Shown piece by piece: positions 1 to 64,000 of a stretch of DNA of 64,000 nt (its first letter is position 1; each line of letters starts with the position of its first letter). The stretch covers positions 1 through 64,000 of the forward strand of contig SEFA01000001.1 of assembly GCA_004210455.1 (NCBI GenBank), written 5' to 3'. The translations under genes were made by a program, and so were the position numbers. Source of the DNA: Rubrivivax sp. Lineage in GTDB: Bacteria; Pseudomonadota; Gammaproteobacteria; Burkholderiales; Burkholderiaceae_C. The notes under the pieces were generated by a model that had not been told where the DNA came from, did no database searches, and saw only the letters and a list, made by a program, of their open reading frames with translations.

Positions 1-46
1 CGGCGGGGCCCTCGGCGGGGGCATTGGGAACGGTGGAGTCGCTCAT
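1..46 (-). CDS. 5' end of a divergent gene running off the window (partial)
   Basis: A minus-strand ATG at 44-46 opens a frame that stays open to the window edge and would begin MSDSTVPNAPAEGPA. Only about 15 codons are visible, rich in Ala and Pro, so neither family nor function can be told. No convincing Shine-Dalgarno sequence precedes it. The divergent arrangement with the ABC exporter and the inverted repeat between them support a real gene start, but this remains weak. Confidence 0.3.
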   Translation of the reverse strand, partial: MSDSTVPNAPAEGPA

Positions 47-60
47 GATGGCCAAACGGT

Positions 61-79
61 GACAATGAGCGGCATTGTC
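61..79. promoter_or_regulatory. Inverted repeat between divergent genes (possible operator)
   Basis: GACAATGAGCGGCATTGTC is a perfect 7-bp inverted repeat with a 5-nt spacer. It lies between the minus-strand start at 46 and the ABC exporter start at 87. The symmetry is seen directly; an operator role is inferred from position only, and a small 5' hairpin is the alternative. Confidence 0.35.
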
Positions 80-86
80 GTCCAGC

Positions 87-2045
87 ATGTCCGCCCTCGC
101 CAGGGCGGGTGCCCGACTCCACGGCAAGACCACGCACCCCTCCATGCGCCGTTCCACACTCGCCGGCACCGCGCCGACCCCTCCCGCTCCTTCCACCGAC
201 GGCGCCGCCGTGTCCGCGTCGTCCGCAGCCGCGCCCGAAGCGCGCGGCGACTGGCACACCATCGCGCGCCTGCTCCCGTACTTCTGGCAATACCGCTGGC
301 GCGTCGGCATCGCGCTGGGTTTCATGGTCGCGGCCAAGCTCGCCAACGTCGGCGTGCCGCTGCTGCTCAAGCAACTGGTCGACAGTCTCGACATCCCCGC
401 CGGCAGCGCGCAGGCGTTGATGGTCGTGCCGGTCGGTCTGCTGCTCGCCTACGGGATGCTGCGGCTGTGCACCTCGCTCTTCACCGAGGCGCGCGAATTG
501 ATCTTCGCCAAGGCCACCGAGGGCGCCTCGCGCAGCATCTCGCTGCAGGTGTTCCGCCATCTGCACGACCTCAGCCTGCGCTTCCACCTCGAACGCCAGA
601 CCGGCGGCATGACCCGCGACATCGAGCGCGGCACGCGCGCCGTGCATGCGCTGATCTCGTACTCGCTCTACAGCATCTTCCCGACGCTGGTCGAGGTGGT
701 GCTGGTGCTCAGCCTGCTGGCGGTGAAGTTCGACGTGCGCTTCGCCTGGATCACTGGCGCCGCCCTGGTGTTCTACATCGGCTTCACGATCGTCGTCACC
801 GAGTGGCGCACCAAGTACCGCAAGCTGCTCAACGAGCTGGACTCGCACGCGCACAGCAAGGCGATCGATTCGCTGCTGAACTATGAGACGGTGAAGTACT
901 TCAACAACGAGGACTTCGAGGCCGCCCGCTACGACCAGAGCCTGGAGCGCCTGCGCCGCGCGCAGCTCAAGTCGCAGCGCACGCTGTCGCTGCTCAACAG
1001 CGGGCAGCAGGTGATCATCGCCGCCGCGCTGGTGGCCATGCTGTGGCGCGCGACGCAGGGCGTGGTCGGCGGCCGCATGAGCCTGGGCGATCTGGTCATG
1101 ATCAACGCCTTCATGATCCAGCTCTACATCCCGCTGAACTTCCTCGGCGTGATCTACCGCGAGATCAAGCAGAGCCTGACCGATCTGGAGAAGATGTTCG
1201 GCCTGCTGGCCCGCGAACGCGAGATCGCCGACGCGCCCGGCGCCCAGCCGTTGCGCGTGATCGGCGCGGACGGCGCGACCGTGCGCTTCGAGGACGTGCA
1301 CTTCGCCTACGAGCCCCAGCGTCCCATCCTGAAGGGCGTGAGCCTGGAGATCCCGGCGGGCAAGAAGGTCGCCGTCGTCGGGCCGAGCGGGTCGGGCAAG
1401 AGCACGCTGGCCCGGCTGCTCTACCGCTTCTACGATGCGCAGTCGGGCCGCATCGCCATCGACGGCCAGTCGCTCGCCGAGGTGACCCAGCAAAGCGTGC
1501 GCCGCGCGATCGGCATCGTGCCCCAGGACACCGTGCTCTTCAACGATACGATCGCCTACAACATCGCCTACGGCCGGCCCGAGGCGACGACGGACGAGAT
1601 CGAGGCCGCCGCGAAGTCCGCGCACATCCACGACTTCATTAGCGCGCTGCCGCTGGGTTACCAGACCATGGTCGGCGAGCGCGGCCTGAAACTCTCCGGC
1701 GGCGAGAAGCAGCGCATCGCGATCGCGCGCACGCTGCTGAAGAATCCGCCCATCCTGATCTTCGACGAGGCGACGTCGGCGCTGGACTCGCGCAACGAGC
1801 GCGCCATCCAGGCCGAGCTCGAGGCCGCCGCGCAGGACAAGACCGTGCTGGTCATCGCGCACCGGCTCTCCACCGTCGTCGACGCGCACGAGATCCTGGT
1901 GATGGAGCAGGGCCTCATCGTCGAGCGCGGCACGCACGCCGCGCTGCTGGCGCAACGCGGCCGGTACGCGCAGATGTGGTCGCTGCAGCAGGACGGCCAG
2001 GATCGGCAGGACCTTCCGGAAGGTGCCATCGCGTCGCAGGGATAA
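87..2045 (+). CDS. ATM1/HMT1-type ABC exporter, fused permease and ATPase
   Basis: A 652-residue half-transporter that would act as a homodimer in the inner membrane. The N-terminal half is a six-helix ABC exporter domain (about residues 45-330). The C-terminal ATPase has Walker [10 protein letters not shown] near residue 433, signature LSGGEKQR near 537, Walker B ILIFDEATSALD near 555 and a switch His in IAHRLST. The phrases LLNYETVKYFNNEDFEAARYD and FGLLAREREIADAPGA are typical of the ATM1/HMT1 group, which exports glutathione conjugates or iron-sulfur precursors; the substrate here is not known. Starts at ATG 87, TTG 75 and ATG 144 are all possible; none has a strong Shine-Dalgarno sequence. 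It ends 12 nt before the LysR gene. Confidence 0.88.
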   Translation: MSALARAGARLHGKTTHPSMRRSTLAGTAPTPPAPSTDGAAVSASSAAAPEARGDWHTIARLLPYFWQYRWRVGIALGFMVAAKLANVGVPLLLKQLVDSLDIPAGSAQALMVVPVGLLLAYGMLRLCTSLFTEARELIFAKATEGASRSISLQVFRHLHDLSLRFHLERQTGGMTRDIERGTRAVHALISYSLYSIFPTLVEVVLVLSLLAVKFDVRFAWITGAALVFYIGFTIVVTEWRTKYRKLLNELDSHAHSKAIDSLLNYETVKYFNNEDFEAARYDQSLERLRRAQLKSQRTLSLLNSGQQVIIAAALVAMLWRATQGVVGGRMSLGDLVMINAFMIQLYIPLNFLGVIYREIKQSLTDLEKMFGLLAREREIADAPGAQPLRVIGADGATVRFEDVHFAYEPQRPILKGVSLEIPAGKKVAVVGPSGSGKSTLARLLYRFYDAQSGRIAIDGQSLAEVTQQSVRRAIGIVPQDTVLFNDTIAYNIAYGRPEATTDEIEAAAKSAHIHDFISALPLGYQTMVGERGLKLSGGEKQRIAIARTLLKNPPILIFDEATSALDSRNERAIQAELEAAAQDKTVLVIAHRLSTVVDAHEILVMEQGLIVERGTHAALLAQRGRYAQMWSLQQDGQDRQDLPEGAIASQG

Positions 2046-2056
2046 ACTCCCGCGCC

Positions 2057-2986
2057 GTGGAAACCAAATGGCTTGAAGACTTCGTGAGCCTGGCGGAGAC
2101 GCGCAGCTTCTCCCGCTCGGCTCAACTGCGGCATGTCACGCAGCCCGCGTTCTCGCGCCGCATCCAGGCGCTGGAAGCCTGGGCCGGCGTCGATCTGGTC
2201 GACCGCTCGTCCTATCCGACGCGACTCACCGCCGCCGGCGAGACGCTGCTAGGCCAGGCCGTGGACCTGCTCGGCAATCTGCAGGCCACGCGCAACATGC
2301 TGCGCAGCCACCAGTCGGCGGGGCAGGACATGATCGAGTTCGCCGTCCCGCACTCGCTGTCCTTCAGCTTCTTCCCGCACTGGCTGATGGAGCTGCGCCA
2401 GCGCTTCGGCGAGGTGAAGTGCCGGCTCAACGCGCTCAACGTCCACGACGCGACGCTGCAGCTCAGCGAAGGCAACTGCGACCTGCTGGTGGTCTACCAC
2501 CACCCGAGCCAGCCGCTGCAGCTGGACCCGGAACGTTACGAATCGGTCTCGCTGGGCCACGAGACGCTGGCCGCCTATGCGAAAGCTGACACAAGCGGCG
2601 CGCCGATGTTCCGGATTTCCGGACACCCGGGGCAGAAGATCCCCTTCCTCAGTTACGCCTCGGGCGCCTACCTCGGGCGATTGGTGGAACTGATCGTCAA
2701 GGGCGCGGCGCAGCCGCTGAACTTCGAATCCGTCTTCGAGACCGACATGGCCGAGAGCCTCAAGGCCATGGCCATCGAGGGCCACGGACTGGCCTTCCTG
2801 CCGGCCAGCTCGGTGAAGAAGGAAGTGAAGGCGCGCCGCCTGGTGCGGGCCGCGGAGCCCGGCCAGTACGAGCTCAACATGGAGTTGCGCATGTACCGCG
2901 AGCGCCAGGGATCGACGCGACGGGTCAAGCCGGTCGCGCAGGCGCTGTGGAATTTCCTGACCCACGCCGAGAAGATCGACGCCTGA
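2057..2986 (+). CDS. LysR-family transcriptional regulator, HypT (YjiE)-like
   Basis: A 309-residue LysR protein: winged helix-turn-helix at about residues 5-64 (SFSRSAQLRHVTQPAFSRRIQALE), then a two-lobed effector domain. Starting at GTG 2057 gives METKWLEDF, matching the METKWL start of E. coli HypT, the hypochlorite-responsive regulator; similarity continues in the PAFSRRI segment, AVPHSLSFSF (AAHSLSLG in E. coli), SGAYLGRL and GHGLAFLP. The in-frame extension upstream overlaps the ABC gene and is unlikely. The next genes form an acidic-amino-acid importer, so local control of that operon is also possible. HypT-like membership is good; sensing of HOCl is inferred. Confidence 0.85.
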   Translation: METKWLEDFVSLAETRSFSRSAQLRHVTQPAFSRRIQALEAWAGVDLVDRSSYPTRLTAAGETLLGQAVDLLGNLQATRNMLRSHQSAGQDMIEFAVPHSLSFSFFPHWLMELRQRFGEVKCRLNALNVHDATLQLSEGNCDLLVVYHHPSQPLQLDPERYESVSLGHETLAAYAKADTSGAPMFRISGHPGQKIPFLSYASGAYLGRLVELIVKGAAQPLNFESVFETDMAESLKAMAIEGHGLAFLPASSVKKEVKARRLVRAAEPGQYELNMELRMYRERQGSTRRVKPVAQALWNFLTHAEKIDA

Positions 2987-3039
2987 GTCGGCGGCTGAAG
3001 CGACGGCCCGGTCGACGCCCGACATGCCGACCTGAACCG

Positions 3040-3054
3040 GGCACGGAACCTGCA
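3040..3054 (+). promoter_or_regulatory. Sigma-54-type promoter of gltIJKL
   Basis: GGCACGGAACCTGCA fits the sigma-54 pattern GGCACG-N4-TTGCW at every position but one, with the -24 GG and -12 GC 12 bp apart as required. A start near 3066 would give a leader of about 130 nt before gltI. In Pseudomonas, acidic-amino-acid importers of this family are controlled by RpoN with the AauRS two-component system, which makes this assignment sensible. No enhancer-binding protein is encoded in the window. Confidence 0.6.
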
Positions 3055-3197
3055 TACGTAAGCCACGCAACAAGTCGAGATGCGTGATACTCCCTACCCA
3101 GCAAAGCGACCGCTCATGGTCTGCTCTGCCGGTTGGGAGGCTCACCGGTCGAACCTCCCTGAATCCGCTTTTTGAATCCGAACAAGCAGGAGCATCT

Positions 3198-4091
3198 ATG
3201 AAGAAGGCATTGCTGGTACTGGCCCTTGGCGCGGCGTTGGTTGGCGTGGCGCAGGCCGACACGCTCAAGAAGATCAAGGACACAGGCAGCGTGACCATGG
3301 GCGTTCGCGAGTCCTCGGGCGCGCTGTCCTATACGCTCGGCGACGGCAAGTACGTGGGTTACCACGTCGAGATCTGCCAGAAGGTGCTGGGCGACGTCCA
3401 GAAGCAGCTGGGCCTGGCCAAGCTGGACATCAAGTACCTGCCGGTGACCTCGCAGAACCGGGTGCCGCTGGTGCAGAACGGCACGGTCGACATCGAGTGC
3501 GGTTCCACCACCAACAACATGACCCGCGCCAAGGACGTGGCCTTCGCCGTCACGACCTATGTCGAGGAAGTGCGCATCGCGGTCAAGGCCGATTCGGGCA
3601 TCACCTCGATCGCCCAGCTGAACGGCAAGACGGTCGCGACGACCACCGGCACCACCTCGGTCCAGCTGCTGCGCAAGCATGAGCGCGCCAACGGCGTGGA
3701 CTTCAAGGAAGTGCTGGGCAAGGACCACGCCGACAGCTTCCTGCTGCTGGAGTCGGGCCGCGCCGACGCCTTCGTGATGGACGGCCAGATCCTGGCCGGC
3801 AACATCGCCAAGTCGCGCAACCCGGCGGGCTTCAAGATCGTCGGCGAAGTGCTGTCGGTCGAGCCGATCGCCATCATGGTCCGCAAGGACGACCCGGCCT
3901 TCAAGAAGGCCGTGGACGACAGCATCAAGGGCCTGATGAAGTCGGGCGAGATCGCCAAGCTGTACGACAAGTGGTTCACGCAGCCGATCCCGCCGACCAA
4001 CACCAAGGTCGGCCTGCCGGCGACGGCCGCGACGAAGGACGCCTGGGCGAACCCGAACGACAAGCCGGTCGAGGAATACGCCAAGAAGTGA
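3198..4091 (+). CDS. gltI: Glutamate/aspartate ABC transporter, periplasmic binding protein
   Basis: A 297-residue solute-binding protein. The start at ATG 3198 follows AGGAG and gives a clean signal peptide (MKKALLVLALGAALVGVAQA, cleavage before D21); upstream in-frame codons are leader. The mature protein has the family-3 amino-acid-binding fold: GVRESSGALSYTLGDGKYVGYHVEIC, IECGSTTNNMTRAKDVAF and SFLLLESGRADAFVMDG are characteristic of the GltI/AatJ acidic-amino-acid group. First gene of gltIJKL. A perfect inverted repeat between it and gltJ suggests the binding-protein transcript is made or stabilised in excess, as is usual for these operons. Confidence 0.93.
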   Translation: MKKALLVLALGAALVGVAQADTLKKIKDTGSVTMGVRESSGALSYTLGDGKYVGYHVEICQKVLGDVQKQLGLAKLDIKYLPVTSQNRVPLVQNGTVDIECGSTTNNMTRAKDVAFAVTTYVEEVRIAVKADSGITSIAQLNGKTVATTTGTTSVQLLRKHERANGVDFKEVLGKDHADSFLLLESGRADAFVMDGQILAGNIAKSRNPAGFKIVGEVLSVEPIAIMVRKDDPAFKKAVDDSIKGLMKSGEIAKLYDKWFTQPIPPTNTKVGLPATAATKDAWANPNDKPVEEYAKK

Positions 4092-4107
4092 TGGTCCTCG
4101 CCTGAGC

Positions 4108-4133
4108 ACAAGGCGCCCCGCGGGGCGCCTTGT
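4108..4133 (+). terminator. Intra-operon hairpin between gltI and gltJ
   Basis: A perfect 13-bp inverted repeat (ACAAGGCGCCCCG and its complement, no spacer) with no following T run. Such hairpins after binding-protein genes act as partial terminators or block 3' exonucleases, raising the binding-protein to permease ratio. The structure is read directly; the role is inferred. Confidence 0.65.
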
Positions 4134-4169
4134 CGCAACAGGCCTTCGTAGTGTTGGATGGAGCACGCC

Positions 4170-4904
4170 ATGGCGAGCTGGGATTGGCAGTTGTACTGCA
4201 CAGACATGGTGACCGAGGAGGTCGCGCCGAAGTGTTTCGGTGCTCCCGGTTATGAGACTTACCTGGACGCGATGATCCACGGCTGGGGCTGGACGATGTT
4301 CGTCTCGGTCGTGGGTCTGCTGGTTGCGCTCGTGGCCGGTTCGCTGATCGGCGTGCTGCGCACGGTGCCGAACAGGAAACTGGCGATGTTCGGCGAGTCC
4401 TGGACGGAGCTGTTCCGGAACATTCCGCTGATCGTCCAGGTGTTCATCTGGTATCACGTGGTGCCGCGCCTGTTCCCGGTGCTGGACCTGCCGCCCACCA
4501 TCCTGGTGGTGATCGCGATCGGCCTGTTCACCTCGGCGCGGGTCGCGGAGCAGGTCAAGGCCGGCATCCTGACGCTGCCCAAGGGTCAGCGTTATGCGGG
4601 CCAGGCGCTGGGGCTGACGCTGCCGCAGACCTACCGCCATGTGCTGCTGCCGATGGCGTTCCGCATCGTCATCCCGCCGCTGACCAGCGAAAGCATGAAC
4701 ATCGTCAAGAACTCGGCGGTGGCCTTCGCGGTGAGCGTGCCCGAGCTGGCGCAGTTCGCGCTGCAGGCGTCGGAGCAGTCCAGCTTCGTGCAGATCTTCC
4801 TGCCCGTGACGCTGCTGTACTTCGTCTCGGCCTACGCGATCAACCGCGTGGCCAAGGGCATCGAGTGGTACGTGCGCGTGCCCGGCATCCTGGGAGCGAA
4901 GTGA
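4170..4904 (+). CDS. gltJ: Glutamate/aspartate ABC transporter permease
   Basis: A 244-residue inner-membrane permease of the HisMQ type. ATG 4170 is preferred over ATG 4158 because GGAG at 4160-4163 sits 6 nt upstream. Sequence matches GltJ closely: GVLRTVPNRKLAMFGESWTE, ELFRNIPLIVQVFIWYHVVPRL and the EAA loop AGQALGLTLPQTYRHVLLPMAFR, which contacts the ATPase. The periplasmic N-terminal loop holds two cysteines (YCTDM and PKCFG). Followed after one nucleotide by gltK. Confidence 0.92.
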   Translation: MASWDWQLYCTDMVTEEVAPKCFGAPGYETYLDAMIHGWGWTMFVSVVGLLVALVAGSLIGVLRTVPNRKLAMFGESWTELFRNIPLIVQVFIWYHVVPRLFPVLDLPPTILVVIAIGLFTSARVAEQVKAGILTLPKGQRYAGQALGLTLPQTYRHVLLPMAFRIVIPPLTSESMNIVKNSAVAFAVSVPELAQFALQASEQSSFVQIFLPVTLLYFVSAYAINRVAKGIEWYVRVPGILGAK

Positions 4905-4905
4905 C

Positions 4906-5586
4906 ATGACGCAACTCGATTTCTCGTTCCTGACCTGGGACGTCCTGACGTCCTTCGTGGCCAAGGGCCTGTGGTTCTCCATCCAGCTGACGATCTCGGC
5001 CATGATCGGCGGCATCGTGCTGGGCACCGTGCTGGCGCTGATGCGCCTGTCGGGCCGGTGGTGGCTGGAAAGGCCGGCGGCGTTCTACGTCGACACGCTG
5101 CGCTCCATCCCGCTGGTGATGGTGATCCTGTGGTGCTACCTGCTGCTGCCGTACGCCACGGGCGCGCTGGGCTGGAGCACCTTCAAGCCGGAGACCACGG
5201 CGCTGATCACCTTCACGCTGTTCGAGGCCACCTACTACTCGGAGATCATGCGCGCGGGCATCCAGTCGGTGTCCAAGGGCCAGGTCTACGCGGGGTACGC
5301 GATGGGCATGACCTACCGCCAGACCATGAGCCTGGTGGTGCTGCCGCAGGCCTTCCGCAACATGCTGCCGGTGCTGCTGACGCAGACCATCGTGCTGTTC
5401 CAGGACACGTCGCTCGTCTATGCGATCGGCGCGTACGACCTGCTGAAGGGCTTCGAGGTCGCCGGCAAGAACTTCGGTCGGCCGATGGAGACCTATCTCT
5501 TCGTCGCCGTCGTCTATTTCGTGATCTGCTTCAGCCTGTCCATGCTGGTCCGCCGGCTGCAGAAGAAGATCGCCATCATCCGCTGA
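4906..5586 (+). CDS. gltK: Glutamate/aspartate ABC transporter permease
   Basis: A 226-residue permease pairing with GltJ. It has about five hydrophobic helices and the EAA loop [28 protein letters not shown] near residues 124-151. The segment [21 protein letters not shown] is typical of GltK. GGAG lies just inside the end of gltJ, 9 nt before the ATG, so translation is probably coupled. The ATPase gene follows after 10 nt. Confidence 0.92.
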
Positions 5587-5596
5587 GGTCCGCCCC

Positions 5597-6331
5597 ATGA
5601 TCGAAATCAAGAACGTCTCCAAGTGGTACGGCCCGTTCCAGGTGCTGACCGATTGCTCCACCACCATCCAGAAGGGTGAGGTGGTGGTGGTGTGCGGCCC
5701 GTCAGGGTCGGGCAAGTCCACGCTGATCAAGACCGTCAACGCGCTGGAGCCCATCCAGGCGGGCGATATCGTGGTCGACGGCACCAGCCTGACCAATCCC
5801 AAGACCAACCTGCCCAAGCTGCGTTCGCGCGTGGGCATGGTGTTCCAGCATTTCGAGCTGTTCCCCCACCTGTCGGTGACGGAGAACCTGACACTGGCGC
5901 AGGTCAAGGTACTGGGCCGCAACATGGCCGACGCCAAGACCCGTGGGCTGAAGATGCTGGAGCGCGTGGGCCTGATGGCGCACAAGGACAAGTTCCCGGG
6001 CCAGCTGTCGGGCGGCCAGCAGCAGCGCGTGGCGATCGCCCGGGCGCTGTCCATGGACCCGATCGTCATGCTGTTCGATGAGCCGACCTCGGCGCTGGAC
6101 CCCGAGATGGTCGGCGAGGTGCTGGACGTGATGGTCCAGCTGGCCAACGAAGGCATGACCATGATGTGCGTGACGCACGAGATGGGCTTCGCGCGCAAGG
6201 TCAGCCACCGCGTCATCTTCATGGACGCCGGCAAGATCATCGAGGACTGCACCCGCGACGAATTCTTCGGCGATCCGGAAGCGCGTTCGCCGCGCGCCAA
6301 GGACTTCCTGGCGAAGATCCTGCAGCACTGA
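5597..6331 (+). CDS. gltL: Glutamate/aspartate ABC transporter ATP-binding protein
   Basis: A 244-residue cytoplasmic ATPase energising GltJK. Walker [10 protein letters not shown] near residue 35, Q loop [10 protein letters not shown], signature LSGGQQQR near 137, Walker [17 protein letters not shown] near 158 and switch His in CVTHEMGFA are all intact. Length and sequence are those of the GltL/GlnQ polar-amino-acid group. Last gene of the operon, closed by a strong terminator. Confidence 0.95.
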
Positions 6332-6365
6332 GCGCGGACGCCACCGGCGTCCCGTATTCCGCCAA

Positions 6366-6402
6366 GAAGGCCCGCTCCGTTAGGTGCGGGCCTTCTGCTT
6401 TC
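6366..6402 (+). terminator. Rho-independent terminator after gltL
   Basis: A perfect 10-bp stem (GAAGGCCCGC, 6366-6375, with its complement at 6386-6395), 10-nt loop, then TGCTTTCC. It closes gltIJKL. The remaining sequence to 6630 shows no convincing gene: short open frames there have no Shine-Dalgarno and no recognisable protein. Confidence 0.85.
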
Positions 6403-6630
6403 CGAGCCTCCGAGGTTCCAGTCAGGTTGTCACTCGTCCACGGCATGCATGAGCGAAAGACTCCTGGTTGAGGTCAGTGACGGCCGACGGTCAGATCCCA
6501 ACAATCGATGACTTCGCGATTCGACCGGACTGTGTGGTGAGTCGCATGAGGCGCGATGACATCCGTGCGGGAATCCGCCCGATGGGGTCAGGCCGTGCTT
6601 CGGTCCTCAAGTGGTACGGGGGTGTTGTTG

Positions 6631-7065
6631 ATGAGCACATGGCACAACGTTCAGGGCAAGCCGAAAACGCAATCGCGCCGGGCAGGCTGGAAAGCGAAGA
6701 GCGACTTCGTGACGCGTGTCGAGCATGACGCGAAGAACGATGCGATGCTGCAGACGATTCGATCGGACATCGCCGGCATCCGAGGCGACATTGCTCAGCA
6801 TCGCCTGGATGTGACGCAGCAGATCTCCGTCATCAAGGGTGATGTGGAGCGGTTGAATGGTCAGATCGAGGGGGTGAAGGGCCATCTCGAAGGGGTGAAG
6901 ACTTCTCTCAATGTCATCCTGGCGGTCCTGGCCCTGTTTGTCGGACTCGGGCTGGTCCAGTTTGCTCCGCTGGTGAAGGTGGTCACGGACATGCTGACCT
7001 CGACGACGCCCGGCGTCGTGCGCCTTCCGCCGCCTGCCGCGGGTCCCCCGGCGAGCGGACGCTGA
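6631..7065 (+). CDS. Small coiled-coil, membrane-anchored protein of unknown function
   Basis: The most plausible start, ATG 6631 (MSTWHNVQ), gives 144 residues; an in-frame ATG at 6556 would add 25 unconvincing ones. A basic N-terminus is followed by a heptad-like segment (VEHDAKNDAMLQTIRSDI to GHLEGVKTSL, about residues 28-95) with repeats such as IKGDV, IEGVKGH and LEGVKTS. One hydrophobic helix follows (VILAVLALFVGLGLVQF, about 97-113), then a Pro/Ala-rich tail. A membrane-tethered coiled coil with many unrelated namesakes; no function can be assigned. It ends 27 nt before pyrC. Confidence 0.6.
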   Translation: MSTWHNVQGKPKTQSRRAGWKAKSDFVTRVEHDAKNDAMLQTIRSDIAGIRGDIAQHRLDVTQQISVIKGDVERLNGQIEGVKGHLEGVKTSLNVILAVLALFVGLGLVQFAPLVKVVTDMLTSTTPGVVRLPPPAAGPPASGR

Positions 7066-7092
7066 AGGGCGTGGATGCGACAATCCCGCCTC

Positions 7093-8127
7093 ATGAGCGA
7101 AACCCTTGTCCTGACCCGTCCCGACGACTGGCACGTGCACCTGCGCGACGGTGCCGCCCTGCAGAGCGTCGTCCCGTATACCGCGCGCCAGTTCGGGCGT
7201 GCGATCGTGATGCCGAACCTGAGACCGCCGATCACGACGGCGGGGCAGGCCGTCGCATATCGCGAGCGCATCCTCGCCGCCGTGCCCGCCGGCGTGGATT
7301 TCGAGCCGCTGATGACGCTCTATCTGACCGACCGCACCACGCCGGACGACATCGCCGCCGCGAAGGCCGCGGGCATCGTCGCGCTCAAGCTTTACCCGGC
7401 CGGCGCCACGACCAACAGCGATGCCGGCGTCACCGACATCCGCAAGACTTACGCGACGCTGGAGGCCATGCAGAAGGCCGGCCTGCTGCTGCTGGTGCAC
7501 GGCGAGGTGACCGACGGCGACGTCGACGTATTCGATCGCGAGGCCTTCTTCGTCGATCGCGTGATGCGTCCGCTGCGCAAGGACTTCCCCGAGCTGAAGG
7601 TCGTCTTCGAGCACATCACGACCAAGGAAGCCGCGCAGTACGTGACCGACGCGGACCGCTTCACCGGCGCGACCGTCACGCCGCAGCATCTGCTCTACAA
7701 CCGCAACGCCATCTTCATGGGCGGGCTGCGTCCGCACTACTACTGCCTGCCGGTGCTCAAGCGCGAGGAGCATCGCCTCGCGCTGATCAAGGCTGCCACG
7801 TCCGGCAGCGCCAAGTTCTTCCTCGGCACCGACAGTGCACCGCACGCCTCGGTGATGAAGGAGAACTCGGTGTGCGGCGCCGGCTGTTTCACCGCGCTGT
7901 CCGCGATCGAGCTCTATGCCGAGGCCTTCGAGGCCGCGGGCGCGCTCGACAAGCTGGAGGCCTTCGCCAGCTTCCACGGCGCCGACTTCTACGGCCTGCC
8001 GCGCAACACCGCCAAGGTCACGCTACGCAAGACTGACTGGACGCTGCCCGAGTCCGTCCCCTTCGGCGAGGCTGCGCAGCTCAAGCCCCTGCGCGGCGGC
8101 GAAGTCATGAGCTGGAAGTTGGACTGA
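7093..8127 (+). CDS. pyrC: Dihydroorotase
   Basis: A 344-residue type II dihydroorotase, the third step of de novo pyrimidine synthesis (carbamoyl-aspartate to dihydroorotate). Metal and substrate residues are visible: [10 protein letters not shown] near the start, the bridging carboxylated Lys in [26 protein letters not shown] and the catalytic Asp of [12 protein letters not shown] 7093 ([14 protein letters not shown]) is favoured over ATG 7075, which adds only MRQSRL. Length matches the E. coli enzyme (348). Ends in a convergent arrangement with the TonB receptor. Confidence 0.96.
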
Positions 8128-8172
8128 GTCCTCGGTACCAGACCGCTGAAGTGAGACAGTGGTTGGGGACGG

Positions 8173-8217
8173 GGAGGCTTGGGGTTTCGCCGCTTGCCGG
8201 CGGGGCCCCATGCCTCC
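8173..8217. terminator. Long hairpin between convergent genes
   Basis: Arms GGAGGCTTGGGG (8173-8184) and CCCCATGCCTCC (8206-8217) form a 12-bp stem with one mismatch. A further CGCCG/CGGCG stem is nested inside. There is no T tract on either side. Placed between the convergent pyrC and TonB-receptor genes, it may be a bidirectional transcription barrier. Confidence 0.5.
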
Positions 8218-8251
8218 GCGGCCAACGCCCGACCTCAGCGGTCAGGCGTCC

Positions 8252-11068
8252 TCACTTGAACTGATACGACGCCGACAGATAGAAGAACCGTCCGCGAGGA
8301 TCGGTGTAGCTCGGGTCGTATCCGGAGATGAAGAAGTAGGCCTGGTTAGAGAACGGCGGTGCCTTGTCGAACAGGTTCTTCACGCCTGCGCGGAGGGTGA
8401 GGGCGGAGGTCGCGTCCCAGCCGCCTGCCAGGTCCCACAGCGAATACGCCTTGACCTTGTTCTTCGAGACGATGTTCCCGGCGTCGTTGTCGATGGCGGT
8501 GTTCTGATCGTCGTAGCCGCTGTAGAAGCTGTTGGCCAGGTTGAGGCTCCACGGCCCGCGCGACCAGTCGACGTTCAGGCGATGGCGCCAGCGTTGCACG
8601 ACGCCGTCGGTGACGAAGCGGCCAAGGTTGCTGATGAACGGATCGCCGTCGCCGGTCTGCTTCTTCGATGCCAGTGTCAGCGTGCCCACCAGCTTGGCGC
8701 CGAAGCGTCCCCAGTCGGTGGCGGGTGAGCGGAACTGCAAGGTCAGGTCGAGACCGGACGCCTTCTGCTTGCCGCGGTTCTCCTTGTGCAGCTCGATGAA
8801 GCAGATCTCGGAATCGTCCGGATCGAAATCGCAGCCCGCGACCGGCGTCGCATCGTTGTAGCGATGGATCAGCGACGCGTACTTGTCCGCGTTGGCCAGG
8901 ATCACGTCCTCGCCGATCGTGCTGATCAGGTTGCGCTTCTCGATGTTCCAGTAGTCCAGGCCGACGCTCCAGTTCGGCGTCGGATCCGTCAGCACCCCGA
9001 TCGAGAACTGCCGCGACTTCTCCGGCTTCAGCTTGGAGTTCGAGTAGATGCGCGTTTCCCAGAAGTCCGAGCAGCTGGTCAGGTCGTTGTCGTTCTCGCG
9101 CATGCAGACCGGGTCGGCCAGCACCGGGGTCGTGCTGGTCTTCACCGAGCGGTAGAGGTCGTTCATCGATGGCGCACGGAAGCCGGTGCCGGCCGAGGCG
9201 CGGAAGGTCAGATCCTTCATCGGCGCGAAGCGCAGGCCGATCTTGGGGTTCGTCGAGCCGCCGATCTTCTGATAGTGGTCGTGACGCACCGCCAGCTGCA
9301 GTTCCCACTGCTTCGCGAAGGGCACCAGCAACTCCCCGTACGCGGCCCAGATGTTGCGCGCGTTCTTGGTGAACTGCGCGTCGCCGGGGGTCGAGTCGCC
9401 GAGGATGTCGTCGGACAGGAGCAGGTCGCTGGCCGCCGAGTCGGATTTCTCGCGTCGTACTTCCGCGCCCAACGCGACGGCCATGTCTCCGCCCGCCATC
9501 CGGCTGAGCGTGCGCGTGGCCTTGACGTCCAAGCTGTCCATGGTGCCGCGCGCGCGGCGCACTTCCTGGTTGATGTTGTTGTCGCGCAGGAAGTCGAGGC
9601 CCGCCTGACTGGACGGTCCGAACGGGTTGAGGATGCCGTCGGCATAGGCCTGCATCGTCGCGTTGTAGGGCAGGTAGCCGCGCACGTCGCGATCCGAGAT
9701 CCGGTTCACGCTGTGGTTGAGGCCCCAGTCATAGTCCCACGCGCCGATCGTGCCGGTCATGCCCAGCACGACGCGGCTGCCGGTACTGGTGAGCTCGCTG
9801 GCGCGATTGCCGGCTTCGAGCATGCGGGTGCGGACCTCGATCTCCGGATCCACGTCGGCCAGGCCGGTCGCCGCCAGCGCCGGGATCATGGACACGTCGA
9901 GCAGCGCGTCGATCCGGTTGCTCGTGCCCACGTACCAGCTCTTGCTGCGCGAGTAGGACGCCTCGACGAAGAGCTGGTGGTTGCCGCCCAGCGCCACCAC
10001 GCCGCGGCCGAGGAAGTTGCCCTTCTCGGTCTTGGGATACAGCTCGAGGTCGCGCATGTAGTCGTACGAGCAGGCGTCGACCCCGCCGATGCCGGCCGGC
10101 AGGTAGAGCGTGTGCGGCGCCTGGCAGTCCGGGATGCTCAGGTTGATCGTGCGGTTCGTGATGGGCCGGCCGTTGAGCAGGAAGCCCTGTTCCTGCAGAT
10201 AGTCGCGCTGGTCGGAACTCAGGCGGATGTTGCCCGGGAAGGTCACGCCCGACAGCAGGTGCGGCAGCCGCTCGGGGATGCGCAGGTCGGCGATGAAGTC
10301 GCGCTGCGAGGTCCGCAGTGCGTCGGTCTTCTGGAAGTCCAGCACGCCCATCACGTTGAAGCCGTCGCGCGCCAGATCGCCGTGACCGGCGGCGATGGAC
10401 GCGGTGCGCTTGCCCGCGCCGCCTTCGCCCGTCTTGCCACCGTAGACGTCCAGCTGCACGCCCTGATAGTCCTTGCGGGTGATGAAGTTGACGACGCCCC
10501 CGATCGCGTCGGTGCCGTAGATCGCGGAGGCGCCGTCGAGCAGCACCTCGACCCGCTCGATCGCCGCCGCGGGAATGTTGTTGAGGTCGACCCCGTTGTC
10601 GTCGCCCGGCGAGGCGAAGTTGGCCATGCGCCGGCCGTTCAGCAGCACCAGCGTCGAGGACGTGCCCAGTCCGCGCAGGTTGGCCGAGTTGAGTCCCATC
10701 TGGTCGCGCACGCCACCGGTGCCGATGCTGACGCCGTCGGTCAGCGCGTTGCTCATGGACGACACCGTCGCCATGATCTCGGCCGCCGTGGTGACGCCGG
10801 CCTTCACGATGTCGTTGCGGTTGATGACCTGCACGGGCAGTGCGCCCTCGTCCGCGATGCGCTTGATCGCGGAGCCGGTGATCTCCACGCGCTGCAGCTT
10901 CTGCGCCGTCGTCGGGGCGGGCGCGGAGGCGGCCGGATCCGGCGGCGTGACTTGCGCCTGCGCCGCCTGCGTCAGTCCGACGCTGCAGAGCGCGATCAGG
11001 GCCGCGGCCGCGCAGGCACGCGGGGCGAACGGCGGGCGAAGCGAGGCGCGCGTGGGACGGACGGTCAT
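8252..11068 (-). CDS. TonB-dependent outer-membrane receptor
   Basis: A 938-residue outer-membrane active transporter. ATG 11068 follows GGAG and gives a signal peptide ending AAALIALCSVGLTQAAQAQ. The plug domain starts at QRVEITGSAIKR and contains VQVINRNDI, GLGTSSTLVLLNGRRMA, AIERVEVLLDGASAIYGTDA and GGVVNFITRK, the usual plug hallmarks; the C-terminal half is a beta barrel ending FFYLSASYQFK. The group (large, VEITGS-type) is common for peptides, glycans or other organic ligands, less so for ferric siderophores. It is divergent from a secreted cyanophycinase gene, so uptake of cyanophycin-derived peptides is an attractive but unproven role. No FecR or ECF sigma gene is adjacent. Confidence 0.9.
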   Translation of the reverse strand: MTVRPTRASLRPPFAPRACAAAALIALCSVGLTQAAQAQVTPPDPAASAPAPTTAQKLQRVEITGSAIKRIADEGALPVQVINRNDIVKAGVTTAAEIMATVSSMSNALTDGVSIGTGGVRDQMGLNSANLRGLGTSSTLVLLNGRRMANFASPGDDNGVDLNNIPAAAIERVEVLLDGASAIYGTDAIGGVVNFITRKDYQGVQLDVYGGKTGEGGAGKRTASIAAGHGDLARDGFNVMGVLDFQKTDALRTSQRDFIADLRIPERLPHLLSGVTFPGNIRLSSDQRDYLQEQGFLLNGRPITNRTINLSIPDCQAPHTLYLPAGIGGVDACSYDYMRDLELYPKTEKGNFLGRGVVALGGNHQLFVEASYSRSKSWYVGTSNRIDALLDVSMIPALAATGLADVDPEIEVRTRMLEAGNRASELTSTGSRVVLGMTGTIGAWDYDWGLNHSVNRISDRDVRGYLPYNATMQAYADGILNPFGPSSQAGLDFLRDNNINQEVRRARGTMDSLDVKATRTLSRMAGGDMAVALGAEVRREKSDSAASDLLLSDDILGDSTPGDAQFTKNARNIWAAYGELLVPFAKQWELQLAVRHDHYQKIGGSTNPKIGLRFAPMKDLTFRASAGTGFRAPSMNDLYRSVKTSTTPVLADPVCMRENDNDLTSCSDFWETRIYSNSKLKPEKSRQFSIGVLTDPTPNWSVGLDYWNIEKRNLISTIGEDVILANADKYASLIHRYNDATPVAGCDFDPDDSEICFIELHKENRGKQKASGLDLTLQFRSPATDWGRFGAKLVGTLTLASKKQTGDGDPFISNLGRFVTDGVVQRWRHRLNVDWSRGPWSLNLANSFYSGYDDQNTAIDNDAGNIVSKNKVKAYSLWDLAGGWDATSALTLRAGVKNLFDKAPPFSNQAYFFISGYDPSYTDPRGRFFYLSASYQFK

Positions 11069-11177
11069 GAGGGGCTCCCGGAGGCCGATGGGGGTGGCTC
11101 TGTCGGACCAGTCTAGGGAGCGGGCCGTCACGGACAAGGGTGATGACCCGCGACAGTCGCGACGAAGCAACTCCCGT

Positions 11178-11205
11178 GTGACCAACGGTCACCCGCCTGT
11201 GGGTG
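11178..11205. promoter_or_regulatory. Inverted repeats in the TonB receptor/cyanophycinase divergent region
   Basis: GTGACC-AAC-GGTCAC (11178-11192) is a perfect 6-bp inverted repeat. It overlaps CACCC-GCCTGT-GGGTG (11190-11205). Both lie in the 221-bp region between the two divergent starts. They may form an operator shared by the two genes; this is inferred from position. Confidence 0.35.
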
Positions 11206-11289
11206 AGCGACGCTATGGTGGGTTTCCTCCCTTGGGGCGAGTTCCACTGCTTTCGCAATGCCGCTGGTCCGCGGCGTGAGGCCTAGACG

Positions 11290-12750
11290 ATGTTCGATCG
11301 CCGTTCTCTTCGTCACACTCTTCGTCGCGTCGCCGGCGTCCTCTGCTGGGTCTGCGCCGTCTCGACGACCCCCGCCCAGGCGGCACCGCCGGCGACCGCG
11401 CCGGCCGCCAAGCCCGCGCAGGCCGCGACGGCGAAACCCTCGCCCAGCGCCAGCCCCGGCGGCACCGCGCCGTCGCCAGCCCCGCAGGCAACGACTGGCC
11501 CCGCGGGCGATGTCCCCATTAAAGGTCACGCCATGGCCATCGGCGGTGCGCTCAAGGCCGACAACGACGAGGTCTGGAACCGCCTGATCGCCCTGGCCGG
11601 CGGACGCGGCGCGCGGTTCGTCGTCTTCGGCACCGCCGCCGAGGATCCCGAGGCCAGCGCCAAGCAGGTCGTCGAGCAGCTGCAGCGCCGCGGCGCCTTT
11701 GCCGAGGCGCTGCCCGTCGCGCCCAAGTTCTCCTGGGTCGACCTCGGCAAGGTCGTGCGCGACGCCGCGCTGATCGCCAAGGTGCGCAACGCCAAGGGCA
11801 TCTTCTTCACCGGCGGCTCGCAGGAGCGCATCGTGGACGTGCTCTATCCGGGCGGGCACTCGACGCCCATGCTGGAGGCGATCTGGGAGGTCTACCGCAA
11901 GGGTGGCGTCGTCGCCGGTACCTCGGCCGGCGCGGCGATCATGAGCACGGTGATGTTCCGCGACGCCCCCAGCGTCATCAGCATCCTCAAGGGCCAGTGG
12001 GAGGAGGGCAAGCAGATCGACCGCGGCCTGGGCTTCGTCGGGCCGGAACTCTTCGTCGACCAGCACTTCCTCAAGCGCGGGCGCTTCGGCCGCATGGTGC
12101 CGCTGATGCTGGCCAAGGGCTACAAGCTGGGACTCGGCGTGGACGAGAACTCCGCCGCCGTGATCCGCGGCGACGAGGTCGAGATCCTCGGCCACAAGGG
12201 TGCGCTGCTGGTCGACCTGAGCGAGGCGTCCTCGGACCGGGGACTCGGCGTTTTCAACCTGAAGAACGCCCGGCTGACCTATCTCGATCACGGCGACCGG
12301 ATGAACCTGCGCACCCGCGGCGTCACGCCCTCGCCGGTGAAGCTGCGCGGGCAGAAGCTTGAGCCCGGCGCGCCCGACTACAAGCCCTACTACACGCTGC
12401 CCCAGTTCTACACCGACATGTTGGGCGACTCCACGATCTCCACCGCGATGTCCATCCTGATCGACAGCGTCCAGCCCGAGTTCCGCGGCCTGAGCTTCGA
12501 GGCCGCGCCCAAGGCGGGCGACACGCTGGCCGATCTGGGCTTCCTGTTCCGGCTCTACAAGGGCCCGGGCAGCATCGGCTGGAGCACCGATGAACTCGGA
12601 CCCGAGGACTACACGGTGGTGAACCTCTACCTCGATGTGACCCCGGTGCGCATGCCCTTGCCGCTGTTCGGTCCCTGGCCGGGCGAGCCTCGCACCAGGA
12701 AGCCCGCCGCGGCCGAGGAACCGCCTGCGGGCGAACGACCACAGCAGTGA
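11290..12750 (+). CDS. Exported cyanophycinase-like serine peptidase (family S51)
   Basis: A 486-residue protein. An N-terminal signal (residues 1-31, ending TTPAQA) is followed by a Pro/Ala-rich linker to about 75. The S51 peptidase core follows: AIGGALKADNDEVW, FFTGGSQERI, nucleophile Ser in VVAGTSAGAAIMS (about residue 212), the DQHFLKRGRFGRM segment and LGVDENSAAVI. These match cyanophycinases, which cut the aspartate-arginine storage polymer to beta-Asp-Arg dipeptides. Extracellular versions (CphE) are larger than cytoplasmic CphB and carry a signal, as here. About 150 extra C-terminal residues are unassigned. It lies divergent from a TonB receptor. Another S51-type substrate is possible. 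Confidence 0.85.
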   Translation: MFDRRSLRHTLRRVAGVLCWVCAVSTTPAQAAPPATAPAAKPAQAATAKPSPSASPGGTAPSPAPQATTGPAGDVPIKGHAMAIGGALKADNDEVWNRLIALAGGRGARFVVFGTAAEDPEASAKQVVEQLQRRGAFAEALPVAPKFSWVDLGKVVRDAALIAKVRNAKGIFFTGGSQERIVDVLYPGGHSTPMLEAIWEVYRKGGVVAGTSAGAAIMSTVMFRDAPSVISILKGQWEEGKQIDRGLGFVGPELFVDQHFLKRGRFGRMVPLMLAKGYKLGLGVDENSAAVIRGDEVEILGHKGALLVDLSEASSDRGLGVFNLKNARLTYLDHGDRMNLRTRGVTPSPVKLRGQKLEPGAPDYKPYYTLPQFYTDMLGDSTISTAMSILIDSVQPEFRGLSFEAAPKAGDTLADLGFLFRLYKGPGSIGWSTDELGPEDYTVVNLYLDVTPVRMPLPLFGPWPGEPRTRKPAAAEEPPAGERPQQ

Positions 12751-12865
12751 GGCAAGCGGCGATGAACGTCCCCCGGGCGACCGGCAAGGCCGTCCGGCAT
12801 CCGGATTGCTGGCGGCCTCTGCAAAGCCGCTAGCATGCGGCGTCCGCTCTTCCTTGCCCTTCGCT

Positions 12866-12892
12866 CCCTTCCTGCCCTTCCTGCCCTTCCTG
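12866..12892 (+). repeat. Three tandem copies of a 9-bp repeat upstream of the protease start
   Basis: CCCTTCCTG occurs three times without mismatch, followed by a degenerate partial copy. If translation began at ATG 12835 it would encode LPALPAL; with the preferred TTG start it is untranslated. Nine-bp units keep frame, so copy number could vary without breaking the gene. Confidence 0.8.
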
Positions 12893-12915
12893 CTCTTCTC
12901 CTGGAGTCTCCTGCG

Positions 12916-14379
12916 TTGTCGCGAAAACCTCTCACCCCAGGGCGTGCCGCCGTCGGGGCGGTCCTGCTGCTGCTGAGCGCGGCGCTGGGCCTGCCCACCG
13001 CGGCGCAGACACGCCCCGCGCCGCTGCCCGCCATGACGCCGGCATCGCCCGCCGTGCCGACCCAGCCGACCGTTCCGCCAGGCGCTCCGGCGACCGCCGC
13101 CAGCCAGGCGATCTCGTCCGCGCCGGTCTCGGCCAGCGCCCGCCGGCTCTATGACCGCAGCCGCGCGCAGCTGCTGCAGGTCCGCACGCTCTACAACGGC
13201 AGCCAGGCCTCGGTGGGCTCGGGCTTCGTGGTCAGCGCCGAAGGCCACGTCATCACCAACTACCACGTCATCAGCCAGCACGCGCTGGAGCCCGAGCGCT
13301 ACCAGCTGAAGTTCCAGACGCCCGAGGGCGACGGCGGCGACATCGAGCTGCTGGACTTCGACGCCCGCCGCGACCTCGCGCTGTTGCGCATCGTGGCCAA
13401 GCCCGGCGACGCGAAGGCCGATCCCAAGGGCGTCGTCGCCCGCATGACCGGCACCCCGCTGGTGTTCCGCAAGGCCGAGCAGCCGCTGGCCAAGGGCGAG
13501 CGCATCTACTCGATGGGCAACCCGCACGACGTCGCCTTCGCCGTCGTCGAGGGCACCTACAACGGCCTGGTCGAGCGCAGCTTCGACCCGCTGATCTACT
13601 ACTCCGGATCGATCAACCCCGGCATGAGCGGCGGTCCGGTGATCGACGAGGACGGCGAGATCGTCGGCATCAACGTGTCGACCATGATCTTCGCGCAGCA
13701 GATGAGCTTCCTGGTCCCGGGCGAGCACGCGGCCGCGCTGCTCGCGCGCAGCCGCAACGCCACGCCGATCAAGGGCGCCGCCTGGCCCAAGCTGCGCCAG
13801 CAGCTGATGGCCTACCAGGACGAGCTCTCGCGCAACTTCCTGGCGCAGCCGTGGCGCACGCTGACGCATCCGCGCTACCGTTTCCCGATCCCGCAGGAGG
13901 AGTACATGCGCTGCTGGGGCAGCGGTTCCTCCGCCGACGAGCAGGGCCTGCAGATGCAGCGCACGCAATGCCGGATGGAGCATGCGCTGTTCATCAGCGA
14001 GTCGCTCCAGACCGGCTACTTCGGCGTCACCGAGGAGGTCTACGACGGCAGCAAGCTGGGCGCGCTGCGTTTCTCGGCGATCTACTCGGCGAGCTTCCGC
14101 AACGAACGCCTCGGCGGCCCGGACCGCGACCGCACCGCGCCCTACTGCAAGGAGGACTTCGTCCAGCAGAAGGACGGTCCGCCGCTGCGCGCCGTCGCCT
14201 GCCTGCGGGCGTACCGCAAGCTGGAGGGCCTCTTCGACCTCACCGTGCTGGTCACCAACGTGGACGCCCCGACCGAAGGTGCCCTCGGCCGCTTCGACGC
14301 CCGCGGCGTCAGCTTCGCGAATGCCACCCAGCTGACGCGCCACTATCTCCAAGGATTCGCATGGACCACGCCGCGGTAA
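12916..14379 (+). CDS. Exported trypsin-like serine protease without PDZ domain
   Basis: Starting at TTG 12916, which has GGAG 9 nt upstream, gives 487 residues with a textbook signal peptide ending LPTAAQ; the in-frame ATG 12835 adds 27 LPALPA-type residues and has no Shine-Dalgarno. The chymotrypsin-fold triad is intact: His117 (ITNYHVIS), Asp153 (ARRDLALL) and Ser238 (GMSGGPV), as in the DegP/HtrA group. There is no PDZ domain; instead about 200 C-terminal residues (from about 285, including EEYMRCWGSGSS) are of unknown fold and hold several Cys. The stop overlaps the start of the FHA gene by 19 nt, so the two are probably translated together. Role: periplasmic protease linked to an FHA membrane protein; substrate unknown. 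Confidence 0.85.
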   Translation: MSRKPLTPGRAAVGAVLLLLSAALGLPTAAQTRPAPLPAMTPASPAVPTQPTVPPGAPATAASQAISSAPVSASARRLYDRSRAQLLQVRTLYNGSQASVGSGFVVSAEGHVITNYHVISQHALEPERYQLKFQTPEGDGGDIELLDFDARRDLALLRIVAKPGDAKADPKGVVARMTGTPLVFRKAEQPLAKGERIYSMGNPHDVAFAVVEGTYNGLVERSFDPLIYYSGSINPGMSGGPVIDEDGEIVGINVSTMIFAQQMSFLVPGEHAAALLARSRNATPIKGAAWPKLRQQLMAYQDELSRNFLAQPWRTLTHPRYRFPIPQEEYMRCWGSGSSADEQGLQMQRTQCRMEHALFISESLQTGYFGVTEEVYDGSKLGALRFSAIYSASFRNERLGGPDRDRTAPYCKEDFVQQKDGPPLRAVACLRAYRKLEGLFDLTVLVTNVDAPTEGALGRFDARGVSFANATQLTRHYLQGFAWTTPR

Positions 14380-15443
14380 TCGAGATCGTCGACCGGGACG
14401 GTCATTGCCGGGAGGTGCACAAGGTGCGCGCGTGGCCGCTGCGCATCGGGCGTTCGCCGGACTGCGACCTCGTCCTGTCGGACCCGCACCTGGCCGGCGC
14501 GCATGCGCTGCTGCATTGGGATCGCGGTGAACCCGCCGCTGACCTTGCCGCCGCACCCGGCACCGAACGCGGCGACGGGACGCCGGACCCGGGCGCCTCG
14601 CCGGCCGCCGGCGGGCCGGTGCTGGAACTGCTGCCCAGCCAGAACGGCGCCTGGCTGGACGGACGCAGACTGGCGGCCGGCAGCCGCGCGGCATGGCCGT
14701 CCTCGGCCCTGCTGCAGATCGGCACGACGCGGCTGCGATTGCGCACCGCGCTGGATGCGCTGCCGGCCGAGAAGCCCCTGAACCGCGCCGACGAGCCGGT
14801 CAAGCGCGATGCGCGGCCGTCGTGGGCGCTGCCGGCGCTGCTGGTGCTGTGGGCCCTGATGCTGTGGGGCGCGAACTGGGCGGCCAATGACGGCTCCGCG
14901 AGCTGGGTCGACACGGTCAGCGCGCTGCTCGCGCCCATCGGCGTGGCGCTGATCTGGGCCGCGCTCTGGGCGCTCGTCACGCAGCTGTTCCGGCACTGGT
15001 TCGCGTTCGGCGCGCACCTGTGGCGGGCCTTGGTCGCCACCGTCGCGATGCAGCTGCTGGACCTGCTGCTGCCGCTGCTGGGCTACATGCTGAACGCCCC
15101 GCGCCTGCTGGCGCTGGAGCCGGTACTCATGTCGGTGGGCGCGGCGCTGCTGCTGTGGTGGCATGCGACCGTCGTGTGGCCGCGCGCCTCGCGCCGGGTG
15201 GCGGTGGGCATCGGCGCGATGTGCCTCGTGGGCCTGGCCCTGACCGTGGGGCGTCGCACCGAGCAGCAGTACTGGCTGGGCCCGAGCTACATGGCCACGC
15301 TGGCGCCGCCGTCCCTGCGCCTGGTGTCGCCCAAGCCGGTCGACAGCTTCATCGACGGCATGGACAAGCTCGAGGCGCCGCTGCTGCGCCAGGCCGAGAA
15401 GCGCAACGAGCAGGCCGGCGGCAGCGGCGACAACGACGAATGA
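14361..15443 (+). CDS. FHA-domain protein with multiple transmembrane helices
   Basis: A 360-residue protein starting inside the protease gene. An N-terminal FHA-like domain (about residues 1-130) shows the GRSPDCDLVLSDPHLAGAH strand pattern and SQNGAWLDG. In canonical FHA domains a Ser in the S-x-x-H motif touches phosphothreonine; here the corresponding position reads Ala (HLAGAH), so phosphopeptide binding may be lost. A Gly/Pro/Ala-rich loop interrupts the domain. From about residue 152 there are about five hydrophobic helices (WALPALLVLWALML, LIWAALWALVTQL, LLDLLLPLLGYML, LMSVGAALLLWW, IGAMCLVGLALTV) and a soluble acidic tail. Partner of the exported protease by overlap; function unknown. 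Confidence 0.8.
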   Translation: MDHAAVIEIVDRDGHCREVHKVRAWPLRIGRSPDCDLVLSDPHLAGAHALLHWDRGEPAADLAAAPGTERGDGTPDPGASPAAGGPVLELLPSQNGAWLDGRRLAAGSRAAWPSSALLQIGTTRLRLRTALDALPAEKPLNRADEPVKRDARPSWALPALLVLWALMLWGANWAANDGSASWVDTVSALLAPIGVALIWAALWALVTQLFRHWFAFGAHLWRALVATVAMQLLDLLLPLLGYMLNAPRLLALEPVLMSVGAALLLWWHATVVWPRASRRVAVGIGAMCLVGLALTVGRRTEQQYWLGPSYMATLAPPSLRLVSPKPVDSFIDGMDKLEAPLLRQAEKRNEQAGGSGDNDE

Positions 15444-15481
15444 TCGAGGGGTGAGCGAGGCGTGATCCGGCCCGGCGGTCC

Positions 15482-15949
15482 TCAGTTGGCCGTCAGCCGC
15501 TTCTCCATGAAGACCGACAGCGGGTCCGCGGCATAGCTGCCGAAGGGCGCGCGTCGGTCGTACCCCAGCGTCTCGTAGAGCTTGAGGGCCTCGGGCTGGT
15601 GCACGCCGGTCTCCAGGCGCGCCAGTTCGATGCCTTTCGCCCTGAGATGGGATTCGAGCTCCTCCATCAGGACCTTGGAGATCCCGCGCCCCCGGAAGTG
15701 CGGCTGGACGAAGACCCGCTTGATCTCGCCGTACGGGCCTTCGGCGTCGTCGACGACCTTGACCGCGGCGCAGCCGGCCAGCCACTCCGCGAGCCATACG
15801 CCGATGAAGCGCACCTGCGGCTGCGCCAGCGCCTGCGGGTCCTCGAGGTGATTGCTCTCGCTCGGATAAAGGGCCGCCATGTACGCGTCAGACTGCGCCA
15901 GCAGGGACATCGCGGCGGGGCTGTGAGGGTCCAGGGGTTCGATCTGCAT
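15482..15949 (-). CDS. GNAT-family N-acetyltransferase
   Basis: A 155-residue GNAT enzyme, transferring an acetyl group from acetyl-CoA to an unknown amine. The acetyl-CoA loop is VFVQPHFRGRGISKVLMEELE (R/Q-x-x-G-x-G type) and the fourth conserved motif is GVHQPEALKLYETLGY. The start at ATG 15949 (MQIEPLDPH) gives a standard-length domain; longer in-frame extensions run into the rnpB terminator. It is transcribed in the same direction as rnpB, downstream of it. Confidence 0.85.
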   Translation of the reverse strand: MQIEPLDPHSPAAMSLLAQSDAYMAALYPSESNHLEDPQALAQPQVRFIGVWLAEWLAGCAAVKVVDDAEGPYGEIKRVFVQPHFRGRGISKVLMEELESHLRAKGIELARLETGVHQPEALKLYETLGYDRRAPFGSYAADPLSVFMEKRLTAN

Positions 15950-16003
15950 GCCACGAAGGTAGCAACCGATGTGCCCAGACGCACAGGATCCGTGAAAGAC
16001 CCT

Positions 16004-16037
16004 GAAAAGCACTGCAAGCCGATGTTGGGCCTGCAGC
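16004..16037 (-). terminator. Probable terminator of rnpB
   Basis: Read on the minus strand, TGCAGGCC (16035-16028) pairs with GGCTTGCA (16020-16013), one wobble pair included, with a 7-nt loop and then GTGCTTTTC. It lies about 15 nt past the 3' end of RNase P RNA. Confidence 0.6.
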
Positions 16038-16050
16038 GTCGTCATAAATG

Positions 16051-16384
16051 TGAAGCAAGCCGATAGGCCGGATTCTGTGCGCGGATCCTCTTGCGATTCC
16101 CCGCGTGACCGCCATTCCTCTGGGCCGGGCATCACTGCCCGGCTCGGTGCCACCTACCCGCCAGCTCTGCGAGCCGCATCGACGCTGGCCTACTTGGTGT
16201 TGCTGCGCGTAGAGATTGCCCGTTTCACCCGATGGCGGCCTGCGCCGCCATCGACTCGTCTCTGTTGCTCTGATCCTCGGCTTTCGCCGGGCAGCCGTTA
16301 GCTGCTACGCCGCTCTATGCAGTCCGGACCTTCCTCCAGTGCCGTGTTTCCACGATCGCACCAGCGGCGGTCTGGCTTGCTTCA
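16051..16384 (-). ncRNA. rnpB: RNase P RNA (M1 RNA), bacterial type A
   Basis: About 334 nt, transcribed leftwards. The 5' end GTGAAGCAAGCCAGACCGCC and the 3' end ACAGAATCCGGCCTATCGG are hallmarks of gamma/beta-proteobacterial RNase P RNA. The conserved CR-I block reads GAGGAAGGTCCGGACT, and the P1 stem pairs GAAGCAAGCC with its complement near the 3' end. A -10 element TAAACT (16398-16393) lies 7 nt before the expected first nucleotide; its promoter therefore sits in the 3' end of the oxidoreductase gene and the short gap. The RNA is the catalytic subunit that matures tRNA 5' ends. Ends are estimated to within a few bases. Confidence 0.95.
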
Positions 16385-16407
16385 CGGGGGCGAGTTTACC
16401 CCGCGGG

Positions 16408-17394
16408 TCAGGCCTTGCCGGCCAGCACCGCTTCGATGGTCTTCTGCACGGCCAGCGCCTCGGCGAAGCCCGGCAGGCTGTGCGAGTGGCCGTCCAGCAT
16501 CGCCGACCAGTGGCTGAGCTGGTCCGTCATGCCGTTCATGCGCAGCGTCTCCGCGTCGCCCATGCTCTGCACGCGTTCGCCCTGGCGCTGCTGCGTCACG
16601 CCGAACCAGTCGCGCAACTCGATCTCGCCCTCGCTGGCGTGCCACAGCATGCGGTTGTCGTCGGCGCGGTCGCCCTCCAGGCGCGCGCTGATCGCCACTG
16701 GCACGCCGCCGGCGACCAGTTCGGCTTCCACCGCCTGCTCCGAGCCGACGCCGTCGGCCGGGTAGTCGACCGTGCTGCGGACGACGCGGGCCGGTCCCAG
16801 CACCCGCTGCAGCACGAAGATGAAGTGCGACAGCACCTCGCGGGAGAAGCCGCCCTCGGCGCGCTGCGACAGCCACGCGCCGGCACCGGCCTGCCACGGC
16901 CGCGGCCAGGCCGAGAAGCGCAGGTCGATGCTGACGCCGTGCAGGGCCCCCATCGGCCGCCGCGATCCCGCACCGAAGGCCAGTTGCAGCTGCGCCAGCC
17001 CGGTCGACGAGGCCAGCGAGTAGTTGACGGCCGCCCGCTGGCGCTCGCGCTCGATGCGCTCGATGCAGGCGTGGGCGGCCGCGAAGTCGGTGGTCAGGGG
17101 CTTTTCGCACAGCACTGCGAGACCGGCGTCGAAGGCCTGTTCCGTCAAGGCGATGTGCGGTCCCGGTGGCGTCGCGATGTAGAGACCGTGCAGACCCGGT
17201 TCCTGGATCAGCGCCTCGGCGCTGGTCGCCGCCCGCAGCAGCGGGTAGTGGGCCAGCGCCTGGGCCAGCACGGCCGGGTTCTCGTCCCAGACGCGGGTCA
17301 CCCGCAGGCGGGCGTGCCCCGCCAGACGCGCCAGCATCCGCTGACCCATCACGCCCAGTCCGACCACCCCAATGCTCAATACGCCTGGCACCAC
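16408..17394 (-). CDS. Gfo/Idh/MocA-family oxidoreductase
   Basis: About 328 residues. The N-terminal Rossmann fold carries IGVVGLGVMGQRML for NAD(P) and the family's lysine motif in VLCEKPLTTDF; the C-terminal half is the alpha/beta dimerisation and substrate domain (GGFSREVLSHFIFVLQ). Such enzymes oxidise or reduce sugar-like substrates; this one is too divergent to name. Starts are GTG 17394, GTG 17391 or TTG 17379, none with a clear Shine-Dalgarno. The gene ends 24 nt before rnpB and probably carries the rnpB promoter. Confidence 0.8.
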   Translation of the reverse strand: MVPGVLSIGVVGLGVMGQRMLARLAGHARLRVTRVWDENPAVLAQALAHYPLLRAATSAEALIQEPGLHGLYIATPPGPHIALTEQAFDAGLAVLCEKPLTTDFAAAHACIERIERERQRAAVNYSLASSTGLAQLQLAFGAGSRRPMGALHGVSIDLRFSAWPRPWQAGAGAWLSQRAEGGFSREVLSHFIFVLQRVLGPARVVRSTVDYPADGVGSEQAVEAELVAGGVPVAISARLEGDRADDNRMLWHASEGEIELRDWFGVTQQRQGERVQSMGDAETLRMNGMTDQLSHWSAMLDGHSHSLPGFAEALAVQKTIEAVLAGKA

Positions 17395-17593
17395 GTTCCC
17401 CGCCCGAAGTTCCGCAAAAGTCCCGCAGTGTAGGGGCCCCGCTACACTGGCGACCGCCGTCCGGCCAACCCGGGCGGCCCGCGCACGCTTCCCCCGCAAG
17501 CGTCGTTCCCGGCCGGCATGACGGCCGGTCCCGCCGCTTGCCGGGCGTTATCGTCGGCGGCTTCCCGTCCGCACGCTCGCAACACACCCACGC

Positions 17594-18844
17594 ATGAACC
17601 CCGAAGCCAGCCAACTGTGGCGCGCGCCGCGCTGGGCCCTCGCCATCCTGCTGGCCGCCCTGGCCACGGTGGGGCCGTTCTCGATCGACACCTACATCCC
17701 GGCCTTCGCCGGCATCGCGCAGGCGCTGGACGCCACGCCGATCGAGATGCAGCAGACGCTGTCGGGCTATCTGCTCGGCTTCGCGGTGATGAACCTGTTC
17801 CACGGCGCGCTGTCGGACAGCTTCGGCCGGCGGCCGGTCGTGCTCTGGGGCATGGCCGTCTTCGCGCTGTCCTCGATGGGCTGCGCCCTGGCCGGCAGCA
17901 TCGGGCAGCTGGTGTTCTGGCGCACGGTGCAGGGGCTGTCGGCGGGGGCGGGCGTCGTGGTCTCGCGGGCCATCATCCGGGACATGTTCCCGCCGTCCGA
18001 GGCGCAGCGGGTGATGTCGCAGGTGACGATCTTCTTCGGCCTCGCGCCGGCGATCGCGCCCATGATCGGCGGCTTCCTCTACGTGCACGCGGACTGGCAC
18101 GCGATCTTCTGGTTCCTGGTGTTCATCGGCGCGCTGCTGTTCGCGGTCACCTGGCGCCTGATGCCCGAGACGCTGCACCGCGACCACCGCCAGCCCTTCC
18201 GGGTCGGCTCGCTGATGCGGGGCTACCGTTCGCTGGTCGGCAGCCGGCGTTTCCTGCTGCTGGCGCTGGCCAGCGGCATCCCGTTCAACGGCATGTTCCT
18301 CTACGTGCTGGCGGCGCCGGTCTTCCTGGGCGAGCACCTGGGCCTGGCGCCGACGCAGTTCTTCATCTTCTTCCTGTTCAGCATCGGCGGGATCATGGGC
18401 GGCGCCTGGCTGAGCGGCCGGCTGGCCGGCAAGATCGCACCGCGAAAGCAGATCCGGCGCGGTTTCCTGATCATGGGCTTCACGTCCATCGCCAACGTCG
18501 TGTGCAACCTGACGCTGCCGCACAGCCCGTACTGGGCCTTCCCGCTGATCAGCAGCTTCGCGTTCGGCTGGGCCCTGATGGTGCCGGTGGTGACGCTGCT
18601 GGTGCTGGACCAGGCGCCGGAGCGCCGCGGCATGGCGTCGTCGCTGCAGGCCTGCATCGGCAGCGCCGCCAACGGCCTCGTCGCCGGCGTGCTGGTGCCG
18701 CTGGTGATGCATTCGATGCTGGCGCTGGCGGTGACGTCCGCCGCGATGATGTGCATCGGCCTGGCGGCCTGGACCTGGGTCAAGCGCGAGGTGTCCGCGG
18801 CGGCGGCCGTGCCGCCCACGCCAACGCCCGGCCCCGAGGCGTGA
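17594..18844 (+). CDS. MFS drug-resistance transporter, Bcr/CflA family
   Basis: A 416-residue inner-membrane antiporter with about 12 helices. The Bcr/CflA signature is visible: FSIDTYIPAFAGIAQAL in helix 1, QQTLSGYLLGFAVMNLFHGALSDSFGRRPV (motif A in loop 2-3), RTVQGLSAGAGVVVSRAIIRDMF (motif B) and IAPMIGGFLY. Close relatives export bicyclomycin, sulfonamides or chloramphenicol; the substrate here is unknown. It is divergent from the oxidoreductase gene. A pair of hairpins separates it from the carbonic anhydrase gene. Confidence 0.9.
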   Translation: MNPEASQLWRAPRWALAILLAALATVGPFSIDTYIPAFAGIAQALDATPIEMQQTLSGYLLGFAVMNLFHGALSDSFGRRPVVLWGMAVFALSSMGCALAGSIGQLVFWRTVQGLSAGAGVVVSRAIIRDMFPPSEAQRVMSQVTIFFGLAPAIAPMIGGFLYVHADWHAIFWFLVFIGALLFAVTWRLMPETLHRDHRQPFRVGSLMRGYRSLVGSRRFLLLALASGIPFNGMFLYVLAAPVFLGEHLGLAPTQFFIFFLFSIGGIMGGAWLSGRLAGKIAPRKQIRRGFLIMGFTSIANVVCNLTLPHSPYWAFPLISSFAFGWALMVPVVTLLVLDQAPERRGMASSLQACIGSAANGLVAGVLVPLVMHSMLALAVTSAAMMCIGLAAWTWVKREVSAAAAVPPTPTPGPEA

Positions 18845-18858
18845 CATCGCGACACCGT

Positions 18859-18909
18859 CCCGCCCTCAAGATGGCGGGCCAGGCTCCGAAATAGAAGGGC
18901 GACCCTTCT
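18859..18909 (+). terminator. Two hairpins between the MFS gene and the carbonic anhydrase gene
   Basis: CCCGCC/GGCGGG (18859-18878) and AGAAGGG-CGA-CCCTTCT (18893-18909) are consecutive stem-loops; the second is followed by GTCCCC rather than a T run. They may end MFS transcription or shape the leader of the next gene, whose GGAG begins 6 nt later. Confidence 0.45.
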
Positions 18910-18928
18910 GTCCCCGGAGCCCTCCTTC

Positions 18929-19894
18929 ATGTCTGACCGTCCCGGATCCGGCGCCCTGCTGCCGGCGGCCCTCTGCCTGTTCCTGCTGTGGCCGGCAGCG
19001 TCCCGCGCTGCTGACGCGCCCGCGCCCGCTCCGAAAGGGGAAGTTTCCGGCGAACCACTGCGCGACCGCTTGGCGGACCGCCTGAAGGAGGACGCCGCCG
19101 CGCTCAAGCTGAGCACCAAGCCGGCGGGCGCGCCCCCGGATGTCAGGACCAGCAACCCGGTCGACCAGCGCGCCCGCCGCGCCGCCAAGCCCGCCGCCGC
19201 GGCATCCGGCGCGAAGTCGTCGACGCCCTGGTCCTACACCGGCGAGGGCGCCCCCGACAAATGGGGTCAGCTGCAGCCCGAATTCCGCCAGTGCGCGATC
19301 GGCACCCGCCAGAGCCCGATCGACCTGCGCGACACGATCAAGGTCGATCAGGAGCGCATCCAGTTCGACTACAAGCCCAGCAGCTTCTCGGTGGTCGACG
19401 ACGGCCACACGATCCAGGTGAACGTGGCGCCGGGCAACGGCCTGACGATCATGGGTCGTCGGTACGAGTTGCAGCAATTCCATTTCCACCGCCCCAGCGA
19501 GGAACGCATCAACGGCCGCCAGTACGACATGGTGGCGCATCTGGTCCACAAGGATGCCGGCGGACGCGAGGCCACGGTGGCGGTGCTGCTGGAACGCGGC
19601 CAGGACCAGGCGCTGATCCAGACGGTGTGGAACCACCTGCCGCTGGAACGCGGTGACACCTACACCGCGCCGGTGCCCATCGACCTGACCCAGCTGCTGC
19701 CCAAGGACCAGGGCTATTTCTCGTACATGGGGTCGATGACGACGCCGCCCTGCACCGAAGGCGTGCTGTGGCTGGTGCTGCGCCAACCTGTCCAGGTCTC
19801 GGCGCAACAGATCTCGGTGTTCTCACACCTGTACCCGATGAACGCCCGCCCGCTGCAGGCGCCGTCGGGCCGCCTGATCAAGGAATCGAACTGA
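18929..19894 (+). CDS. Periplasmic alpha-carbonic anhydrase
   Basis: A 321-residue exported enzyme interconverting CO2 and bicarbonate. Signal peptide about 1-27 (LFLLWPAASRA), then an extra N-terminal region of about 70 charged and Ala/Pro-rich residues not found in most family members. The catalytic domain starts at WSYTGEGAPDKWGQL. The zinc histidines sit in LQQFHFHRPSE (near residues 183-185) and MVAHLVHKD; RQSPIDLRD and SMTTPPCTEGVLW are alpha-class signatures. GGAG lies 10 nt before ATG 18929. Converges with the TetR gene. Confidence 0.94.
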   Translation: MSDRPGSGALLPAALCLFLLWPAASRAADAPAPAPKGEVSGEPLRDRLADRLKEDAAALKLSTKPAGAPPDVRTSNPVDQRARRAAKPAAAASGAKSSTPWSYTGEGAPDKWGQLQPEFRQCAIGTRQSPIDLRDTIKVDQERIQFDYKPSSFSVVDDGHTIQVNVAPGNGLTIMGRRYELQQFHFHRPSEERINGRQYDMVAHLVHKDAGGREATVAVLLERGQDQALIQTVWNHLPLERGDTYTAPVPIDLTQLLPKDQGYFSYMGSMTTPPCTEGVLWLVLRQPVQVSAQQISVFSHLYPMNARPLQAPSGRLIKESN

Positions 19895-20000
19895 CGACAT
19901 CACGCAAGCCGCGAGGGGGCAGGGCCCTCGGGACGCTGACCGACTGAGCCGCGGAAGCAGGATGTTCCGCTTCGGGCCGAGGCCGTGGGATCCACGTCCC

Positions 20001-20018
20001 GGCCCTTTTCTTTGGGCC
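20001..20018. terminator. Short terminator between convergent carbonic anhydrase and TetR genes
   Basis: GGCCC-TTTTCTTT-GGGCC followed by TTTC on the plus strand; on the minus strand it is read just after the TetR stop. The 135-nt gap also holds a CGTGG-GAT-CCACG hairpin just upstream. Confidence 0.5.
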
Positions 20019-20029
20019 TTTCGCGCCGT

Positions 20030-20704
20030 TCAGGGAAGGGCGTGGAAGCCCAGGAACATGTCGGTCGCCGAGTCGGCCACCTGCCGCTGCTGCGCCTTGT
20101 CCAGCGGCGGCTGCCCCATCGTGATCTGCGGCCAGAACGCGAAGCCCTTCACCAGCGCCTGCAGCTGCGAGGCGGCGAACCCCGGATCTCCTGGCTTGAG
20201 CCGGCCGTCGGCCATCGCTGCGCGTATCCACACGGTCAGCGCTTCCTCGCGGCCGCCGAGCCGGCACAGCATCTCCCGCGCCCGCTGCGGCGCATGGATC
20301 GCCTCGGCGATCAGCACCCGCGCCAGGTCCAGGAACTGTGGGTCGTCGCTCATCGCGAGCTTCTGCTCGACCAGCGTCAGCAGTTGCTCGCGCAACGGCA
20401 GGTCGGCGCGGTAGGTCAGCTTCAGCGTCGCCTCGGTCGCGACCCACAGCCGCTCCAGGATCGCGTCGAACAGCGCGTCCTTGCCGCTGAAGTGGTTGTA
20501 GACGGTCCGCTTGGAAACCTGCGCGCGACCCGCGATACGGTCCATGTTCGCGACCTCGAAACCGTGCTCGCGGAACTCGGCGATCGCCGCGTCGACGATC
20601 GCCTGCCGCTTGCGGTCGGTCAGCCGCGTGCGCTCCGCCTCGCCGATGGCGGTGAGGTCTTCGGGAATCGGCGCGGACTGGGGGAGGGCGGCGTCGGAAG
20701 TCAT
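20030..20704 (-). CDS. TetR-family transcriptional repressor
   Basis: A 224-residue TetR protein. The N-terminal DNA-binding domain is clear: QAIVDAAIAEFREHGFEVAN, MDRIAGRAQVSKRTVYNHFSGKDALFDAI (helix-turn-helix about residues 56-80). The ligand domain includes a C-terminal segment (AREMLCRLGGREEALTVWI) seen in AcrR-like regulators. It faces an MBL-hydrolase gene across 86 nt containing a promoter and a perfect palindrome, so it most likely represses that gene and itself. Ligand unknown. Confidence 0.88.
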   Translation of the reverse strand: MTSDAALPQSAPIPEDLTAIGEAERTRLTDRKRQAIVDAAIAEFREHGFEVANMDRIAGRAQVSKRTVYNHFSGKDALFDAILERLWVATEATLKLTYRADLPLREQLLTLVEQKLAMSDDPQFLDLARVLIAEAIHAPQRAREMLCRLGGREEALTVWIRAAMADGRLKPGDPGFAASQLQALVKGFAFWPQITMGQPPLDKAQQRQVADSATDMFLGFHALP

Positions 20705-20727
20705 GGGGGCAATCTTACACCGGGGAG

Positions 20728-20756
20728 TTTACTTTTCAGATTCCAGGCTCTAGACT
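20728..20756 (+). promoter_or_regulatory. Sigma-70-type promoter of the MBL hydrolase gene
   Basis: TTTACT (20728-20733), a 17-nt spacer and TAGACT (20751-20756) fit -35 and -10 elements. The predicted start near 20763 falls at the edge of the palindromic operator and leaves a leader of about 28 nt. Confidence 0.6.
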
Positions 20757-20764
20757 CCAGAAAA

Positions 20765-20779
20765 ACTACACTGTGTAGT
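20765..20779. promoter_or_regulatory. Palindromic operator, probably for the TetR repressor
   Basis: ACTACACTGTGTAGT is a perfect 7-bp inverted repeat around one central base. It lies between the divergent TetR and MBL genes, directly at the predicted transcription start of the latter. Size and symmetry suit a TetR dimer; binding is inferred. Confidence 0.65.
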
Positions 20780-20790
20780 GCAAGTTTCAG

Positions 20791-22041
20791 ATGAACCTTC
20801 CCCCTCCCCGACGCCCTGTCGCTCGTTCCGTCCGCACCGCCCGCGCGCTGCGTCCGCTCACCGTGCTGAGCGGCCTTGCCGCCGTCCTGATTGTTGGAGC
20901 CCTTGCCATGACCGCTTCCCGCGTGATGTCCTCCCCCGCCGTGGTGCCCGCCAATGGCGCCACCGCTCCTGCTCCGGAGGGCACCCAGCCGTCCCTGGAG
21001 CAGTCGCCCCAATGGGCGAAGGGCCAGTTCCGCAACCCCGCCGTGGAGCCCGAGCAGGGCTTCTGGAAGACGATGGGCATCATGTGGGACTTCATGTTCC
21101 ACAAGCCTGCCGGCACCGCGCCGGATGCGCCCATCGAGGTGAGGGCGCTGACGAAGGACCAGCTGCTGGCGGCGCCGGACCGGACGCTGTTCCGTCTCGG
21201 CCACTCGACGGTGCTGCTGAAGCTGCGCGGACGCTTCTGGCTGACGGATCCGGTGTTCTCGGAGCGCGCGTCGCCGTTCTCGTTCATGGGGCCGAAGCGC
21301 TTCCATGCCCCGCCGATCGCGCTCGACGAATTGCCCGAGATCGAGGCGGTGATCCTGTCGCATGACCATTACGACCACCTCGACCACGACACCGTGCTCG
21401 CGCTCGCGCCCAAGGTGCGCCACTTCGTGACGCCGCTGGGCGTGGGTCAGCGCCTGATCGACTGGGGCGTGCCCGCGGCCAAGGTGCAGCAGTTCGACTG
21501 GTGGCAGGGCACCTCGATCGCCGGCGTCCAGTTGACGGCGACCCCGGCGCAGCATTTCTCCGGCCGCAGCCTGAGCGACCGCAATTCGACGCTGTGGGCC
21601 TCGTGGGTGCTGATCGACGACGACCTGCGCGTTTTCTTCAGCGGCGACACCGGCTACTTCGACGGCTTCAAGGCGATCGGCGAGCGTTTCGGACCGTTCG
21701 ACCTGACGCTGATGGAAACCGGCGCCTACGACCCGCGCTGGCCGTACGTGCACATGCAGCCGGAGCAGACCATGCAGGCGCACGTCGACTTGAAGGGCAA
21801 GCGCCTGCTGCCCATCCACAACGGGACGTTCGACCTGGCGATGCACCGCTGGCAGGACCCCTTCGAGCGCATCAGCGCGCTGGCGCGCCTGCGCAACGTC
21901 GAGCTGGTGACGCCGGTGATCGGCGCCCCGATGGCGATCGAGCAGCCGGGGCCGACGCCGCAATGGTGGCAGGGGGCCGCGGTGAGTGCGCCCGACACCG
22001 GGATGTCGGCTGAACCGGCGGCGTCGACCGCCGGCCGCTGA
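20791..22041 (+). CDS. Membrane-anchored MBL-fold hydrolase (NAPE-PLD/UlaG-like)
   Basis: A 416-residue metallo-beta-lactamase-fold protein. A hydrophobic N-terminal segment (LTVLSGLAAVLIVGALAMTA, about 22-41) is an anchor or uncleaved signal. Metal ligands are in ILSHDHYDHLDHDTV (near residue 190), TPAQHFSGR, FSGDTGYFDGF and IHNGTFDLAMH, with GHSTVLLKLRGRFWLTDPVF before them; the set matches N-acylphosphatidylethanolamine phospholipase D-like enzymes. Bacterial members are poorly characterised; a lipid phosphodiester is a reasonable guess only. No Shine-Dalgarno precedes the ATG. It appears to be controlled by the divergent TetR through the palindrome 12 nt upstream. Confidence 0.85.
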   Translation: MNLPPPRRPVARSVRTARALRPLTVLSGLAAVLIVGALAMTASRVMSSPAVVPANGATAPAPEGTQPSLEQSPQWAKGQFRNPAVEPEQGFWKTMGIMWDFMFHKPAGTAPDAPIEVRALTKDQLLAAPDRTLFRLGHSTVLLKLRGRFWLTDPVFSERASPFSFMGPKRFHAPPIALDELPEIEAVILSHDHYDHLDHDTVLALAPKVRHFVTPLGVGQRLIDWGVPAAKVQQFDWWQGTSIAGVQLTATPAQHFSGRSLSDRNSTLWASWVLIDDDLRVFFSGDTGYFDGFKAIGERFGPFDLTLMETGAYDPRWPYVHMQPEQTMQAHVDLKGKRLLPIHNGTFDLAMHRWQDPFERISALARLRNVELVTPVIGAPMAIEQPGPTPQWWQGAAVSAPDTGMSAEPAASTAGR

Positions 22042-22077
22042 ACAGCGCATCGCGGGCTGTTCCCGCCCCGCTTCCCC

Positions 22078-22103
22078 AAAAGCCCGGCCACGCCGGGCTT
22101 TTT
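22078..22103 (+). terminator. Rho-independent terminator after the MBL gene
   Basis: AAAAGCCCGGC-CAC-GCCGGGCTTTT: an 11-bp stem with a 3-nt loop and T run, 36 nt past the stop codon. A textbook intrinsic terminator. Confidence 0.93.
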
Positions 22104-22365
22104 GCTTCGTCTCCCACTTTCCCACCACTGCGAGGGACATTTCAGACCTCTTCGAGGGGCTGCGCCGCTGGCGTCGCCCGCTTTTCGGTGCGACCCGTCC
22201 GAAGCGGCTGTCCCGGTTTCGGGTGGGTACGACAGCCCCTTTGAGTTGATCCATCACTTGCACAGCAGTTCTTAAGTCCTTCATTTTGAACAACTTTTAT
22301 TTCATGCACTGGCTTGATAATGGGAGCTAAGTAATTGATTTGATTGGGAAAAAAGCCAAATTTCC
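22104..22365. other. Non-coding upstream region of the dcw cluster
   Basis: No gene is visible. The second half (from about 22250) is strikingly AT-rich for this genome, with runs such as TTTTGAACAACTTTTATTTC and GGCTTGATAATGGGAG, and may hold further promoters or protein-binding sites for the division cluster. No perfect long repeat was found in it. Confidence 0.5.
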
Positions 22366-22394
22366 TTGACCGCCCTCCAACCCGCCATTAAAGT
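22366..22394 (+). promoter_or_regulatory. dcw cluster promoter (Pmra)
   Basis: TTGACC (22366-22371), 17-nt spacer, TAAAGT (22389-22394): a good sigma-70 promoter about 40 nt before mraZ. The first MraZ box overlaps the last bases of the -10 element, which fits repression by MraZ. Confidence 0.75.
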
Positions 22395-22427
22395 GGGAGA
22401 AAGTGCAATTCGGTGGGGCAAAGTGGC
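22393..22427 (+). promoter_or_regulatory. MraZ-binding boxes (four repeats, 10-bp period)
   Basis: GTGGG, GTGCA, GTGGG and GTGGC begin at 22393, 22403, 22413 and 22423, exactly 10 bp apart. MraZ is known to bind tandem TGGG-N6-type repeats on one face of the DNA upstream of its own gene. Boxes 1 and 3 are perfect and 2 and 4 degenerate. Confidence 0.8.
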
Positions 22428-22434
22428 GAATGTC

Positions 22435-22863
22435 GTGTTTCAGGGGGCGAGTGCCTTGGCGTTGGACGCCAAGGGGCGCTTGACCGTCCCTGCGCGGCAC
22501 CGCGATGTGCTTCAGGCGCTGTGCGGCGGCCAGCTCACGCTGACCAAGCACCCCGAAGGCTGCCTGATGGTCTTCCCCCGTCCTGCCTGGGAACAGTTCC
22601 GCGACAAGGTCGCCGCGCTGCCCATGTCCGCCGCCGGCTGGAAGCGCGTGTTCCTCGGCAATGCCCAGGACGTCGAGATCGATGCCGCCGCCCGCGTGCT
22701 GATCGCCCCCGAACTGCGCACCGCGGCCGGTCTGCAGAAGGACACGATGCTGCTCGGCATGGGCAGCCACTTCGAACTCTGGGACGCCCAGACCTACGCC
22801 GCCCATGAGGCCGCCGTCATGCAGTCCGAGATGCCGGCCGTGCTCCAGGACTTCAGCTTCTGA
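22435..22863 (+). CDS. mraZ: Division/cell-wall cluster transcriptional regulator MraZ
   Basis: A 142-residue AbrB-like DNA-binding protein that represses the dcw promoter. GTG 22435 gives the family's usual beginning [16 protein letters not shown], with VPARHRDVL next; the duplicated swapped-hairpin domains contain DAKGR (about 11-15) and the second-repeat DAAARVLI (about 82-89). Further upstream in-frame starts would translate the promoter and operator. No strong Shine-Dalgarno sequence is visible. First gene of the cluster, 5 nt before rsmH. Confidence 0.95.
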
Positions 22864-22868
22864 CCGTC

Positions 22869-23879
22869 ATGAGCGAGCAGTCCCCCGCCACCCCCGCCTT
22901 CTCCCACACGACCGTGCTGCTGCACGAGACGGTGGACGGCGTCTTCACGACCCCCGACGGCCTGTACGTGGACGGCACCTTCGGGCGCGGCGGCCATTCG
23001 CGCCTGCTGCTGTCGCGGCTGGGGGAGAAAGGGCGGTTGATCGCCATCGACCGCGACCCCGAAGCGGTCGCGGCCGCGACGACCGGACCAACGCGGGTCG
23101 ACGACCCGCGTTTCCACATCTGCCACAGCGCGTTCGCCGACATGGCCGCGCAACTCGACGCGCTGGGCATCGCGCAGGTCGACGGCATCCTGCTGGACCT
23201 GGGCGTCTCCAGCCCTCAGATCGACAACCCGGAGCGCGGCTTCAGTTTCCGCTTCGACGGTCCCCTCGACATGCGCATGGACACGACGCGGGGCGAGAGC
23301 GCCGCGGAGTTCATCGCCCGCGCGGAGGTGGATCAACTCGCACAGGTGATCCGCGACTATGGTGAAGAACGGTTTGCTCTCCCGATTGCAAAGGCGCTTG
23401 TGGCTCGCCGGGAAGGCGGGCGCCCTGTTCTCACAACCGCCGAGCTTTCCCAGGTCGTGGCTGGTGCAGTCAAAACCCGCGAGCCGGGCAAGGACCCTTC
23501 GACGCGCACATTTCAGGCTCTACGGATATTCGTCAACGCCGAGCTTGAAGAGCTGCAGCAGGGGCTGAACGCGGCGCTGTCCAAGCTGAAGCCGGGCGGC
23601 CGGCTGGCGGTCATCAGCTTCCACTCCCTGGAAGACCGCATCGTCAAGAACTTCATCGCCGAGCACAGCAAGGAAGTGTTCGACCGCCGCGCCCCGTTCG
23701 CCGAGCCCAAGCCGCAGCCGCTGCGCGCCATCGCGCGCATCAAGCCGAGCGAGGCGGAGGTGTCGGCCAATCCGCGCGCGCGCTCGTCCATCCTGCGCAT
23801 GACTCGCGCCGCCTGTTCACCGAGCTCGACCGCGCGCAGACCGAGGGCCGCCGGCTCGAGGCCGACTACCAGAAGCTGA
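22869..23879 (+). CDS. rsmH: 16S rRNA m4C1402 methyltransferase, with aberrant C-terminus
   Basis: RsmH methylates N4 of C1402 in 16S rRNA. The SAM site ([38 protein letters not shown]) and the C-terminal [12 protein letters not shown] and [10 protein letters not shown] blocks are all present. The normal protein would end a few residues after [10 protein letters not shown]; here the frame continues for about 25 residues ([14 protein letters not shown] and on) that are ftsL sequence read in the wrong frame, giving 336 residues. The true 3' end therefore seems deleted together with the start of ftsL. The core is intact, so activity may survive. A stretch from about 23356 to 23545 has less GC-biased codons than its surroundings. 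Confidence 0.9.
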
Positions 23880-24076
23880 TGGCCGACCGCCAGGCGCAGG
23901 CGACCAACCTGCGCGTCGAGCAGGTCGCGCGCGAGCGGCTGAAGATGCGTCCGATCTCGCCGGCGATCACCTTCAATCCCGACGCGCCGGCGATCGAGGC
24001 GAGCGGCGTCCGCGGCCGCCCGCTGGCGAATGCGCAGGGGTCGGCGCAAGGGTCGGCGCAAGGAGCGGCCCGATGA
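23798..24076 (+). pseudogene. ftsL: Cell division protein FtsL lacking its N-terminus and membrane helix
   Basis: FtsL is a small bitopic protein that joins FtsB and FtsQ to activate FtsWI. In this frame one reads [40 protein letters not shown], then VARERLKMRPISP: the periplasmic coiled coil and conserved C-terminus of FtsL. The preceding cytoplasmic tail and transmembrane helix are absent: upstream codons are rsmH in another frame, with no in-frame ATG, GTG or TTG before ATG 23879. The sequence thus passes from rsmH directly into mid-ftsL. Since ftsL is normally essential, either the sequence is misassembled or a deletion has occurred. A Gln/Ala/Gly-rich tail with a tandem repeat ends the gene, and its stop overlaps the ftsI start (ATGA). 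Confidence 0.8.
24038..24061 (+). repeat. 12-bp tandem duplication in the ftsL tail
   Basis: GGGTCGGCGCAA occurs twice in direct succession, encoding the GSAQGSAQ part of the FtsL C-terminal tail. It keeps frame and lies beyond the conserved region. Confidence 0.85.
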
Positions 24077-25893
24077 TCGGCAAGCTGCGCAGGAAGCTGG
24101 GCAACAGCGCCCGCAACGCGTCTCGCAATGCCGCCAGAAACGGCGTGACGCGCGGCGTCAGCTATTCGAGCAGCCCGCTGCTGGCGTCGAAGACGCCGCC
24201 GTGGCGCTCGCGTTTCCTGGTCGCGCTGGTGGGGCTCGCCTTCACCGGCCTGCTGGCGCGCGCGGCCTACATCCAGCTGATTGGCGAGGACTTCTTCCAG
24301 CGTCAGGGCGAGGCCCGTTACGCCCACAAGATGGAGCTGCCCGCCAGCCGCGGCAAGATCAGCGACCGCGGCGGCCAGGTGCTCGCCGCCAGCGTCGCCG
24401 TGCCCTCGATCTGGGCCTTCCCGAAGGAAGTCGACACCGACCCCGACAAGCGCCGCCAGCTCGCGAAGCTGCTGGACATGTCGCGCGCGGAGCTCGACAA
24501 GCGCCTGGATCCGGCCAACCGCTTCGTCTTCCTGCGCCGTCAGGCGGACGACGAGACTGCGCGCAAGATCAAGGAACTCGGCCTCAAGGGCGTGTTCCAG
24601 GACCGCGAATACAAGCGCCAATATCCCGAAGGCGAAGCCGCCGCGCACATCGTGGGCTTCACCAACATCGAAGAGCAGGGCCAGGAAGGCATCGAGCTCG
24701 CGTTCCAGAAGGACCTGCAGGGCCGCGACGGGTCGCGCTCGGTCGTGCGCGACCGGCTGGGCCGCGTGGTCGAGGACATCGGCGAGCGCGTCCCCGAGAC
24801 CAACGGCAAGGACATCGAGCTGTCGATCGACGCCAAGGTCCAGTTCTTCGCCTACCAGCGCGTGCGCGACGCGGTGGCGGAGAACAAGGCCAAGGCGGGC
24901 TCGGTGGTGGTGCTGGACGCGCGCACCGGCGAGATCCTGGCGCTGGCCAACTTCCCCAGCTACGACCCCGGCCACCGGCAGAACCTGTCCGGCGAGCAGC
25001 TGCGCAACCGCGCGCTGACCGACGTGTTCGAGCCCGGCTCGACGATGAAGCCCTTCACCGCCGGCCTCGCGCTGGAGACCGGCCGCGTGCGCCCCGACAC
25101 GCTGCTCAGCACCGGTCCGCGCAGCGTGGTGATCTCGGGCTGGTCGCCGACCGACGCGCACCCGCACGGCGACCTGACCGTGCAGCAGGTGATCCAGAAG
25201 TCCAGCAACATCGGCGCGGCGCGGCTCGCGCTGATGATGCAGCCGCGCGAGATGCACGAGATGTTCACCGCGATCGGCCTGGGCCAGCGGCCGCAGATCG
25301 ACTTCCCCGGTGCGGTGACCGGCAAGCTGCGTCCGTGGAAGAGCTGGCGCCCGATCGAGCAGGCGACGATGAGCTACGGCTACGGGTTGTCCGCGTCGCT
25401 GCTGCAGCTGGCGCGCGCCTACACGGTCTTCGCGCGCGAGGGCGACATCATCCCGATCACGATGACCAAGCGTCCGGCCGACCAGCCGGTGAACGGCATC
25501 AAGGTCTTCAGCCCCAAGGTCGCCGCGGAGATCCGCGGGATGCTGCAGATGGCGGCCGGCCCCGGCGGCACCGCGCCGCAGGCGATGGTCCCGGGCTACA
25601 GCGTCGGCGGCAAGTCCGGCACGGCGCACAAGCAGGAAGGCAAGGGCTACGCGAGCCACAAATACCGTTCGTGGTTCGTGGGCATCGCGCCGATTTCCAA
25701 GCCGCGCATCATCGTGGCGGTGATGGTCGACGAGCCGAAGAACGGCCAGTACTTCGGCGGCGCGGTCGCGGGTCCGGTGTTCAGCCAGGTCGTGGCGCAG
25801 ACGCTCAGATTGCTGGGCGAGCCGCCGGACCTCGACGTCAAGCCGCAGATCGTGGCGCAGCAGCGGCTGCAAGCCGTCGACGAGAGTTTCTGA
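24073..25893 (+). CDS. ftsI: Septal peptidoglycan transpeptidase (PBP3)
   Basis: A 606-residue class B penicillin-binding protein that cross-links septal peptidoglycan with FtsW. A membrane helix (FLVALVGLAFTGLLARAAYI, about 51-70) precedes the pedestal domain. Catalytic motifs are intact: S-x-x-K in GSTMKPF (about 321-325), SSN in KSSNIGAAR (about 377) and KSGTA (about 514). An uncommonly Asn/Arg-rich cytoplasmic N-terminus (about 45 residues) is seen. Start overlaps the ftsL stop by 4 nt; murE follows after 13 nt. Confidence 0.96.
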   Translation: MIGKLRRKLGNSARNASRNAARNGVTRGVSYSSSPLLASKTPPWRSRFLVALVGLAFTGLLARAAYIQLIGEDFFQRQGEARYAHKMELPASRGKISDRGGQVLAASVAVPSIWAFPKEVDTDPDKRRQLAKLLDMSRAELDKRLDPANRFVFLRRQADDETARKIKELGLKGVFQDREYKRQYPEGEAAAHIVGFTNIEEQGQEGIELAFQKDLQGRDGSRSVVRDRLGRVVEDIGERVPETNGKDIELSIDAKVQFFAYQRVRDAVAENKAKAGSVVVLDARTGEILALANFPSYDPGHRQNLSGEQLRNRALTDVFEPGSTMKPFTAGLALETGRVRPDTLLSTGPRSVVISGWSPTDAHPHGDLTVQQVIQKSSNIGAARLALMMQPREMHEMFTAIGLGQRPQIDFPGAVTGKLRPWKSWRPIEQATMSYGYGLSASLLQLARAYTVFAREGDIIPITMTKRPADQPVNGIKVFSPKVAAEIRGMLQMAAGPGGTAPQAMVPGYSVGGKSGTAHKQEGKGYASHKYRSWFVGIAPISKPRIIVAVMVDEPKNGQYFGGAVAGPVFSQVVAQTLRLLGEPPDLDVKPQIVAQQRLQAVDESF

Positions 25894-25906
25894 GCGGGCA
25901 CGAACC

Positions 25907-27430
25907 ATGTTGATGCATCTGAAATCACCCGAAGCCGCCGCCCGCTGGCTGCAGGAATGGACCCCGAGCGGCCAGCTGCGCACGGACAGCCGCGCCGTGG
26001 GCGCGGGCGACGCGTTCATCGCGTGGCCGGGTTATGCGAAGGACGCGCGCCAGTTCGTCGCCGGCGCGCTGGCGGCCGGCGCCGCGACCGCGCTGGTCGA
26101 ACACGCCGGTGCGGCGGAGTACGGTTTCACCGACGCGCGCATCGCGTCGCTGCCGGACCTCAAGCTGAACTGCGGCCGTATCGCGTCGGCGTTCTACGGC
26201 GAACCGAGCCGGCGCCTGAACGTGCTCGCCGTGACCGGCACCAACGGCAAGACCTCGAGCGCCTGGTGGATCGCGCAGGCGCTGACGCTGCTGGGCTCGC
26301 GCTGCGGCGTGATCGGCACGCTGGGCGTCGGACAGCCGCCGGTGCCCGGCGCGCTGCCAGGCACCGCGACCGCCGCGTCGATCGAAGCCACCGGCTTGAC
26401 GACGCCCGATCCCGTCCGGCTGCAGGAAGCCTTCAAGCGCATGGCCGACGACGGTTTCGGCGCGTGCGCGATCGAGGCGTCGTCCATCGGCATCGAGGAA
26501 CACCGGCTGACCGGCACCACCCTCCAGGTCGCGCTGTTCACCAATTTCACGCAGGACCACCTGGACTACCACGGTGGCATGGACGCCTACTGGGTGGCCA
26601 AGCGCAAGCTGTTCGACTGGGACGGCCTGAAGGCCGCGGTGCTCAACATCGACGATCCGAAGGGCGTCGAACTCGCCGCCGAGCTGCGCGCTGCCGGCCA
26701 GCTCGACGTGTGGACCTACGGGCTCAACCGCGCCGATGCGCGCCTGAGCGCCGTCGACCTGCGCCATGACGCCAGCGGCCTCGCGTTCACGCTGCGCGAG
26801 GGCGCCGCGGCGGTGCCGGTGCAGACCGGCCTGATCGGCGACTACAACGTGTCCAACCTGCTCGGCGTGATCGCCGGGCTGCGGGCGCTGGGCCATGGCC
26901 TCGACGACATTGCGCGCGTCGCCGCGCTGGTGACGCCGGTGCCGGGCCGCATGCAACGCGTCGGCAGCGGTCGTGAGCTGCCGCAACTGGTGGTCGACTA
27001 CGCCCACACGCCCGACGCGCTGGACAAGGCGCTGAGCGCGCTGCAACCGCTGGCCGCCGCGCGCGGCGGCGAGCTGCGCGTCGTGTTCGGCTGCGGCGGC
27101 GACCGCGATCCGAGCAAGCGCCCGTTGATGGGCGCGATCGCCGCCCGGCTGGCCGCGCATGTCGTGCTGACCAGCGACAACCCGCGCACCGAGGATCCGC
27201 TGAAGATCCTCGCCGACATCCAGGCCGGTCTGCCGGCGGGCGCCGCGCGTGAAGTGATCGCCGACCGCGCCGCGGCGATCTCGCGCGCCGTCGACCAGGC
27301 GGGCGCGCGCGACGTCGTGCTGGTCGCCGGCAAGGGTCACGAGGACTACCAGGAGATCCACGGCGAACGCCGCGCGTTCTCCGACGTGCAGGCGGCGCGC
27401 GCCGCTCTGATCGAGAGGGCGGGACTGTGA
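25907..27430 (+). CDS. murE: UDP-MurNAc-tripeptide synthetase (meso-diaminopimelate adding)
   Basis: A 507-residue Mur ligase adding meso-DAP to UDP-MurNAc-L-Ala-D-Glu in the cytoplasm. ATP site TGTNGKTSSAWW near residue 110, the carbamylated-Lys region, DYAHTPDALDKAL, and the DNPRTEDP motif, which specifies DAP rather than lysine. Alternative starts at ATG 25913 differ little. Its stop overlaps murF (TGATG). Confidence 0.96.
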   Translation: MLMHLKSPEAAARWLQEWTPSGQLRTDSRAVGAGDAFIAWPGYAKDARQFVAGALAAGAATALVEHAGAAEYGFTDARIASLPDLKLNCGRIASAFYGEPSRRLNVLAVTGTNGKTSSAWWIAQALTLLGSRCGVIGTLGVGQPPVPGALPGTATAASIEATGLTTPDPVRLQEAFKRMADDGFGACAIEASSIGIEEHRLTGTTLQVALFTNFTQDHLDYHGGMDAYWVAKRKLFDWDGLKAAVLNIDDPKGVELAAELRAAGQLDVWTYGLNRADARLSAVDLRHDASGLAFTLREGAAAVPVQTGLIGDYNVSNLLGVIAGLRALGHGLDDIARVAALVTPVPGRMQRVGSGRELPQLVVDYAHTPDALDKALSALQPLAAARGGELRVVFGCGGDRDPSKRPLMGAIAARLAAHVVLTSDNPRTEDPLKILADIQAGLPAGAAREVIADRAAAISRAVDQAGARDVVLVAGKGHEDYQEIHGERRAFSDVQAARAALIERAGL

Positions 27431-28881
27431 TGCTGACGCTCGCACGCGCCTTCGACCTGCTGTCGCCGCTGCTGCCGGCCGCGACGCTGGTGGGCGACCC
27501 GTCCACGCCGCTGCTGCGCGTGCACACCGACACGCGCTCGCTGCGCGCGGGCGACCTGTTCGTGGCGCTGCGCGGCGAGCGTTTCGACGCGAACGACTTC
27601 CTCGCGCAGGCGAAAGCCTCCGGCGCCGCCGCGGCCATCGCCGAGCGCGGCCTGGCCGAGACCGGCCTGCCGGGCCTGCTCGTGCCTGATGCGAAGACCG
27701 CCCTGGGCCTGCTCTCTCAGGCCTGGCGCGAACAGCACCATCTGCCGGTGATCGCCGTCACCGGGAGCAACGGCAAGACCACGGTGACGCAGATGATCGC
27801 GTCCATCCTGCGCGCCTGGCTGGGCGATGCGGCGATGCTCGCGACCGAGGGCAACTTCAACAACGAGATCGGCGTGCCGCTCACGCTGCTGCGCCTGCGC
27901 CAGAACGAGGCCGCGTGGCATCGCGCCGCGGTCGTCGAACTCGGCATGAACCACCCCGGCGAGATCGCGCCGCTGGCCGCGATGACGCAGCCGACGGTGG
28001 CGCTGGTGAACAACGCGCAGCGCGAGCACCAGGAGTTCATGCACACCGTCGAGGCGGTGGCGCGCGAGAACGGCGCCGTGATCGGCGCACTCGGCACGGC
28101 CGGCGTCGCGGTGTTCCCGGCCGAGGATCCGTGCGCGCCGGTGTGGCAGTCGCAGGCCGTGGGCCGCGCGACGCTCACCTTCGCGCTGCAGGGCCAGGCC
28201 GACGTGATGGGCCGCGCCCAATGGGTCGCGCCGACCGACGCGAGCGTCGCCGCCGGCAGTGCGGGCCACTGGGCGATCGAGATCCTCACCCCCGCCGGGT
28301 CCATCCCCGTCGCGCTGGCGATGGCGGGCCAGCACAACGTGCGCAACGCGCTGGCCGCCGCGGCCTGCACGCTGGCCGCGGGCGCGCCGCTCGCGGCGAT
28401 CCGCGACGGGCTGCAGTCGTTCAAGGCCGTGAAGGGCCGCTCCGCGCTGCAGACGGCGGTGTGGCAGGGCCGTCGCATCACGCTGATCGACGACAGCTAC
28501 AACGCCAACCCCGACAGCGTCCGCGCCGCCATCGACGTCCTGGCTGAACTGCCCGGCACGTCGTGGCTGATCCTCGGCGACATGGGTGAAGTGGGCGAGC
28601 AGGGCCCCGCCTTTCACGAGGAAGTCGGCGCCCACGCGGCCGACCAGGGTCTGGCCGCGCTGTGGACCGCCGGCGTCGCCGCGCGCGACGCCGCGACCGC
28701 CTACGGCACCGGCGCCCGTGCCTTCGACACCGTCGCCGACCTGATCGCCGCGCTGAAGGACGCGCCGCAGGACGCCCCGCAAGTGCAGAACATCCTGGTC
28801 AAGGGTTCGCGCTTCATGAAGATGGAACAGATCGTGGCCGCCTTGCAGTCCGGCGGCCCAGGAGAACCCCATGCTGCTTAG
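27430..28881 (+). CDS. murF: UDP-MurNAc-tripeptide:D-Ala-D-Ala ligase
   Basis: A 483-residue ligase completing the pentapeptide precursor. Visible are [17 protein letters not shown] (about 111), [17 protein letters not shown], the catalytic-region [11 protein letters not shown] and [14 protein letters not shown] 27430 overlaps the murE stop; a GTG one codon earlier is possible. It overlaps mraY by 11 nt. Confidence 0.96.
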
Positions 28882-30049
28882 TCTGGCCCAATGGCTGCAG
28901 GCCAATTACTCTGAACTCGGGTTCCTCCGCGTCTTCAACTACATCACCTTCCGCGCGGTGATGGCGGCGCTGACGGCGCTGCTGATCGGCCTGGCCTTCG
29001 GCCCCTGGGTGATCCGCCGCCTGACCGAACTCAAGATCGGCCAGCCGATCCGCGAATACGGCGTGCAGCAGCATCTGGCCAAGAGCGGCACCCCGACCAT
29101 GGGCGGCGTGCTGGTGCTGATCGGCATCGGCGTGTCGACGCTGCTGTGGTTCGACTGGTCCAACCGCTTCGTCTGGGTGGTGATGCTGGTGACCATGGGC
29201 TTCGGCCTGATCGGCTGGGTCGACGATTACCGCAAGGTGGTCAACAAGGACCCCGAGGGCATGCGCAGCCGCGAGAAGTTCCTGTGGCAGTCCATCATCG
29301 GCCTGATCGCCGCGATCTACCTGGCCTTCAGCGTGTCGGAAACCAGCTTCCTCGGCGTCGTGCAGCTGTTCTTCCGCTGGGTCACCAGCGGCTTCTCGAC
29401 CGAGCTGCCGCCCAAGGCCGACCTGATGCTGCCCTTCTTCAAGTCGATCAGCTATCCGCTGGGCGTGTTCGGCTTCATCGGGCTGTCCTACCTGGTCATC
29501 GTCGGCACCAGCAACGCGGTGAACTTCACCGACGGCCTGGACGGCCTGGCGATCATGCCGGTGGTGATGGTGGGCTCGGCGCTGGGCGTCTTCGCCTATG
29601 TGACGGGCTCGTCGGTCTACAGCAAGTACCTGCTGTTCCCCTACATCCCGGGCGCGGGCGAACTGCTGATCTTCTGCGCCGCGCTCGCGGGCGCGGGGCT
29701 GGCCTTCCTGTGGTTCAACGCGCATCCGGCGCAGGTGTTCATGGGCGACGTCGGCGCGTTGGCGCTGGGCGGCGGGCTCGGCACGCTGGCCGTGATCACG
29801 CGCCAGGAGATCGTCCTCGGCATCATGGGCGGCGTCTTCGTCGCCGAGGTGCTGTCGGTGATGCTGCAGGTGACCTGGTTCAAGTACACGAAGAAGAAAT
29901 ACGGCGAGGGCCGGCGCATCTTCAAGATGGCGCCGCTGCACCACCACTTCGAGAAGTCGGGCTGGAAGGAGACGCAGGTCGTCATCCGGTTCTGGATCAT
30001 CACGATGCTGCTGTGCCTGGTCGGCCTGGCCAGCCTGAAGCTGCGTTGA
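28871..30049 (+). CDS. mraY: Phospho-MurNAc-pentapeptide transferase
   Basis: A 392-residue, ten-helix enzyme making lipid I on the inner membrane. Family signatures: [27 protein letters not shown] (catalytic Asp pair), [32 protein letters not shown] and [13 protein letters not shown]. Beta-proteobacterial length. Overlaps murF and is followed by murD after 17 nt. Confidence 0.97.
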
Positions 30050-30066
30050 GCGGGGACGGAACGACC

Positions 30067-32013
30067 ATGTCCTCCCTCCACTTCCCGGCGCTCTTCCAGG
30101 ACCGGCACGCGTTCGTGCTGGGCCTGGGTGATTCCGGGCTCGCGATGGCGGCCTGGGCCGCGCGCCTGGGCGCGCGCGTGACGGTGTGGGACAGCCGCGA
30201 GCAGCCGCCGCAATTGGCCGCGCTGCGTGAGCGCCTGCCCGAGGCCGCGTTCGAGCACGGCGCGTTCTCGCCGGCGTTGCTGGCCACCATCGACCACAGC
30301 TGGGTGCTGCTGAAGAGCCCTGGCCTGTCGCCGCTGGACGCGCGGCTGAAGCCGCTGTTCGAGCGCGCCGAGGAGATCGGCCTGCGCATGCGCGGCGAGC
30401 TGGAGCTGTTCGCGCAGGCGCTGGCGGAGCTCAAGACGCTGTACCGCTACGAACCCGGCGTGCTCGCGATCACCGGCACCAACGGCAAGACGACGACGAC
30501 CAGCATGACCGCGCTGCTGGTCGAGCGCGCCGGCCGCCGTGTCGCGATGGCCGGCAACATCGGCCCGACGCTGCTGGGGACCTTGAGCGATGCGCTCGAC
30601 AAGGAGCCGATGCCGCAGCCGAAGGAGGACGAGGTCGCCGCCGACATCGCCGCCGAGGCCGATGCGGCCGGCGCCGCGGATGACGCCGTCGTCGACCTGG
30701 CCGTGGAGTCCGTCGTGTCGACGGAGCCCGGAGAGACCGTGGCCATCGAGGACGTCGGCGACGTGCCCGACGTGCCGAATGCCGACGTGCTGCTGGCATC
30801 CTTCGACGCGAACGAGATCGAGCCGGGCGAGGCCGCGGAGCCGGGCGAGCCGACCGAGCCGGTGATGGCGTCCGTCGCCGCGCCGGCGCCGACCGATGAC
30901 CGCACCGCGCTGGAAACCGTCGCCGAACTGCTCGACGAGCAACCGCTGCCGATCAAGCCGCCGCCACCCAGGCCGGCCGAGTTCGAGGTGCTGCCGCAGG
31001 TCTGGGTGCTGGAGCTGTCGAGCTTCCAGCTGGACGGTGTGAAGGGCTTCGAGCCGAGCGCCGGCGCGGTGCTCAACATCACGCAGGACCACCTGGACTG
31101 GCACGGCGACATGCCGGCCTACGCGCGCGCCAAGGGCCGCGTCTTCGGCGAACACGGTGTGCTGGTGATCAACCGCGACGACCCCGAGGTCGAGGCGCTG
31201 ATCCCGGCGCCGATCACCGTCAAGCAAGGCCGCGGTCGCCCGGCCAAGGTCGTCGAACGCCACGTCGTCCGTTTCGGTCTGGATGCGCCGCGCCGTCCCG
31301 GCGACTTCGGCCTCGTGGTCGAGAACGGCATGGCGTGGCTGGTCCGCGCCCGCGAGGCGGAAGAAGAACTGAAGGGCCTGAAGCGGCGCAAGGATGACGA
31401 GGACGATCTCATCATCCAGCGCCTGATGCCCGCCGACGCGCTGCGCGTGCGCGGTCGCCACAACGCCGCGAATGCGTTGGCGGCGCTGGCGCTGGCCACG
31501 TCCATCGACTGCCCGCTGGCGCCGATGCTGCACGGCCTGCGCGAATACCAGGGCGAGCCGCACCGCGTCGAGTTCGTCACCTCGATCAAGGGTGTCGACT
31601 TCTACGACGACTCCAAGGGCACCAACGTCGGCGCGACCGTCGCCGCGGTGATGGGCCTGGGCGCCGACCGCGCGCCGGCCAAGTTGGTGATGATCCTGGG
31701 CGGCGACGGCAAGGGGCAGGACTTCTCCCCGCTGGCCACGCCGATCGCGCTGCATGCACGCGCGGTGGCGCTGATCGGACGCGACGCGCCGCAGATCGAA
31801 GCCGCATTGCAGGACAGCGGCGTGCTCATGCACCGCCACGACTCGCTCGAGGCGGCGACGCACTGGTCGCTCGCGCAGGCGCAAGCCGGCGACAGCGTGC
31901 TGCTGAGCCCCGCCTGCGCCAGCCTGGACATGTTCCGCAACTATGCCCATCGCGCGGAGGTGTTCATCGCCACCGTGCGCGAGATGGCGGAAGACGAGGG
32001 TCTCATCGGATGA
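30067..32013 (+). CDS. murD: UDP-MurNAc-L-Ala:D-Glu ligase with a large acidic insertion
   Basis: MurD adds D-glutamate to UDP-MurNAc-L-Ala. It has the UDP-binding domain ([20 protein letters not shown]), ATP loop [12 protein letters not shown] (about 135-146), [37 protein letters not shown] and [15 protein letters not shown]. At 648 residues it is about 200 longer than E. coli MurD (437). Most of the excess is an Asp/Glu/Ala/Pro-rich stretch at about residues 179-306, between [12 protein letters not shown] and [13 protein letters not shown]; a smaller charged insert ([15 protein letters not shown]) lies near residue 445. The whole frame is intact. It overlaps ftsW by ATGA. Start ATG 30067 follows mraY closely. 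Confidence 0.94.
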
Positions 32014-33293
32014 GCGCCGCGTCCTTCTTCGAAACCGTGAGCGAGCGCGTGCGCGCGCTGGCGTCGCGCCGTCCGACCGTCGCGGGCGCCGGCGGCGCCG
32101 GCAGCGTCGACGTGCCGGTGCGCGACTGGGTCTCCACCTCGGCCGGCCAGCCCACGCGGCTGCTGGGCTTCGACCTCACGCTGATCTGGGTCGTGCTCTC
32201 GCTGCTGGCGCTGGGCCTGCTGATGGTCTATTCGGCGTCGATCGCGCTGCCGGACAACCCCAAGTTCGCGAAGTACCAGCCGATGCACTTCTTCGTGCGT
32301 CAGAGCCTGTTCATCGTGATCGGCCTGCTGGCCGGCTGGATCACCGTGATGGTGCCGGTGAGCTTCTGGGAGCGTCACGCGCCCAAGATCTTCGTGGTCG
32401 CGCTGGCGCTGCTGATGATCGTGCTGATCCCGCACGTGGGCAAGGGCGTCAACGGCGCGCGCCGCTGGCTGCCGCTGGGCGTCATGAACTTCCAGCCCTC
32501 CGAGCTGGCCAAGCTGGCCATCGCGATGTACGCGGCCAACTACATGGTCCGCAAGATGGAGGTGAAGGAGAACTTCGTCCGCGCCGTGTGGCCGATGGCC
32601 GCCGCGCTCGCCTTCACCGGCATGCTGCTGCTGGCCGAGCCGGACATGGGTGCCTTCATGGTCATCGCGGCCATCGCGATGGGCATCCTGTTCCTGGGCG
32701 GCGTCAACGGCCGCATGTTCTTCCTCAGCGTCGCGGTGCTGATCGGCGCCTTCGTGCTGATGATCACCTTCAGCGACTTCCGCCGCGAACGGATCTTCGC
32801 CTACCTGAATCCGTGGGACGAGAAGTACGCGCAGGGCAAGGCCTACCAGCTGACGCACTCGCTGATCGCTTTCGGCCGGGGCGAGTTCTTCGGCCAGGGC
32901 CTGGGCTCCAGCCTCGAGAAGCTGCACTACCTGCCCGAGGCCCATACCGACTTCCTGCTCGCCGTCATCGGCGAGGAGCTCGGCTTCATCGGCGTCGCGA
33001 TCGTCATCTTCGCGTTCTTCTGGCTGTCCCGCCGGCTGTTCCACATCGGCCGTCAGGCCGTGGCGCTGGACCGCGTCTTCGCCGGGCTCTACGCGCAGGG
33101 CATCGGCATCTGGATGGGCGGCCAGGCCTTCATCAACATGGGCGTGAACCTCGGCGCGCTGCCGACCAAGGGCCTGACGCTGCCGCTGATGAGCTATGGC
33201 GGCTCGGCCACCGTCCTCAACTGCGTGGCATTGGCGATCTGCTTGCGAATCGACATCGAGAACAGACAACTGATGCGGGGAGGGCGGGCATGA
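32010..33293 (+). CDS. ftsW: Septal peptidoglycan glycosyltransferase (SEDS)
   Basis: A 427-residue SEDS polymerase that works with FtsI. About 50 cytoplasmic residues precede ten helices. Typical segments are [88 protein letters not shown] and [15 protein letters not shown]. Start overlaps the murD stop (ATGA); stop overlaps a 28-codon mini-ORF. Confidence 0.96.
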
Positions 33294-33376
33294 GCGCAGC
33301 GCCGGGCCGCCCCAAGCAAGCTCACGTCCCCTCGGGGGACCGGACGCGGCGTGCCGCGGACGAGGGGTCCACATGA
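33290..33376 (+). CDS. 28-codon mini-ORF coupling ftsW to murG
   Basis: The ATG at 33290 overlaps the ftsW stop (ATGA) and the frame [10 protein letters not shown]...DEGST stops at a TGA overlapping the murG ATG (again ATGA), so it spans the gap exactly. The peptide is basic, Pro/Gly-rich and shows no hydrophobic segment; it resembles no family I know. At RNA level the stretch forms stems: CCCCTCG (33328-33334) with CGAGGGG (33361-33367), enclosing CGCGGC-GT-GCCGCG (33345-33358). From memory, similar GC-rich elements occur between genes in Burkholderiales. It may serve to hand ribosomes from ftsW to murG rather than to make a working peptide. Confidence 0.5.
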
Positions 33377-34482
33377 GCACGCGTCACCTCGTCGTGATGG
33401 CCGCCGGTACGGGCGGCCACGTGATTCCCGGACTGGCCGTCGCCGCGGAGATGCAGCGTCGCGGCTGGACCGTGTCCTGGCTCGGCACCGAAGCCGGCAT
33501 GGAGAACAAGCTCGTGCCGCCGTCCGGCCTGCCGATGGACCGGCTGTCCTTCGCCGGCCTGCGCGGCAAGGGTCTCAAGCATTCGCTGCTGGGCGTCGTG
33601 CGCATGTTCAAGGCGCTCGGCCAGAGCGCGCATGTGTTCAGCGCGCGCAAGGCCGACGCGGTGCTCGGCATGGGCGGCTACGTCTGCTTCCCCGGCGGCC
33701 TGATGGCCTGGGTGATGCGCCGTCCGCTCATGCTGGTGAACGCCGACGCGGCGCTGCTCCTGTCCAACAAGGCGCTCGCGCCGGTCGCGAAGAAGATCGC
33801 CTTCGGTTTCGACGGCCTGGCCGCCGCGCAGCAGAAGAAGAGCGTCGTCACCGGCAACCCGGTGCGCGTCGAGATCGAGGACCTGCCCGCGCCCGAGCTG
33901 CGCTTCGCCGACCGCAACGGCCCGCTGAAGGTGCTCGTGGTCGGCGGCTCGCTGGGCGCGCGCGCGATCAACGACGTGCTGCCGCAGACGCTGGCGCTGT
34001 GGGACGAGCACCAACGCCCGCTGGTCACGCATCAGACGGGCGAGGCCAACTTCCCGCTCGTGCAGGCCGCCTACGCGAAGGTCGGGGTGCAGGCCGAGGT
34101 CGTGCCCTTCATCAACGACATGGCGCAGCGTCTGGCCGAGGCCGACGTGGTGATCTGCCGCGCCGGCGCGGTGACGGTGTCCGAGCTGTGCGCCGCGGGC
34201 GTCGCCAGCATCCTGGTGCCGCTGGTCGTCAGCACGACCTCCCACCAGCGCGACAACGCGCAGTACATGGCGCAGCACGGCGCAGGCTCGCACCTGCCGC
34301 AGGGCGAGCTGAGCGCGCAAGCCCTGTTCGACCTGCTGCAGCAGCCGCGCGAGCACTGGCTGGCCATGGCGGCCAAGGCGCGCTCGCTGGCGCGTCCGCG
34401 CGCGGCGGGGCGCGTGGCCGACGAGCTGGAAGCGCTCGTGAATGCACGCGACGCCAAGACCGACCCCGGAGCGCGCGCATGA
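33373..34482 (+). CDS. murG: Lipid II synthase (GlcNAc transferase)
   Basis: A 369-residue GT28 glycosyltransferase that adds GlcNAc to lipid I at the inner face of the membrane. [14 protein letters not shown] near the N-terminus, [32 protein letters not shown] and [11 protein letters not shown] are typical; some loop residues differ slightly from E. coli ([14 protein letters not shown]). Its ATG overlaps the mini-ORF stop, its stop overlaps murC. Confidence 0.96.
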
Positions 34483-35915
34483 AACACGCCCTCCAGCGCA
34501 TCCACTTCACCGGCATCGGCGGTGCCGGCATGAGCGGCATCGCCGAGCTGCTGGCCGCGCAGGGTTACCGCGTCAGCGGTTCCGACCAGGGCGAGAGCGA
34601 CACCACGCGCCGCCTGCGCACGCTGGGCGTGGACGTGATGATCGGCCACGCCGCGGCGCACGTCGGCGCGGCGCAGGTGCTGGTCAGGTCCAGCGCGATC
34701 AAGGCCGACAACCCCGAGCTGATGGCCGCCCACCAGCTCGGCATCCCCGTGCTGCTGCGCGCGCAGATGCTGGCCGAGCTGATGCGCCCGCGGCTGGGCA
34801 TCGCCGTCGCCGGCACGCACGGCAAGACGACGACGACCTCGCTGCTGACGACGGTGATGCAGCAGGCCGGACTCGATCCGAGCTACGCGATCGGCGGACA
34901 ACTGCTGGCCGCCGGAGCGAATGCGGCGCTGGGCGGCGGGCTGCACATGGTCGTCGAGGCGGACGAATCCGACGCCTCCTTCCTGCACCTGCTGCCGCAG
35001 CTGGCGATCGTCACCAACATCGACGCCGACCACATGGACACCTACGGGCACGACATGGCCCGTCTGCGTCAGGCCTTCGTCGACTTCCTGCACCGGATGC
35101 CCTTCTGGGGCGCGGCCGTGCTGTGCGGCGACGACGCGGGCGTGCGCAGCATCGTGCCGATGCTGTCGCGGCCGGTGATCCTGTACGGGGTCGACGACGG
35201 CAACGCCGTGCGCGGGACCGGCATCGCCGCGGAGGCCGGCGGTGGCATGCGCTTCGTCGCGCAACGTCGCGACCGTCAAGGCCGGGAGCTGCCGGCGCTG
35301 GACGTGCTGCTGCGTCTGAACGGGCAGCACAACGTGCTGAACGCGCTGTCGGTGATCGCGATGGCGATGGAGCTGGGTGTCGACGACGCCGCGCTGCTGC
35401 AGGGCCTGGCGAACTTCGGCGGCGTGGGCCGTCGATTCCAGTCCTATGGCGAGCTGCCGGTGTCGCCTGCGCATGGCGCGACGGCCGAAGGCACCGCGCT
35501 GCTCATCGACGACTACGGCCACCACCCGGTCGAGATGCAGGCCGTGCTCAAGGCCGCGCGCGGCGCCTATCCGGGCCGTCGTCTGGTGCTGGCCTTCCAG
35601 CCGCACCGCTACACGCGCACCCGCGACTGCTTCGAGGAATTCGCCGACGTCCTGGCGCAGGCCGACGGTGTGCTGCTGACCGAGATCTATGCCGCCAGCG
35701 AGTCCCCGCTGCCCGGCATCAGCGGCGAAAGCCTGGCGCGCGCGGTGACCGACCGCGGCACCGCGGCGGGCTTCGTCGGCGACTGGCAGGGACTGCCGCA
35801 GGCGATCGCCCACCAGGCGCGCGCCGGCGATGTGGTGATCGTGATGGGGGCCGGCTCGATCGCCGCCGTCCCCGCGCGCACCGTCGAACTCATGACGAAG
35901 GGAGGCCGCGCATGA
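34479..35915 (+). CDS. murC: UDP-MurNAc:L-alanine ligase
   Basis: A 478-residue ligase adding the first amino acid, L-Ala. Seen: [33 protein letters not shown] (about 109-123), [25 protein letters not shown] and [11 protein letters not shown] with [12 protein letters not shown] 34479 overlaps the murG stop by 4 nt; longer in-frame extensions into murG are not real. Overlaps ddlB the same way. Confidence 0.97.
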
Positions 35916-36937
35916 CCACGGACCTCAACGCCGCTCCGGCGCCCGCTGCGCATTCCGCGCTCTATCAACACCTGGCCATCGCCGGCATCGATGCGAAGTC
36001 GCTCGGCAAGGTCGCCGTGCTCTTCGGCGGCGATTCGGCCGAACGCGAGGTCTCGCTGATGTCGGGCAGCGGCGTGCTCGCCGCGCTGCAGTCCGAAGGC
36101 GTGGACGCGCATGCCTTCGACCCGGGCCAGCGCAACCTGCTCGAACTGAAATCGGACGGGTTCCAGCGCGCCTTCATCGCGCTGCACGGCCGCCACGGCG
36201 AGGACGGCACCGTGCAGGGCGCGCTCGAACTGATGGGCATCCCGTACACCGGCTCCGGCGTGATGGCCTCGGCCATCGCGATGGACAAGATCACGACCAA
36301 GCGTGTCTGGCTGGCCGACCAGCTGTCGACGCCGCGCTGGGTCAGCCTCAAGCGCGGCGAGCTGCAGCGCGAGCGCGTCCGCACCGTGCCGGATGAACTG
36401 GGCCTGCCGATCTTCGTCAAGCCGCCGCACGAGGGCTCGTCCATCGGGGCGAGCAAGGTGATGGGCTACTCCGACATGCAGGAGGCCGTCGAGCTCGCCG
36501 CCAAGTACGACGCGGAAGTGCTGTGCGAGGAATTCGTCGACGGTGCCGAGCTGACCTGCCCGGTGCTGGGCGAGGGCGCCGACGCGATCGCGCTGCCGGT
36601 GATCGAGATCCGCGCCGAGGGCGGCAACTACGACTACCAGAACAAGTACTTCACCGACACGACGCAGTATCTGGTCGGCCAGTTGCCCGCCGACGAGCAG
36701 GCCCGCGTGCAGGACCTGGTCCTCGCCGCCTACCGCTCGCTGGGCGCGCGCGGCTGGGGCCGCGTCGACGTGATGCGCCGCAAGTCCGACGGCCGGCTGT
36801 TCCTGCTCGAGATCAACACCTCGCCGGGCATGACCTCCCATTCGCTGGTGCCCAAGGCAGCGGCCGCCGTCGGCATCTCCTACCCGAAACTGTGCCTGTA
36901 TCTCCTGTCGCAAGCGCGGCTGGACAGCCAGGCCTGA
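35912..36937 (+). CDS. ddlB: D-alanine:D-alanine ligase
   Basis: A 341-residue ATP-grasp enzyme making D-Ala-D-Ala for Mur[59 protein letters not shown] and [15 protein letters not shown] mark it. About 30 extra N-terminal residues precede the fold. ATG 35912 overlaps the murC stop. Confidence 0.96.
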
Positions 36938-36993
36938 CTCGGCCCTCCACGAATACGCAGACGCAAGCGCGCACGAGACCCCGAGCCACCGCC

Positions 36994-37830
36994 ATGGGCG
37001 CCACCTTCACCCACACCGCCAGCCCGCTGCCGCCGGACATCCGAGTGATGAACGGCGTGGCCGGCCTGCTGCTGGCCATCGTGGCGCTGGCCGCGGGGGC
37101 CGTGGGTCTGCATTGGCTGGCGAGACAACCGGCGTTCTCGATCAAGTCGATCACGGTCGAAGGCGACGTGAGCCGCAACAGCAGCGCCTCGCTGCGCGCG
37201 AACGCGTTGCCCCGGCTGAGCGGCAATTTCCTGACGATGAACCTGCAGCAGGCGCGCGCCGCCTTCGAGGCGGTGCCCTGGGTGCGCCACGCCACGGTGC
37301 GGCGCGTCTGGCCGCTGCACCTGATCGTCGCGCTCGAGGAACACCGCCCCGCCGCCTACTGGGAAACCAAGGTCGACAACGCCGACGCCGACAGCGAGGC
37401 GGTCGTCGATACCCGGCTGGTCAACAGTTTCGGCGAGGTCTTCGAGGCGAATCTCGGCGACGTCGAGGACGAGGATCTGCCGACGCTGGCCGGCCCGGCG
37501 AAATCCTCGGCGGCGATGCTGGCGATGTGGCGGCAACTCGATCCGCTGACCCACGGGAAACTGGACGAGGGCGTCGCCCGGCTGGATTTGTCCGGCCGCG
37601 GCTCCTGGAAGGCGACCCTGGAAAAGGGCGCCATCGTCGAACTCGGGCGCGGCAGCGAGGCCGAAGTCGTCGCCCGGTATGGCCAGTTCATCGCCAGCAT
37701 TCCCCAGATCACCGCCCGTTACCGCACCGCGCTGGTATCGGCGGACCTCCGCCATGAATCCGGATATGCGGTCCGGCTGGCGGGCGTGACGACGGTTACC
37801 ACTGCGCCCAAGGGCGCCAAGAAGAATTGA
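36994..37830 (+). CDS. ftsQ: Cell division protein FtsQ
   Basis: A 278-residue bitopic divisome protein. One helix (GVAGLLLAIVALAAGAVGLHWLA, about 11-33) is followed by the POTRA domain (FSIKSITVEGDVSRN to the VPWVRHATVRRVWPLHLIVALEEHRPAAYW block) and the beta domain. The loop after WETK is unusually acidic (DNADADSE, GDVEDEDLP). The protein scaffolds FtsL/FtsB, which matters here because FtsL appears broken. No strong Shine-Dalgarno precedes ATG 36994. It ends 8 nt before ftsA. Confidence 0.93.
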   Translation: MGATFTHTASPLPPDIRVMNGVAGLLLAIVALAAGAVGLHWLARQPAFSIKSITVEGDVSRNSSASLRANALPRLSGNFLTMNLQQARAAFEAVPWVRHATVRRVWPLHLIVALEEHRPAAYWETKVDNADADSEAVVDTRLVNSFGEVFEANLGDVEDEDLPTLAGPAKSSAAMLAMWRQLDPLTHGKLDEGVARLDLSGRGSWKATLEKGAIVELGRGSEAEVVARYGQFIASIPQITARYRTALVSADLRHESGYAVRLAGVTTVTTAPKGAKKN

Positions 37831-37838
37831 GGACAGGC

Positions 37839-39068
37839 ATGGCCAAGGAATACAAGGATTTGGTCGTCGGGTTGGACATCGGCACCGCCAAGATCATGGC
37901 GGTGGTGGCCGAGGTGATGGGCGACGGCCAATTGCGCATCGCCGGTCTGGGTGTCGCGCCCAGCCACGGTCTGAAGCGCGGTGTCGTGGTCAATATCGAT
38001 GCCACCGTCCAGTCCATCCAGCAGGCCCTGAAAGAGGCCGAAATGATGGCCGACTGCCGGATTTCGAGGGTTTATACCGGGATTACCGGCAGCCATATCC
38101 GCGGCCAGAACTCGACCGGGATGGTCATCGTGCGGGACAAGGAAGTCACGCCGGTGGATGTCGCCCGGGTGGTGGAAACCGCCAAGGCCATCAATATCCC
38201 GAACGACCAGCGCCTGCTGCTGGTCGAACCGCAGGAATTCGTGATCGACGGCCACGAGGTGAAAGAGCCGATCGGCATGAGCGGCGGCCGGCTGGAGGTC
38301 AAGGTCCATATCGTGACCGGCGCCCAGAGCGCGGCGGAAAACATCGTCAAGTGCGTGCGTCGCTGCGGGCTGGAGGTTGAGCAACTCGTTCTGAATCCTA
38401 GCGCTTCCAGTTTGGCAGCACTAACTTCGGACGAACGCGACCTGGGCGTGGCGCTGGTCGACATCGGCGCCGGCACGACCGACGTGGCGATTTTCACCGG
38501 CGGATCCATCCGCCATACCGCGGTGATTCCGATCGCCGGCGACCTGATTACCAGCGATATCGCGATGGCGCTGCGCACCCCGACCAAGGATGCCGAGGAA
38601 ATCAAGGTCGAGCACGGCGTGGCCAAGCAATTGCTGGCCGATCCGGCGGATCAGGTGGAGGTTCCGGGTTTGGGCGACCGGGCACCCCGCATGCTCTCCA
38701 AGCAGGCTTTGGCCGGGGTCATCGAACCTCGGGTCGAGGAAATCTTCTCGCTCGTCCACCAGGTCATCCGGGAATCCGGCTACGAAGAGCTGCTGTCCTC
38801 CGGAATCGTCCTGTCGGGCGGTTCCTCGGTGATGCCGGGGATGGTGGAACTGGCCGAGGATATTTTCCTGAAACCGGTACGGCGGGGAAATCCCACCTAC
38901 AACGGCGCGCTTTTTGACATGGTGGCCAATCCCCGTTCGGCCACCGTGATGGGATTGTTGGAGGAAGCGCGGCTGTCGCGCACCCGGGGATTCAAGGCGG
39001 CGCAGCAGGCGGGGTCCGTGAAGACCTTGTTCGGTCGCGCCAAGGATTGGTTCCTGGGGAATTTCTGA
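37839..39068 (+). CDS. ftsA: Cell division actin homologue FtsA
   Basis: A 409-residue ATPase tethering FtsZ to the membrane. ATP-site blocks VVGLDIGTAKIMAVVAE, VALVDIGAGTTDVAIF and GIVLSGGSSVMPGM are intact, and the C-terminal amphipathic helix (LFGRAKDWFLGNF) is the membrane anchor. ATG 37839 follows GAGGAC. Codon use is visibly less GC-biased than in the mur genes, most clearly around 38375-38435 (CTA, CCT, GTT, TTG codons). Confidence 0.97.
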   Translation: MAKEYKDLVVGLDIGTAKIMAVVAEVMGDGQLRIAGLGVAPSHGLKRGVVVNIDATVQSIQQALKEAEMMADCRISRVYTGITGSHIRGQNSTGMVIVRDKEVTPVDVARVVETAKAINIPNDQRLLLVEPQEFVIDGHEVKEPIGMSGGRLEVKVHIVTGAQSAAENIVKCVRRCGLEVEQLVLNPSASSLAALTSDERDLGVALVDIGAGTTDVAIFTGGSIRHTAVIPIAGDLITSDIAMALRTPTKDAEEIKVEHGVAKQLLADPADQVEVPGLGDRAPRMLSKQALAGVIEPRVEEIFSLVHQVIRESGYEELLSSGIVLSGGSSVMPGMVELAEDIFLKPVRRGNPTYNGALFDMVANPRSATVMGLLEEARLSRTRGFKAAQQAGSVKTLFGRAKDWFLGNF

Positions 39069-39195
39069 GAAGCCGGCACCGACCGGTGGGTTGACGCTTT
39101 CTTTACGACGTTTGAGGGTTTTGCCCCCTAAAAAAGGGCCGGATCCACTTCTATTTTGCTGATGGCAACTGCACAATATGGACAGGAGGTTTGAT
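39069..39195 (+). promoter_or_regulatory. ftsA-ftsZ spacer, probable regulatory region
   Basis: 127 nt, AT-rich for this genome. It contains TTGACG at about 39091 and a weak GCCC-CCTAAAAAA-GGGC hairpin near 39124-39140. The strong Shine-Dalgarno AGGAGG of ftsZ (about 39182) gives high translation. In other bacteria this spacer carries ftsZ promoters; I could not pick a -10 partner with confidence. Confidence 0.4.
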
Positions 39196-40431
39196 ATGGC
39201 GATCGAGATGATCGAAGAGTTTGATCAAGGCACCCAGATCAAGGTGATCGGCGTGGGCGGCGGCGGCGGCAACGCGGTCGAGCACATGATCAGCCAAGGT
39301 GTCCAGGGCGTGGAATTCATCGTGGCCAACACGGATGCCCAAGCCCTGAATCGCTCCAAGGCCGATCAACTCCTGCAACTGGGCCATACCGGCCTGGGCG
39401 CCGGCGCGAAACCCGAGGTCGGCAAAACCGCCGCCGAGGAAGCCGAGGCGCGCATCCGCGAATCCATCACCGGCGCGCACATGCTGTTCATCACCGCCGG
39501 CATGGGCGGCGGCACCGGCACCGGCGCGGCGCCCGTGATCGCCCGCGTGGCCAAGGAGATGGGCATCCTGACCGTCGGCGTGGTCACCAAGCCGTTCGAG
39601 TTCGAAGGCAACCGCCGCGGCAAGGCCGCGGACCTGGGCCTGCAGGAACTCGAGGCGAACGTCGATTCGCTGATCGTCGTGCTGAACGACAAGCTGCTCG
39701 AAGTGCTGGGCGACGACATCACGCAGGACCAGGCCTTCGCGCACGCCAACGACGTGCTGAAGAACGCGGTCGGCGGCATCTCCGACATCATCCACATGCC
39801 GGGTCTGGTCAACGTCGACTTCGAAGACGTGAAGACCGTGATGAGCGAGCCGGGCAAGGCGATGATGGGCACGGCCGTGGCCACGGGTCCGGACCGCGCG
39901 TCCAAGGCCGCGGAAGGCGCCGTCGCCTGCCCGCTGCTGGAAGGCATCGATCTGTCCGGCGCGCGCGGCGTGCTGGTGCTGATCGCGGCGAGCCGCAACA
40001 ACTTCAAGCTGGCCGAGAGCCGCAACGCGATGACCGCGATCAAGCGCTATGCCGCTGAAGACGCGCACATCATCTACGGCACGGCTTACGACGACACGCT
40101 GGGCGACCAGCTGCGCGTCACCGTGATCGCGACCGGCCTGAGCCAGCGCGCCGCGGCTCGCCAGCAGCCGCAGCTGGTCGTGCAGCAGCCGCAACTGCGC
40201 ACCGGCACCGACAACATGCCGGTGCTGACGCAGCCGGTGGTGATGCCGGGTTCGGCCGCCGCGCAGGGTGCGCAGGCGCCCGCGACCATGAGCACGACCG
40301 ACTTCGGCGGCATGAGCGTGCCCAGCGTCTGGCGCCATGGCCGCACCGCCGCGGCCAAGGTCGAGGCGCTGTCGTCCAACGGCATGGACGAGATCGAGAT
40401 CCCGGCCTTCCTGCGCAAGCAGGCCGACTGA
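39196..40431 (+). CDS. ftsZ: Cell division tubulin homologue FtsZ
   Basis: A 411-residue GTPase forming the Z-ring. The glycine-rich start KVIGVGGGGGNAVEHM, tubulin signature GGGTGTGAAPVIARVAKE (about 104-121) and T7-loop DFEDVKTVM are intact. The variable linker is rich in Gln, Pro and Val. The conserved C-terminal peptide EIEIPAFLRKQAD binds FtsA and ZipA. ATG 39196 lies 7 nt after AGGAGG; the ATG at 39178 is in the leader. Confidence 0.98.
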   Translation: MAIEMIEEFDQGTQIKVIGVGGGGGNAVEHMISQGVQGVEFIVANTDAQALNRSKADQLLQLGHTGLGAGAKPEVGKTAAEEAEARIRESITGAHMLFITAGMGGGTGTGAAPVIARVAKEMGILTVGVVTKPFEFEGNRRGKAADLGLQELEANVDSLIVVLNDKLLEVLGDDITQDQAFAHANDVLKNAVGGISDIIHMPGLVNVDFEDVKTVMSEPGKAMMGTAVATGPDRASKAAEGAVACPLLEGIDLSGARGVLVLIAASRNNFKLAESRNAMTAIKRYAAEDAHIIYGTAYDDTLGDQLRVTVIATGLSQRAAARQQPQLVVQQPQLRTGTDNMPVLTQPVVMPGSAAAQGAQAPATMSTTDFGGMSVPSVWRHGRTAAAKVEALSSNGMDEIEIPAFLRKQAD

Positions 40432-40475
40432 GTCCCGCAACCGGCAGGACAGCGCTTCGGGCGCCCCGCGTCGTT

Positions 40476-40514
40476 GCAAATCCTCGCCATAGCTGGGCTA
40501 TGGCTCCGGTTTGC
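40476..40514. repeat. Symmetric palindromic element after ftsZ
   Basis: GCCATAGC-TGG-GCTATGGC is a perfect 8-bp stem. It is flanked by equal 5-nt internal loops (TCCTC, TCCGG), then closed by GCAAA/TTTGC. The even symmetry differs from an intrinsic terminator and there is no T run. From memory, similar CCATAGC/GCTATGG elements recur between genes in Burkholderiales, so this may be a dispersed palindrome that also stops ftsZ transcription. Confidence 0.6.
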
Positions 40515-40536
40515 GCCTAGCGGTGCATCCCGAATC

Positions 40537-40581
40537 GCAGCCCTGCCGGTCACGTGACGCAGCCCTTCCGGTCACGTGACC
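40537..40581. repeat. 22-bp tandem repeat, each unit ending in the palindrome GTCACGTGAC
   Basis: Two consecutive 22-bp units (40537-40558 and 40559-40580) differ at one base. Each ends in the 10-bp palindrome GTCACGTGAC; the second copy extends to the 12-bp palindrome GGTCACGTGACC. The palindrome centres are 22 bp apart, about two helical turns, so bound dimers would sit on one DNA face. It lies 116 nt before the kinase start and is a good candidate for a regulator-binding site. Confidence 0.75.
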
Positions 40582-40696
40582 GCGATTCGCCAGGCCGCGT
40601 GATCCGGGGGGTCTTGTTGCAATTGATCGCTCGTGCCGTGCCGTGAACTTCGGCACACTGGCGCGCGATCACAAGGCAGCAAGACAGAGCGTATGC

Positions 40697-42862
40697 ATGG
40701 TCCAGGATGAGGTAGGAGAAACGTCGTCGGCGACGCCGGCCGCGCGTGCGCGGCAGGCGTGGGCGTCGCGTCCGTCCACGCCGCTCCTGATCGCGCTGCT
40801 GGCCTGTCTGGTGCTGGCGCTGTTCGCGCTGGCACCCGACGTGGGTCGCGCCCAGGGTGGGCAGCCCGCCCATGCGACCGGCGCGGCACCGCACGCGCAG
40901 GTCCTGCAGGCGTCACCGCTGGGACCGGCCAGGCCGGTACCGGAAGCCACGCCGCCGGCGGGGGCGCAACGCGCGATCGCGGCCGAGGTCGCCACCAGCG
41001 ACTGGACGCAGGACCAGTTGAAGTCCTGGTGGCGCGCCTTGCGCGTCATGGACGGCGCGGACGGCGCCTTGCCGCCGGGCCTGCTGCCGCCCTCGGACCC
41101 GAAGGCCTGGCAGGCCGTCGAACTCCCGGAAGTCCGTCAGCGCGAGGCCACGAACAACACCGGCGACGCGCGCTTCCAGATGCGCTGGTACCGCGTGCGC
41201 TACGCCGCGCCGAACGGCCGCTGGCCGACCAGCGTCGCGCTCTACATGCCGCGCCTGGTGGCGCTGGCGGCGGCGGTGCTCGTGAAGACCGACGACGGCT
41301 GGCGGCCGGTCTTCGACAACCAGTCCGGCGCGCGCGAGCAATGGGTGCGGCCGCTGTGGGTGGTGCTGCCCGCCGCGCTGACCGAGATCCAGCAGGCGCG
41401 CGAGATCGAGGTCGTCATCGCGGTGCCGGTGATGCAGTCCGGCTACTACTCGGTGTCCAGCGTCTGGCTGGGCGCGCGCGAGGACCTGGAGGCGCGCCAC
41501 GACCGCCGCTGGGTGCTGCAGATCGGCGTCCCGCAGGCGACCGGGCTGACGCTGGTGACGCTGGGGCTGTTCGCGCTCGTGCTCTGGGTCAAGCGGCGGG
41601 AGGATCCGTCGTACCTGCTGTTCTCGCTGGCCAGCGTGGCATGGCTGGTGCGCAACCTGCACTACCACCTGGACCTGCCGCGCACGCGCGATGCGCTCGA
41701 ATGGTTCTGGTGGGTCACGCATGCCTCGATGTCGTGGGTGATGTTGCTCACCTTCCTCTTCGCGCTGCGTTTCGCGCGCCAGCGCTTCGCCCGCTTCGAG
41801 AAGGGCATCGCGCTCTTCGTGCTGGTGTCCAGCCTGTCGTCCATGCCGATGTGGGGCAACGGCTTCGACGCGCTGGTGCTGCTGCACCTCTGCAACGCGG
41901 TCGTTGGCCTGGCGGGTACCGGTTTCGTCGCCAGCGTGGCCTGGCGCCAGGGCACGCGCGAGCTGCGCGTGATGGCCGCGGCGCTGGTGATCGGCGTCGT
42001 GCTGGGCGTGCACGACCTGGGGCTGCTCGCGGGCTGGTGGTGGCCGGAGCACATCTACCTCATGCCCTTCGCGACGCTGGTGATCCTGGCGAGCTTCCTC
42101 TACGCGGTGCAGTTCCGCTACATCGAGGCGCTGCGCGGCGTGGAGCGCGCCAACGGGGAACTGGGCCAGCGGCTGCAGGAGCAGAGCGCCCAGCTGAGCT
42201 CGCAGCACGACAAGCTGCGCGAGGTCGAGCGGCAGCAGGCGCTGCTGCTGGAGCGGCAGCGGATCATGCAGGACATGCACGACGGACTGGGCTCGTCGCT
42301 GCTGTCGGCGATGGTGGCGGTGGAGCAGGGCACGATGCCGCAGGAGCAGGTGGTGACCGTGCTGCGCGAATGCGTGGACGACCTGCGGCTGGTGATCGAT
42401 TCGCTGGAGCCGGTGGGGCACGACATCGTGTCGCTGCTGGCGACGATGCGCTACCGGCTGGGCAAGCGGTTGCAGCTGGGCGGGCTCAAGCTCGAATGGG
42501 ACGTGCACGACCTGCCGCCGCTGGAATGGCTGGAGCCGCCCGACGCGCTGCACGTGCTGCGGCTGATGCAGGAGGCCCTCACGAACGCGTTGAAGCATGC
42601 GCGGGCGTCGCGGGTGCGGGTGGTGACGCGCGACCTTGGCAAGCGCGTGGAGATCCGCGTCGAGGACGACGGCGAGGGCTTCGACGTGGCCTCGATCGCG
42701 CAGGGCCGCGGGCTGCGCGGGCTGCAGCGGCGCGCGAAGGTGTTGGGCGGTTCGCTGCGGGTCGACAGCAGTCCGGGTCACGGCACGGTGGTGACGCTGC
42801 GGCTCCTGGTGTCGCGCGCCGATCGCGAGGCCGTCGTCCAGGCGAGCGGCCAGCAAGGTTGA
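40697..42862 (+). CDS. 7TM sensor histidine kinase, HisKA_3 (NarL/DesK) type, orphan
   Basis: About 721 residues. A signal-like first helix (LLIALLACLVLALFALA) is followed by an exported domain (about 80-275) and then seven helices starting at TGLTLVTLGLFALVLWV, resembling the 7TMR-DISM sensor layout. A coiled coil (ELGQRLQEQSAQLSSQHDKL) leads to the phospho-acceptor His in MQDMHDGLGSSLLSAM (about 528) and an ATPase domain with EALTNALKHA, VEDDGEGFD and GRGLRGLQRRAKVLGG. Such kinases pair with LuxR-type response regulators; none is adjacent. GTG 40643 would add 18 residues. Ligand unknown. Sitting between ftsZ and lpxC is unusual. Confidence 0.88.
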   Translation: MVQDEVGETSSATPAARARQAWASRPSTPLLIALLACLVLALFALAPDVGRAQGGQPAHATGAAPHAQVLQASPLGPARPVPEATPPAGAQRAIAAEVATSDWTQDQLKSWWRALRVMDGADGALPPGLLPPSDPKAWQAVELPEVRQREATNNTGDARFQMRWYRVRYAAPNGRWPTSVALYMPRLVALAAAVLVKTDDGWRPVFDNQSGAREQWVRPLWVVLPAALTEIQQAREIEVVIAVPVMQSGYYSVSSVWLGAREDLEARHDRRWVLQIGVPQATGLTLVTLGLFALVLWVKRREDPSYLLFSLASVAWLVRNLHYHLDLPRTRDALEWFWWVTHASMSWVMLLTFLFALRFARQRFARFEKGIALFVLVSSLSSMPMWGNGFDALVLLHLCNAVVGLAGTGFVASVAWRQGTRELRVMAAALVIGVVLGVHDLGLLAGWWWPEHIYLMPFATLVILASFLYAVQFRYIEALRGVERANGELGQRLQEQSAQLSSQHDKLREVERQQALLLERQRIMQDMHDGLGSSLLSAMVAVEQGTMPQEQVVTVLRECVDDLRLVIDSLEPVGHDIVSLLATMRYRLGKRLQLGGLKLEWDVHDLPPLEWLEPPDALHVLRLMQEALTNALKHARASRVRVVTRDLGKRVEIRVEDDGEGFDVASIAQGRGLRGLQRRAKVLGGSLRVDSSPGHGTVVTLRLLVSRADREAVVQASGQQG

Positions 42863-42886
42863 CCCCGTTTTGGGACAATACGCCCC

Positions 42887-43822
42887 ATGATCAAGCAACG
42901 CACCATCAAATCGCTGACCCGTGCGGTCGGGGTCGGCATCCACAGCGGCCAGAAGGTGGAGATCACGCTGCGTCCGGCGGCGCCCGGCACCGGCATCGTG
43001 TTCCGGCGCGTCGACCTGGCGCAGCCGGTCGACATCCCGGTGAACACGCACAGCGTCTGCGACACGCGCATGGCCACGACGATCAGCCCGCAGGGCGATC
43101 CGGGGCTGCCCAAGGTGCAGACGATCGAGCATCTGCTCTCGGCCTGCGCAGGCCTGGGGCTGGACAACCTGCTGATCGACATCAACGCGGACGAGGTCCC
43201 GGTGCTGGACGGCTCGGCGGCGAGCTACGTCTTCCTGCTGCAGTCGGCGGGCATCGAGCTGCAGAACGCGCCCAAGCAGTTCCTGCGGGTGAAGAAGCCG
43301 GTGGAAGTGCGCAAGGGCGAGGGCAAGAGCCTGATGTGGGCGAAGCTGACGCCGCACCACGGCTACACGCTGAGCTTCCAGATCGAGTTCGACAACCCGG
43401 CGGTCTCGGCGACGGGGCAGCAGTATGTGTTCGACATGGGCAGCGGCCAGTACAAGCGCGAGATCGCGCGGGCGCGCACCTTCGGCATGACCAAGGACAT
43501 CGAGCTGATGCGCTCGCGCGGGCTGACGCTGGGCGGCAGCATGGACAACGCGATCGTGGTCGACGACTACCGCGTGCTGAACGCGGAAGGGCTGCGCTAC
43601 GACGACGAGTTCGTGAAGCACAAGATCCTGGACGCGATCGGCGACATGCAGGTCGTGGGCCATCCGCTGCTGGCGGCGTACACCTCGTTCAAGGGCGGCC
43701 ATGCGCTGAACAACCTGCTGCTGCGCGAGCTGCTGAAGGACGCCGAGGCGTACGAGATCGTGACCTTCGAGGACGAACGCGACGCGCCGGCGGGCTTCGC
43801 CGAGCTGGCGCCGGCGTGGTGA
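42887..43822 (+). CDS. lpxC: UDP-3-O-acyl-GlcNAc deacetylase
   Basis: A 311-residue zinc amidase, the committed step of lipid A synthesis. Zinc ligands lie in [10 protein letters not shown] (His near 80) and [10 protein letters not shown] (His and Asp near 240), with the catalytic-region GGHALNN near 267; [17 protein letters not shown] and [13 protein letters not shown] are typical. It often follows ftsZ; here a kinase gene intervenes. Confidence 0.97.
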
Positions 43823-43841
43823 GCCCGACGGATCACTGAAG

Positions 43842-44027
43842 GTGCTGGTCTTCCGTCTCGTCTTCGCGCTGCTGCTGGCCGCGGGCCTGCTGTGCTTCGC
43901 CGTCTACATCGGTACCCGGCAGCCCGTCTGGCGCCGCCGCGGCATCCTGCTGATCAAGTGGACCGTGATCGCCGGCATCGGCTTCTTCGCGGTGCTGATC
44001 CTGGAGCGGTTGGTGCTGCTGGTGTAG
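43842..44027 (+). CDS. Small two-helix membrane protein
   Basis: 61 residues from GTG 43842, 19 nt after lpxC. Two hydrophobic helices (LVFALLLAAGLLCFAVYIGT and WTVIAGIGFFAVLILERLVLL) are joined by a basic loop (RQPVWRRRG), predicting both ends outside. It has the composition of a real membrane protein and its position before the shared terminator fits an lpxC operon. Function unknown. Confidence 0.65.
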   Translation: MLVFRLVFALLLAAGLLCFAVYIGTRQPVWRRRGILLIKWTVIAGIGFFAVLILERLVLLV

Positions 44028-44050
44028 CGCCGAACCTGCCACACAACGAA

Positions 44051-44078
44051 GAAGGCCGCTCATCGAGCGGCCTTCGTG
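44051..44078. terminator. Terminator between convergent lpxC and mdlAB operons
   Basis: GAAGGCCGCTC-ATC-GAGCGGCCTTC: a perfect 11-bp stem with a 3-nt loop, followed by GTGTTT. It serves the lpxC side and possibly the mdlB side. Confidence 0.88.
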
Positions 44079-44095
44079 TTTCCGCAGCAGGAGAT

Positions 44096-45883
44096 CTACT
44101 CCTCCAACGCCTGCAACTGCACCAGCCGCTGATAGATCCCGCCATCGATCGCCATCAGCTCGTCGTGCGTGCCGCGTTCGTCGAGGTGGCCGTGGTTCAG
44201 CACCACGATCTGGTCGGCCTCGCGGATCGTCGACAGCCGGTGCGCGATCGCGATCACTGTGACCTGGCCGCGCAGCGCGCGCAGCGCCTCGCCGACCTGC
44301 GCTTCCGTCGCGCTGTCGATGTTGGCCGTGGCCTCGTCGAGCAGCAGGATGCGCGGATCGCCGGCCAGCGCGCGGGCCAGCGCGATCAGCTGCTTCTGCC
44401 CCGTCGACACCGCCAGTCCGCCGTCGCCCAGCCGGCTGTCGTAACCCTGCGGCAGCGCGCTGAGGAACTCGTGCGCGCGGGAGGCGCGGGCCGCCGCCTC
44501 GATCTTCTCGTCGGAGATCGCGCGCCCCATGCGGATGTTCTCGCGCACGGTGCCGGCGATCAGGTAGGGCTCCTGCGGGACCAGGCCGAGGGCGGCGTGG
44601 AAGGTCTCCTCGGGCAGTTGATCGAGCGGCTGGCCGTCGATCAGGATGCGGCCCTGCTGCGGCTGGTAGAAGCGCAGCAGCAGCGCCAGCAGCGTCGACT
44701 TGCCCGAACCCGTGTGCCCCGCGATGCCCACGAAGCTGCCCGCCGGGATGTCGAGGTCCAGGTCGCGCAGCACCGGCTGCTCCGGCTTGTAGGCGAATTG
44801 CAGATGTTCGAAGCGGATCTCGCCCGCGCCGACCACCAGGTCCGGCCGGTACGAGCGCGGCTCGCTGGGCTCGCGCAGCAGCGCGCGCACGCGGGATGCG
44901 GCCACCAGCGCCTGCTGCAACTGGCTGAACTGCATCGTGATCTGGATCAGCGGCTCGACGACGCGCGCGATGTACGCGAGGAACGCGTACAGCAGACCCA
45001 CTTCGAGGCCCGACAGCTCACGCAGTCCGAACCCGTAGATCACCGTGACGATCAGCAGCACGTTGAGCAGGTCCAGCGCCGGCCGCAGCAGCCAGGCGTT
45101 GGCGCGCAGCTCCTGCACGCGCGCTTCCAGCTGCGCGCGGTTGGCGGTCTCGTAGCGCGCGGCGAAGCGCTGCGCCGCGCCCGCCGACTGCAGCATCGCC
45201 ATGCCGGCCATGCTCTCGGCCATCTGCGCGTTGAGGTCGGCGCGCAGCGCGCGGGCGCGCTGCACGGGACCGCTGCTCGCGCGCTGGTAGAGCCAGATGA
45301 TCCCGGAGCTCGCCGGCACCAGCGCCAGCACGATCAGCATCAGCCGCCAGTCCAGCCACGCCATCGCGACCAGCGCGCCGGCCACGACGATGGTCGAGTC
45401 CAGCATCACGAACAGCACCTGCCGGTACAGGTTGTTGACCGCGTCGGTGTCATTGGTGATGCGGCTCAGCAGCTGACCGGTGATGCTGCGGTCGAAGAAG
45501 GCCATCGGCTGCGCGAGCACGTGCGCGTAGACCTGCTCGCGCAGGCGCAGCACCGACCGCCGCGCGACCGAGGCCATGCGGCGCAGTTGCGCGTAGCGCA
45601 GCAGGCTGGCGGTCCAGCCCGCGAGCAGCATCGTGCCCAGCAGCAGCGCCATCGAACCCAGTTCGAAGTTGCGCGGCAGCACGTGCGCGTCGATGAAGTG
45701 CTTGCCGAGGATGGGTCCGATCGCCTCCAGCGCCGCGGCGACGACCAGCCAGCCCAGGCCCTTCACCAGCCCGCGGCGCTCCGGCGCGGCGGCCTGCGCC
45801 AGCAGCGTCAGCGCCTCGCGCGGCGAGTGGTCGTTCTGCGGGGTCTTGCCGTCCTTGCCGGACGCGGTCTCAGGCGGCGTCAA
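44096..45883 (-). CDS. mdlB: Heterodimeric multidrug ABC exporter, half MdlB/SmdB
   Basis: About 595 residues, permease plus ATPase. It aligns by eye with E. coli MdlB: AAALEAIGPILGKHFIDA, FDRSITGQLLSRITNDTDAV, VGLLYAFLAYIARVVEPLI and GHTGSGKSTL; ATPase motifs STGQKQLIALARAL (Gly-Gln signature variant), ILLLDEATANID and IAHRLSTI. The signature reads VSTGQ rather than LSGGQ, as in MdlB (LSVGQ), consistent with an asymmetric dimer. TTG 45883 with GGAGG upstream, overlapping the mdlA end by 14 nt, is the most likely start; ATG 45949 lies deep in mdlA. Partner of MdlA. Substrates unknown. Confidence 0.85.
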   Translation of the reverse strand: MTPPETASGKDGKTPQNDHSPREALTLLAQAAAPERRGLVKGLGWLVVAAALEAIGPILGKHFIDAHVLPRNFELGSMALLLGTMLLAGWTASLLRYAQLRRMASVARRSVLRLREQVYAHVLAQPMAFFDRSITGQLLSRITNDTDAVNNLYRQVLFVMLDSTIVVAGALVAMAWLDWRLMLIVLALVPASSGIIWLYQRASSGPVQRARALRADLNAQMAESMAGMAMLQSAGAAQRFAARYETANRAQLEARVQELRANAWLLRPALDLLNVLLIVTVIYGFGLRELSGLEVGLLYAFLAYIARVVEPLIQITMQFSQLQQALVAASRVRALLREPSEPRSYRPDLVVGAGEIRFEHLQFAYKPEQPVLRDLDLDIPAGSFVGIAGHTGSGKSTLLALLLRFYQPQQGRILIDGQPLDQLPEETFHAALGLVPQEPYLIAGTVRENIRMGRAISDEKIEAAARASRAHEFLSALPQGYDSRLGDGGLAVSTGQKQLIALARALAGDPRILLLDEATANIDSATEAQVGEALRALRGQVTVIAIAHRLSTIREADQIVVLNHGHLDERGTHDELMAIDGGIYQRLVQLQALEE

Positions 45884-47627
45884 GGCTGGCCTCCAGTTGT
45901 TGGTAGCGCCACTGGCCGGCGTACCAGCCGCCCAGCGCGAGAAGTTCATCGTGACGACCGCGCTCGACGATGCGGCCCTGCTTCAGCACGACGATCTCGT
46001 CGGCCTCCATCACGGCCGACAGGCGGTGGCTGACCACGGCGAGGCTGCGCTCGGGATGCAGCGCGCGCAACTCGCGCCAGTGGTCGAGGATCTGCGTCTC
46101 GGTGCCGCTGTCCACCGCCGACAACGCGTCGTCGAGCAGCAGCACGGGCGCTTCCGCCAGCAGCGCCCGCGCGATCGCGATGCGCTGCCGCTGGCCTCCG
46201 GACAGCGTGACGCCGCGCTCGCCGACCAGCGTGTCGTAGGCCTGCGGCAGCCGTGTGATGTCGTCGTGCACGGCGGCGAGCTCTGCCACCGCGCGGATCT
46301 GCTCGCGCGTCGCGTCCGGACGGGCGAGGGCGATGTTGTCCGCCACGGAGGCCGAGAACAGGAAAGGCTCCTGCGGCACCCAGGCCAGCGTGCGGCGCAG
46401 CGCGGCCAGGCGGATCTCCGGCGCTGCGATGCCGCCCAGCCGCACGGCGCCGGCATCGGGCTCGTACTGCCGCAGCAGCAGACGCAGCAGCGTCGACTTG
46501 CCCGACCCCGTGGCCCCGACGATGCCCAGCGTGCGGCCCGGCGGCAGCGTCAGCGCGATGTCCTCGAGCGTCGGCTGCGCCATGCCGGGATAACGGAAGG
46601 ACACGCGGTCCCAGGCGATGTCGGCGTTTGCCGGCAGGTCGCGCGTGCCGGTGTCCACCAGGCTGACCGGCGCGTCGAGCACCGGTTGCAGCCGCGACCA
46701 CGCCGCTCGTCCGCGTTCCAGCAGCGACAGCACCCAGCCCGCCGCGAACATCGGCCAGATCAACTGGCCGAGGTACATCGTGAACGCGGTCAACTGGCCG
46801 ATGCTGATGATGTCCGTGCCGACGAGCCAGGCGCCGACGCCCAGCGCGATCACCGTCGCCGCGCCGAGCGACAGGCCCACGGCCGGTTCGAACATCGCTT
46901 CCCATCGCTGCGCCTGGAAGGAGGCGTCGCCGGCTTCGCGCGCCAGTTCGCCGAACTGCTCCCGGCTGCGGCGCACCAGGCCCAGCGCCCGCACGGTGCG
47001 CACGCCGGCGAGGCTGTCCTGCACCTGCTGGTTGAGCGTCGAGAAGCGCTTCAGCGAGTCGGCGGAAGCCACATGGATCCGCGACGAGATGCGCCAGAAC
47101 GCATAGGCCATCAGCGGGAAGGGCACCAGCGCGGCCAGGCCCAGCCGCCAGTCGACGCTGATGGTCATCATCCCCAGCACGAGGACCAGCGTCAGCGACC
47201 CGTCGAAGGCGGCGAGCAGCGCTTCGCCGGCGGCCATCTCGATGGCGTCGACGTCGTTGGTCGCCAGCGCCATCAGGTCGCCGGTGCGCTGGGCGTGGAA
47301 GAACGCGGGACCTTGATTCGTCAATTGCGCGTACAAGCGCATGCGCAGCTGACGACCGAGTTCGTAGGCGGTGCGGAACAGCGCCAGGCGCCAGCCCACG
47401 CGCAGCAGGTAGATCGCGAGGCCGGCCAGCACGAGCAGGCCGAGCTGACCGACCAGGTCCCAGCCGGCGAGGCGGTGCGACACCAGCGCGTCGACGACGT
47501 GACCGACCTGACGCGGGATCCAGACCGTGAGGACCGCGATGGTGCTGAGCATCAGCGCGCTGGCGGCGTACGGCCGCCAATGGCCTCGGATATGGCCGAG
47601 GATCAGACGTGAGAGGGACGACGACAT
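45870..47627 (-). CDS. mdlA: Heterodimeric multidrug ABC exporter, half MdlA/SmdA
   Basis: A 585-residue half-transporter. Similarity to E. coli MdlA is clear: RTGDLMALATNDVDAIEMAAGE, WPMFAAGWVLSLLERG, VGATGSGKSTLL, SVHDDI-like AVHDDITRLPQAYDTLVGERGVTLSGGQRQRIAIARALL, LLLDDALSAVDSGTE and the C-terminus GWYAGQWRYQQLEASLDAA. Walker B ends in DD where most ABC ATPases have DE, also true of MdlA, so this site may be catalytically weak. Transcribed with mdlB, which it overlaps. Confidence 0.9.
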   Translation of the reverse strand: MSSSLSRLILGHIRGHWRPYAASALMLSTIAVLTVWIPRQVGHVVDALVSHRLAGWDLVGQLGLLVLAGLAIYLLRVGWRLALFRTAYELGRQLRMRLYAQLTNQGPAFFHAQRTGDLMALATNDVDAIEMAAGEALLAAFDGSLTLVLVLGMMTISVDWRLGLAALVPFPLMAYAFWRISSRIHVASADSLKRFSTLNQQVQDSLAGVRTVRALGLVRRSREQFGELAREAGDASFQAQRWEAMFEPAVGLSLGAATVIALGVGAWLVGTDIISIGQLTAFTMYLGQLIWPMFAAGWVLSLLERGRAAWSRLQPVLDAPVSLVDTGTRDLPANADIAWDRVSFRYPGMAQPTLEDIALTLPPGRTLGIVGATGSGKSTLLRLLLRQYEPDAGAVRLGGIAAPEIRLAALRRTLAWVPQEPFLFSASVADNIALARPDATREQIRAVAELAAVHDDITRLPQAYDTLVGERGVTLSGGQRQRIAIARALLAEAPVLLLDDALSAVDSGTETQILDHWRELRALHPERSLAVVSHRLSAVMEADEIVVLKQGRIVERGRHDELLALGGWYAGQWRYQQLEASLDAA

Positions 47628-47726
47628 GGCGGCGCATTGTGCCCGGCGGTTCCTGACCGTCGGAAGGTCAGGGCCATGGTCCGGGCGGGCCGCGGGGCCG
47701 CGCCGCAGCGCCGCAGCGCCAAGGCG

Positions 47727-48680
47727 CTAAGGCGCCACGGGCGCGGAGGAGGCCCGCGCGATCATGCCGATGCGGGCGTGGACCAGGTCGGCGAGCACGC
47801 GCAGCCGTCGCTCGTCGAAGTTGCCGCTGAGGGCATAGGCCAGCTTGCCGTCGATCCAGAACAGGCTGCGGGTGGTCTGGCCCCCTTCGACGCGCTGCAT
47901 CAGGCGAAAGGCCACCGGCGCTTCGGGCGAACTCGCGCCGGTGCTCACGTAGAGCGTGAAGCGCTCGCCGGCCTCGTTCTCGTACATGAACTGCGCGCGG
48001 GCCAGCGCCGCGCCGACGGATGTCCTGGCCGATGCGCCGGCCGAGGCGCCAGGTGAGGCGCCGGTCGATGGATCGTCGCCCGCGGGCAGCAGCCGGCCGC
48101 CGACCAGTTTCCAGCCGTAGTCGCGCAGGGTCGGTGCATACAGCGGCTGGCCGAGCCGCTTGCTCAGCCACTGCATCAGGTGATCGGCCTGGTCGGCGCC
48201 GACCTCGACCGGATGTCGCTTCTCGGGCTGGTAGACGGCGTGCGCGATGGCGGCGTCGCGCACGTATTCGGGAATGGACGGATCGCGGCCGGCGGCGCGG
48301 GAGGCCGCGGCGGCGGCCGCCATCTCCGCGGCTTCCTTCTTGCCGGTCCACCACGCGTGGCCGCCCCAGCCGCCGGCGACGCCGGCACCCAGGCCGACCG
48401 CCAGCAGCAGCGCCGCCGCCCAGGCGCGCGGCCAGCGTGGGGCCGTCGCGGCGGGGGGACGCAGCGCGGCGGTGACGGACGGGGGCACGGGCTCATCGAG
48501 CCAGTCGCGATGCAGCGCCTTCAGCGAGTCGCGCTGTTCGCGCCAGCCGAGCACCTGCTGCGCGGCGCGCGGGTGGCGCAGCAGCCAGTCCGCCACCTGC
48601 GCGGCGCGTTCGGGCGGCAATTGCCCGTCCACGTAGGCGTGGAGCGTGGCGTCGTCGATGTCGATCTCGTCGTGGGTCAT
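47727..48680 (-). CDS. Anti-sigma factor, membrane-spanning
   Basis: 317 residues. The N-terminal 70 residues (LHAYVDGQLPPERAAQVADWLLRHPRAAQQV) match the anti-sigma domain of the RsgI/NrsF-unrelated, zinc-free ECF anti-sigma group; no Cys/His zinc motif is seen. One helix (RAWAAALLLAVGLGAGVAGGWGG, about 87-109) leads to a periplasmic part (PEYVRDAAIAHAVYQPEKRHPVEV, LVGGRLLPAGDDP) typical of anti-sigma factors near catalase-like or lipoprotein_15 genes. A repeated GASPGASAGASA linker is present. It starts 10 nt after the sigma gene and should hold that sigma factor at the membrane. Confidence 0.82.
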   Translation of the reverse strand: MTHDEIDIDDATLHAYVDGQLPPERAAQVADWLLRHPRAAQQVLGWREQRDSLKALHRDWLDEPVPPSVTAALRPPAATAPRWPRAWAAALLLAVGLGAGVAGGWGGHAWWTGKKEAAEMAAAAAASRAAGRDPSIPEYVRDAAIAHAVYQPEKRHPVEVGADQADHLMQWLSKRLGQPLYAPTLRDYGWKLVGGRLLPAGDDPSTGASPGASAGASARTSVGAALARAQFMYENEAGERFTLYVSTGASSPEAPVAFRLMQRVEGGQTTRSLFWIDGKLAYALSGNFDERRLRVLADLVHARIGMIARASSAPVAP

Positions 48681-48690
48681 GGCGCGGCGC

Positions 48691-49224
48691 TCATTTCACC
48701 ACCCGCAGCGGGGAGCGGCCCGGCGCGGCGCCGTCCATCGACAGGCGCAGCCGTTCGCGGGCGCGGGACAGCCGCGACATCACCGTGCCCACCGGCACGT
48801 CCAGCACGCGGGCGGCGTCCTGGTAGCTCAGTTCCTCGACGCAGACCAGCAGCAGGATCTCGCGCGAGGCGGCCGGCAGCGAGGCCAGTGCCCGCTCGAG
48901 ATCCAGCCGCAAGGCAATGCGCTGCTGCGGCTCCTCGATCGCCGGCTGCGGCGCGTCGTCCTCGTCCAGCGAGTCGTGCAGCGCCTCGCGGGCGTCGCGC
49001 CGCTGATTCAGGTAGAGCCGGTGCATCAGCGTCAGCAGCCAGTTGCGCAGGGCGTCCTGGCGCGTCGGTCCGGGCTCGGCATGGAACAGCGCACCCTTGC
49101 GGGCGGCGCGTTCCAGCGTGTCCTGCAGCAGGTCGTCCGCCCGGGCGTGGTCGCCGCACAGCAGCCGCGCATGGCGGCGCAGGCGGGGAAGCAGCGGGAG
49201 CGCTTCGTCGAGGACCAGGGGCAT
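48691..49224 (-). CDS. ECF-subfamily RNA polymerase sigma factor
   Basis: A 177-residue sigma factor with region 2 (ARADDLLQDTLERAARKGALF, NWLLTLMHRLYLNQRR) and region 4 (ALASLPAASREILLLVCVEELSYQDAARVLDVPVGTVMSRLSRARERLR). The start MPLVLDEAL at ATG 49224 gives the normal size. It is followed by its anti-sigma gene and preceded by a small secreted protein gene, a common trio; its own regulon is unknown. Confidence 0.92.
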   Translation of the reverse strand: MPLVLDEALPLLPRLRRHARLLCGDHARADDLLQDTLERAARKGALFHAEPGPTRQDALRNWLLTLMHRLYLNQRRDAREALHDSLDEDDAPQPAIEEPQQRIALRLDLERALASLPAASREILLLVCVEELSYQDAARVLDVPVGTVMSRLSRARERLRLSMDGAAPGRSPLRVVK

Positions 49225-49276
49225 GGGCGAATCGGGTTCGGGCCAGAAGCTCCGGATGACCTGAGGCGGCTGCGGG

Positions 49277-49654
49277 TCAGGGCTTCGCGGTATGCCAGAC
49301 CTGGTTGATGCCGTCGCCGTTGCGTTCGCCGGGCTTGGCGTCCTTGGCCCAGAAGTACAGCGGCTTGCCCTTGTAGGCCCACTGCTTGGAGCCGTCGTCG
49401 CGGGTGATGACGGACCAGTCGCCGGAGGCCTTGTCCTCGGCGCGGGCCATCAGCGGCGGCCAGTTCGTGGCGCAGCCCCCGTTGCACACGCTCTTGCCGT
49501 TGCCGGCGGTGTCCTTGTCGAAGGTGTAGAGCGTCATCTCGTTGGGGCCGACCAGCGCGTCGCCCTTGGCGGTCGCGGGGGCCGTCTGCGCGGCGACGAG
49601 TCCGGCGGCCGCCATCAGGACAGCGGCGGCGGTGAGCTTCAGGGTGATCTTCAT
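49277..49654 (-). CDS. Exported repeat protein, lipoprotein_15 / COG4315-like
   Basis: 125 residues with a signal peptide ending AAAGLVAAQ. Two copies of the family repeat are visible: MTLYTFDKDTAGNGKSVCNGGCATNWPPL and WAYKGKPLYFWAKDAKPGERNGDG. There is no lipobox Cys, so it is probably soluble in the periplasm; the two Cys (CNGGC) may bind metal or form a disulfide. The family has no firm biochemical role. It is the first gene before an ECF sigma/anti-sigma pair and a likely target of that sigma factor. Confidence 0.8.
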   Translation of the reverse strand: MKITLKLTAAAVLMAAAGLVAAQTAPATAKGDALVGPNEMTLYTFDKDTAGNGKSVCNGGCATNWPPLMARAEDKASGDWSVITRDDGSKQWAYKGKPLYFWAKDAKPGERNGDGINQVWHTAKP

Positions 49655-49811
49655 GCGGGGTCTCCTGGGTTCAAGTTCAGGTGGGGGTATTGCATGAACA
49701 CATGGGGCAGTTCAATTATTCCAACTGACCTTGCCAACTCGCCGTGTGATCGCCACGTTGGAGGCAGGCTTTTATGGCCGGACAGATCTGGTTTATACGG
49801 CTGGTCGGGGA

Positions 49812-50009
49812 TCAGAAGCGCTTTGGAAGTCCCGCTTGGCGAAGCACCTCGTTCGCGGTGTGACGAGACTTGATGTTGTGGTCCACAGGAAAGCGGAGCG
49901 AGCTTGTCGGGGAGGACCAGATGTCGTGGTCTCCCTTCCCATGGCGCACGAATTGGCATCCTGCGGCGCGCAGCATCCGGACCAGCTCCGGGGTGAAGCT
50001 GGCGACCAT
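49812..50009 (-). CDS. hicA: HicA-like mRNA interferase toxin
   Basis: 65 residues with the double-stranded-RNA-binding-like HicA pattern: ELVRMLRAAGCQFVRHGKGDHDIW (catalytic His in GDH), VDHNIKSRHTANEVLRQAGL. HicA cleaves translating mRNA and is neutralised by HicB. It starts 5 nt after the hicB stop, so the order is antitoxin then toxin. The local sequence is less GC-rich than flanking genes, suggesting acquisition. Confidence 0.78.
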   Translation of the reverse strand: MVASFTPELVRMLRAAGCQFVRHGKGDHDIWSSPTSSLRFPVDHNIKSRHTANEVLRQAGLPKRF

Positions 50010-50014
50010 GGCAC

Positions 50015-50293
50015 TCAGCGGGCGTGAATCTGCGTAACGCTCAAGCGTCGCGCCAGCAATTCCATCGAGATTTCAGGTCCGTCGGGCATACGGCCATTAG
50101 CCTCGAGCAGTTCAGGCACGAGCACTTTCAGCTTGGCTTCGAGCGCCTCCAGCGTGTCCGCTTCCGTGGCAAGACCCGGCACATCGTCCGACGTGGCAAC
50201 CCAGACTGAGACCTCGGGGTCCCATTCAGCTTGAATCAGCAGCGGGCGGTTCATTCGCGGATCGTACGCCACCATCATTTGGATCGAATGCAT
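50015..50293 (-). CDS. hicB: HicB-like antitoxin (DUF1902 type)
   Basis: About 92 residues from ATG 50293, which has AGGA 8 nt upstream; ATG 50254 (MNRPLLIQAEWDPE) would match the family start more exactly. The core IQAEWDPEVSVWVATSDD, VPGLATEADTLEALEAKL and LVPELLEANG is a partial RNase-H-like HicB fold. No separate DNA-binding domain is apparent. Antitoxin of the adjacent HicA. Confidence 0.78.
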   Translation of the reverse strand: MHSIQMMVAYDPRMNRPLLIQAEWDPEVSVWVATSDDVPGLATEADTLEALEAKLKVLVPELLEANGRMPDGPEISMELLARRLSVTQIHAR

Positions 50294-50485
50294 GCGTTGA
50301 TTCCTGCGGTCAGTGGATCTGTGGAGGCGGCCAGTGCGAGACCGGATGCCGATGCCACCAATCCTAGGAAGAGGAGTCGTCCGCGTCATTGACCTGGGTT
50401 TGTCGAAGAAGGGGGGACAAGCTAGCCTGTGATCCCCAGTTCAAGTGATCTCGTCCCCGACGTTGTCGCGCAAGGAGACCCCAGC

Positions 50486-50995
50486 ATGACCGACCGCGCC
50501 CAGGCGCTTGCCGCCGAGCTGATCCGCAACTTCCATGAGGCCGAGCTGACCTCGTTCAAACGCGAGCCGCTGTACGAGTCGCGCTTCGCGCGCCTGGCGC
50601 GCGGGACCGCCGCGCGCAAGCTCGGCGCGTCCTACGACATCGTCGAGCCCGGCAGGACGACCTGCCCGTACCACCTGCACTACGCGCAGGAGGAGATGTT
50701 CATCGTCCTCGAAGGCACCGGCACGCTGCGCGTCGCCGGCGAACGCTTGCCGATCAAGGCCGGCGACGTGATCTTCATCCCCGCCGGCCCCGACTACCCG
50801 CATCACATCATCAACACCTCGGACGCGCCGCTGAAGTACCTCTCCGTCAGCACCATGGAGCAGCCGGAGATCTGCGTCTATCCGGACTCGAACAAGTTCA
50901 TGGCCGAGCACGGCCCCGACAAGGCGACCCGCCCGTTCGAGGCCATCCGCAAAGTGGGCGAGGGCGATCTCGACTACTGGCAGGACGAGCCCTGA
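50486..50995 (+). CDS. Cupin-domain protein
   Basis: 169 residues. A double-stranded beta-helix with metal-type ligands HLHYAQEEMFIVLEGTGTLRVAGE (cupin motif 1) and GDVIFIPAGPDYPHHIINTSDAPLKYLS (motif 2). AAGGAG precedes ATG 50486. Cupins of this shape include small isomerases and binding proteins; nothing here fixes a reaction. Convergent with ruvC. Confidence 0.8.
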   Translation: MTDRAQALAAELIRNFHEAELTSFKREPLYESRFARLARGTAARKLGASYDIVEPGRTTCPYHLHYAQEEMFIVLEGTGTLRVAGERLPIKAGDVIFIPAGPDYPHHIINTSDAPLKYLSVSTMEQPEICVYPDSNKFMAEHGPDKATRPFEAIRKVGEGDLDYWQDEP

Positions 50996-51010
50996 ACGCC
51001 AGCGCGGCGC

Positions 51011-51559
51011 TCAGTACGTCCGCGAGCCCTTGAACTGCGCGTGCTGGCGCCGCTGCAGCGTCGTCTGCTTGCCCATCGCCTCGAAGGAGACGCGCGCATG
51101 CGCGTCCATGATCGCGATGCCCAGCGCGTCGGCCGCGTCCTTGCCCGGTTCCCCGGGCAGCTTCAGCAGCCGCGCCACCATCGCCTGCACCTGCGCCTTC
51201 GCCGCGCCGCCGTGGCCGGTGATGGCCTTCTTCATCTGCACCGCCGTGTACTCCGACACGTGCAGGTCGCACGACACCAGCGCCGTCAGCGCCGCGCCGC
51301 GCGCCTGTCCCAGCAGCAGCGTCGACTGCGGGTTCACGTTGACGAAGATGATCTCCACCGCCGCGCAGGTCGGCTGGTAGCGCGACACCACCTCGCGGAT
51401 GCCGTCGAAGAGGATCTTCAGCCGTCCCGGCAGGTCGCCGGTCGGCAGCGCGTTGGTCTTGATCGTGCCGCTGGCCACGTACGACAGCCGCGGTCCGTCC
51501 GCGTCGATGACGCCGAAGCCGGTCGTCTGCAGGCCGGGGTCGATGCCGAGGATGCGCAT
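51011..51559 (-). CDS. ruvC: Holliday junction resolvase RuvC
   Basis: A 182-residue endonuclease resolving recombination junctions. Catalytic acidic residues sit in [17 protein letters not shown] (Asp7), [22 protein letters not shown] (Glu) and [14 protein letters not shown] (two Asp). It usually stands before ruvA and ruvB; here ruvAB are not adjacent, and the region upstream has accessory genes instead of purH. Confidence 0.97.
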
Positions 51560-51578
51560 GCCGTCGCCTCCCGCCGCG

Positions 51579-52565
51579 TCAGGTACCGGCGCGGAAATAC
51601 CACCGCACCGAATGGAAGAACACCGGCGCCGCGAAGCACATCACCGCGATGCGGTCCAGCAGGCCGACCGCGCCGGTGATCGCGCTGCGATTGCCCCAGG
51701 CGTTGATGCCCGCGTCGCGTTTGAGCGCCTGCATCACGAACACGCCGAAGCTGCCGCAACCCGCCGCGATGAAGGCGGCGATCGCCGCCTGGCCCGCCTT
51801 GAACGGCGTGATCCAGTACAGCAGCGCGCCCGCCAGGGCCGCCGCGAACGCGCCTATCCACCAGGCCTTCATCGTGAACGAGCGGCTGATCCGTCGCGCC
51901 ACCGGCTTGGCCCGGAAGCGGCTGGTCGCCACCGCCTGCGCGATCTGGCCGCAGGCCACCACGGCCACCAGGAAGAACAGCAGGAAAGCGCCTCGACCCT
52001 CGTACTTCGGGAACTCCAGCAGCAGCAGCGCCGGCGCGTGCGAGAGGCCGTAGACGCAGACCATGATGCCCCACTGGATCTTCGAGTTGCGTTCGAGGAA
52101 GCGATGCGGGTCGTCCGCCAGCGCGCTGGCCACCGGGATCGCCAGGAAACCGTAGACCGGGATCAGCACCGAGAACAGGTCGAAGTGGCGCGTCCCCACC
52201 AGCACGTACTGCAGCGGCAGGATCACGAAGAAGGCCATGATCAGTCCGCGATGGTCGGCCCGGCGGGTGTGCAGCAGCGTGATGAACTCGCGGAACGCGA
52301 GGAAGGAGAACACCGCGAACAGCAGCGTCGCGCCCACCGGTCCCGACACCCAGGCGGCCCAGAACAGGCAGGCGCCGACCCAGACCATGTTGAGTTCGTG
52401 CCGGAAGCGCGCCCAGCGCGCCTGCCAGGCGTCCTGTTCATCGTCGGGACGATCGCGCAGCGACCACAGCACCGAGACGATGCTCACCAGCAGCAGCGCG
52501 CCGAACAGCACGACGAACAGGAAGGCCACCTGCTCGCCGCTGTTCAGGGATTTGAGCCATCTCAT
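51579..52565 (-). CDS. CdsA-like phosphatidate cytidylyltransferase (YnbB type)
   Basis: 328 residues with about eight helices ([23 protein letters not shown] first). The C-terminal [36 protein letters not shown] resembles the CDP-diglyceride synthase signature, in which the G-G-x-x-D-R and following Asp bind metal; the last Asp position reads Ala (DRIA instead of DRID), a possible loss. ATG 52565 overlaps the PlsC stop by 4 nt. It and the acyltransferase probably form a two-gene phospholipid module distinct from housekeeping cdsA. Confidence 0.8.
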
Positions 52566-53191
52566 TCCTTCCACCCTCCCGGACGCAGCGCCATCACCGC
52601 GGCGCGCGCGCGTTCGAGGAAGGCGCGCTTGTCCTCGCCGGGTTCGATCCGGATCGGCGCCCCGAAGGTGACCGTGCACAGGATGGGCACCGGCACGACC
52701 TCGCCCTTGGGCATGACGCGCTGGACGTTGTCGATCCAGGTGGGGATGAGCTGCACGTCGGGGAACTGTTCGGACAGGTGGTAGAGGCCGGCCTTGAAGG
52801 CCTGCGGCGCGCCCTTGTGGGAGCGCGTGCCCTCCGGGAAGATGACCAGCGAATCGCCGCCCTGCAGCGTGTCGACCAGCGGCTCGAGCGGATCCTCGTC
52901 GGGCGTGGCGCGCGTGCGGCTCACGTAGACCGCATTGAAGACCGCGCTGGTGAGCCAGGTCTTGAGCGGGGAACTCGTCCAGTAGTCGCGCGCGGCGATG
53001 GGGCGGGTGCGCGCACGCAGTTCGCCAGGCAGCGAGGCCCAGATCAGCACCCAGTCGAAGTGGCTCTGATGGTTGGCGAAGTAGATGCGTTGTTCGGACG
53101 TCGGGGGACAGCCTTTCCAATGTCCCTGCGCGCCGGTGATCAGGCGCGCCAGCCAGGACAGGAACAGGCCGGTGATTTCGGCAAGGACCAT
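52562..53191 (-). CDS. 1-acyl-glycerol-3-phosphate acyltransferase-like protein (PlsC family)
   Basis: 209 residues. HX4D motif NHQSHFD (His41, Asp46) and the FPEGTRS block (about 118-124) are intact, with an N-terminal membrane helix (LFLSWLARLITGA). It should transfer an acyl group to a lyso-phospholipid-type acceptor. It precedes and overlaps the CdsA-like gene, so the pair makes phosphatidate and then CDP-diacylglycerol, or a variant. Confidence 0.85.
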   Translation of the reverse strand: MVLAEITGLFLSWLARLITGAQGHWKGCPPTSEQRIYFANHQSHFDWVLIWASLPGELRARTRPIAARDYWTSSPLKTWLTSAVFNAVYVSRTRATPDEDPLEPLVDTLQGGDSLVIFPEGTRSHKGAPQAFKAGLYHLSEQFPDVQLIPTWIDNVQRVMPKGEVVPVPILCTVTFGAPIRIEPGEDKRAFLERARAAVMALRPGGWKE

Positions 53192-53352
53192 GGCGGGATT
53201 ATCCGGGAGGACGGCCGTCTACTCATTTGATGACTGGAAGGCTCAAACGAGTCAGAGATGTCGACCCCCTTGGCGACGATGAGGAATGGCGTTCGGAAAG
53301 TGGTCCCGATGACACTTCCCGCAGCTCATTTTTCTCACCAGGAACGACCTCA

Positions 53353-55992
53353 ATGCATACCCAGACATCAGATCAGATCACTGTGCGGCAGTCGGAAAAG
53401 CCAGTGCGCATCGTCGAAGCGTCGAAGCCCGCCGGGAAGCGCGTGCCGCCGCAGGACGAAGCGGTCGAGGCCGACGGCGACGCGTCTTCTGTGGATGCAC
53501 ACGAGGCCGACGCATCGACCGGCAAGGCCGCGGACGGGCAGACGTTCTCCGACGCTTCCGAGTCGTCGTCCGACGGCACCGCAGCGCAGCAGGCGGCCGG
53601 TGCGGAAGCGACCGGCCCCCAAGACGAGCCGTCCTGCCGTCAGATCCGCAGCGACGGCACGGAAGAGGACTGCGACCATTCCGCCGTCTGGCCGTGGATG
53701 ATCGCCGGCTCCGGCATCCTGCTGGCAGGCGCCGCGGGAGCGGTCGGTCACGGGAGCGACAGCCACGCGACGGCTGCGGCGCCGGCACCTTCCTCGTCTG
53801 GCGCGCCGAATCCGCCGCCGGCACCTCCGGCGCCGGTGCTTCCCGCCGCACCGCGTCTGACCACCAGCTCGGGCAAGGACACCATCGACGGCACGGGGCA
53901 TGTCGATGTCGCGCTCGCGGTGCCGGGCTCCTCGTGGGTCTATCGCCTGGACGGCGACGACACCTGGTTCGCCGGCCAGGGCGGCAGCCTCGACGCCGGC
54001 ACGCTGGGTCGAGGCGTCCATGCCGTGATGGTCGCGCAGCTCGATGGCGAGGGGCGCCGCGGTGACGTCGCCACGCTGGCCGTGCGCGTCCACGACGAGG
54101 TCCTTGCACCGACGCTGGCGCTGGTGCACGACAACGGAAGTTCGTCGACCGACGGGTTGACCAACGATGGGACGGTCGCCGTTTCCGGTCTGGCGGCCGG
54201 CGCGAGCTTCTTCTACCGCGTGAATGGCGCGACCGAATGGATCGAGGGCACGGCGGGGCAGGTGCCCGCGGGGGCGCTCGTGGCGGGCCAGAACAGGATC
54301 GAGGCTTACCAGGTCGATGCCAGCGGCGAGCACAGCCCGCTGAACAGCCTGGCGCTGACCTTGGATCTGACGCCGCCCGAGGCGCCTCAGCTCCAGACCA
54401 GCAATCGCACCGATCTGCTGAACGCGCACGATTTCATCAACGTCTCCGGCATCGAGGGGGGCGCGGACTGGAGGTTCCGCGTGAACGGGCAAGGCGACTG
54501 GATCGAGGGCCATGACGGACGCATTCCCGCCGACGCGCTGGCGGGCGGCGAGAACCACGTCGAGGTCGTCCAGGTCGATGCGGCAGGCAATGCGGGGGCC
54601 GCGGCGACGCTGACGGTCCGGCAGGATCTCGAGGCGCCCGATCCGCTGCGGGCGCACGTGGACGGCGGGCGCGGCGACCTCGTGTCCCTGCAGGGCTCGA
54701 TCGCCATCGACAACATCGAGGAAGGCGCGACCTGGAAGTACCGCATCAACGGCGAGAGCGACTGGCACGTCGGCAGCGGCTCACAGCTGGCGGCGAACTA
54801 CCTGCTCGAAGGCCGCAACGACGTGATCTTGATGCAGACGGACAGCGCGGGACATGACAGCGCCGCGACGGTCATCAGCGTCACGCGCGACAGTCTGGCG
54901 CCTGATCGCCCGGACCTGGTGACCAGCAACGGCCTGCCACTGATCAATGCGCAAGGCAGTCTGCTGGTCCATCGACTGGAAGACGCCGCGACCTGGGAGT
55001 ACCGGATCGACGGCGGTGACTGGCTCGTGGGCAAGGGTGATGCGCTCGGCTCTGCCGCGTTGCACGAAGGCAGCCAGACCGTCGATGTCCGCCAGACCGA
55101 TCTTGCGGGCAATGTGAGCGAAAGTGATTCGTTGACGTTGACGCTGGATTCCACGCCGCCCGATGCCGCGCTGTCAGCGGTTCGAACGAAGGATGGCGCG
55201 CTGGCACCCGACCATCTGATCAACCCCTCGGGTGTTGTGTCGATCGACAACCTGGAACCGGACGCCACCTGGGAATACAAGGTCAACGGCGATGACCATT
55301 GGCGCCCGGGTGGCGGGCATCAGCTGTCGTCGCGGGTGCTGGACGAGGGCGAGAACACCGTCCAGATCCGACAGGTCGACGCGGCCGGCAATGCCGGCGA
55401 GGCGACGACGACGCAGGTCGACCTGGATGCCACCCCGCCTGAAACGCCGATCCTGACCTCGTCCCTTGGCGGATGGCTGTTGAATGCCAGCGGTTATGTC
55501 CAGATCGGACAGGTGGAAGCGGGTGCCCTTCTCACGGTCAAGCTCGATGGTCAGGAAATACGTCCGGGCGGTACCACGGAGGAGCCGCAGTTCCAGGCGT
55601 ATCCGTACGGGGAAGGGAGGCACGCCGTTGAAGCCTACGTCACCGATGCGGCCGGCAACATCAGCCGATCGGCCGTTGCTTCCTACACCTTGGACATGAC
55701 CTCGCCCGATGCGCCGACCTTGTACATGAGCACCAAGCGGATCCACACCGCTGACGACCATGTGGACGTGCTCAATCTGGAGCGGGGATCGAGTTGGTGG
55801 TACAGGCTAGACCGCGCTGGCGACTGGATCGAAGGGACGGGGTCGACAATTCCGGGAAGTGCTTTCGTCAACGCGTCCGCCGTCTCCGACAGCCATATCG
55901 TTCAAGCCTATCAAGTGGATGCGGCCGGCAATCACAGTGTCGCCAGCACGCTTGCCCTCTGGTCTGACGTCGCGCCCCCGGCCGGCATCTGA
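53353..55992 (+). CDS. Large surface/exported protein with eight Ig-like repeats
   Basis: 879 residues from ATG 53353 (AGGA upstream). The first 110 residues are charged and low complexity, then one hydrophobic segment VWPWMIAGSGILLAGAAGAVG (about 112-132) and a Ser/Pro/Ala-rich linker. About eight repeats of 87-92 residues follow, each with a W-x-Y-R-hydrophobic-N-G core (for example ATWKYRINGESDW, ATWEYRIDGGDW, ATWEYKVNGDDHW) and QVDAAGN near its end, the pattern of bacterial Ig-like adhesin domains. The N-terminal layout recalls Bap/type-I-secreted adhesins, but no RTX tail or T1SS genes are present and the protein ends where another repeat should begin. Probable adhesin, perhaps C-terminally truncated. 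Confidence 0.72.
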   Translation: MHTQTSDQITVRQSEKPVRIVEASKPAGKRVPPQDEAVEADGDASSVDAHEADASTGKAADGQTFSDASESSSDGTAAQQAAGAEATGPQDEPSCRQIRSDGTEEDCDHSAVWPWMIAGSGILLAGAAGAVGHGSDSHATAAAPAPSSSGAPNPPPAPPAPVLPAAPRLTTSSGKDTIDGTGHVDVALAVPGSSWVYRLDGDDTWFAGQGGSLDAGTLGRGVHAVMVAQLDGEGRRGDVATLAVRVHDEVLAPTLALVHDNGSSSTDGLTNDGTVAVSGLAAGASFFYRVNGATEWIEGTAGQVPAGALVAGQNRIEAYQVDASGEHSPLNSLALTLDLTPPEAPQLQTSNRTDLLNAHDFINVSGIEGGADWRFRVNGQGDWIEGHDGRIPADALAGGENHVEVVQVDAAGNAGAAATLTVRQDLEAPDPLRAHVDGGRGDLVSLQGSIAIDNIEEGATWKYRINGESDWHVGSGSQLAANYLLEGRNDVILMQTDSAGHDSAATVISVTRDSLAPDRPDLVTSNGLPLINAQGSLLVHRLEDAATWEYRIDGGDWLVGKGDALGSAALHEGSQTVDVRQTDLAGNVSESDSLTLTLDSTPPDAALSAVRTKDGALAPDHLINPSGVVSIDNLEPDATWEYKVNGDDHWRPGGGHQLSSRVLDEGENTVQIRQVDAAGNAGEATTTQVDLDATPPETPILTSSLGGWLLNASGYVQIGQVEAGALLTVKLDGQEIRPGGTTEEPQFQAYPYGEGRHAVEAYVTDAAGNISRSAVASYTLDMTSPDAPTLYMSTKRIHTADDHVDVLNLERGSSWWYRLDRAGDWIEGTGSTIPGSAFVNASAVSDSHIVQAYQVDAAGNHSVASTLALWSDVAPPAGI

Positions 55993-56056
55993 GGCGGGCG
56001 TCCCACAACGCCGAGGCCGTCGCGCAGGACAGCGATCCACCGCGCGCGGGGCGCTG

Positions 56057-57670
56057 TCATGGGGCGGAGATCAGGGCCGCCGCCCTCTCTGCGATCGCTA
56101 CCACGGGCGCATTCGTGTTGCCGCTGATGACACTCGGCATGATGGAGGCGTCCACGATTCGGAGTCCGTCGATGCCGTGCACGCGCAGGCGGTCGTCGAC
56201 AACGGCCTGTTCGTCCCTGCCCATGCGGCAGGTGCCCACCGGGTGATAGACCGTGTCGACGCGCCGCCGCAGCAGCGCCTCGATGTCGTCGTCCGCGTCG
56301 ACGCCGGCGCTCCAGAGCTCCTTCCGCCAGAACGCCTTCATCGCCGGCGCGCGCATCAGGTCGCGCGTGGCCTTGTAGCCTTCGATCAGTTCGCGCACGT
56401 CCTCGGGATCCTGCAGGAAGGCCGGATCGATGCGCGGGGCGCTCAGCGGATCGGCGGTCGCGATCGTCAAGCTGCCGCGGCTGCGCGGCCGCAGCAGGCA
56501 GACGTGACAGGACAGCCCGTGCCCCAGTCGCAGCCTGCGTGCGTGGTCCTCGACGAGCGCGACGACCAGATGCAGCTGGACGTTGGGCGCGGGCAGGTCG
56601 GGCCGCGTCGACAGGAAACCGCCGCACTCGGCGAAGTTGCTGGTCACGAGGCCGCGCCGTTCGCGTCGATAGCGTTGCACCTGTCCGATGAAACGGGCGC
56701 TGCCGCGCGCGGAGATGCCCGCGAGGTCGAGGCAATCCGATTCGTAGCCGAAGACGAAGTCCGGATGGTCGTGGAGATTGCGGCCGACACCGGGCAGGTG
56801 GTGCCGGACCGCGATGCCGTGCGCCTGCAGCTGCGCGCCGTCGCCGATGCCCGACAGCATCAGCAGCTGCGGCGATTGCAGCGCCCCGGCGCAGACGATG
56901 ACCTCACGGGCCGCCCGCATCGTGCGGCGATGACCCCCTTGCAGCACGTCGACGCCGACGGCGCGTGGGCCCTCCAGCACCAGCGACATCGCACGCACGC
57001 CGGTCTCCACGCGCAGGTTGGCTCGTCGGCCGAGATGCGGCTCCAGGTACCCGCGCGCCACGCTCCATCGTTCCCCCTGATGCTGCGTGACCTGGTAGAC
57101 GCCGAGTCCGTCCATGTCAGCGCCGTTGAAGTCATCGAGGACCCCGTGACCGGATGCCCGCGCCGCCGCGCGCCACGCGTCATGGATCGGCGAGTCGGTG
57201 CGCAGGTCGCCGACGCGCAGCGGACCGTCCTGTCCGTGCCACGGCGCGCCGAGGCGCTCGTTGCGCTCAGCCTTGACGAAGAAGGGCAGCAGGTCGTCGT
57301 AAGCCCAGCCGACGTTGCCGGCCGCGGCCCAGGCGTCGTAGTCGCTCCGGTGCCCGCGCGTGTAGACCATCGCGTTGATCGCCGAGGATCCCCCCAGCGC
57401 CCTGCCTCGCGGCTGATAGCCGCGCCGGCCGTTCAGGCCGGCTTGCGGCTCGGTCTCGAAACCCCAGTTGTTGACCTTCGCGGCCACCTGCAGCACGCCG
57501 GCGAACGGCGTCGTCGTGACCCAGCGGTCGCCGCGTCCGCCGGCTTCGAGCAGCAGCACGCGGCGCTCCGGATCCTCGCTGAGACGGCTCGCGAGCACGG
57601 CGCCCGCAGAACCGCCGCCGACGATCACGTAGTCGGCGTCGGAGGCGCTCCCGGCGCTCCCGGCGCTCAT
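56057..57670 (-). CDS. GMC-family FAD oxidoreductase (choline-dehydrogenase-like)
   Basis: 537 residues. FAD site DYVIVGGGSAGAVLASRLSE (about 13-32), GMC signature 1 YQPRGRALGGSSAINAMVYTRG, signature 2 GALQSPQLLMLSGIG, and active-site HPVGTCRMG. It oxidises a primary alcohol, with electrons going to the respiratory chain. ATG 57670 overlaps the stop of an aromatic-aldehyde dehydrogenase gene by 4 nt, so the pair probably oxidises one alcohol to aldehyde to acid; the substrate is not known. Confidence 0.88.
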   Translation of the reverse strand: MSAGSAGSASDADYVIVGGGSAGAVLASRLSEDPERRVLLLEAGGRGDRWVTTTPFAGVLQVAAKVNNWGFETEPQAGLNGRRGYQPRGRALGGSSAINAMVYTRGHRSDYDAWAAAGNVGWAYDDLLPFFVKAERNERLGAPWHGQDGPLRVGDLRTDSPIHDAWRAAARASGHGVLDDFNGADMDGLGVYQVTQHQGERWSVARGYLEPHLGRRANLRVETGVRAMSLVLEGPRAVGVDVLQGGHRRTMRAAREVIVCAGALQSPQLLMLSGIGDGAQLQAHGIAVRHHLPGVGRNLHDHPDFVFGYESDCLDLAGISARGSARFIGQVQRYRRERRGLVTSNFAECGGFLSTRPDLPAPNVQLHLVVALVEDHARRLRLGHGLSCHVCLLRPRSRGSLTIATADPLSAPRIDPAFLQDPEDVRELIEGYKATRDLMRAPAMKAFWRKELWSAGVDADDDIEALLRRRVDTVYHPVGTCRMGRDEQAVVDDRLRVHGIDGLRIVDASIMPSVISGNTNAPVVAIAERAAALISAP

Positions 57671-59076
57671 GCGATCTTCTTCAGCAGGCGCAGCATGCGG
57701 TCGAACGTCGCTCCATACGGCGGATGGAACAGCCTGGTGCCGGCGAGGCGCGACTGCAGGAACACCGGTTTGAGCTTGCTGAAGGTGTTGAAGCCCCAGA
57801 CGCCGTGATAGGACCCCATGCCGCTGGCGCCCACGCCGCCGAAGGGTTGCTCCTCCTGGCCGAGGTGCCAGATGCAGTCGTTGACCGTGACGCCGCCCGC
57901 ATGGGTGCGCGCCAGCACGTCGTCGCGCGCGGCCTTGTCCTCGCCGAACCAGTACAGCGCCAGCGGCCGGTCGCCGCCGTTGACGAGCGCGATCGCCTCC
58001 GATGGATGGCCGTACGGGACGATGGGCAGCAGCGGACCGAAGATCTCCTCGCGCATCACCGCCATGTCGGGCGAGGTCTCGAGCAGCAGTGTCGGAACGA
58101 GGCGGCGGTCCGTGGGCGCGTCGTCGTGCGTGGGACGCAGCGTCGCGCCGCGTGCGCGGGCGTCGTCCAGCAACCCCTTCAGACGTGCGTGATGGCGCGG
58201 GCTGACGATCGCGGTGTAGTCCGGATTGCCCTCGATGCGGGGATACAGGCGGCGCACGGCGGCCACGATCGCGTCCGCCAGCGGCGTCGCGAGTTCCTTC
58301 GGCACCAGCACGTAGTCCGGCGCGACACAGGTCTGGCCGGCGTTCAGCAGCTTGCCGAAGGCGAGGCGCTCGGCGGTGCGGGCGATGTCGGCGCTGCGGT
58401 CGACGATGGCCGGCGACTTCCCGCCGAGTTCCAGCGTCACCGGGGTCAGGTGTTGCGCGGCCGCCTGCGCGACCAGTCGTCCGACCGGCGTCGAGCCGGT
58501 GAAGAACAGGTGATCGAAGGGCAACTGCGTGAAGGCCTTGCCGACCTCGGCATCGCCGGTGACGACGGTCATCTCGTCGGGCGCGAAGTGCTGGGCGACG
58601 AGTCGCGCCATCAACGCGGAGGTGGCCGGTGTCAGCTCGGACGGCTTGATCATCACGCGATTGCCGGCGGCGAGCGCCGCCAGCGCGGGCGCCATGGCGA
58701 GGTAGTAGGGATAGTTCCACGGCGAGACGATGCCGACCACGCCGAGCGGCTGCGGCATCAGCCGGTTGCCTGCGGGCAAAAAGTGCAGGGCGGTCGGGGC
58801 GCGCTTGACGGCCATCCAGCGCTTCAGATGCCGCATCGCGTGCCGGGCGCCGGACTGGACGGTGAAGAGATCGGCCAGCAGGCTTTCATGCCGCGAGCGG
58901 TGGCCGAAATCCCGGGACATCGCGTCGGCGAGTGCGTCCGCATTGTCGGCGGTCATGCGCAGCAGCCGCGCCAGGCGATCCTTGCGCTGTGCGTGGCTCG
59001 GCAGGCGCTCGCGGTCGAACGCGGCGCGCTGCTGCTCCAACACAAGATGCAGGCGCTCGTGCAGGGCTTGGTCCAT
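57667..59076 (-). CDS. Coniferyl-aldehyde-dehydrogenase-like aldehyde dehydrogenase
   Basis: 469 residues. The NAD-dependent aldehyde dehydrogenase core shows PWNYPYYLAMAPALAALAAGNRVMIKPSELTP, FTGSTPVGRLV, catalytic Glu in TLELGGKSPAIV and Cys in NAGQTCVAPDYVLV; HLGQEEQPFGGVGASGMGSYHG and the long C-terminus are typical of CalB, which oxidises coniferyl aldehyde. Start ATG 59076 has GGAG 7 nt upstream; ATG 59091 is possible. It overlaps the GMC gene and points to phenylpropanoid or aliphatic alcohol catabolism. Confidence 0.85.
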   Translation of the reverse strand: MDQALHERLHLVLEQQRAAFDRERLPSHAQRKDRLARLLRMTADNADALADAMSRDFGHRSRHESLLADLFTVQSGARHAMRHLKRWMAVKRAPTALHFLPAGNRLMPQPLGVVGIVSPWNYPYYLAMAPALAALAAGNRVMIKPSELTPATSALMARLVAQHFAPDEMTVVTGDAEVGKAFTQLPFDHLFFTGSTPVGRLVAQAAAQHLTPVTLELGGKSPAIVDRSADIARTAERLAFGKLLNAGQTCVAPDYVLVPKELATPLADAIVAAVRRLYPRIEGNPDYTAIVSPRHHARLKGLLDDARARGATLRPTHDDAPTDRRLVPTLLLETSPDMAVMREEIFGPLLPIVPYGHPSEAIALVNGGDRPLALYWFGEDKAARDDVLARTHAGGVTVNDCIWHLGQEEQPFGGVGASGMGSYHGVWGFNTFSKLKPVFLQSRLAGTRLFHPPYGATFDRMLRLLKKIA

Positions 59077-59247
59077 CGATGTCTCCGCCATGTCGTTCTT
59101 GAATGGCAGCAAGCGTACGCCGGCTCCACGGCGGTGCCCAGGTCGTGCGATACCGAGTAGAGACCAATGACTAATTCCCGTCACTCACTTGACGTGTTTC
59201 GAGTATTGCGAGAATTTCGAGTGTCCTTAGACTTCTTCCTCACAGCC

Positions 59248-59700
59248 ATGACAACGTCCCCGTCGGTTTCCTCGTCCGGCCTCGTCCTCGATGTACGGCC
59301 GTTGCTCGATGCAGTCAGACGGCATGTGCCGCTTTCTGCGGCGAAGGAAAAGCTGATCCGGCTGGCATTCGAGCAGGTGCTCGGCGCCCAGTTGCTCAGA
59401 CCGGCTGCAAAACCCGATCCAACGACAGGTTCAAAAACACGTTCAAAGACGAAGAAGGATGGTGATGACATGGTGCTGACCACGCAACAGGCGGCCAACC
59501 TCGTGAAGGTGTCGCGGCCTTACTTGACGGCACGGATCGATGCCGGGGACATCCCACTATTCCAGCGGGTGGGGAATCAACGCAGGATCCTGAAATCCGA
59601 TCTGCTGGCATGGCAGAAGCGCAGCAGGCGTCAGCAGTTGGAAGCGCTGAAGCAGCTAGGCCAGTCGGTCACAGAAGAATACGAGGCCGTGGATCTGTGA
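59248..59700 (+). CDS. Antitoxin with excisionase-type helix-turn-helix
   Basis: About 150 residues from ATG 59248 (MTTSPSVSS). The N-terminal part (LVLDVRPLLDAVRRHVPLSAAKEKLI) is alpha-helical and unnamed. A Lys/Thr-rich linker leads to a winged-helix domain (VLTTQQAANLVKVSRPYLTARIDAGDIPLFQRVGNQRRILKSDLLAWQKRS) as in excisionases and many PIN-toxin antitoxins. It overlaps the PIN gene by GTGA. Likely binds its own promoter and blocks the toxin. The base composition is less GC-rich than neighbours. Confidence 0.75.
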   Translation: MTTSPSVSSSGLVLDVRPLLDAVRRHVPLSAAKEKLIRLAFEQVLGAQLLRPAAKPDPTTGSKTRSKTKKDGDDMVLTTQQAANLVKVSRPYLTARIDAGDIPLFQRVGNQRRILKSDLLAWQKRSRRQQLEALKQLGQSVTEEYEAVDL

Positions 59701-60314
59701 CAGGAGCGATCGGCGTCTCCGTCGTTGCCGACGCAGATACGCTGTTCGGCGGCACCACACGCGCGTTACTCATTCATCTGGACTATGAGGGACTCATCCA
59801 AGTCCATTGGAGTTCGAACATTTTGGAGGAAATGAGTCGAGCGCTCGTGCGCTCAGGACGTCGCAAGGACCACGCGCACGCACAACAGCATGAGGCGCTG
59901 ATGAGGCTGTCGCTGCCAGATGCCGAGGTGTGTGCGGCAGATGTTCAACGCGAATTGTTGATGGCCAGGCATGCAGTCCGTTCCATGAAGGACGCACATG
60001 TGGCAGCGTGTGCCATGGCGCTTGTTTCTCCCAAGTCGGATCGGTCGATTTTTCTTCTGACGAAGAACGTGAGGGACTTTCGCAAAAGTACGCTGGAGAG
60101 GCTGGGCGTCAATCTCCAGCATCCAGATCGATTTCTCTCCACGCTCTTCGTCGAACAGCCCGCGAAATTCTTGCGCGCCTTCTCTGCCTATCGCCGCTCG
60201 CTTCGAAGTGGCGAGCCTGCAGAACTGACGCTTTCCCGGCTTGCGTTGGACGGACAGGAGATCACGGCGTGCCAGTTGGCGAGTTGCCTGGAAGCCCAAG
60301 GCCAATCGCTTTGA
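59697..60314 (+). CDS. PIN-domain toxin (VapC-like RNase)
   Basis: 205 residues. GTG 59697 overlaps the antitoxin stop. PIN-type acidic residues are visible in VSVVADADTLFGGTTRALL, LEEMSRALV and SMKDAHVAACAMAL, with LLTKNVRDF after; such proteins are magnesium-dependent RNases that cut tRNA or mRNA. A C-terminal extension of about 60 residues (AFSAYRRSLRSGEPAELTL) exceeds the minimal VapC. Pairing, overlap and composition support a toxin-antitoxin module. Confidence 0.77.
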   Translation: MTGAIGVSVVADADTLFGGTTRALLIHLDYEGLIQVHWSSNILEEMSRALVRSGRRKDHAHAQQHEALMRLSLPDAEVCAADVQRELLMARHAVRSMKDAHVAACAMALVSPKSDRSIFLLTKNVRDFRKSTLERLGVNLQHPDRFLSTLFVEQPAKFLRAFSAYRRSLRSGEPAELTLSRLALDGQEITACQLASCLEAQGQSL

Positions 60315-60321
60315 CAACGCA

Positions 60322-60345
60322 AAAGCCCGACCGAAGCCGGGCTTT
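60322..60345 (+). terminator. Terminator after the PIN toxin gene
   Basis: AAAGCCCG (60322-60329) pairs with CGGGCTTT (60338-60345) across an 8-nt loop, followed by GTCTTGT. It sits 8 nt after the toxin stop. Confidence 0.8.
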
Positions 60346-60407
60346 GTCTTGTGGACGCCGAAGCGTCCGACCGGACCGCCGCAAGAGGATCGCGGCGATC
60401 GCTCGGC

Positions 60408-60929
60408 TCAGAAGCGGTAGCCGACGCCCAGCGTCACGCCGGAGGCCTTGATGCCGTCCTTGTCGTAGTAGCTGGTGTAGTCCAGCGCGCCGTACCACTG
60501 CTTGCTGAAGGCGTAGCCCACGCCGACGCCGTAGGACACGTCGTCGTCGCTGTCCGAGGCGGACATGCCGTTGAAGCTGTACTTGATCTTGTTGTGCACG
60601 TAGCCCAGGCGGCCAAAGACCTGGAAGCCGTTGCCGAAGTCGTACTTGGGCTTCAGGTACACGCCGTAGGCGTTCGAGATCTTGGTCGTGATGCCGGCGG
60701 TCTTGTCGTCCTTCACGCCGCCGGCCAGCAGGCCTTCCACGGCGAGGTAGGGGTGGACGTTCCAGCCGACGATGCCGCGCAGCAGGCCCGGCTCCAGGTC
60801 GGGACCGCCGGCGTCGATGGTGATGAAGCTGTAGCCCAGCTCGCCGTACAGCTCTGGCTTCGGGGCTTGGGCTTGAGCGGCGCCGGCCAGCAGGAGGGCA
60901 GCGGCGGCAATGGCGGAAATCTTGGTCAT
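60408..60929 (-). CDS. Small outer-membrane beta-barrel protein
   Basis: 173 residues. Signal peptide about 1-20 (ISAIAAAALLLAGAAQAQA), then alternating aromatic/polar strands (LYGELGYSFITID, YGVYLKPKYDFG, FQVFGRLGYVHNKIKYSF, SYGVGVGYAFSKQWYGALDYTSYYD) ending in GVTLGVGYRF with terminal Phe, the outer-membrane insertion signal. About eight strands are expected, as in OmpA/OmpX-like barrels. Function unknown. Weak Shine-Dalgarno. Confidence 0.78.
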   Translation of the reverse strand: MTKISAIAAAALLLAGAAQAQAPKPELYGELGYSFITIDAGGPDLEPGLLRGIVGWNVHPYLAVEGLLAGGVKDDKTAGITTKISNAYGVYLKPKYDFGNGFQVFGRLGYVHNKIKYSFNGMSASDSDDDVSYGVGVGYAFSKQWYGALDYTSYYDKDGIKASGVTLGVGYRF

Positions 60930-61062
60930 GTTTGCTTGGTCTTGAACAACGGCACCAGAACGGTGCCGGCGCGCAAGGTAGCACTCCGACCCGGGGAAAC
61001 CCGAAGGTTCCCGCCATGGAGATGTCACAACTCTTTCCCGGAGTTGTGGCCGCGCGACGCCG

Positions 61063-62643
61063 TCAATGACGGAAGTGGCGCACGCCCGTCAACACCATCG
61101 CGATGCCACGTTCGTTGGCTGCCGCGATGACCTCCTCGTCGCGCATCGAGCCACCCGGCTGGATGACGCAGGATGCGCCCGCATCGGCCAGCACGTCCAG
61201 CCCGTCGCGGAACGGGAAGAAGGCGTCGCTCGCCACGGCCGAGCCGGTCAGCGTCAGGCCGGCGTTCTCCGCCTTGATCGACGCGATGCGCGCCGAATCG
61301 ATGCGGCTCATCTGGCCCGCGCCCACGCCCAGCGTCATGCCGCCGCCGCAGAAGACGATCGCGTTGCTCTTCACGTACTGCGCGACGGTCCACGCGAACA
61401 TCAGGTCGTCGAGCTGCTGCGCGGTCGGCTGCAGCGTGGTGACCACCTTCAGGTCGGCCTGGGTCAGGAAGTGGTTGTCGGCGGTCTGCACCAGCAGGCC
61501 CGAGCCGACGCGCTTGACGTCCTGCGCGTTGCGGCCCTGGTCCCAGGGGCGCGCGCCGCCCGGCGGCAGCGCGATCTCGAGCAGGCGCACGTTGACCTTG
61601 CCCTTGAAGACCTCGCGCGCCTCGGCGCTGAACGACGGCGCCATCAGCACTTCGACGAACTGCTTGGAGACCAGCTCCGCGGCTGCGCGGTCCACCTCGC
61701 GGTTGAAGGCGATGATGCCGCCGAAGGCGCTTGTCGGATCCGTCTTGAAGGCCTTCGCGTAGGCGTCGGCCGCGTTGGCGGCCACGGCCACGCCGCAGGG
61801 GTTGGCGTGCTTGATGATCACGCAGGCCGGGGCCTCGAAGCTCTTCACGCATTCCCACGCGGCGTCCGCGTCGGCGATGTTGTTGTAGCTCAGTTCCTTG
61901 CCCTGCAGCTGCTTGCCGGTGACCAGCGAACCGGGCGCGGGATACAGGTCGCGGTAGAGCGCGGCGGTCTGGTGCGAGTTCTCGCCGTAGCGCAGGTCCT
62001 GCACCTTGACGAAGCTGCTGTTCATCTGCGCCGGGTACTCGGCCAGCGAGCCGTCTTCCAGGCGCGCGCTCAGGTAGTTGCTGATCGCGGCGTCGTACTG
62101 CGCGATGCGGTTGAACGCGGCCACCGACGCCGCGAAACGCGTCCTGTCGCTGGTCTTGCCGTGGGCCTTCAGCTCTTCGAGCACCTGCGCGTACTGCGAC
62201 GCGTCGGTCAGCACCGTCACGTCCTTCCAGTTCTTGGCCGCGCTGCGGACCATGGCCGGACCGCCGATGTCGATGTTCTCGATCGCGTCCTCCAGCGTGC
62301 AGCCGGGCTTGGCGACGGTGGACTCGAACGGGTACAGGTTCACTGCCAGGATGTCGATCGTGTCAATGCCGTGCTGTTCGATCGCGGCGACGTGCTCGGG
62401 CAGGTCGCGGCGGGCCAGCAGGCCGCCGTGGATCTTCGGGTGCAGCGTCTTGACGCGGCCGTCCAGCATCTCCGGGAAGCCGGTGTGCTGGGCGACTTCC
62501 GTCACCGGCAGGCCGGCGTCGGCCAGCAGCTTGGCGGTACCGCCGGTGGACAGCAGGCGCACGTCCAGCGCGTGCAGCGCCTTGGCGAAGTCGACGATGC
62601 CGGTCTTGTCGGAGACCGAGATCAGGGCGGTGAGTTGGGCCAT
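61063..62643 (-). CDS. purH: Bifunctional AICAR transformylase / IMP cyclohydrolase
   Basis: A 526-residue enzyme for the last two steps of IMP synthesis. The N-terminal MGS-like cyclohydrolase reads [52 protein letters not shown]; the transformylase has [13 protein letters not shown], the [11 protein letters not shown] motif and a C-terminal GVRHFRH. ATG 62643 follows AAGGAA; ATG 62649 is possible. It follows fis and dusB in the same direction. Confidence 0.97.
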
Positions 62644-62700
62644 GAACATTCCTTGGAAGCGGGGGGATTCGTATTACCCAGCGGAGCCGGTAGGGGTGGT

Positions 62701-62934
62701 CTAGATCAGCTTGTGTTCGACCAGCTTGCGGCGCAGGGTGTTTCTGTTGATGCCCAGCCATTCGGCGGCCTTGCTCTGGTTGCCGTCGCTGTGCTGCATC
62801 ACGACTTCCAGCAGCGGCTTCTCGACGAGGCGGATCAGCATCTCGTGCATCGAGTGCGGCACTTCGCCGCCGAGGTCTCTGAAATAGACCTCCAGGTTCT
62901 CGCGGATGCAGGAGTCGATCGGTTTGGGCGTCAT
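62701..62934 (-). CDS. fis: Fis-family nucleoid/transcription factor
   Basis: 77 residues, smaller than E. coli Fis (98). The C-terminal helix-turn-helix (GNQSKAAEWLGINRNTLRRKLVEHKLI) is strongly Fis-like and N-terminal helices mediate dimerisation. Start overlaps the dusB end by 4 nt, and the dusB-fis order is conserved in proteobacteria. Acts at stable-RNA promoters and in DNA bending. Confidence 0.93.
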   Translation of the reverse strand: MTPKPIDSCIRENLEVYFRDLGGEVPHSMHEMLIRLVEKPLLEVVMQHSDGNQSKAAEWLGINRNTLRRKLVEHKLI

Positions 62935-64000
62935 GCCGTGAGCCTTCTTTCTTGGTCTTGGTGTTCGTCGTTCGCGGCGGCGGCTGCGTCGGTGTCTGCG
63001 TCGAGGGCGCCGTCGATGGCGTCATCGGCTGTCGGCAGGTAGGGCAGGCGGTCATGGTCGTCCGCCAGCGCGTCCAGCCAGTCCGTCAGCGCGCGGACCT
63101 GGCCGTCGCAGCTCTCGAGGGTGTTCATGCGGCGGCGGAAATCCTCGCCGCCGGGCAGCGCCCGCACGGCCCAGCCGATGTGCTTGCGCGCGCTGCGCAT
63201 GCCGGTGAGTTCGCCGTACAGCGCGTAGTGGTCGTGCAGGTGCTCGATCAGCCAGCCCTTGGCGTCCGCGATGCGCGGCGCGGGCAGTTCCTCGCCGGTG
63301 GCCAGGAAGTGCGCGATCTCCGCGAAGATCCACGGCCGGCCCTGCGCCGCGCGGCCGATCATGATCGCGTCGGCGCCGGTCGCGGCCAGCACCTCGCGGG
63401 CCTTGTGCGGCGTGTCGATGTCGCCGTTGGCGACCACGGGGATGCGCAGCGCGGCCTTCACCGCGGCGATGGTGTCGTACTCCGCGCGGCCGCTGTAGCC
63501 CTGCTCGCGCGTGCGGCCGTGCACGGTGACCATCGCCACGCCGGCGGACTCCGCCGCGCGGGCCAGCGCGACCGCGTTCTTCTCCGCCTGGCACCAGCCG
63601 GTGCGCATCTTCAGCGTGACCGGCACGCCGCGCGGCGCGCACGCGGCGACCACCGCCTCGACGATCTCCAGCGCCAGCGCCTCGTCCTGCATCAGCGCCG
63701 AACCGGCCCACTTGTTGCAGACCTTCTTGGCCGGGCAGCCCATGTTGATGTCGATGATCTGCGCGCCGCGATCCACGTTGTAGGCGGCCGCCTCGGCCAT
63801 CATCCGCGCATCGGTCCCGGCGATCTGCACGGAGATCGGCGCCGACTCGCCCTCATGGTTCGCGCGGCGCGAGGTCTTCAGGCTGTTCCACAGGTCCTTG
63901 CGCGAGGTCACCATCTCGCTCACCGCATAACCCGCGCCGAGCTTCTTGCACAGCACGCGGAAGGGCCGGTCGGTCACACCCGCCATGGGGGCGACGAACA
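62931..64000 (-). CDS. dusB: tRNA-dihydrouridine synthase B (5' end outside window)
   Basis: About 355 codons are visible; the coding sequence runs off the end at FVAPMAGVTDRPF, so the N-terminus is outside. DusB reduces uridine to dihydrouridine in tRNA using FMN and NADPH. The FMN-binding TIM barrel is clear: MGCPAKKVCNKWAGSALM (catalytic Cys), LKMRTGW, VHGRTREQGYSG, VVANGDIDTP and IGRAAQGRPWIF. The C-terminus (DADTDAAAAANDEHQDQE) is a hydrophilic tail. Heads the dusB-fis-purH run. Confidence 0.95.
   Translation of the reverse strand, partial: FVAPMAGVTDRPFRVLCKKLGAGYAVSEMVTSRKDLWNSLKTSRRANHEGESAPISVQIAGTDARMMAEAAAYNVDRGAQIIDINMGCPAKKVCNKWAGSALMQDEALALEIVEAVVAACAPRGVPVTLKMRTGWCQAEKNAVALARAAESAGVAMVTVHGRTREQGYSGRAEYDTIAAVKAALRIPVVANGDIDTPHKAREVLAATGADAIMIGRAAQGRPWIFAEIAHFLATGEELPAPRIADAKGWLIEHLHDHYALYGELTGMRSARKHIGWAVRALPGGEDFRRRMNTLESCDGQVRALTDWLDALADDHDRLPYLPTADDAIDGALDADTDAAAAANDEHQDQERRLTA

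Follow-up and report, generated by a model that had tools for sequence, protein, structure and literature searches.

The junction between rsmH and ftsL in this Rubrivivax genome raises the question of whether a bacterium can divide with an FtsL that has lost its start and its membrane helix, or whether the assembly misrepresents the locus. The window analyzed here is a stretch of 64,000 nucleotides, comprising positions 1–64000 of contig C30 (176,634 bp) in a draft genome (G000) of 6.33 Mb that consists of 189 contigs and is rated 100% complete with 0.69% contamination. The original prediction for this locus allowed for two outcomes, an assembly artefact or a rare rearrangement that cell division tolerates. 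The features on which the question turns are given in Table 1.

Table 1. Features at the rsmH, ftsL and ftsI boundaries, in window coordinates
Feature	Coordinates	Strand	Description
rsmH	22869..23879	+	336 codons (336 aa); normal up to ...SSILRM, own tail and stop lost
Deletion junction	23798 (rsmH side)/23799 (ftsL side)		Placed by alignment with congeners; 150 bp absent relative to the five nearest
ftsL remnant	23799..24076	+	Encodes the periplasmic coiled coil and the C-terminus; start, cytoplasmic tail and helix missing
TGATG	23877..23881	+	Stop that now ends rsmH; overlaps ATG 23879, the first in the ftsL frame; re-initiation would be possible
ftsI	24073..25893	+	Intact; ATG 24073 overlaps the ftsL stop by ATGA

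Structure of the rsmH–ftsL junction

The methyltransferase domain of RsmH is complete (PF01795, Methyltransf_5; 328.2 bits, residues 11–313, model positions 2–307 of 309). Past ...SSILRM the rsmH frame continues through 25 residues of ftsL sequence, read out of frame, until the stop at 23877–23879, in agreement with the predicted loss of the normal end and addition of about 25 wrong-frame residues. The RsmH tails of congeners differ from that of the window and end in GGRR or similar. Because rsmH reads the remnant out of frame and terminates within it, a direct RsmH-FtsL fusion, which had been put forward as one form of a tolerated rearrangement, is excluded. The TGATG at the new stop derives from the codons CTG ATG and has the same letters in five aligned congeners, and is therefore not evidence of selection for re-initiation.

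The FtsL part is encoded in one frame, beginning with DSRRLF (codon at 23801) and closed by the stop that ends at 24076; the expected coiled coil, C-terminus and normal ATGA overlap with ftsI are all in place. This frame is open upstream as far as a TGA at 23546, and between that stop and 23879 it contains no ATG, GTG or TTG, the only candidates being CTG at 23813 and 23876. From its first ATG the open reading frame (23879–24076) has 65 codons. None of the + strand frames of 23600–24076 encodes a membrane helix, the maximum 19-residue hydropathy being 0.79, whereas seven congeners score 1.71–2.00; a value of 1.46 occurs on the - strand, but in an unrelated frame. The frame scan and the hydropathy values bear out the prediction that no cytoplasmic tail or helix lies upstream and that no ATG, GTG or TTG precedes 23879. 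The Pfam FtsL model (PF04999) matches the remnant with 40.2 bits (cut-off 22.9), over model positions 31–90 of 97 only. Compared with the FtsL family, the remnant thus has the coiled-coil and C-terminal match and the position between rsmH and ftsI, and lacks the cytoplasmic tail, the transmembrane helix and a start of its own ahead of the helix.

Over 72 codons the remnant differs from congener G005 by 10 synonymous and 1 non-synonymous changes, and from congener G008 by 7 synonymous and 3 non-synonymous changes. To judge from these substitutions it is undecayed and conserved like a working gene. Near the 3' end of ftsL (24038–24061) the 12-mer GGGTCGGCGCAA occurs twice in tandem, giving a longer FtsL C-terminus (GSAQGSAQG); this tandem is absent from five aligned congeners.

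The five nearest congeners (G005, G008, G006, G010 and G013) hold exactly 150 bp that alignment shows to be absent from the window, while the difference from a sixth, G002, is 159 bp. Both the size and the placement at 23798/23799 fall within the original prediction of roughly 100–150 bp missing at about 23795–23805. Read from the congeners, the lost segment contained the RsmH tail and stop followed by the start, cytoplasmic tail and membrane helix of FtsL. In G005, GTGGCC comes directly after the last kept rsmH base, and on the other side of the segment the first kept ftsL base is the A of TATGAC. Judged on this nearest relative, which serves as a proxy for the strain's own lost bases, the join is blunt with zero bases in common; because of the proxy, some microhomology at the join is conceivable. 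No direct repeat stands in register at both breakpoints, the longest common word within 30 bp of both breaks being 8 bp and out of register. The suggestion of a loss between short repeats was accordingly not upheld, and a repeat-mediated assembly collapse was rejected on the same two observations. Hairpin dropout was likewise rejected, since the 150-bp segment of G005 shows no excess of folding stability over shuffled sequence (z-score +2.12; of 200 shuffles, 196 were as stable or more so).

Relatives, second copies and division partners

A helix-bearing FtsL was found in all 29 of the other loci compared, 15 of them from the same genus. In each of the 15 other genomes of the genus the FtsL query was matched from residue 1–3. 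The match in G000 begins at query residue 18, and alignment places the start of real similarity at residue 26. Congeners G005 and G008 share with the window the gene order, the RsmH body, the FtsL coiled coil and C-terminus and the ATGA overlap with ftsI. However, they retain the 150 bp carrying the RsmH tail and stop and the FtsL start, tail and helix. Alignment of rsmH–ftsL with relatives had been proposed as a check at the outset, and close relatives do carry an intact FtsL across the gap.

In a sample of the wider family, 385 of 399 genomes gave an FtsL match. Among the family matches listed, all but that of G000 start at query residue 1–4, and weak matches with a missing start could sit among the remainder. 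Seven of the 14 family genomes that gave no FtsL match were searched with PF04999, which returned two weak matches and none above the cut-off. When six of these seven were searched with RsmH, four gave no match and in two the gene was cut at a contig end, which points to an ftsL locus that is unassembled rather than lost in those six genomes. Two incomplete family drafts, G344 and G347, resemble the genome of the window in that ftsL is missing from the assembly, yet in both rsmH itself ends at a contig end, whereas in the window the contig is continuous and only 150 bp are gone. In another family member, G048 (1 contig, 94% complete), neither FtsL nor RsmH was found, and its division cluster may be incomplete or divergent.

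Within G000, the only match to PF04999 is the remnant in the window, although this is a weak model that matched in just 2 of 14 control genomes. Searches of the G000 proteins with congener FtsL gave no other convincing match (best other E = 0.127). Congener DNA spanning the gap matched only the two flanks and 36 bp on contig C126, and the lost piece did not turn up elsewhere; the 36-bp match (89% identity) was dismissed as the lost piece and read as chance similarity over a hydrophobic stretch. FtsB (DivIC family) is present in one copy. The second ftsL that the original prediction proposed to look for was thus not found with PF04999, congener FtsL or congener DNA. With neither a second ftsL nor a stray segment, a real loss would need outright tolerance.

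Substitutions were assessed by counting departures of G000 at alignment columns that do not vary among the other 15 members of the genus. There were no unusual substitutions in FtsI (0/452 columns), FtsW (0/322), FtsA (0/389) or FtsZ (0/352), none in the FtsL remnant (0/41) and one in FtsQ (1/144; A139V, alignment numbering). Nine other genes were compared, of which MurC had two unusual changes, MraZ and RsmH one each and the remaining six none.

Assembly quality around the break

Contig C30 contains no N bases over its 176.6 kb. A DNA-level scan of G000 against G005, covering 130,032 bp on C30 and 27,577 bp on C55 (157.6 kb, counting alignments 1,500 columns or longer), identified 24 indels of at least 20 bp. 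Two of these are clean, in that the 60 columns on either side are 90% or more identical: the rsmH–ftsL deletion and, at C30:126296, an insertion of 33 bp. The insertion lies outside the window and its length is a multiple of three. The rsmH–ftsL deletion is the sole clean gene-breaking indel of at least 20 bp in the 157.6 kb compared with G005, and can therefore be regarded as isolated.

A gene screen was also carried out, in which 89 G005 genes matched at 80% identity or more on C30, as called by a crude gene finder, were checked for stops and for interrupted reading frames. In G000 this picked out four genes (B5, B8, B82 and B87). B8 is a 107-residue open reading frame with a stop at residue 18, while the three that were inspected, B5, B82 and B87, proved to have over-extended starts and were discounted as broken genes. 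The reverse screen against G005 flagged eight G000 genes besides rsmH (A1, A2, A43, A48, A59, A63, A73 and A83), and the three inspected, A48, A59 and A83, were discounted as upstream extensions. Only the reverse screen caught the rsmH–ftsL event (A18, 50-codon gap). Because the forward screen missed it, that screen is a weak control, and the DNA-level scan is the better test. Generally poor assembly as the cause of the break is not borne out by the DNA scan and the gene screen.

The two contig ends that were tested consist of single-copy sequence without overlap, so that at least there repeats do not explain the breaks in the draft. A dispersed element about 50 bp long, located in G005 at L138:8140-8195 (G005:C31), has matches at approximately 82–98% identity on many G000 contigs, often in close inverted pairs such as G000:C102:37962-38021 (+) with 38039-38088 (-). 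It resembles a REP-type palindromic family.

FtsL function and the origin of the short form

In the available text of a study of E. coli (PMC7733951), FtsL is described as essential, and FtsL without residues 1–30 does not complement. Any one of several changes restores function to this truncated FtsL: two activating mutations in FtsL, extra FtsN, extra FtsI, activated FtsW or, to a weak degree, extra FtsW. According to the same text, FtsL bearing the cytoplasmic part and helix of MalF fails to complement, activating mutations notwithstanding, unless an FtsW-FtsK fusion with an activating mutation is present as well (PMC7733951). These constructs resemble the remnant in that the cytoplasmic part or FtsL's own helix is gone. 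However, as described in that text they are still membrane-anchored and neither complements unaided (PMC7733951), whereas the remnant in the window is without any anchor. For S. aureus, the available text of PMC11988411 describes FtsL as essential, yet its N-terminal region as dispensable. Since the E. coli truncations and helix swaps fail in the portion of PMC7733951 available, a fragment without helix or start should, by analogy, be unable to support division (septal wall synthesis).

We consider it probable that the fragmented 189-contig draft contains a false join here, or has taken up a molecule that was chimeric or a minor variant. The cause of the blunt 150-bp loss across the rsmH–ftsL boundary would then be technical, and the 150-bp deletion is most likely absent from living, dividing cells. 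A technical cause is the most economical because the cells could otherwise be viable only if they managed without an essential helix, while the genes compared show no sign of compensation. As the close relatives compared all keep the 150 bp, an artefact is also likelier than anchor-less division. The short form is a singleton (15 of 15 others are full-length), there is no spare ftsL, and the remnant is undecayed, all of which favor an artefact together with the lack of compensation, the failure of the MalF helix swap in E. coli and a fragmented draft whose two tested contig ends are single-copy. Set against this, the surrounding assembly is clean, the G005 counterpart of the lost segment has no unusually stable fold, and there is no direct repeat, the usual cause of false assembly collapse. 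Of the two outcomes first envisaged, the artefact fits better, and a tolerated loss fits worse given that neither a spare ftsL nor compensation was found.

The absence of repeats and the good surrounding assembly leave a real, if clearly minor, chance that a true deletion arose very recently in all or part of the sequenced culture, accompanied by an unlinked suppressor or with intact copies mixed in. The event is blunt and isolated in otherwise clean sequence, the rest of the division cluster is intact, and an undecayed remnant is compatible with such recency. However, the available texts describe FtsL as essential both in E. coli and in S. aureus (PMC7733951, PMC11988411), the remnant has neither helix nor start, and FtsI, FtsW, FtsA and FtsZ show no suppressor-like change, FtsQ having the one unusual change A139V. 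Were the deletion real, RsmH would be expected to work, with its domain kept and its tail changed. Ribosomes stopping at the TGA at 23877–23879 could restart at ATG 23879, which would make a 65-residue cytoplasmic fragment and keep the coupling into ftsI.

A stable loss, with cell division in this lineage relying on an FtsL fragment that has no membrane anchor or dispensing with FtsL altogether, appears improbable. It takes the assembly as it stands, a single genome with no spare copy, but the remnant is undecayed, no compensating changes were seen in the genes compared, and the E. coli helix is not simply replaceable in the available text of PMC7733951. We would give equally little credence to a natural bypass of FtsL, in which FtsQ-FtsB-FtsW-FtsI would be active without the FtsL helix and tail owing to a suppressor outside FtsI, FtsW, FtsA and FtsZ. 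Scarcely credible is a full FtsL encoded by an additional gene, completed from a different contig or made by a frameshift that fuses it to RsmH, since, although a remote substitute for so short and divergent a protein could escape searches (PF04999 matched 2 of 14 controls), congener FtsL and DNA gave only the E = 0.127 and 36-bp C126 matches in G000, and a fusion would still be without a helix in any + strand frame of 23600–24076.

On the likeliest reading, that of a technical artefact, the locus offers a caution only, that an essential gene can be cleanly but falsely interrupted in a draft rated 100% complete. A real and fixed deletion would mean that the helix and cytoplasmic recruitment arm of FtsL are dispensable in nature; laboratory E. 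coli, as far as the available text of PMC7733951 describes, tolerates such a loss only with several other changes. Were a bypass true, a bacterium with a 6.3 Mb genome would be dividing with a membrane-less FtsL fragment, and an essential divisome subunit would have been bypassed naturally.
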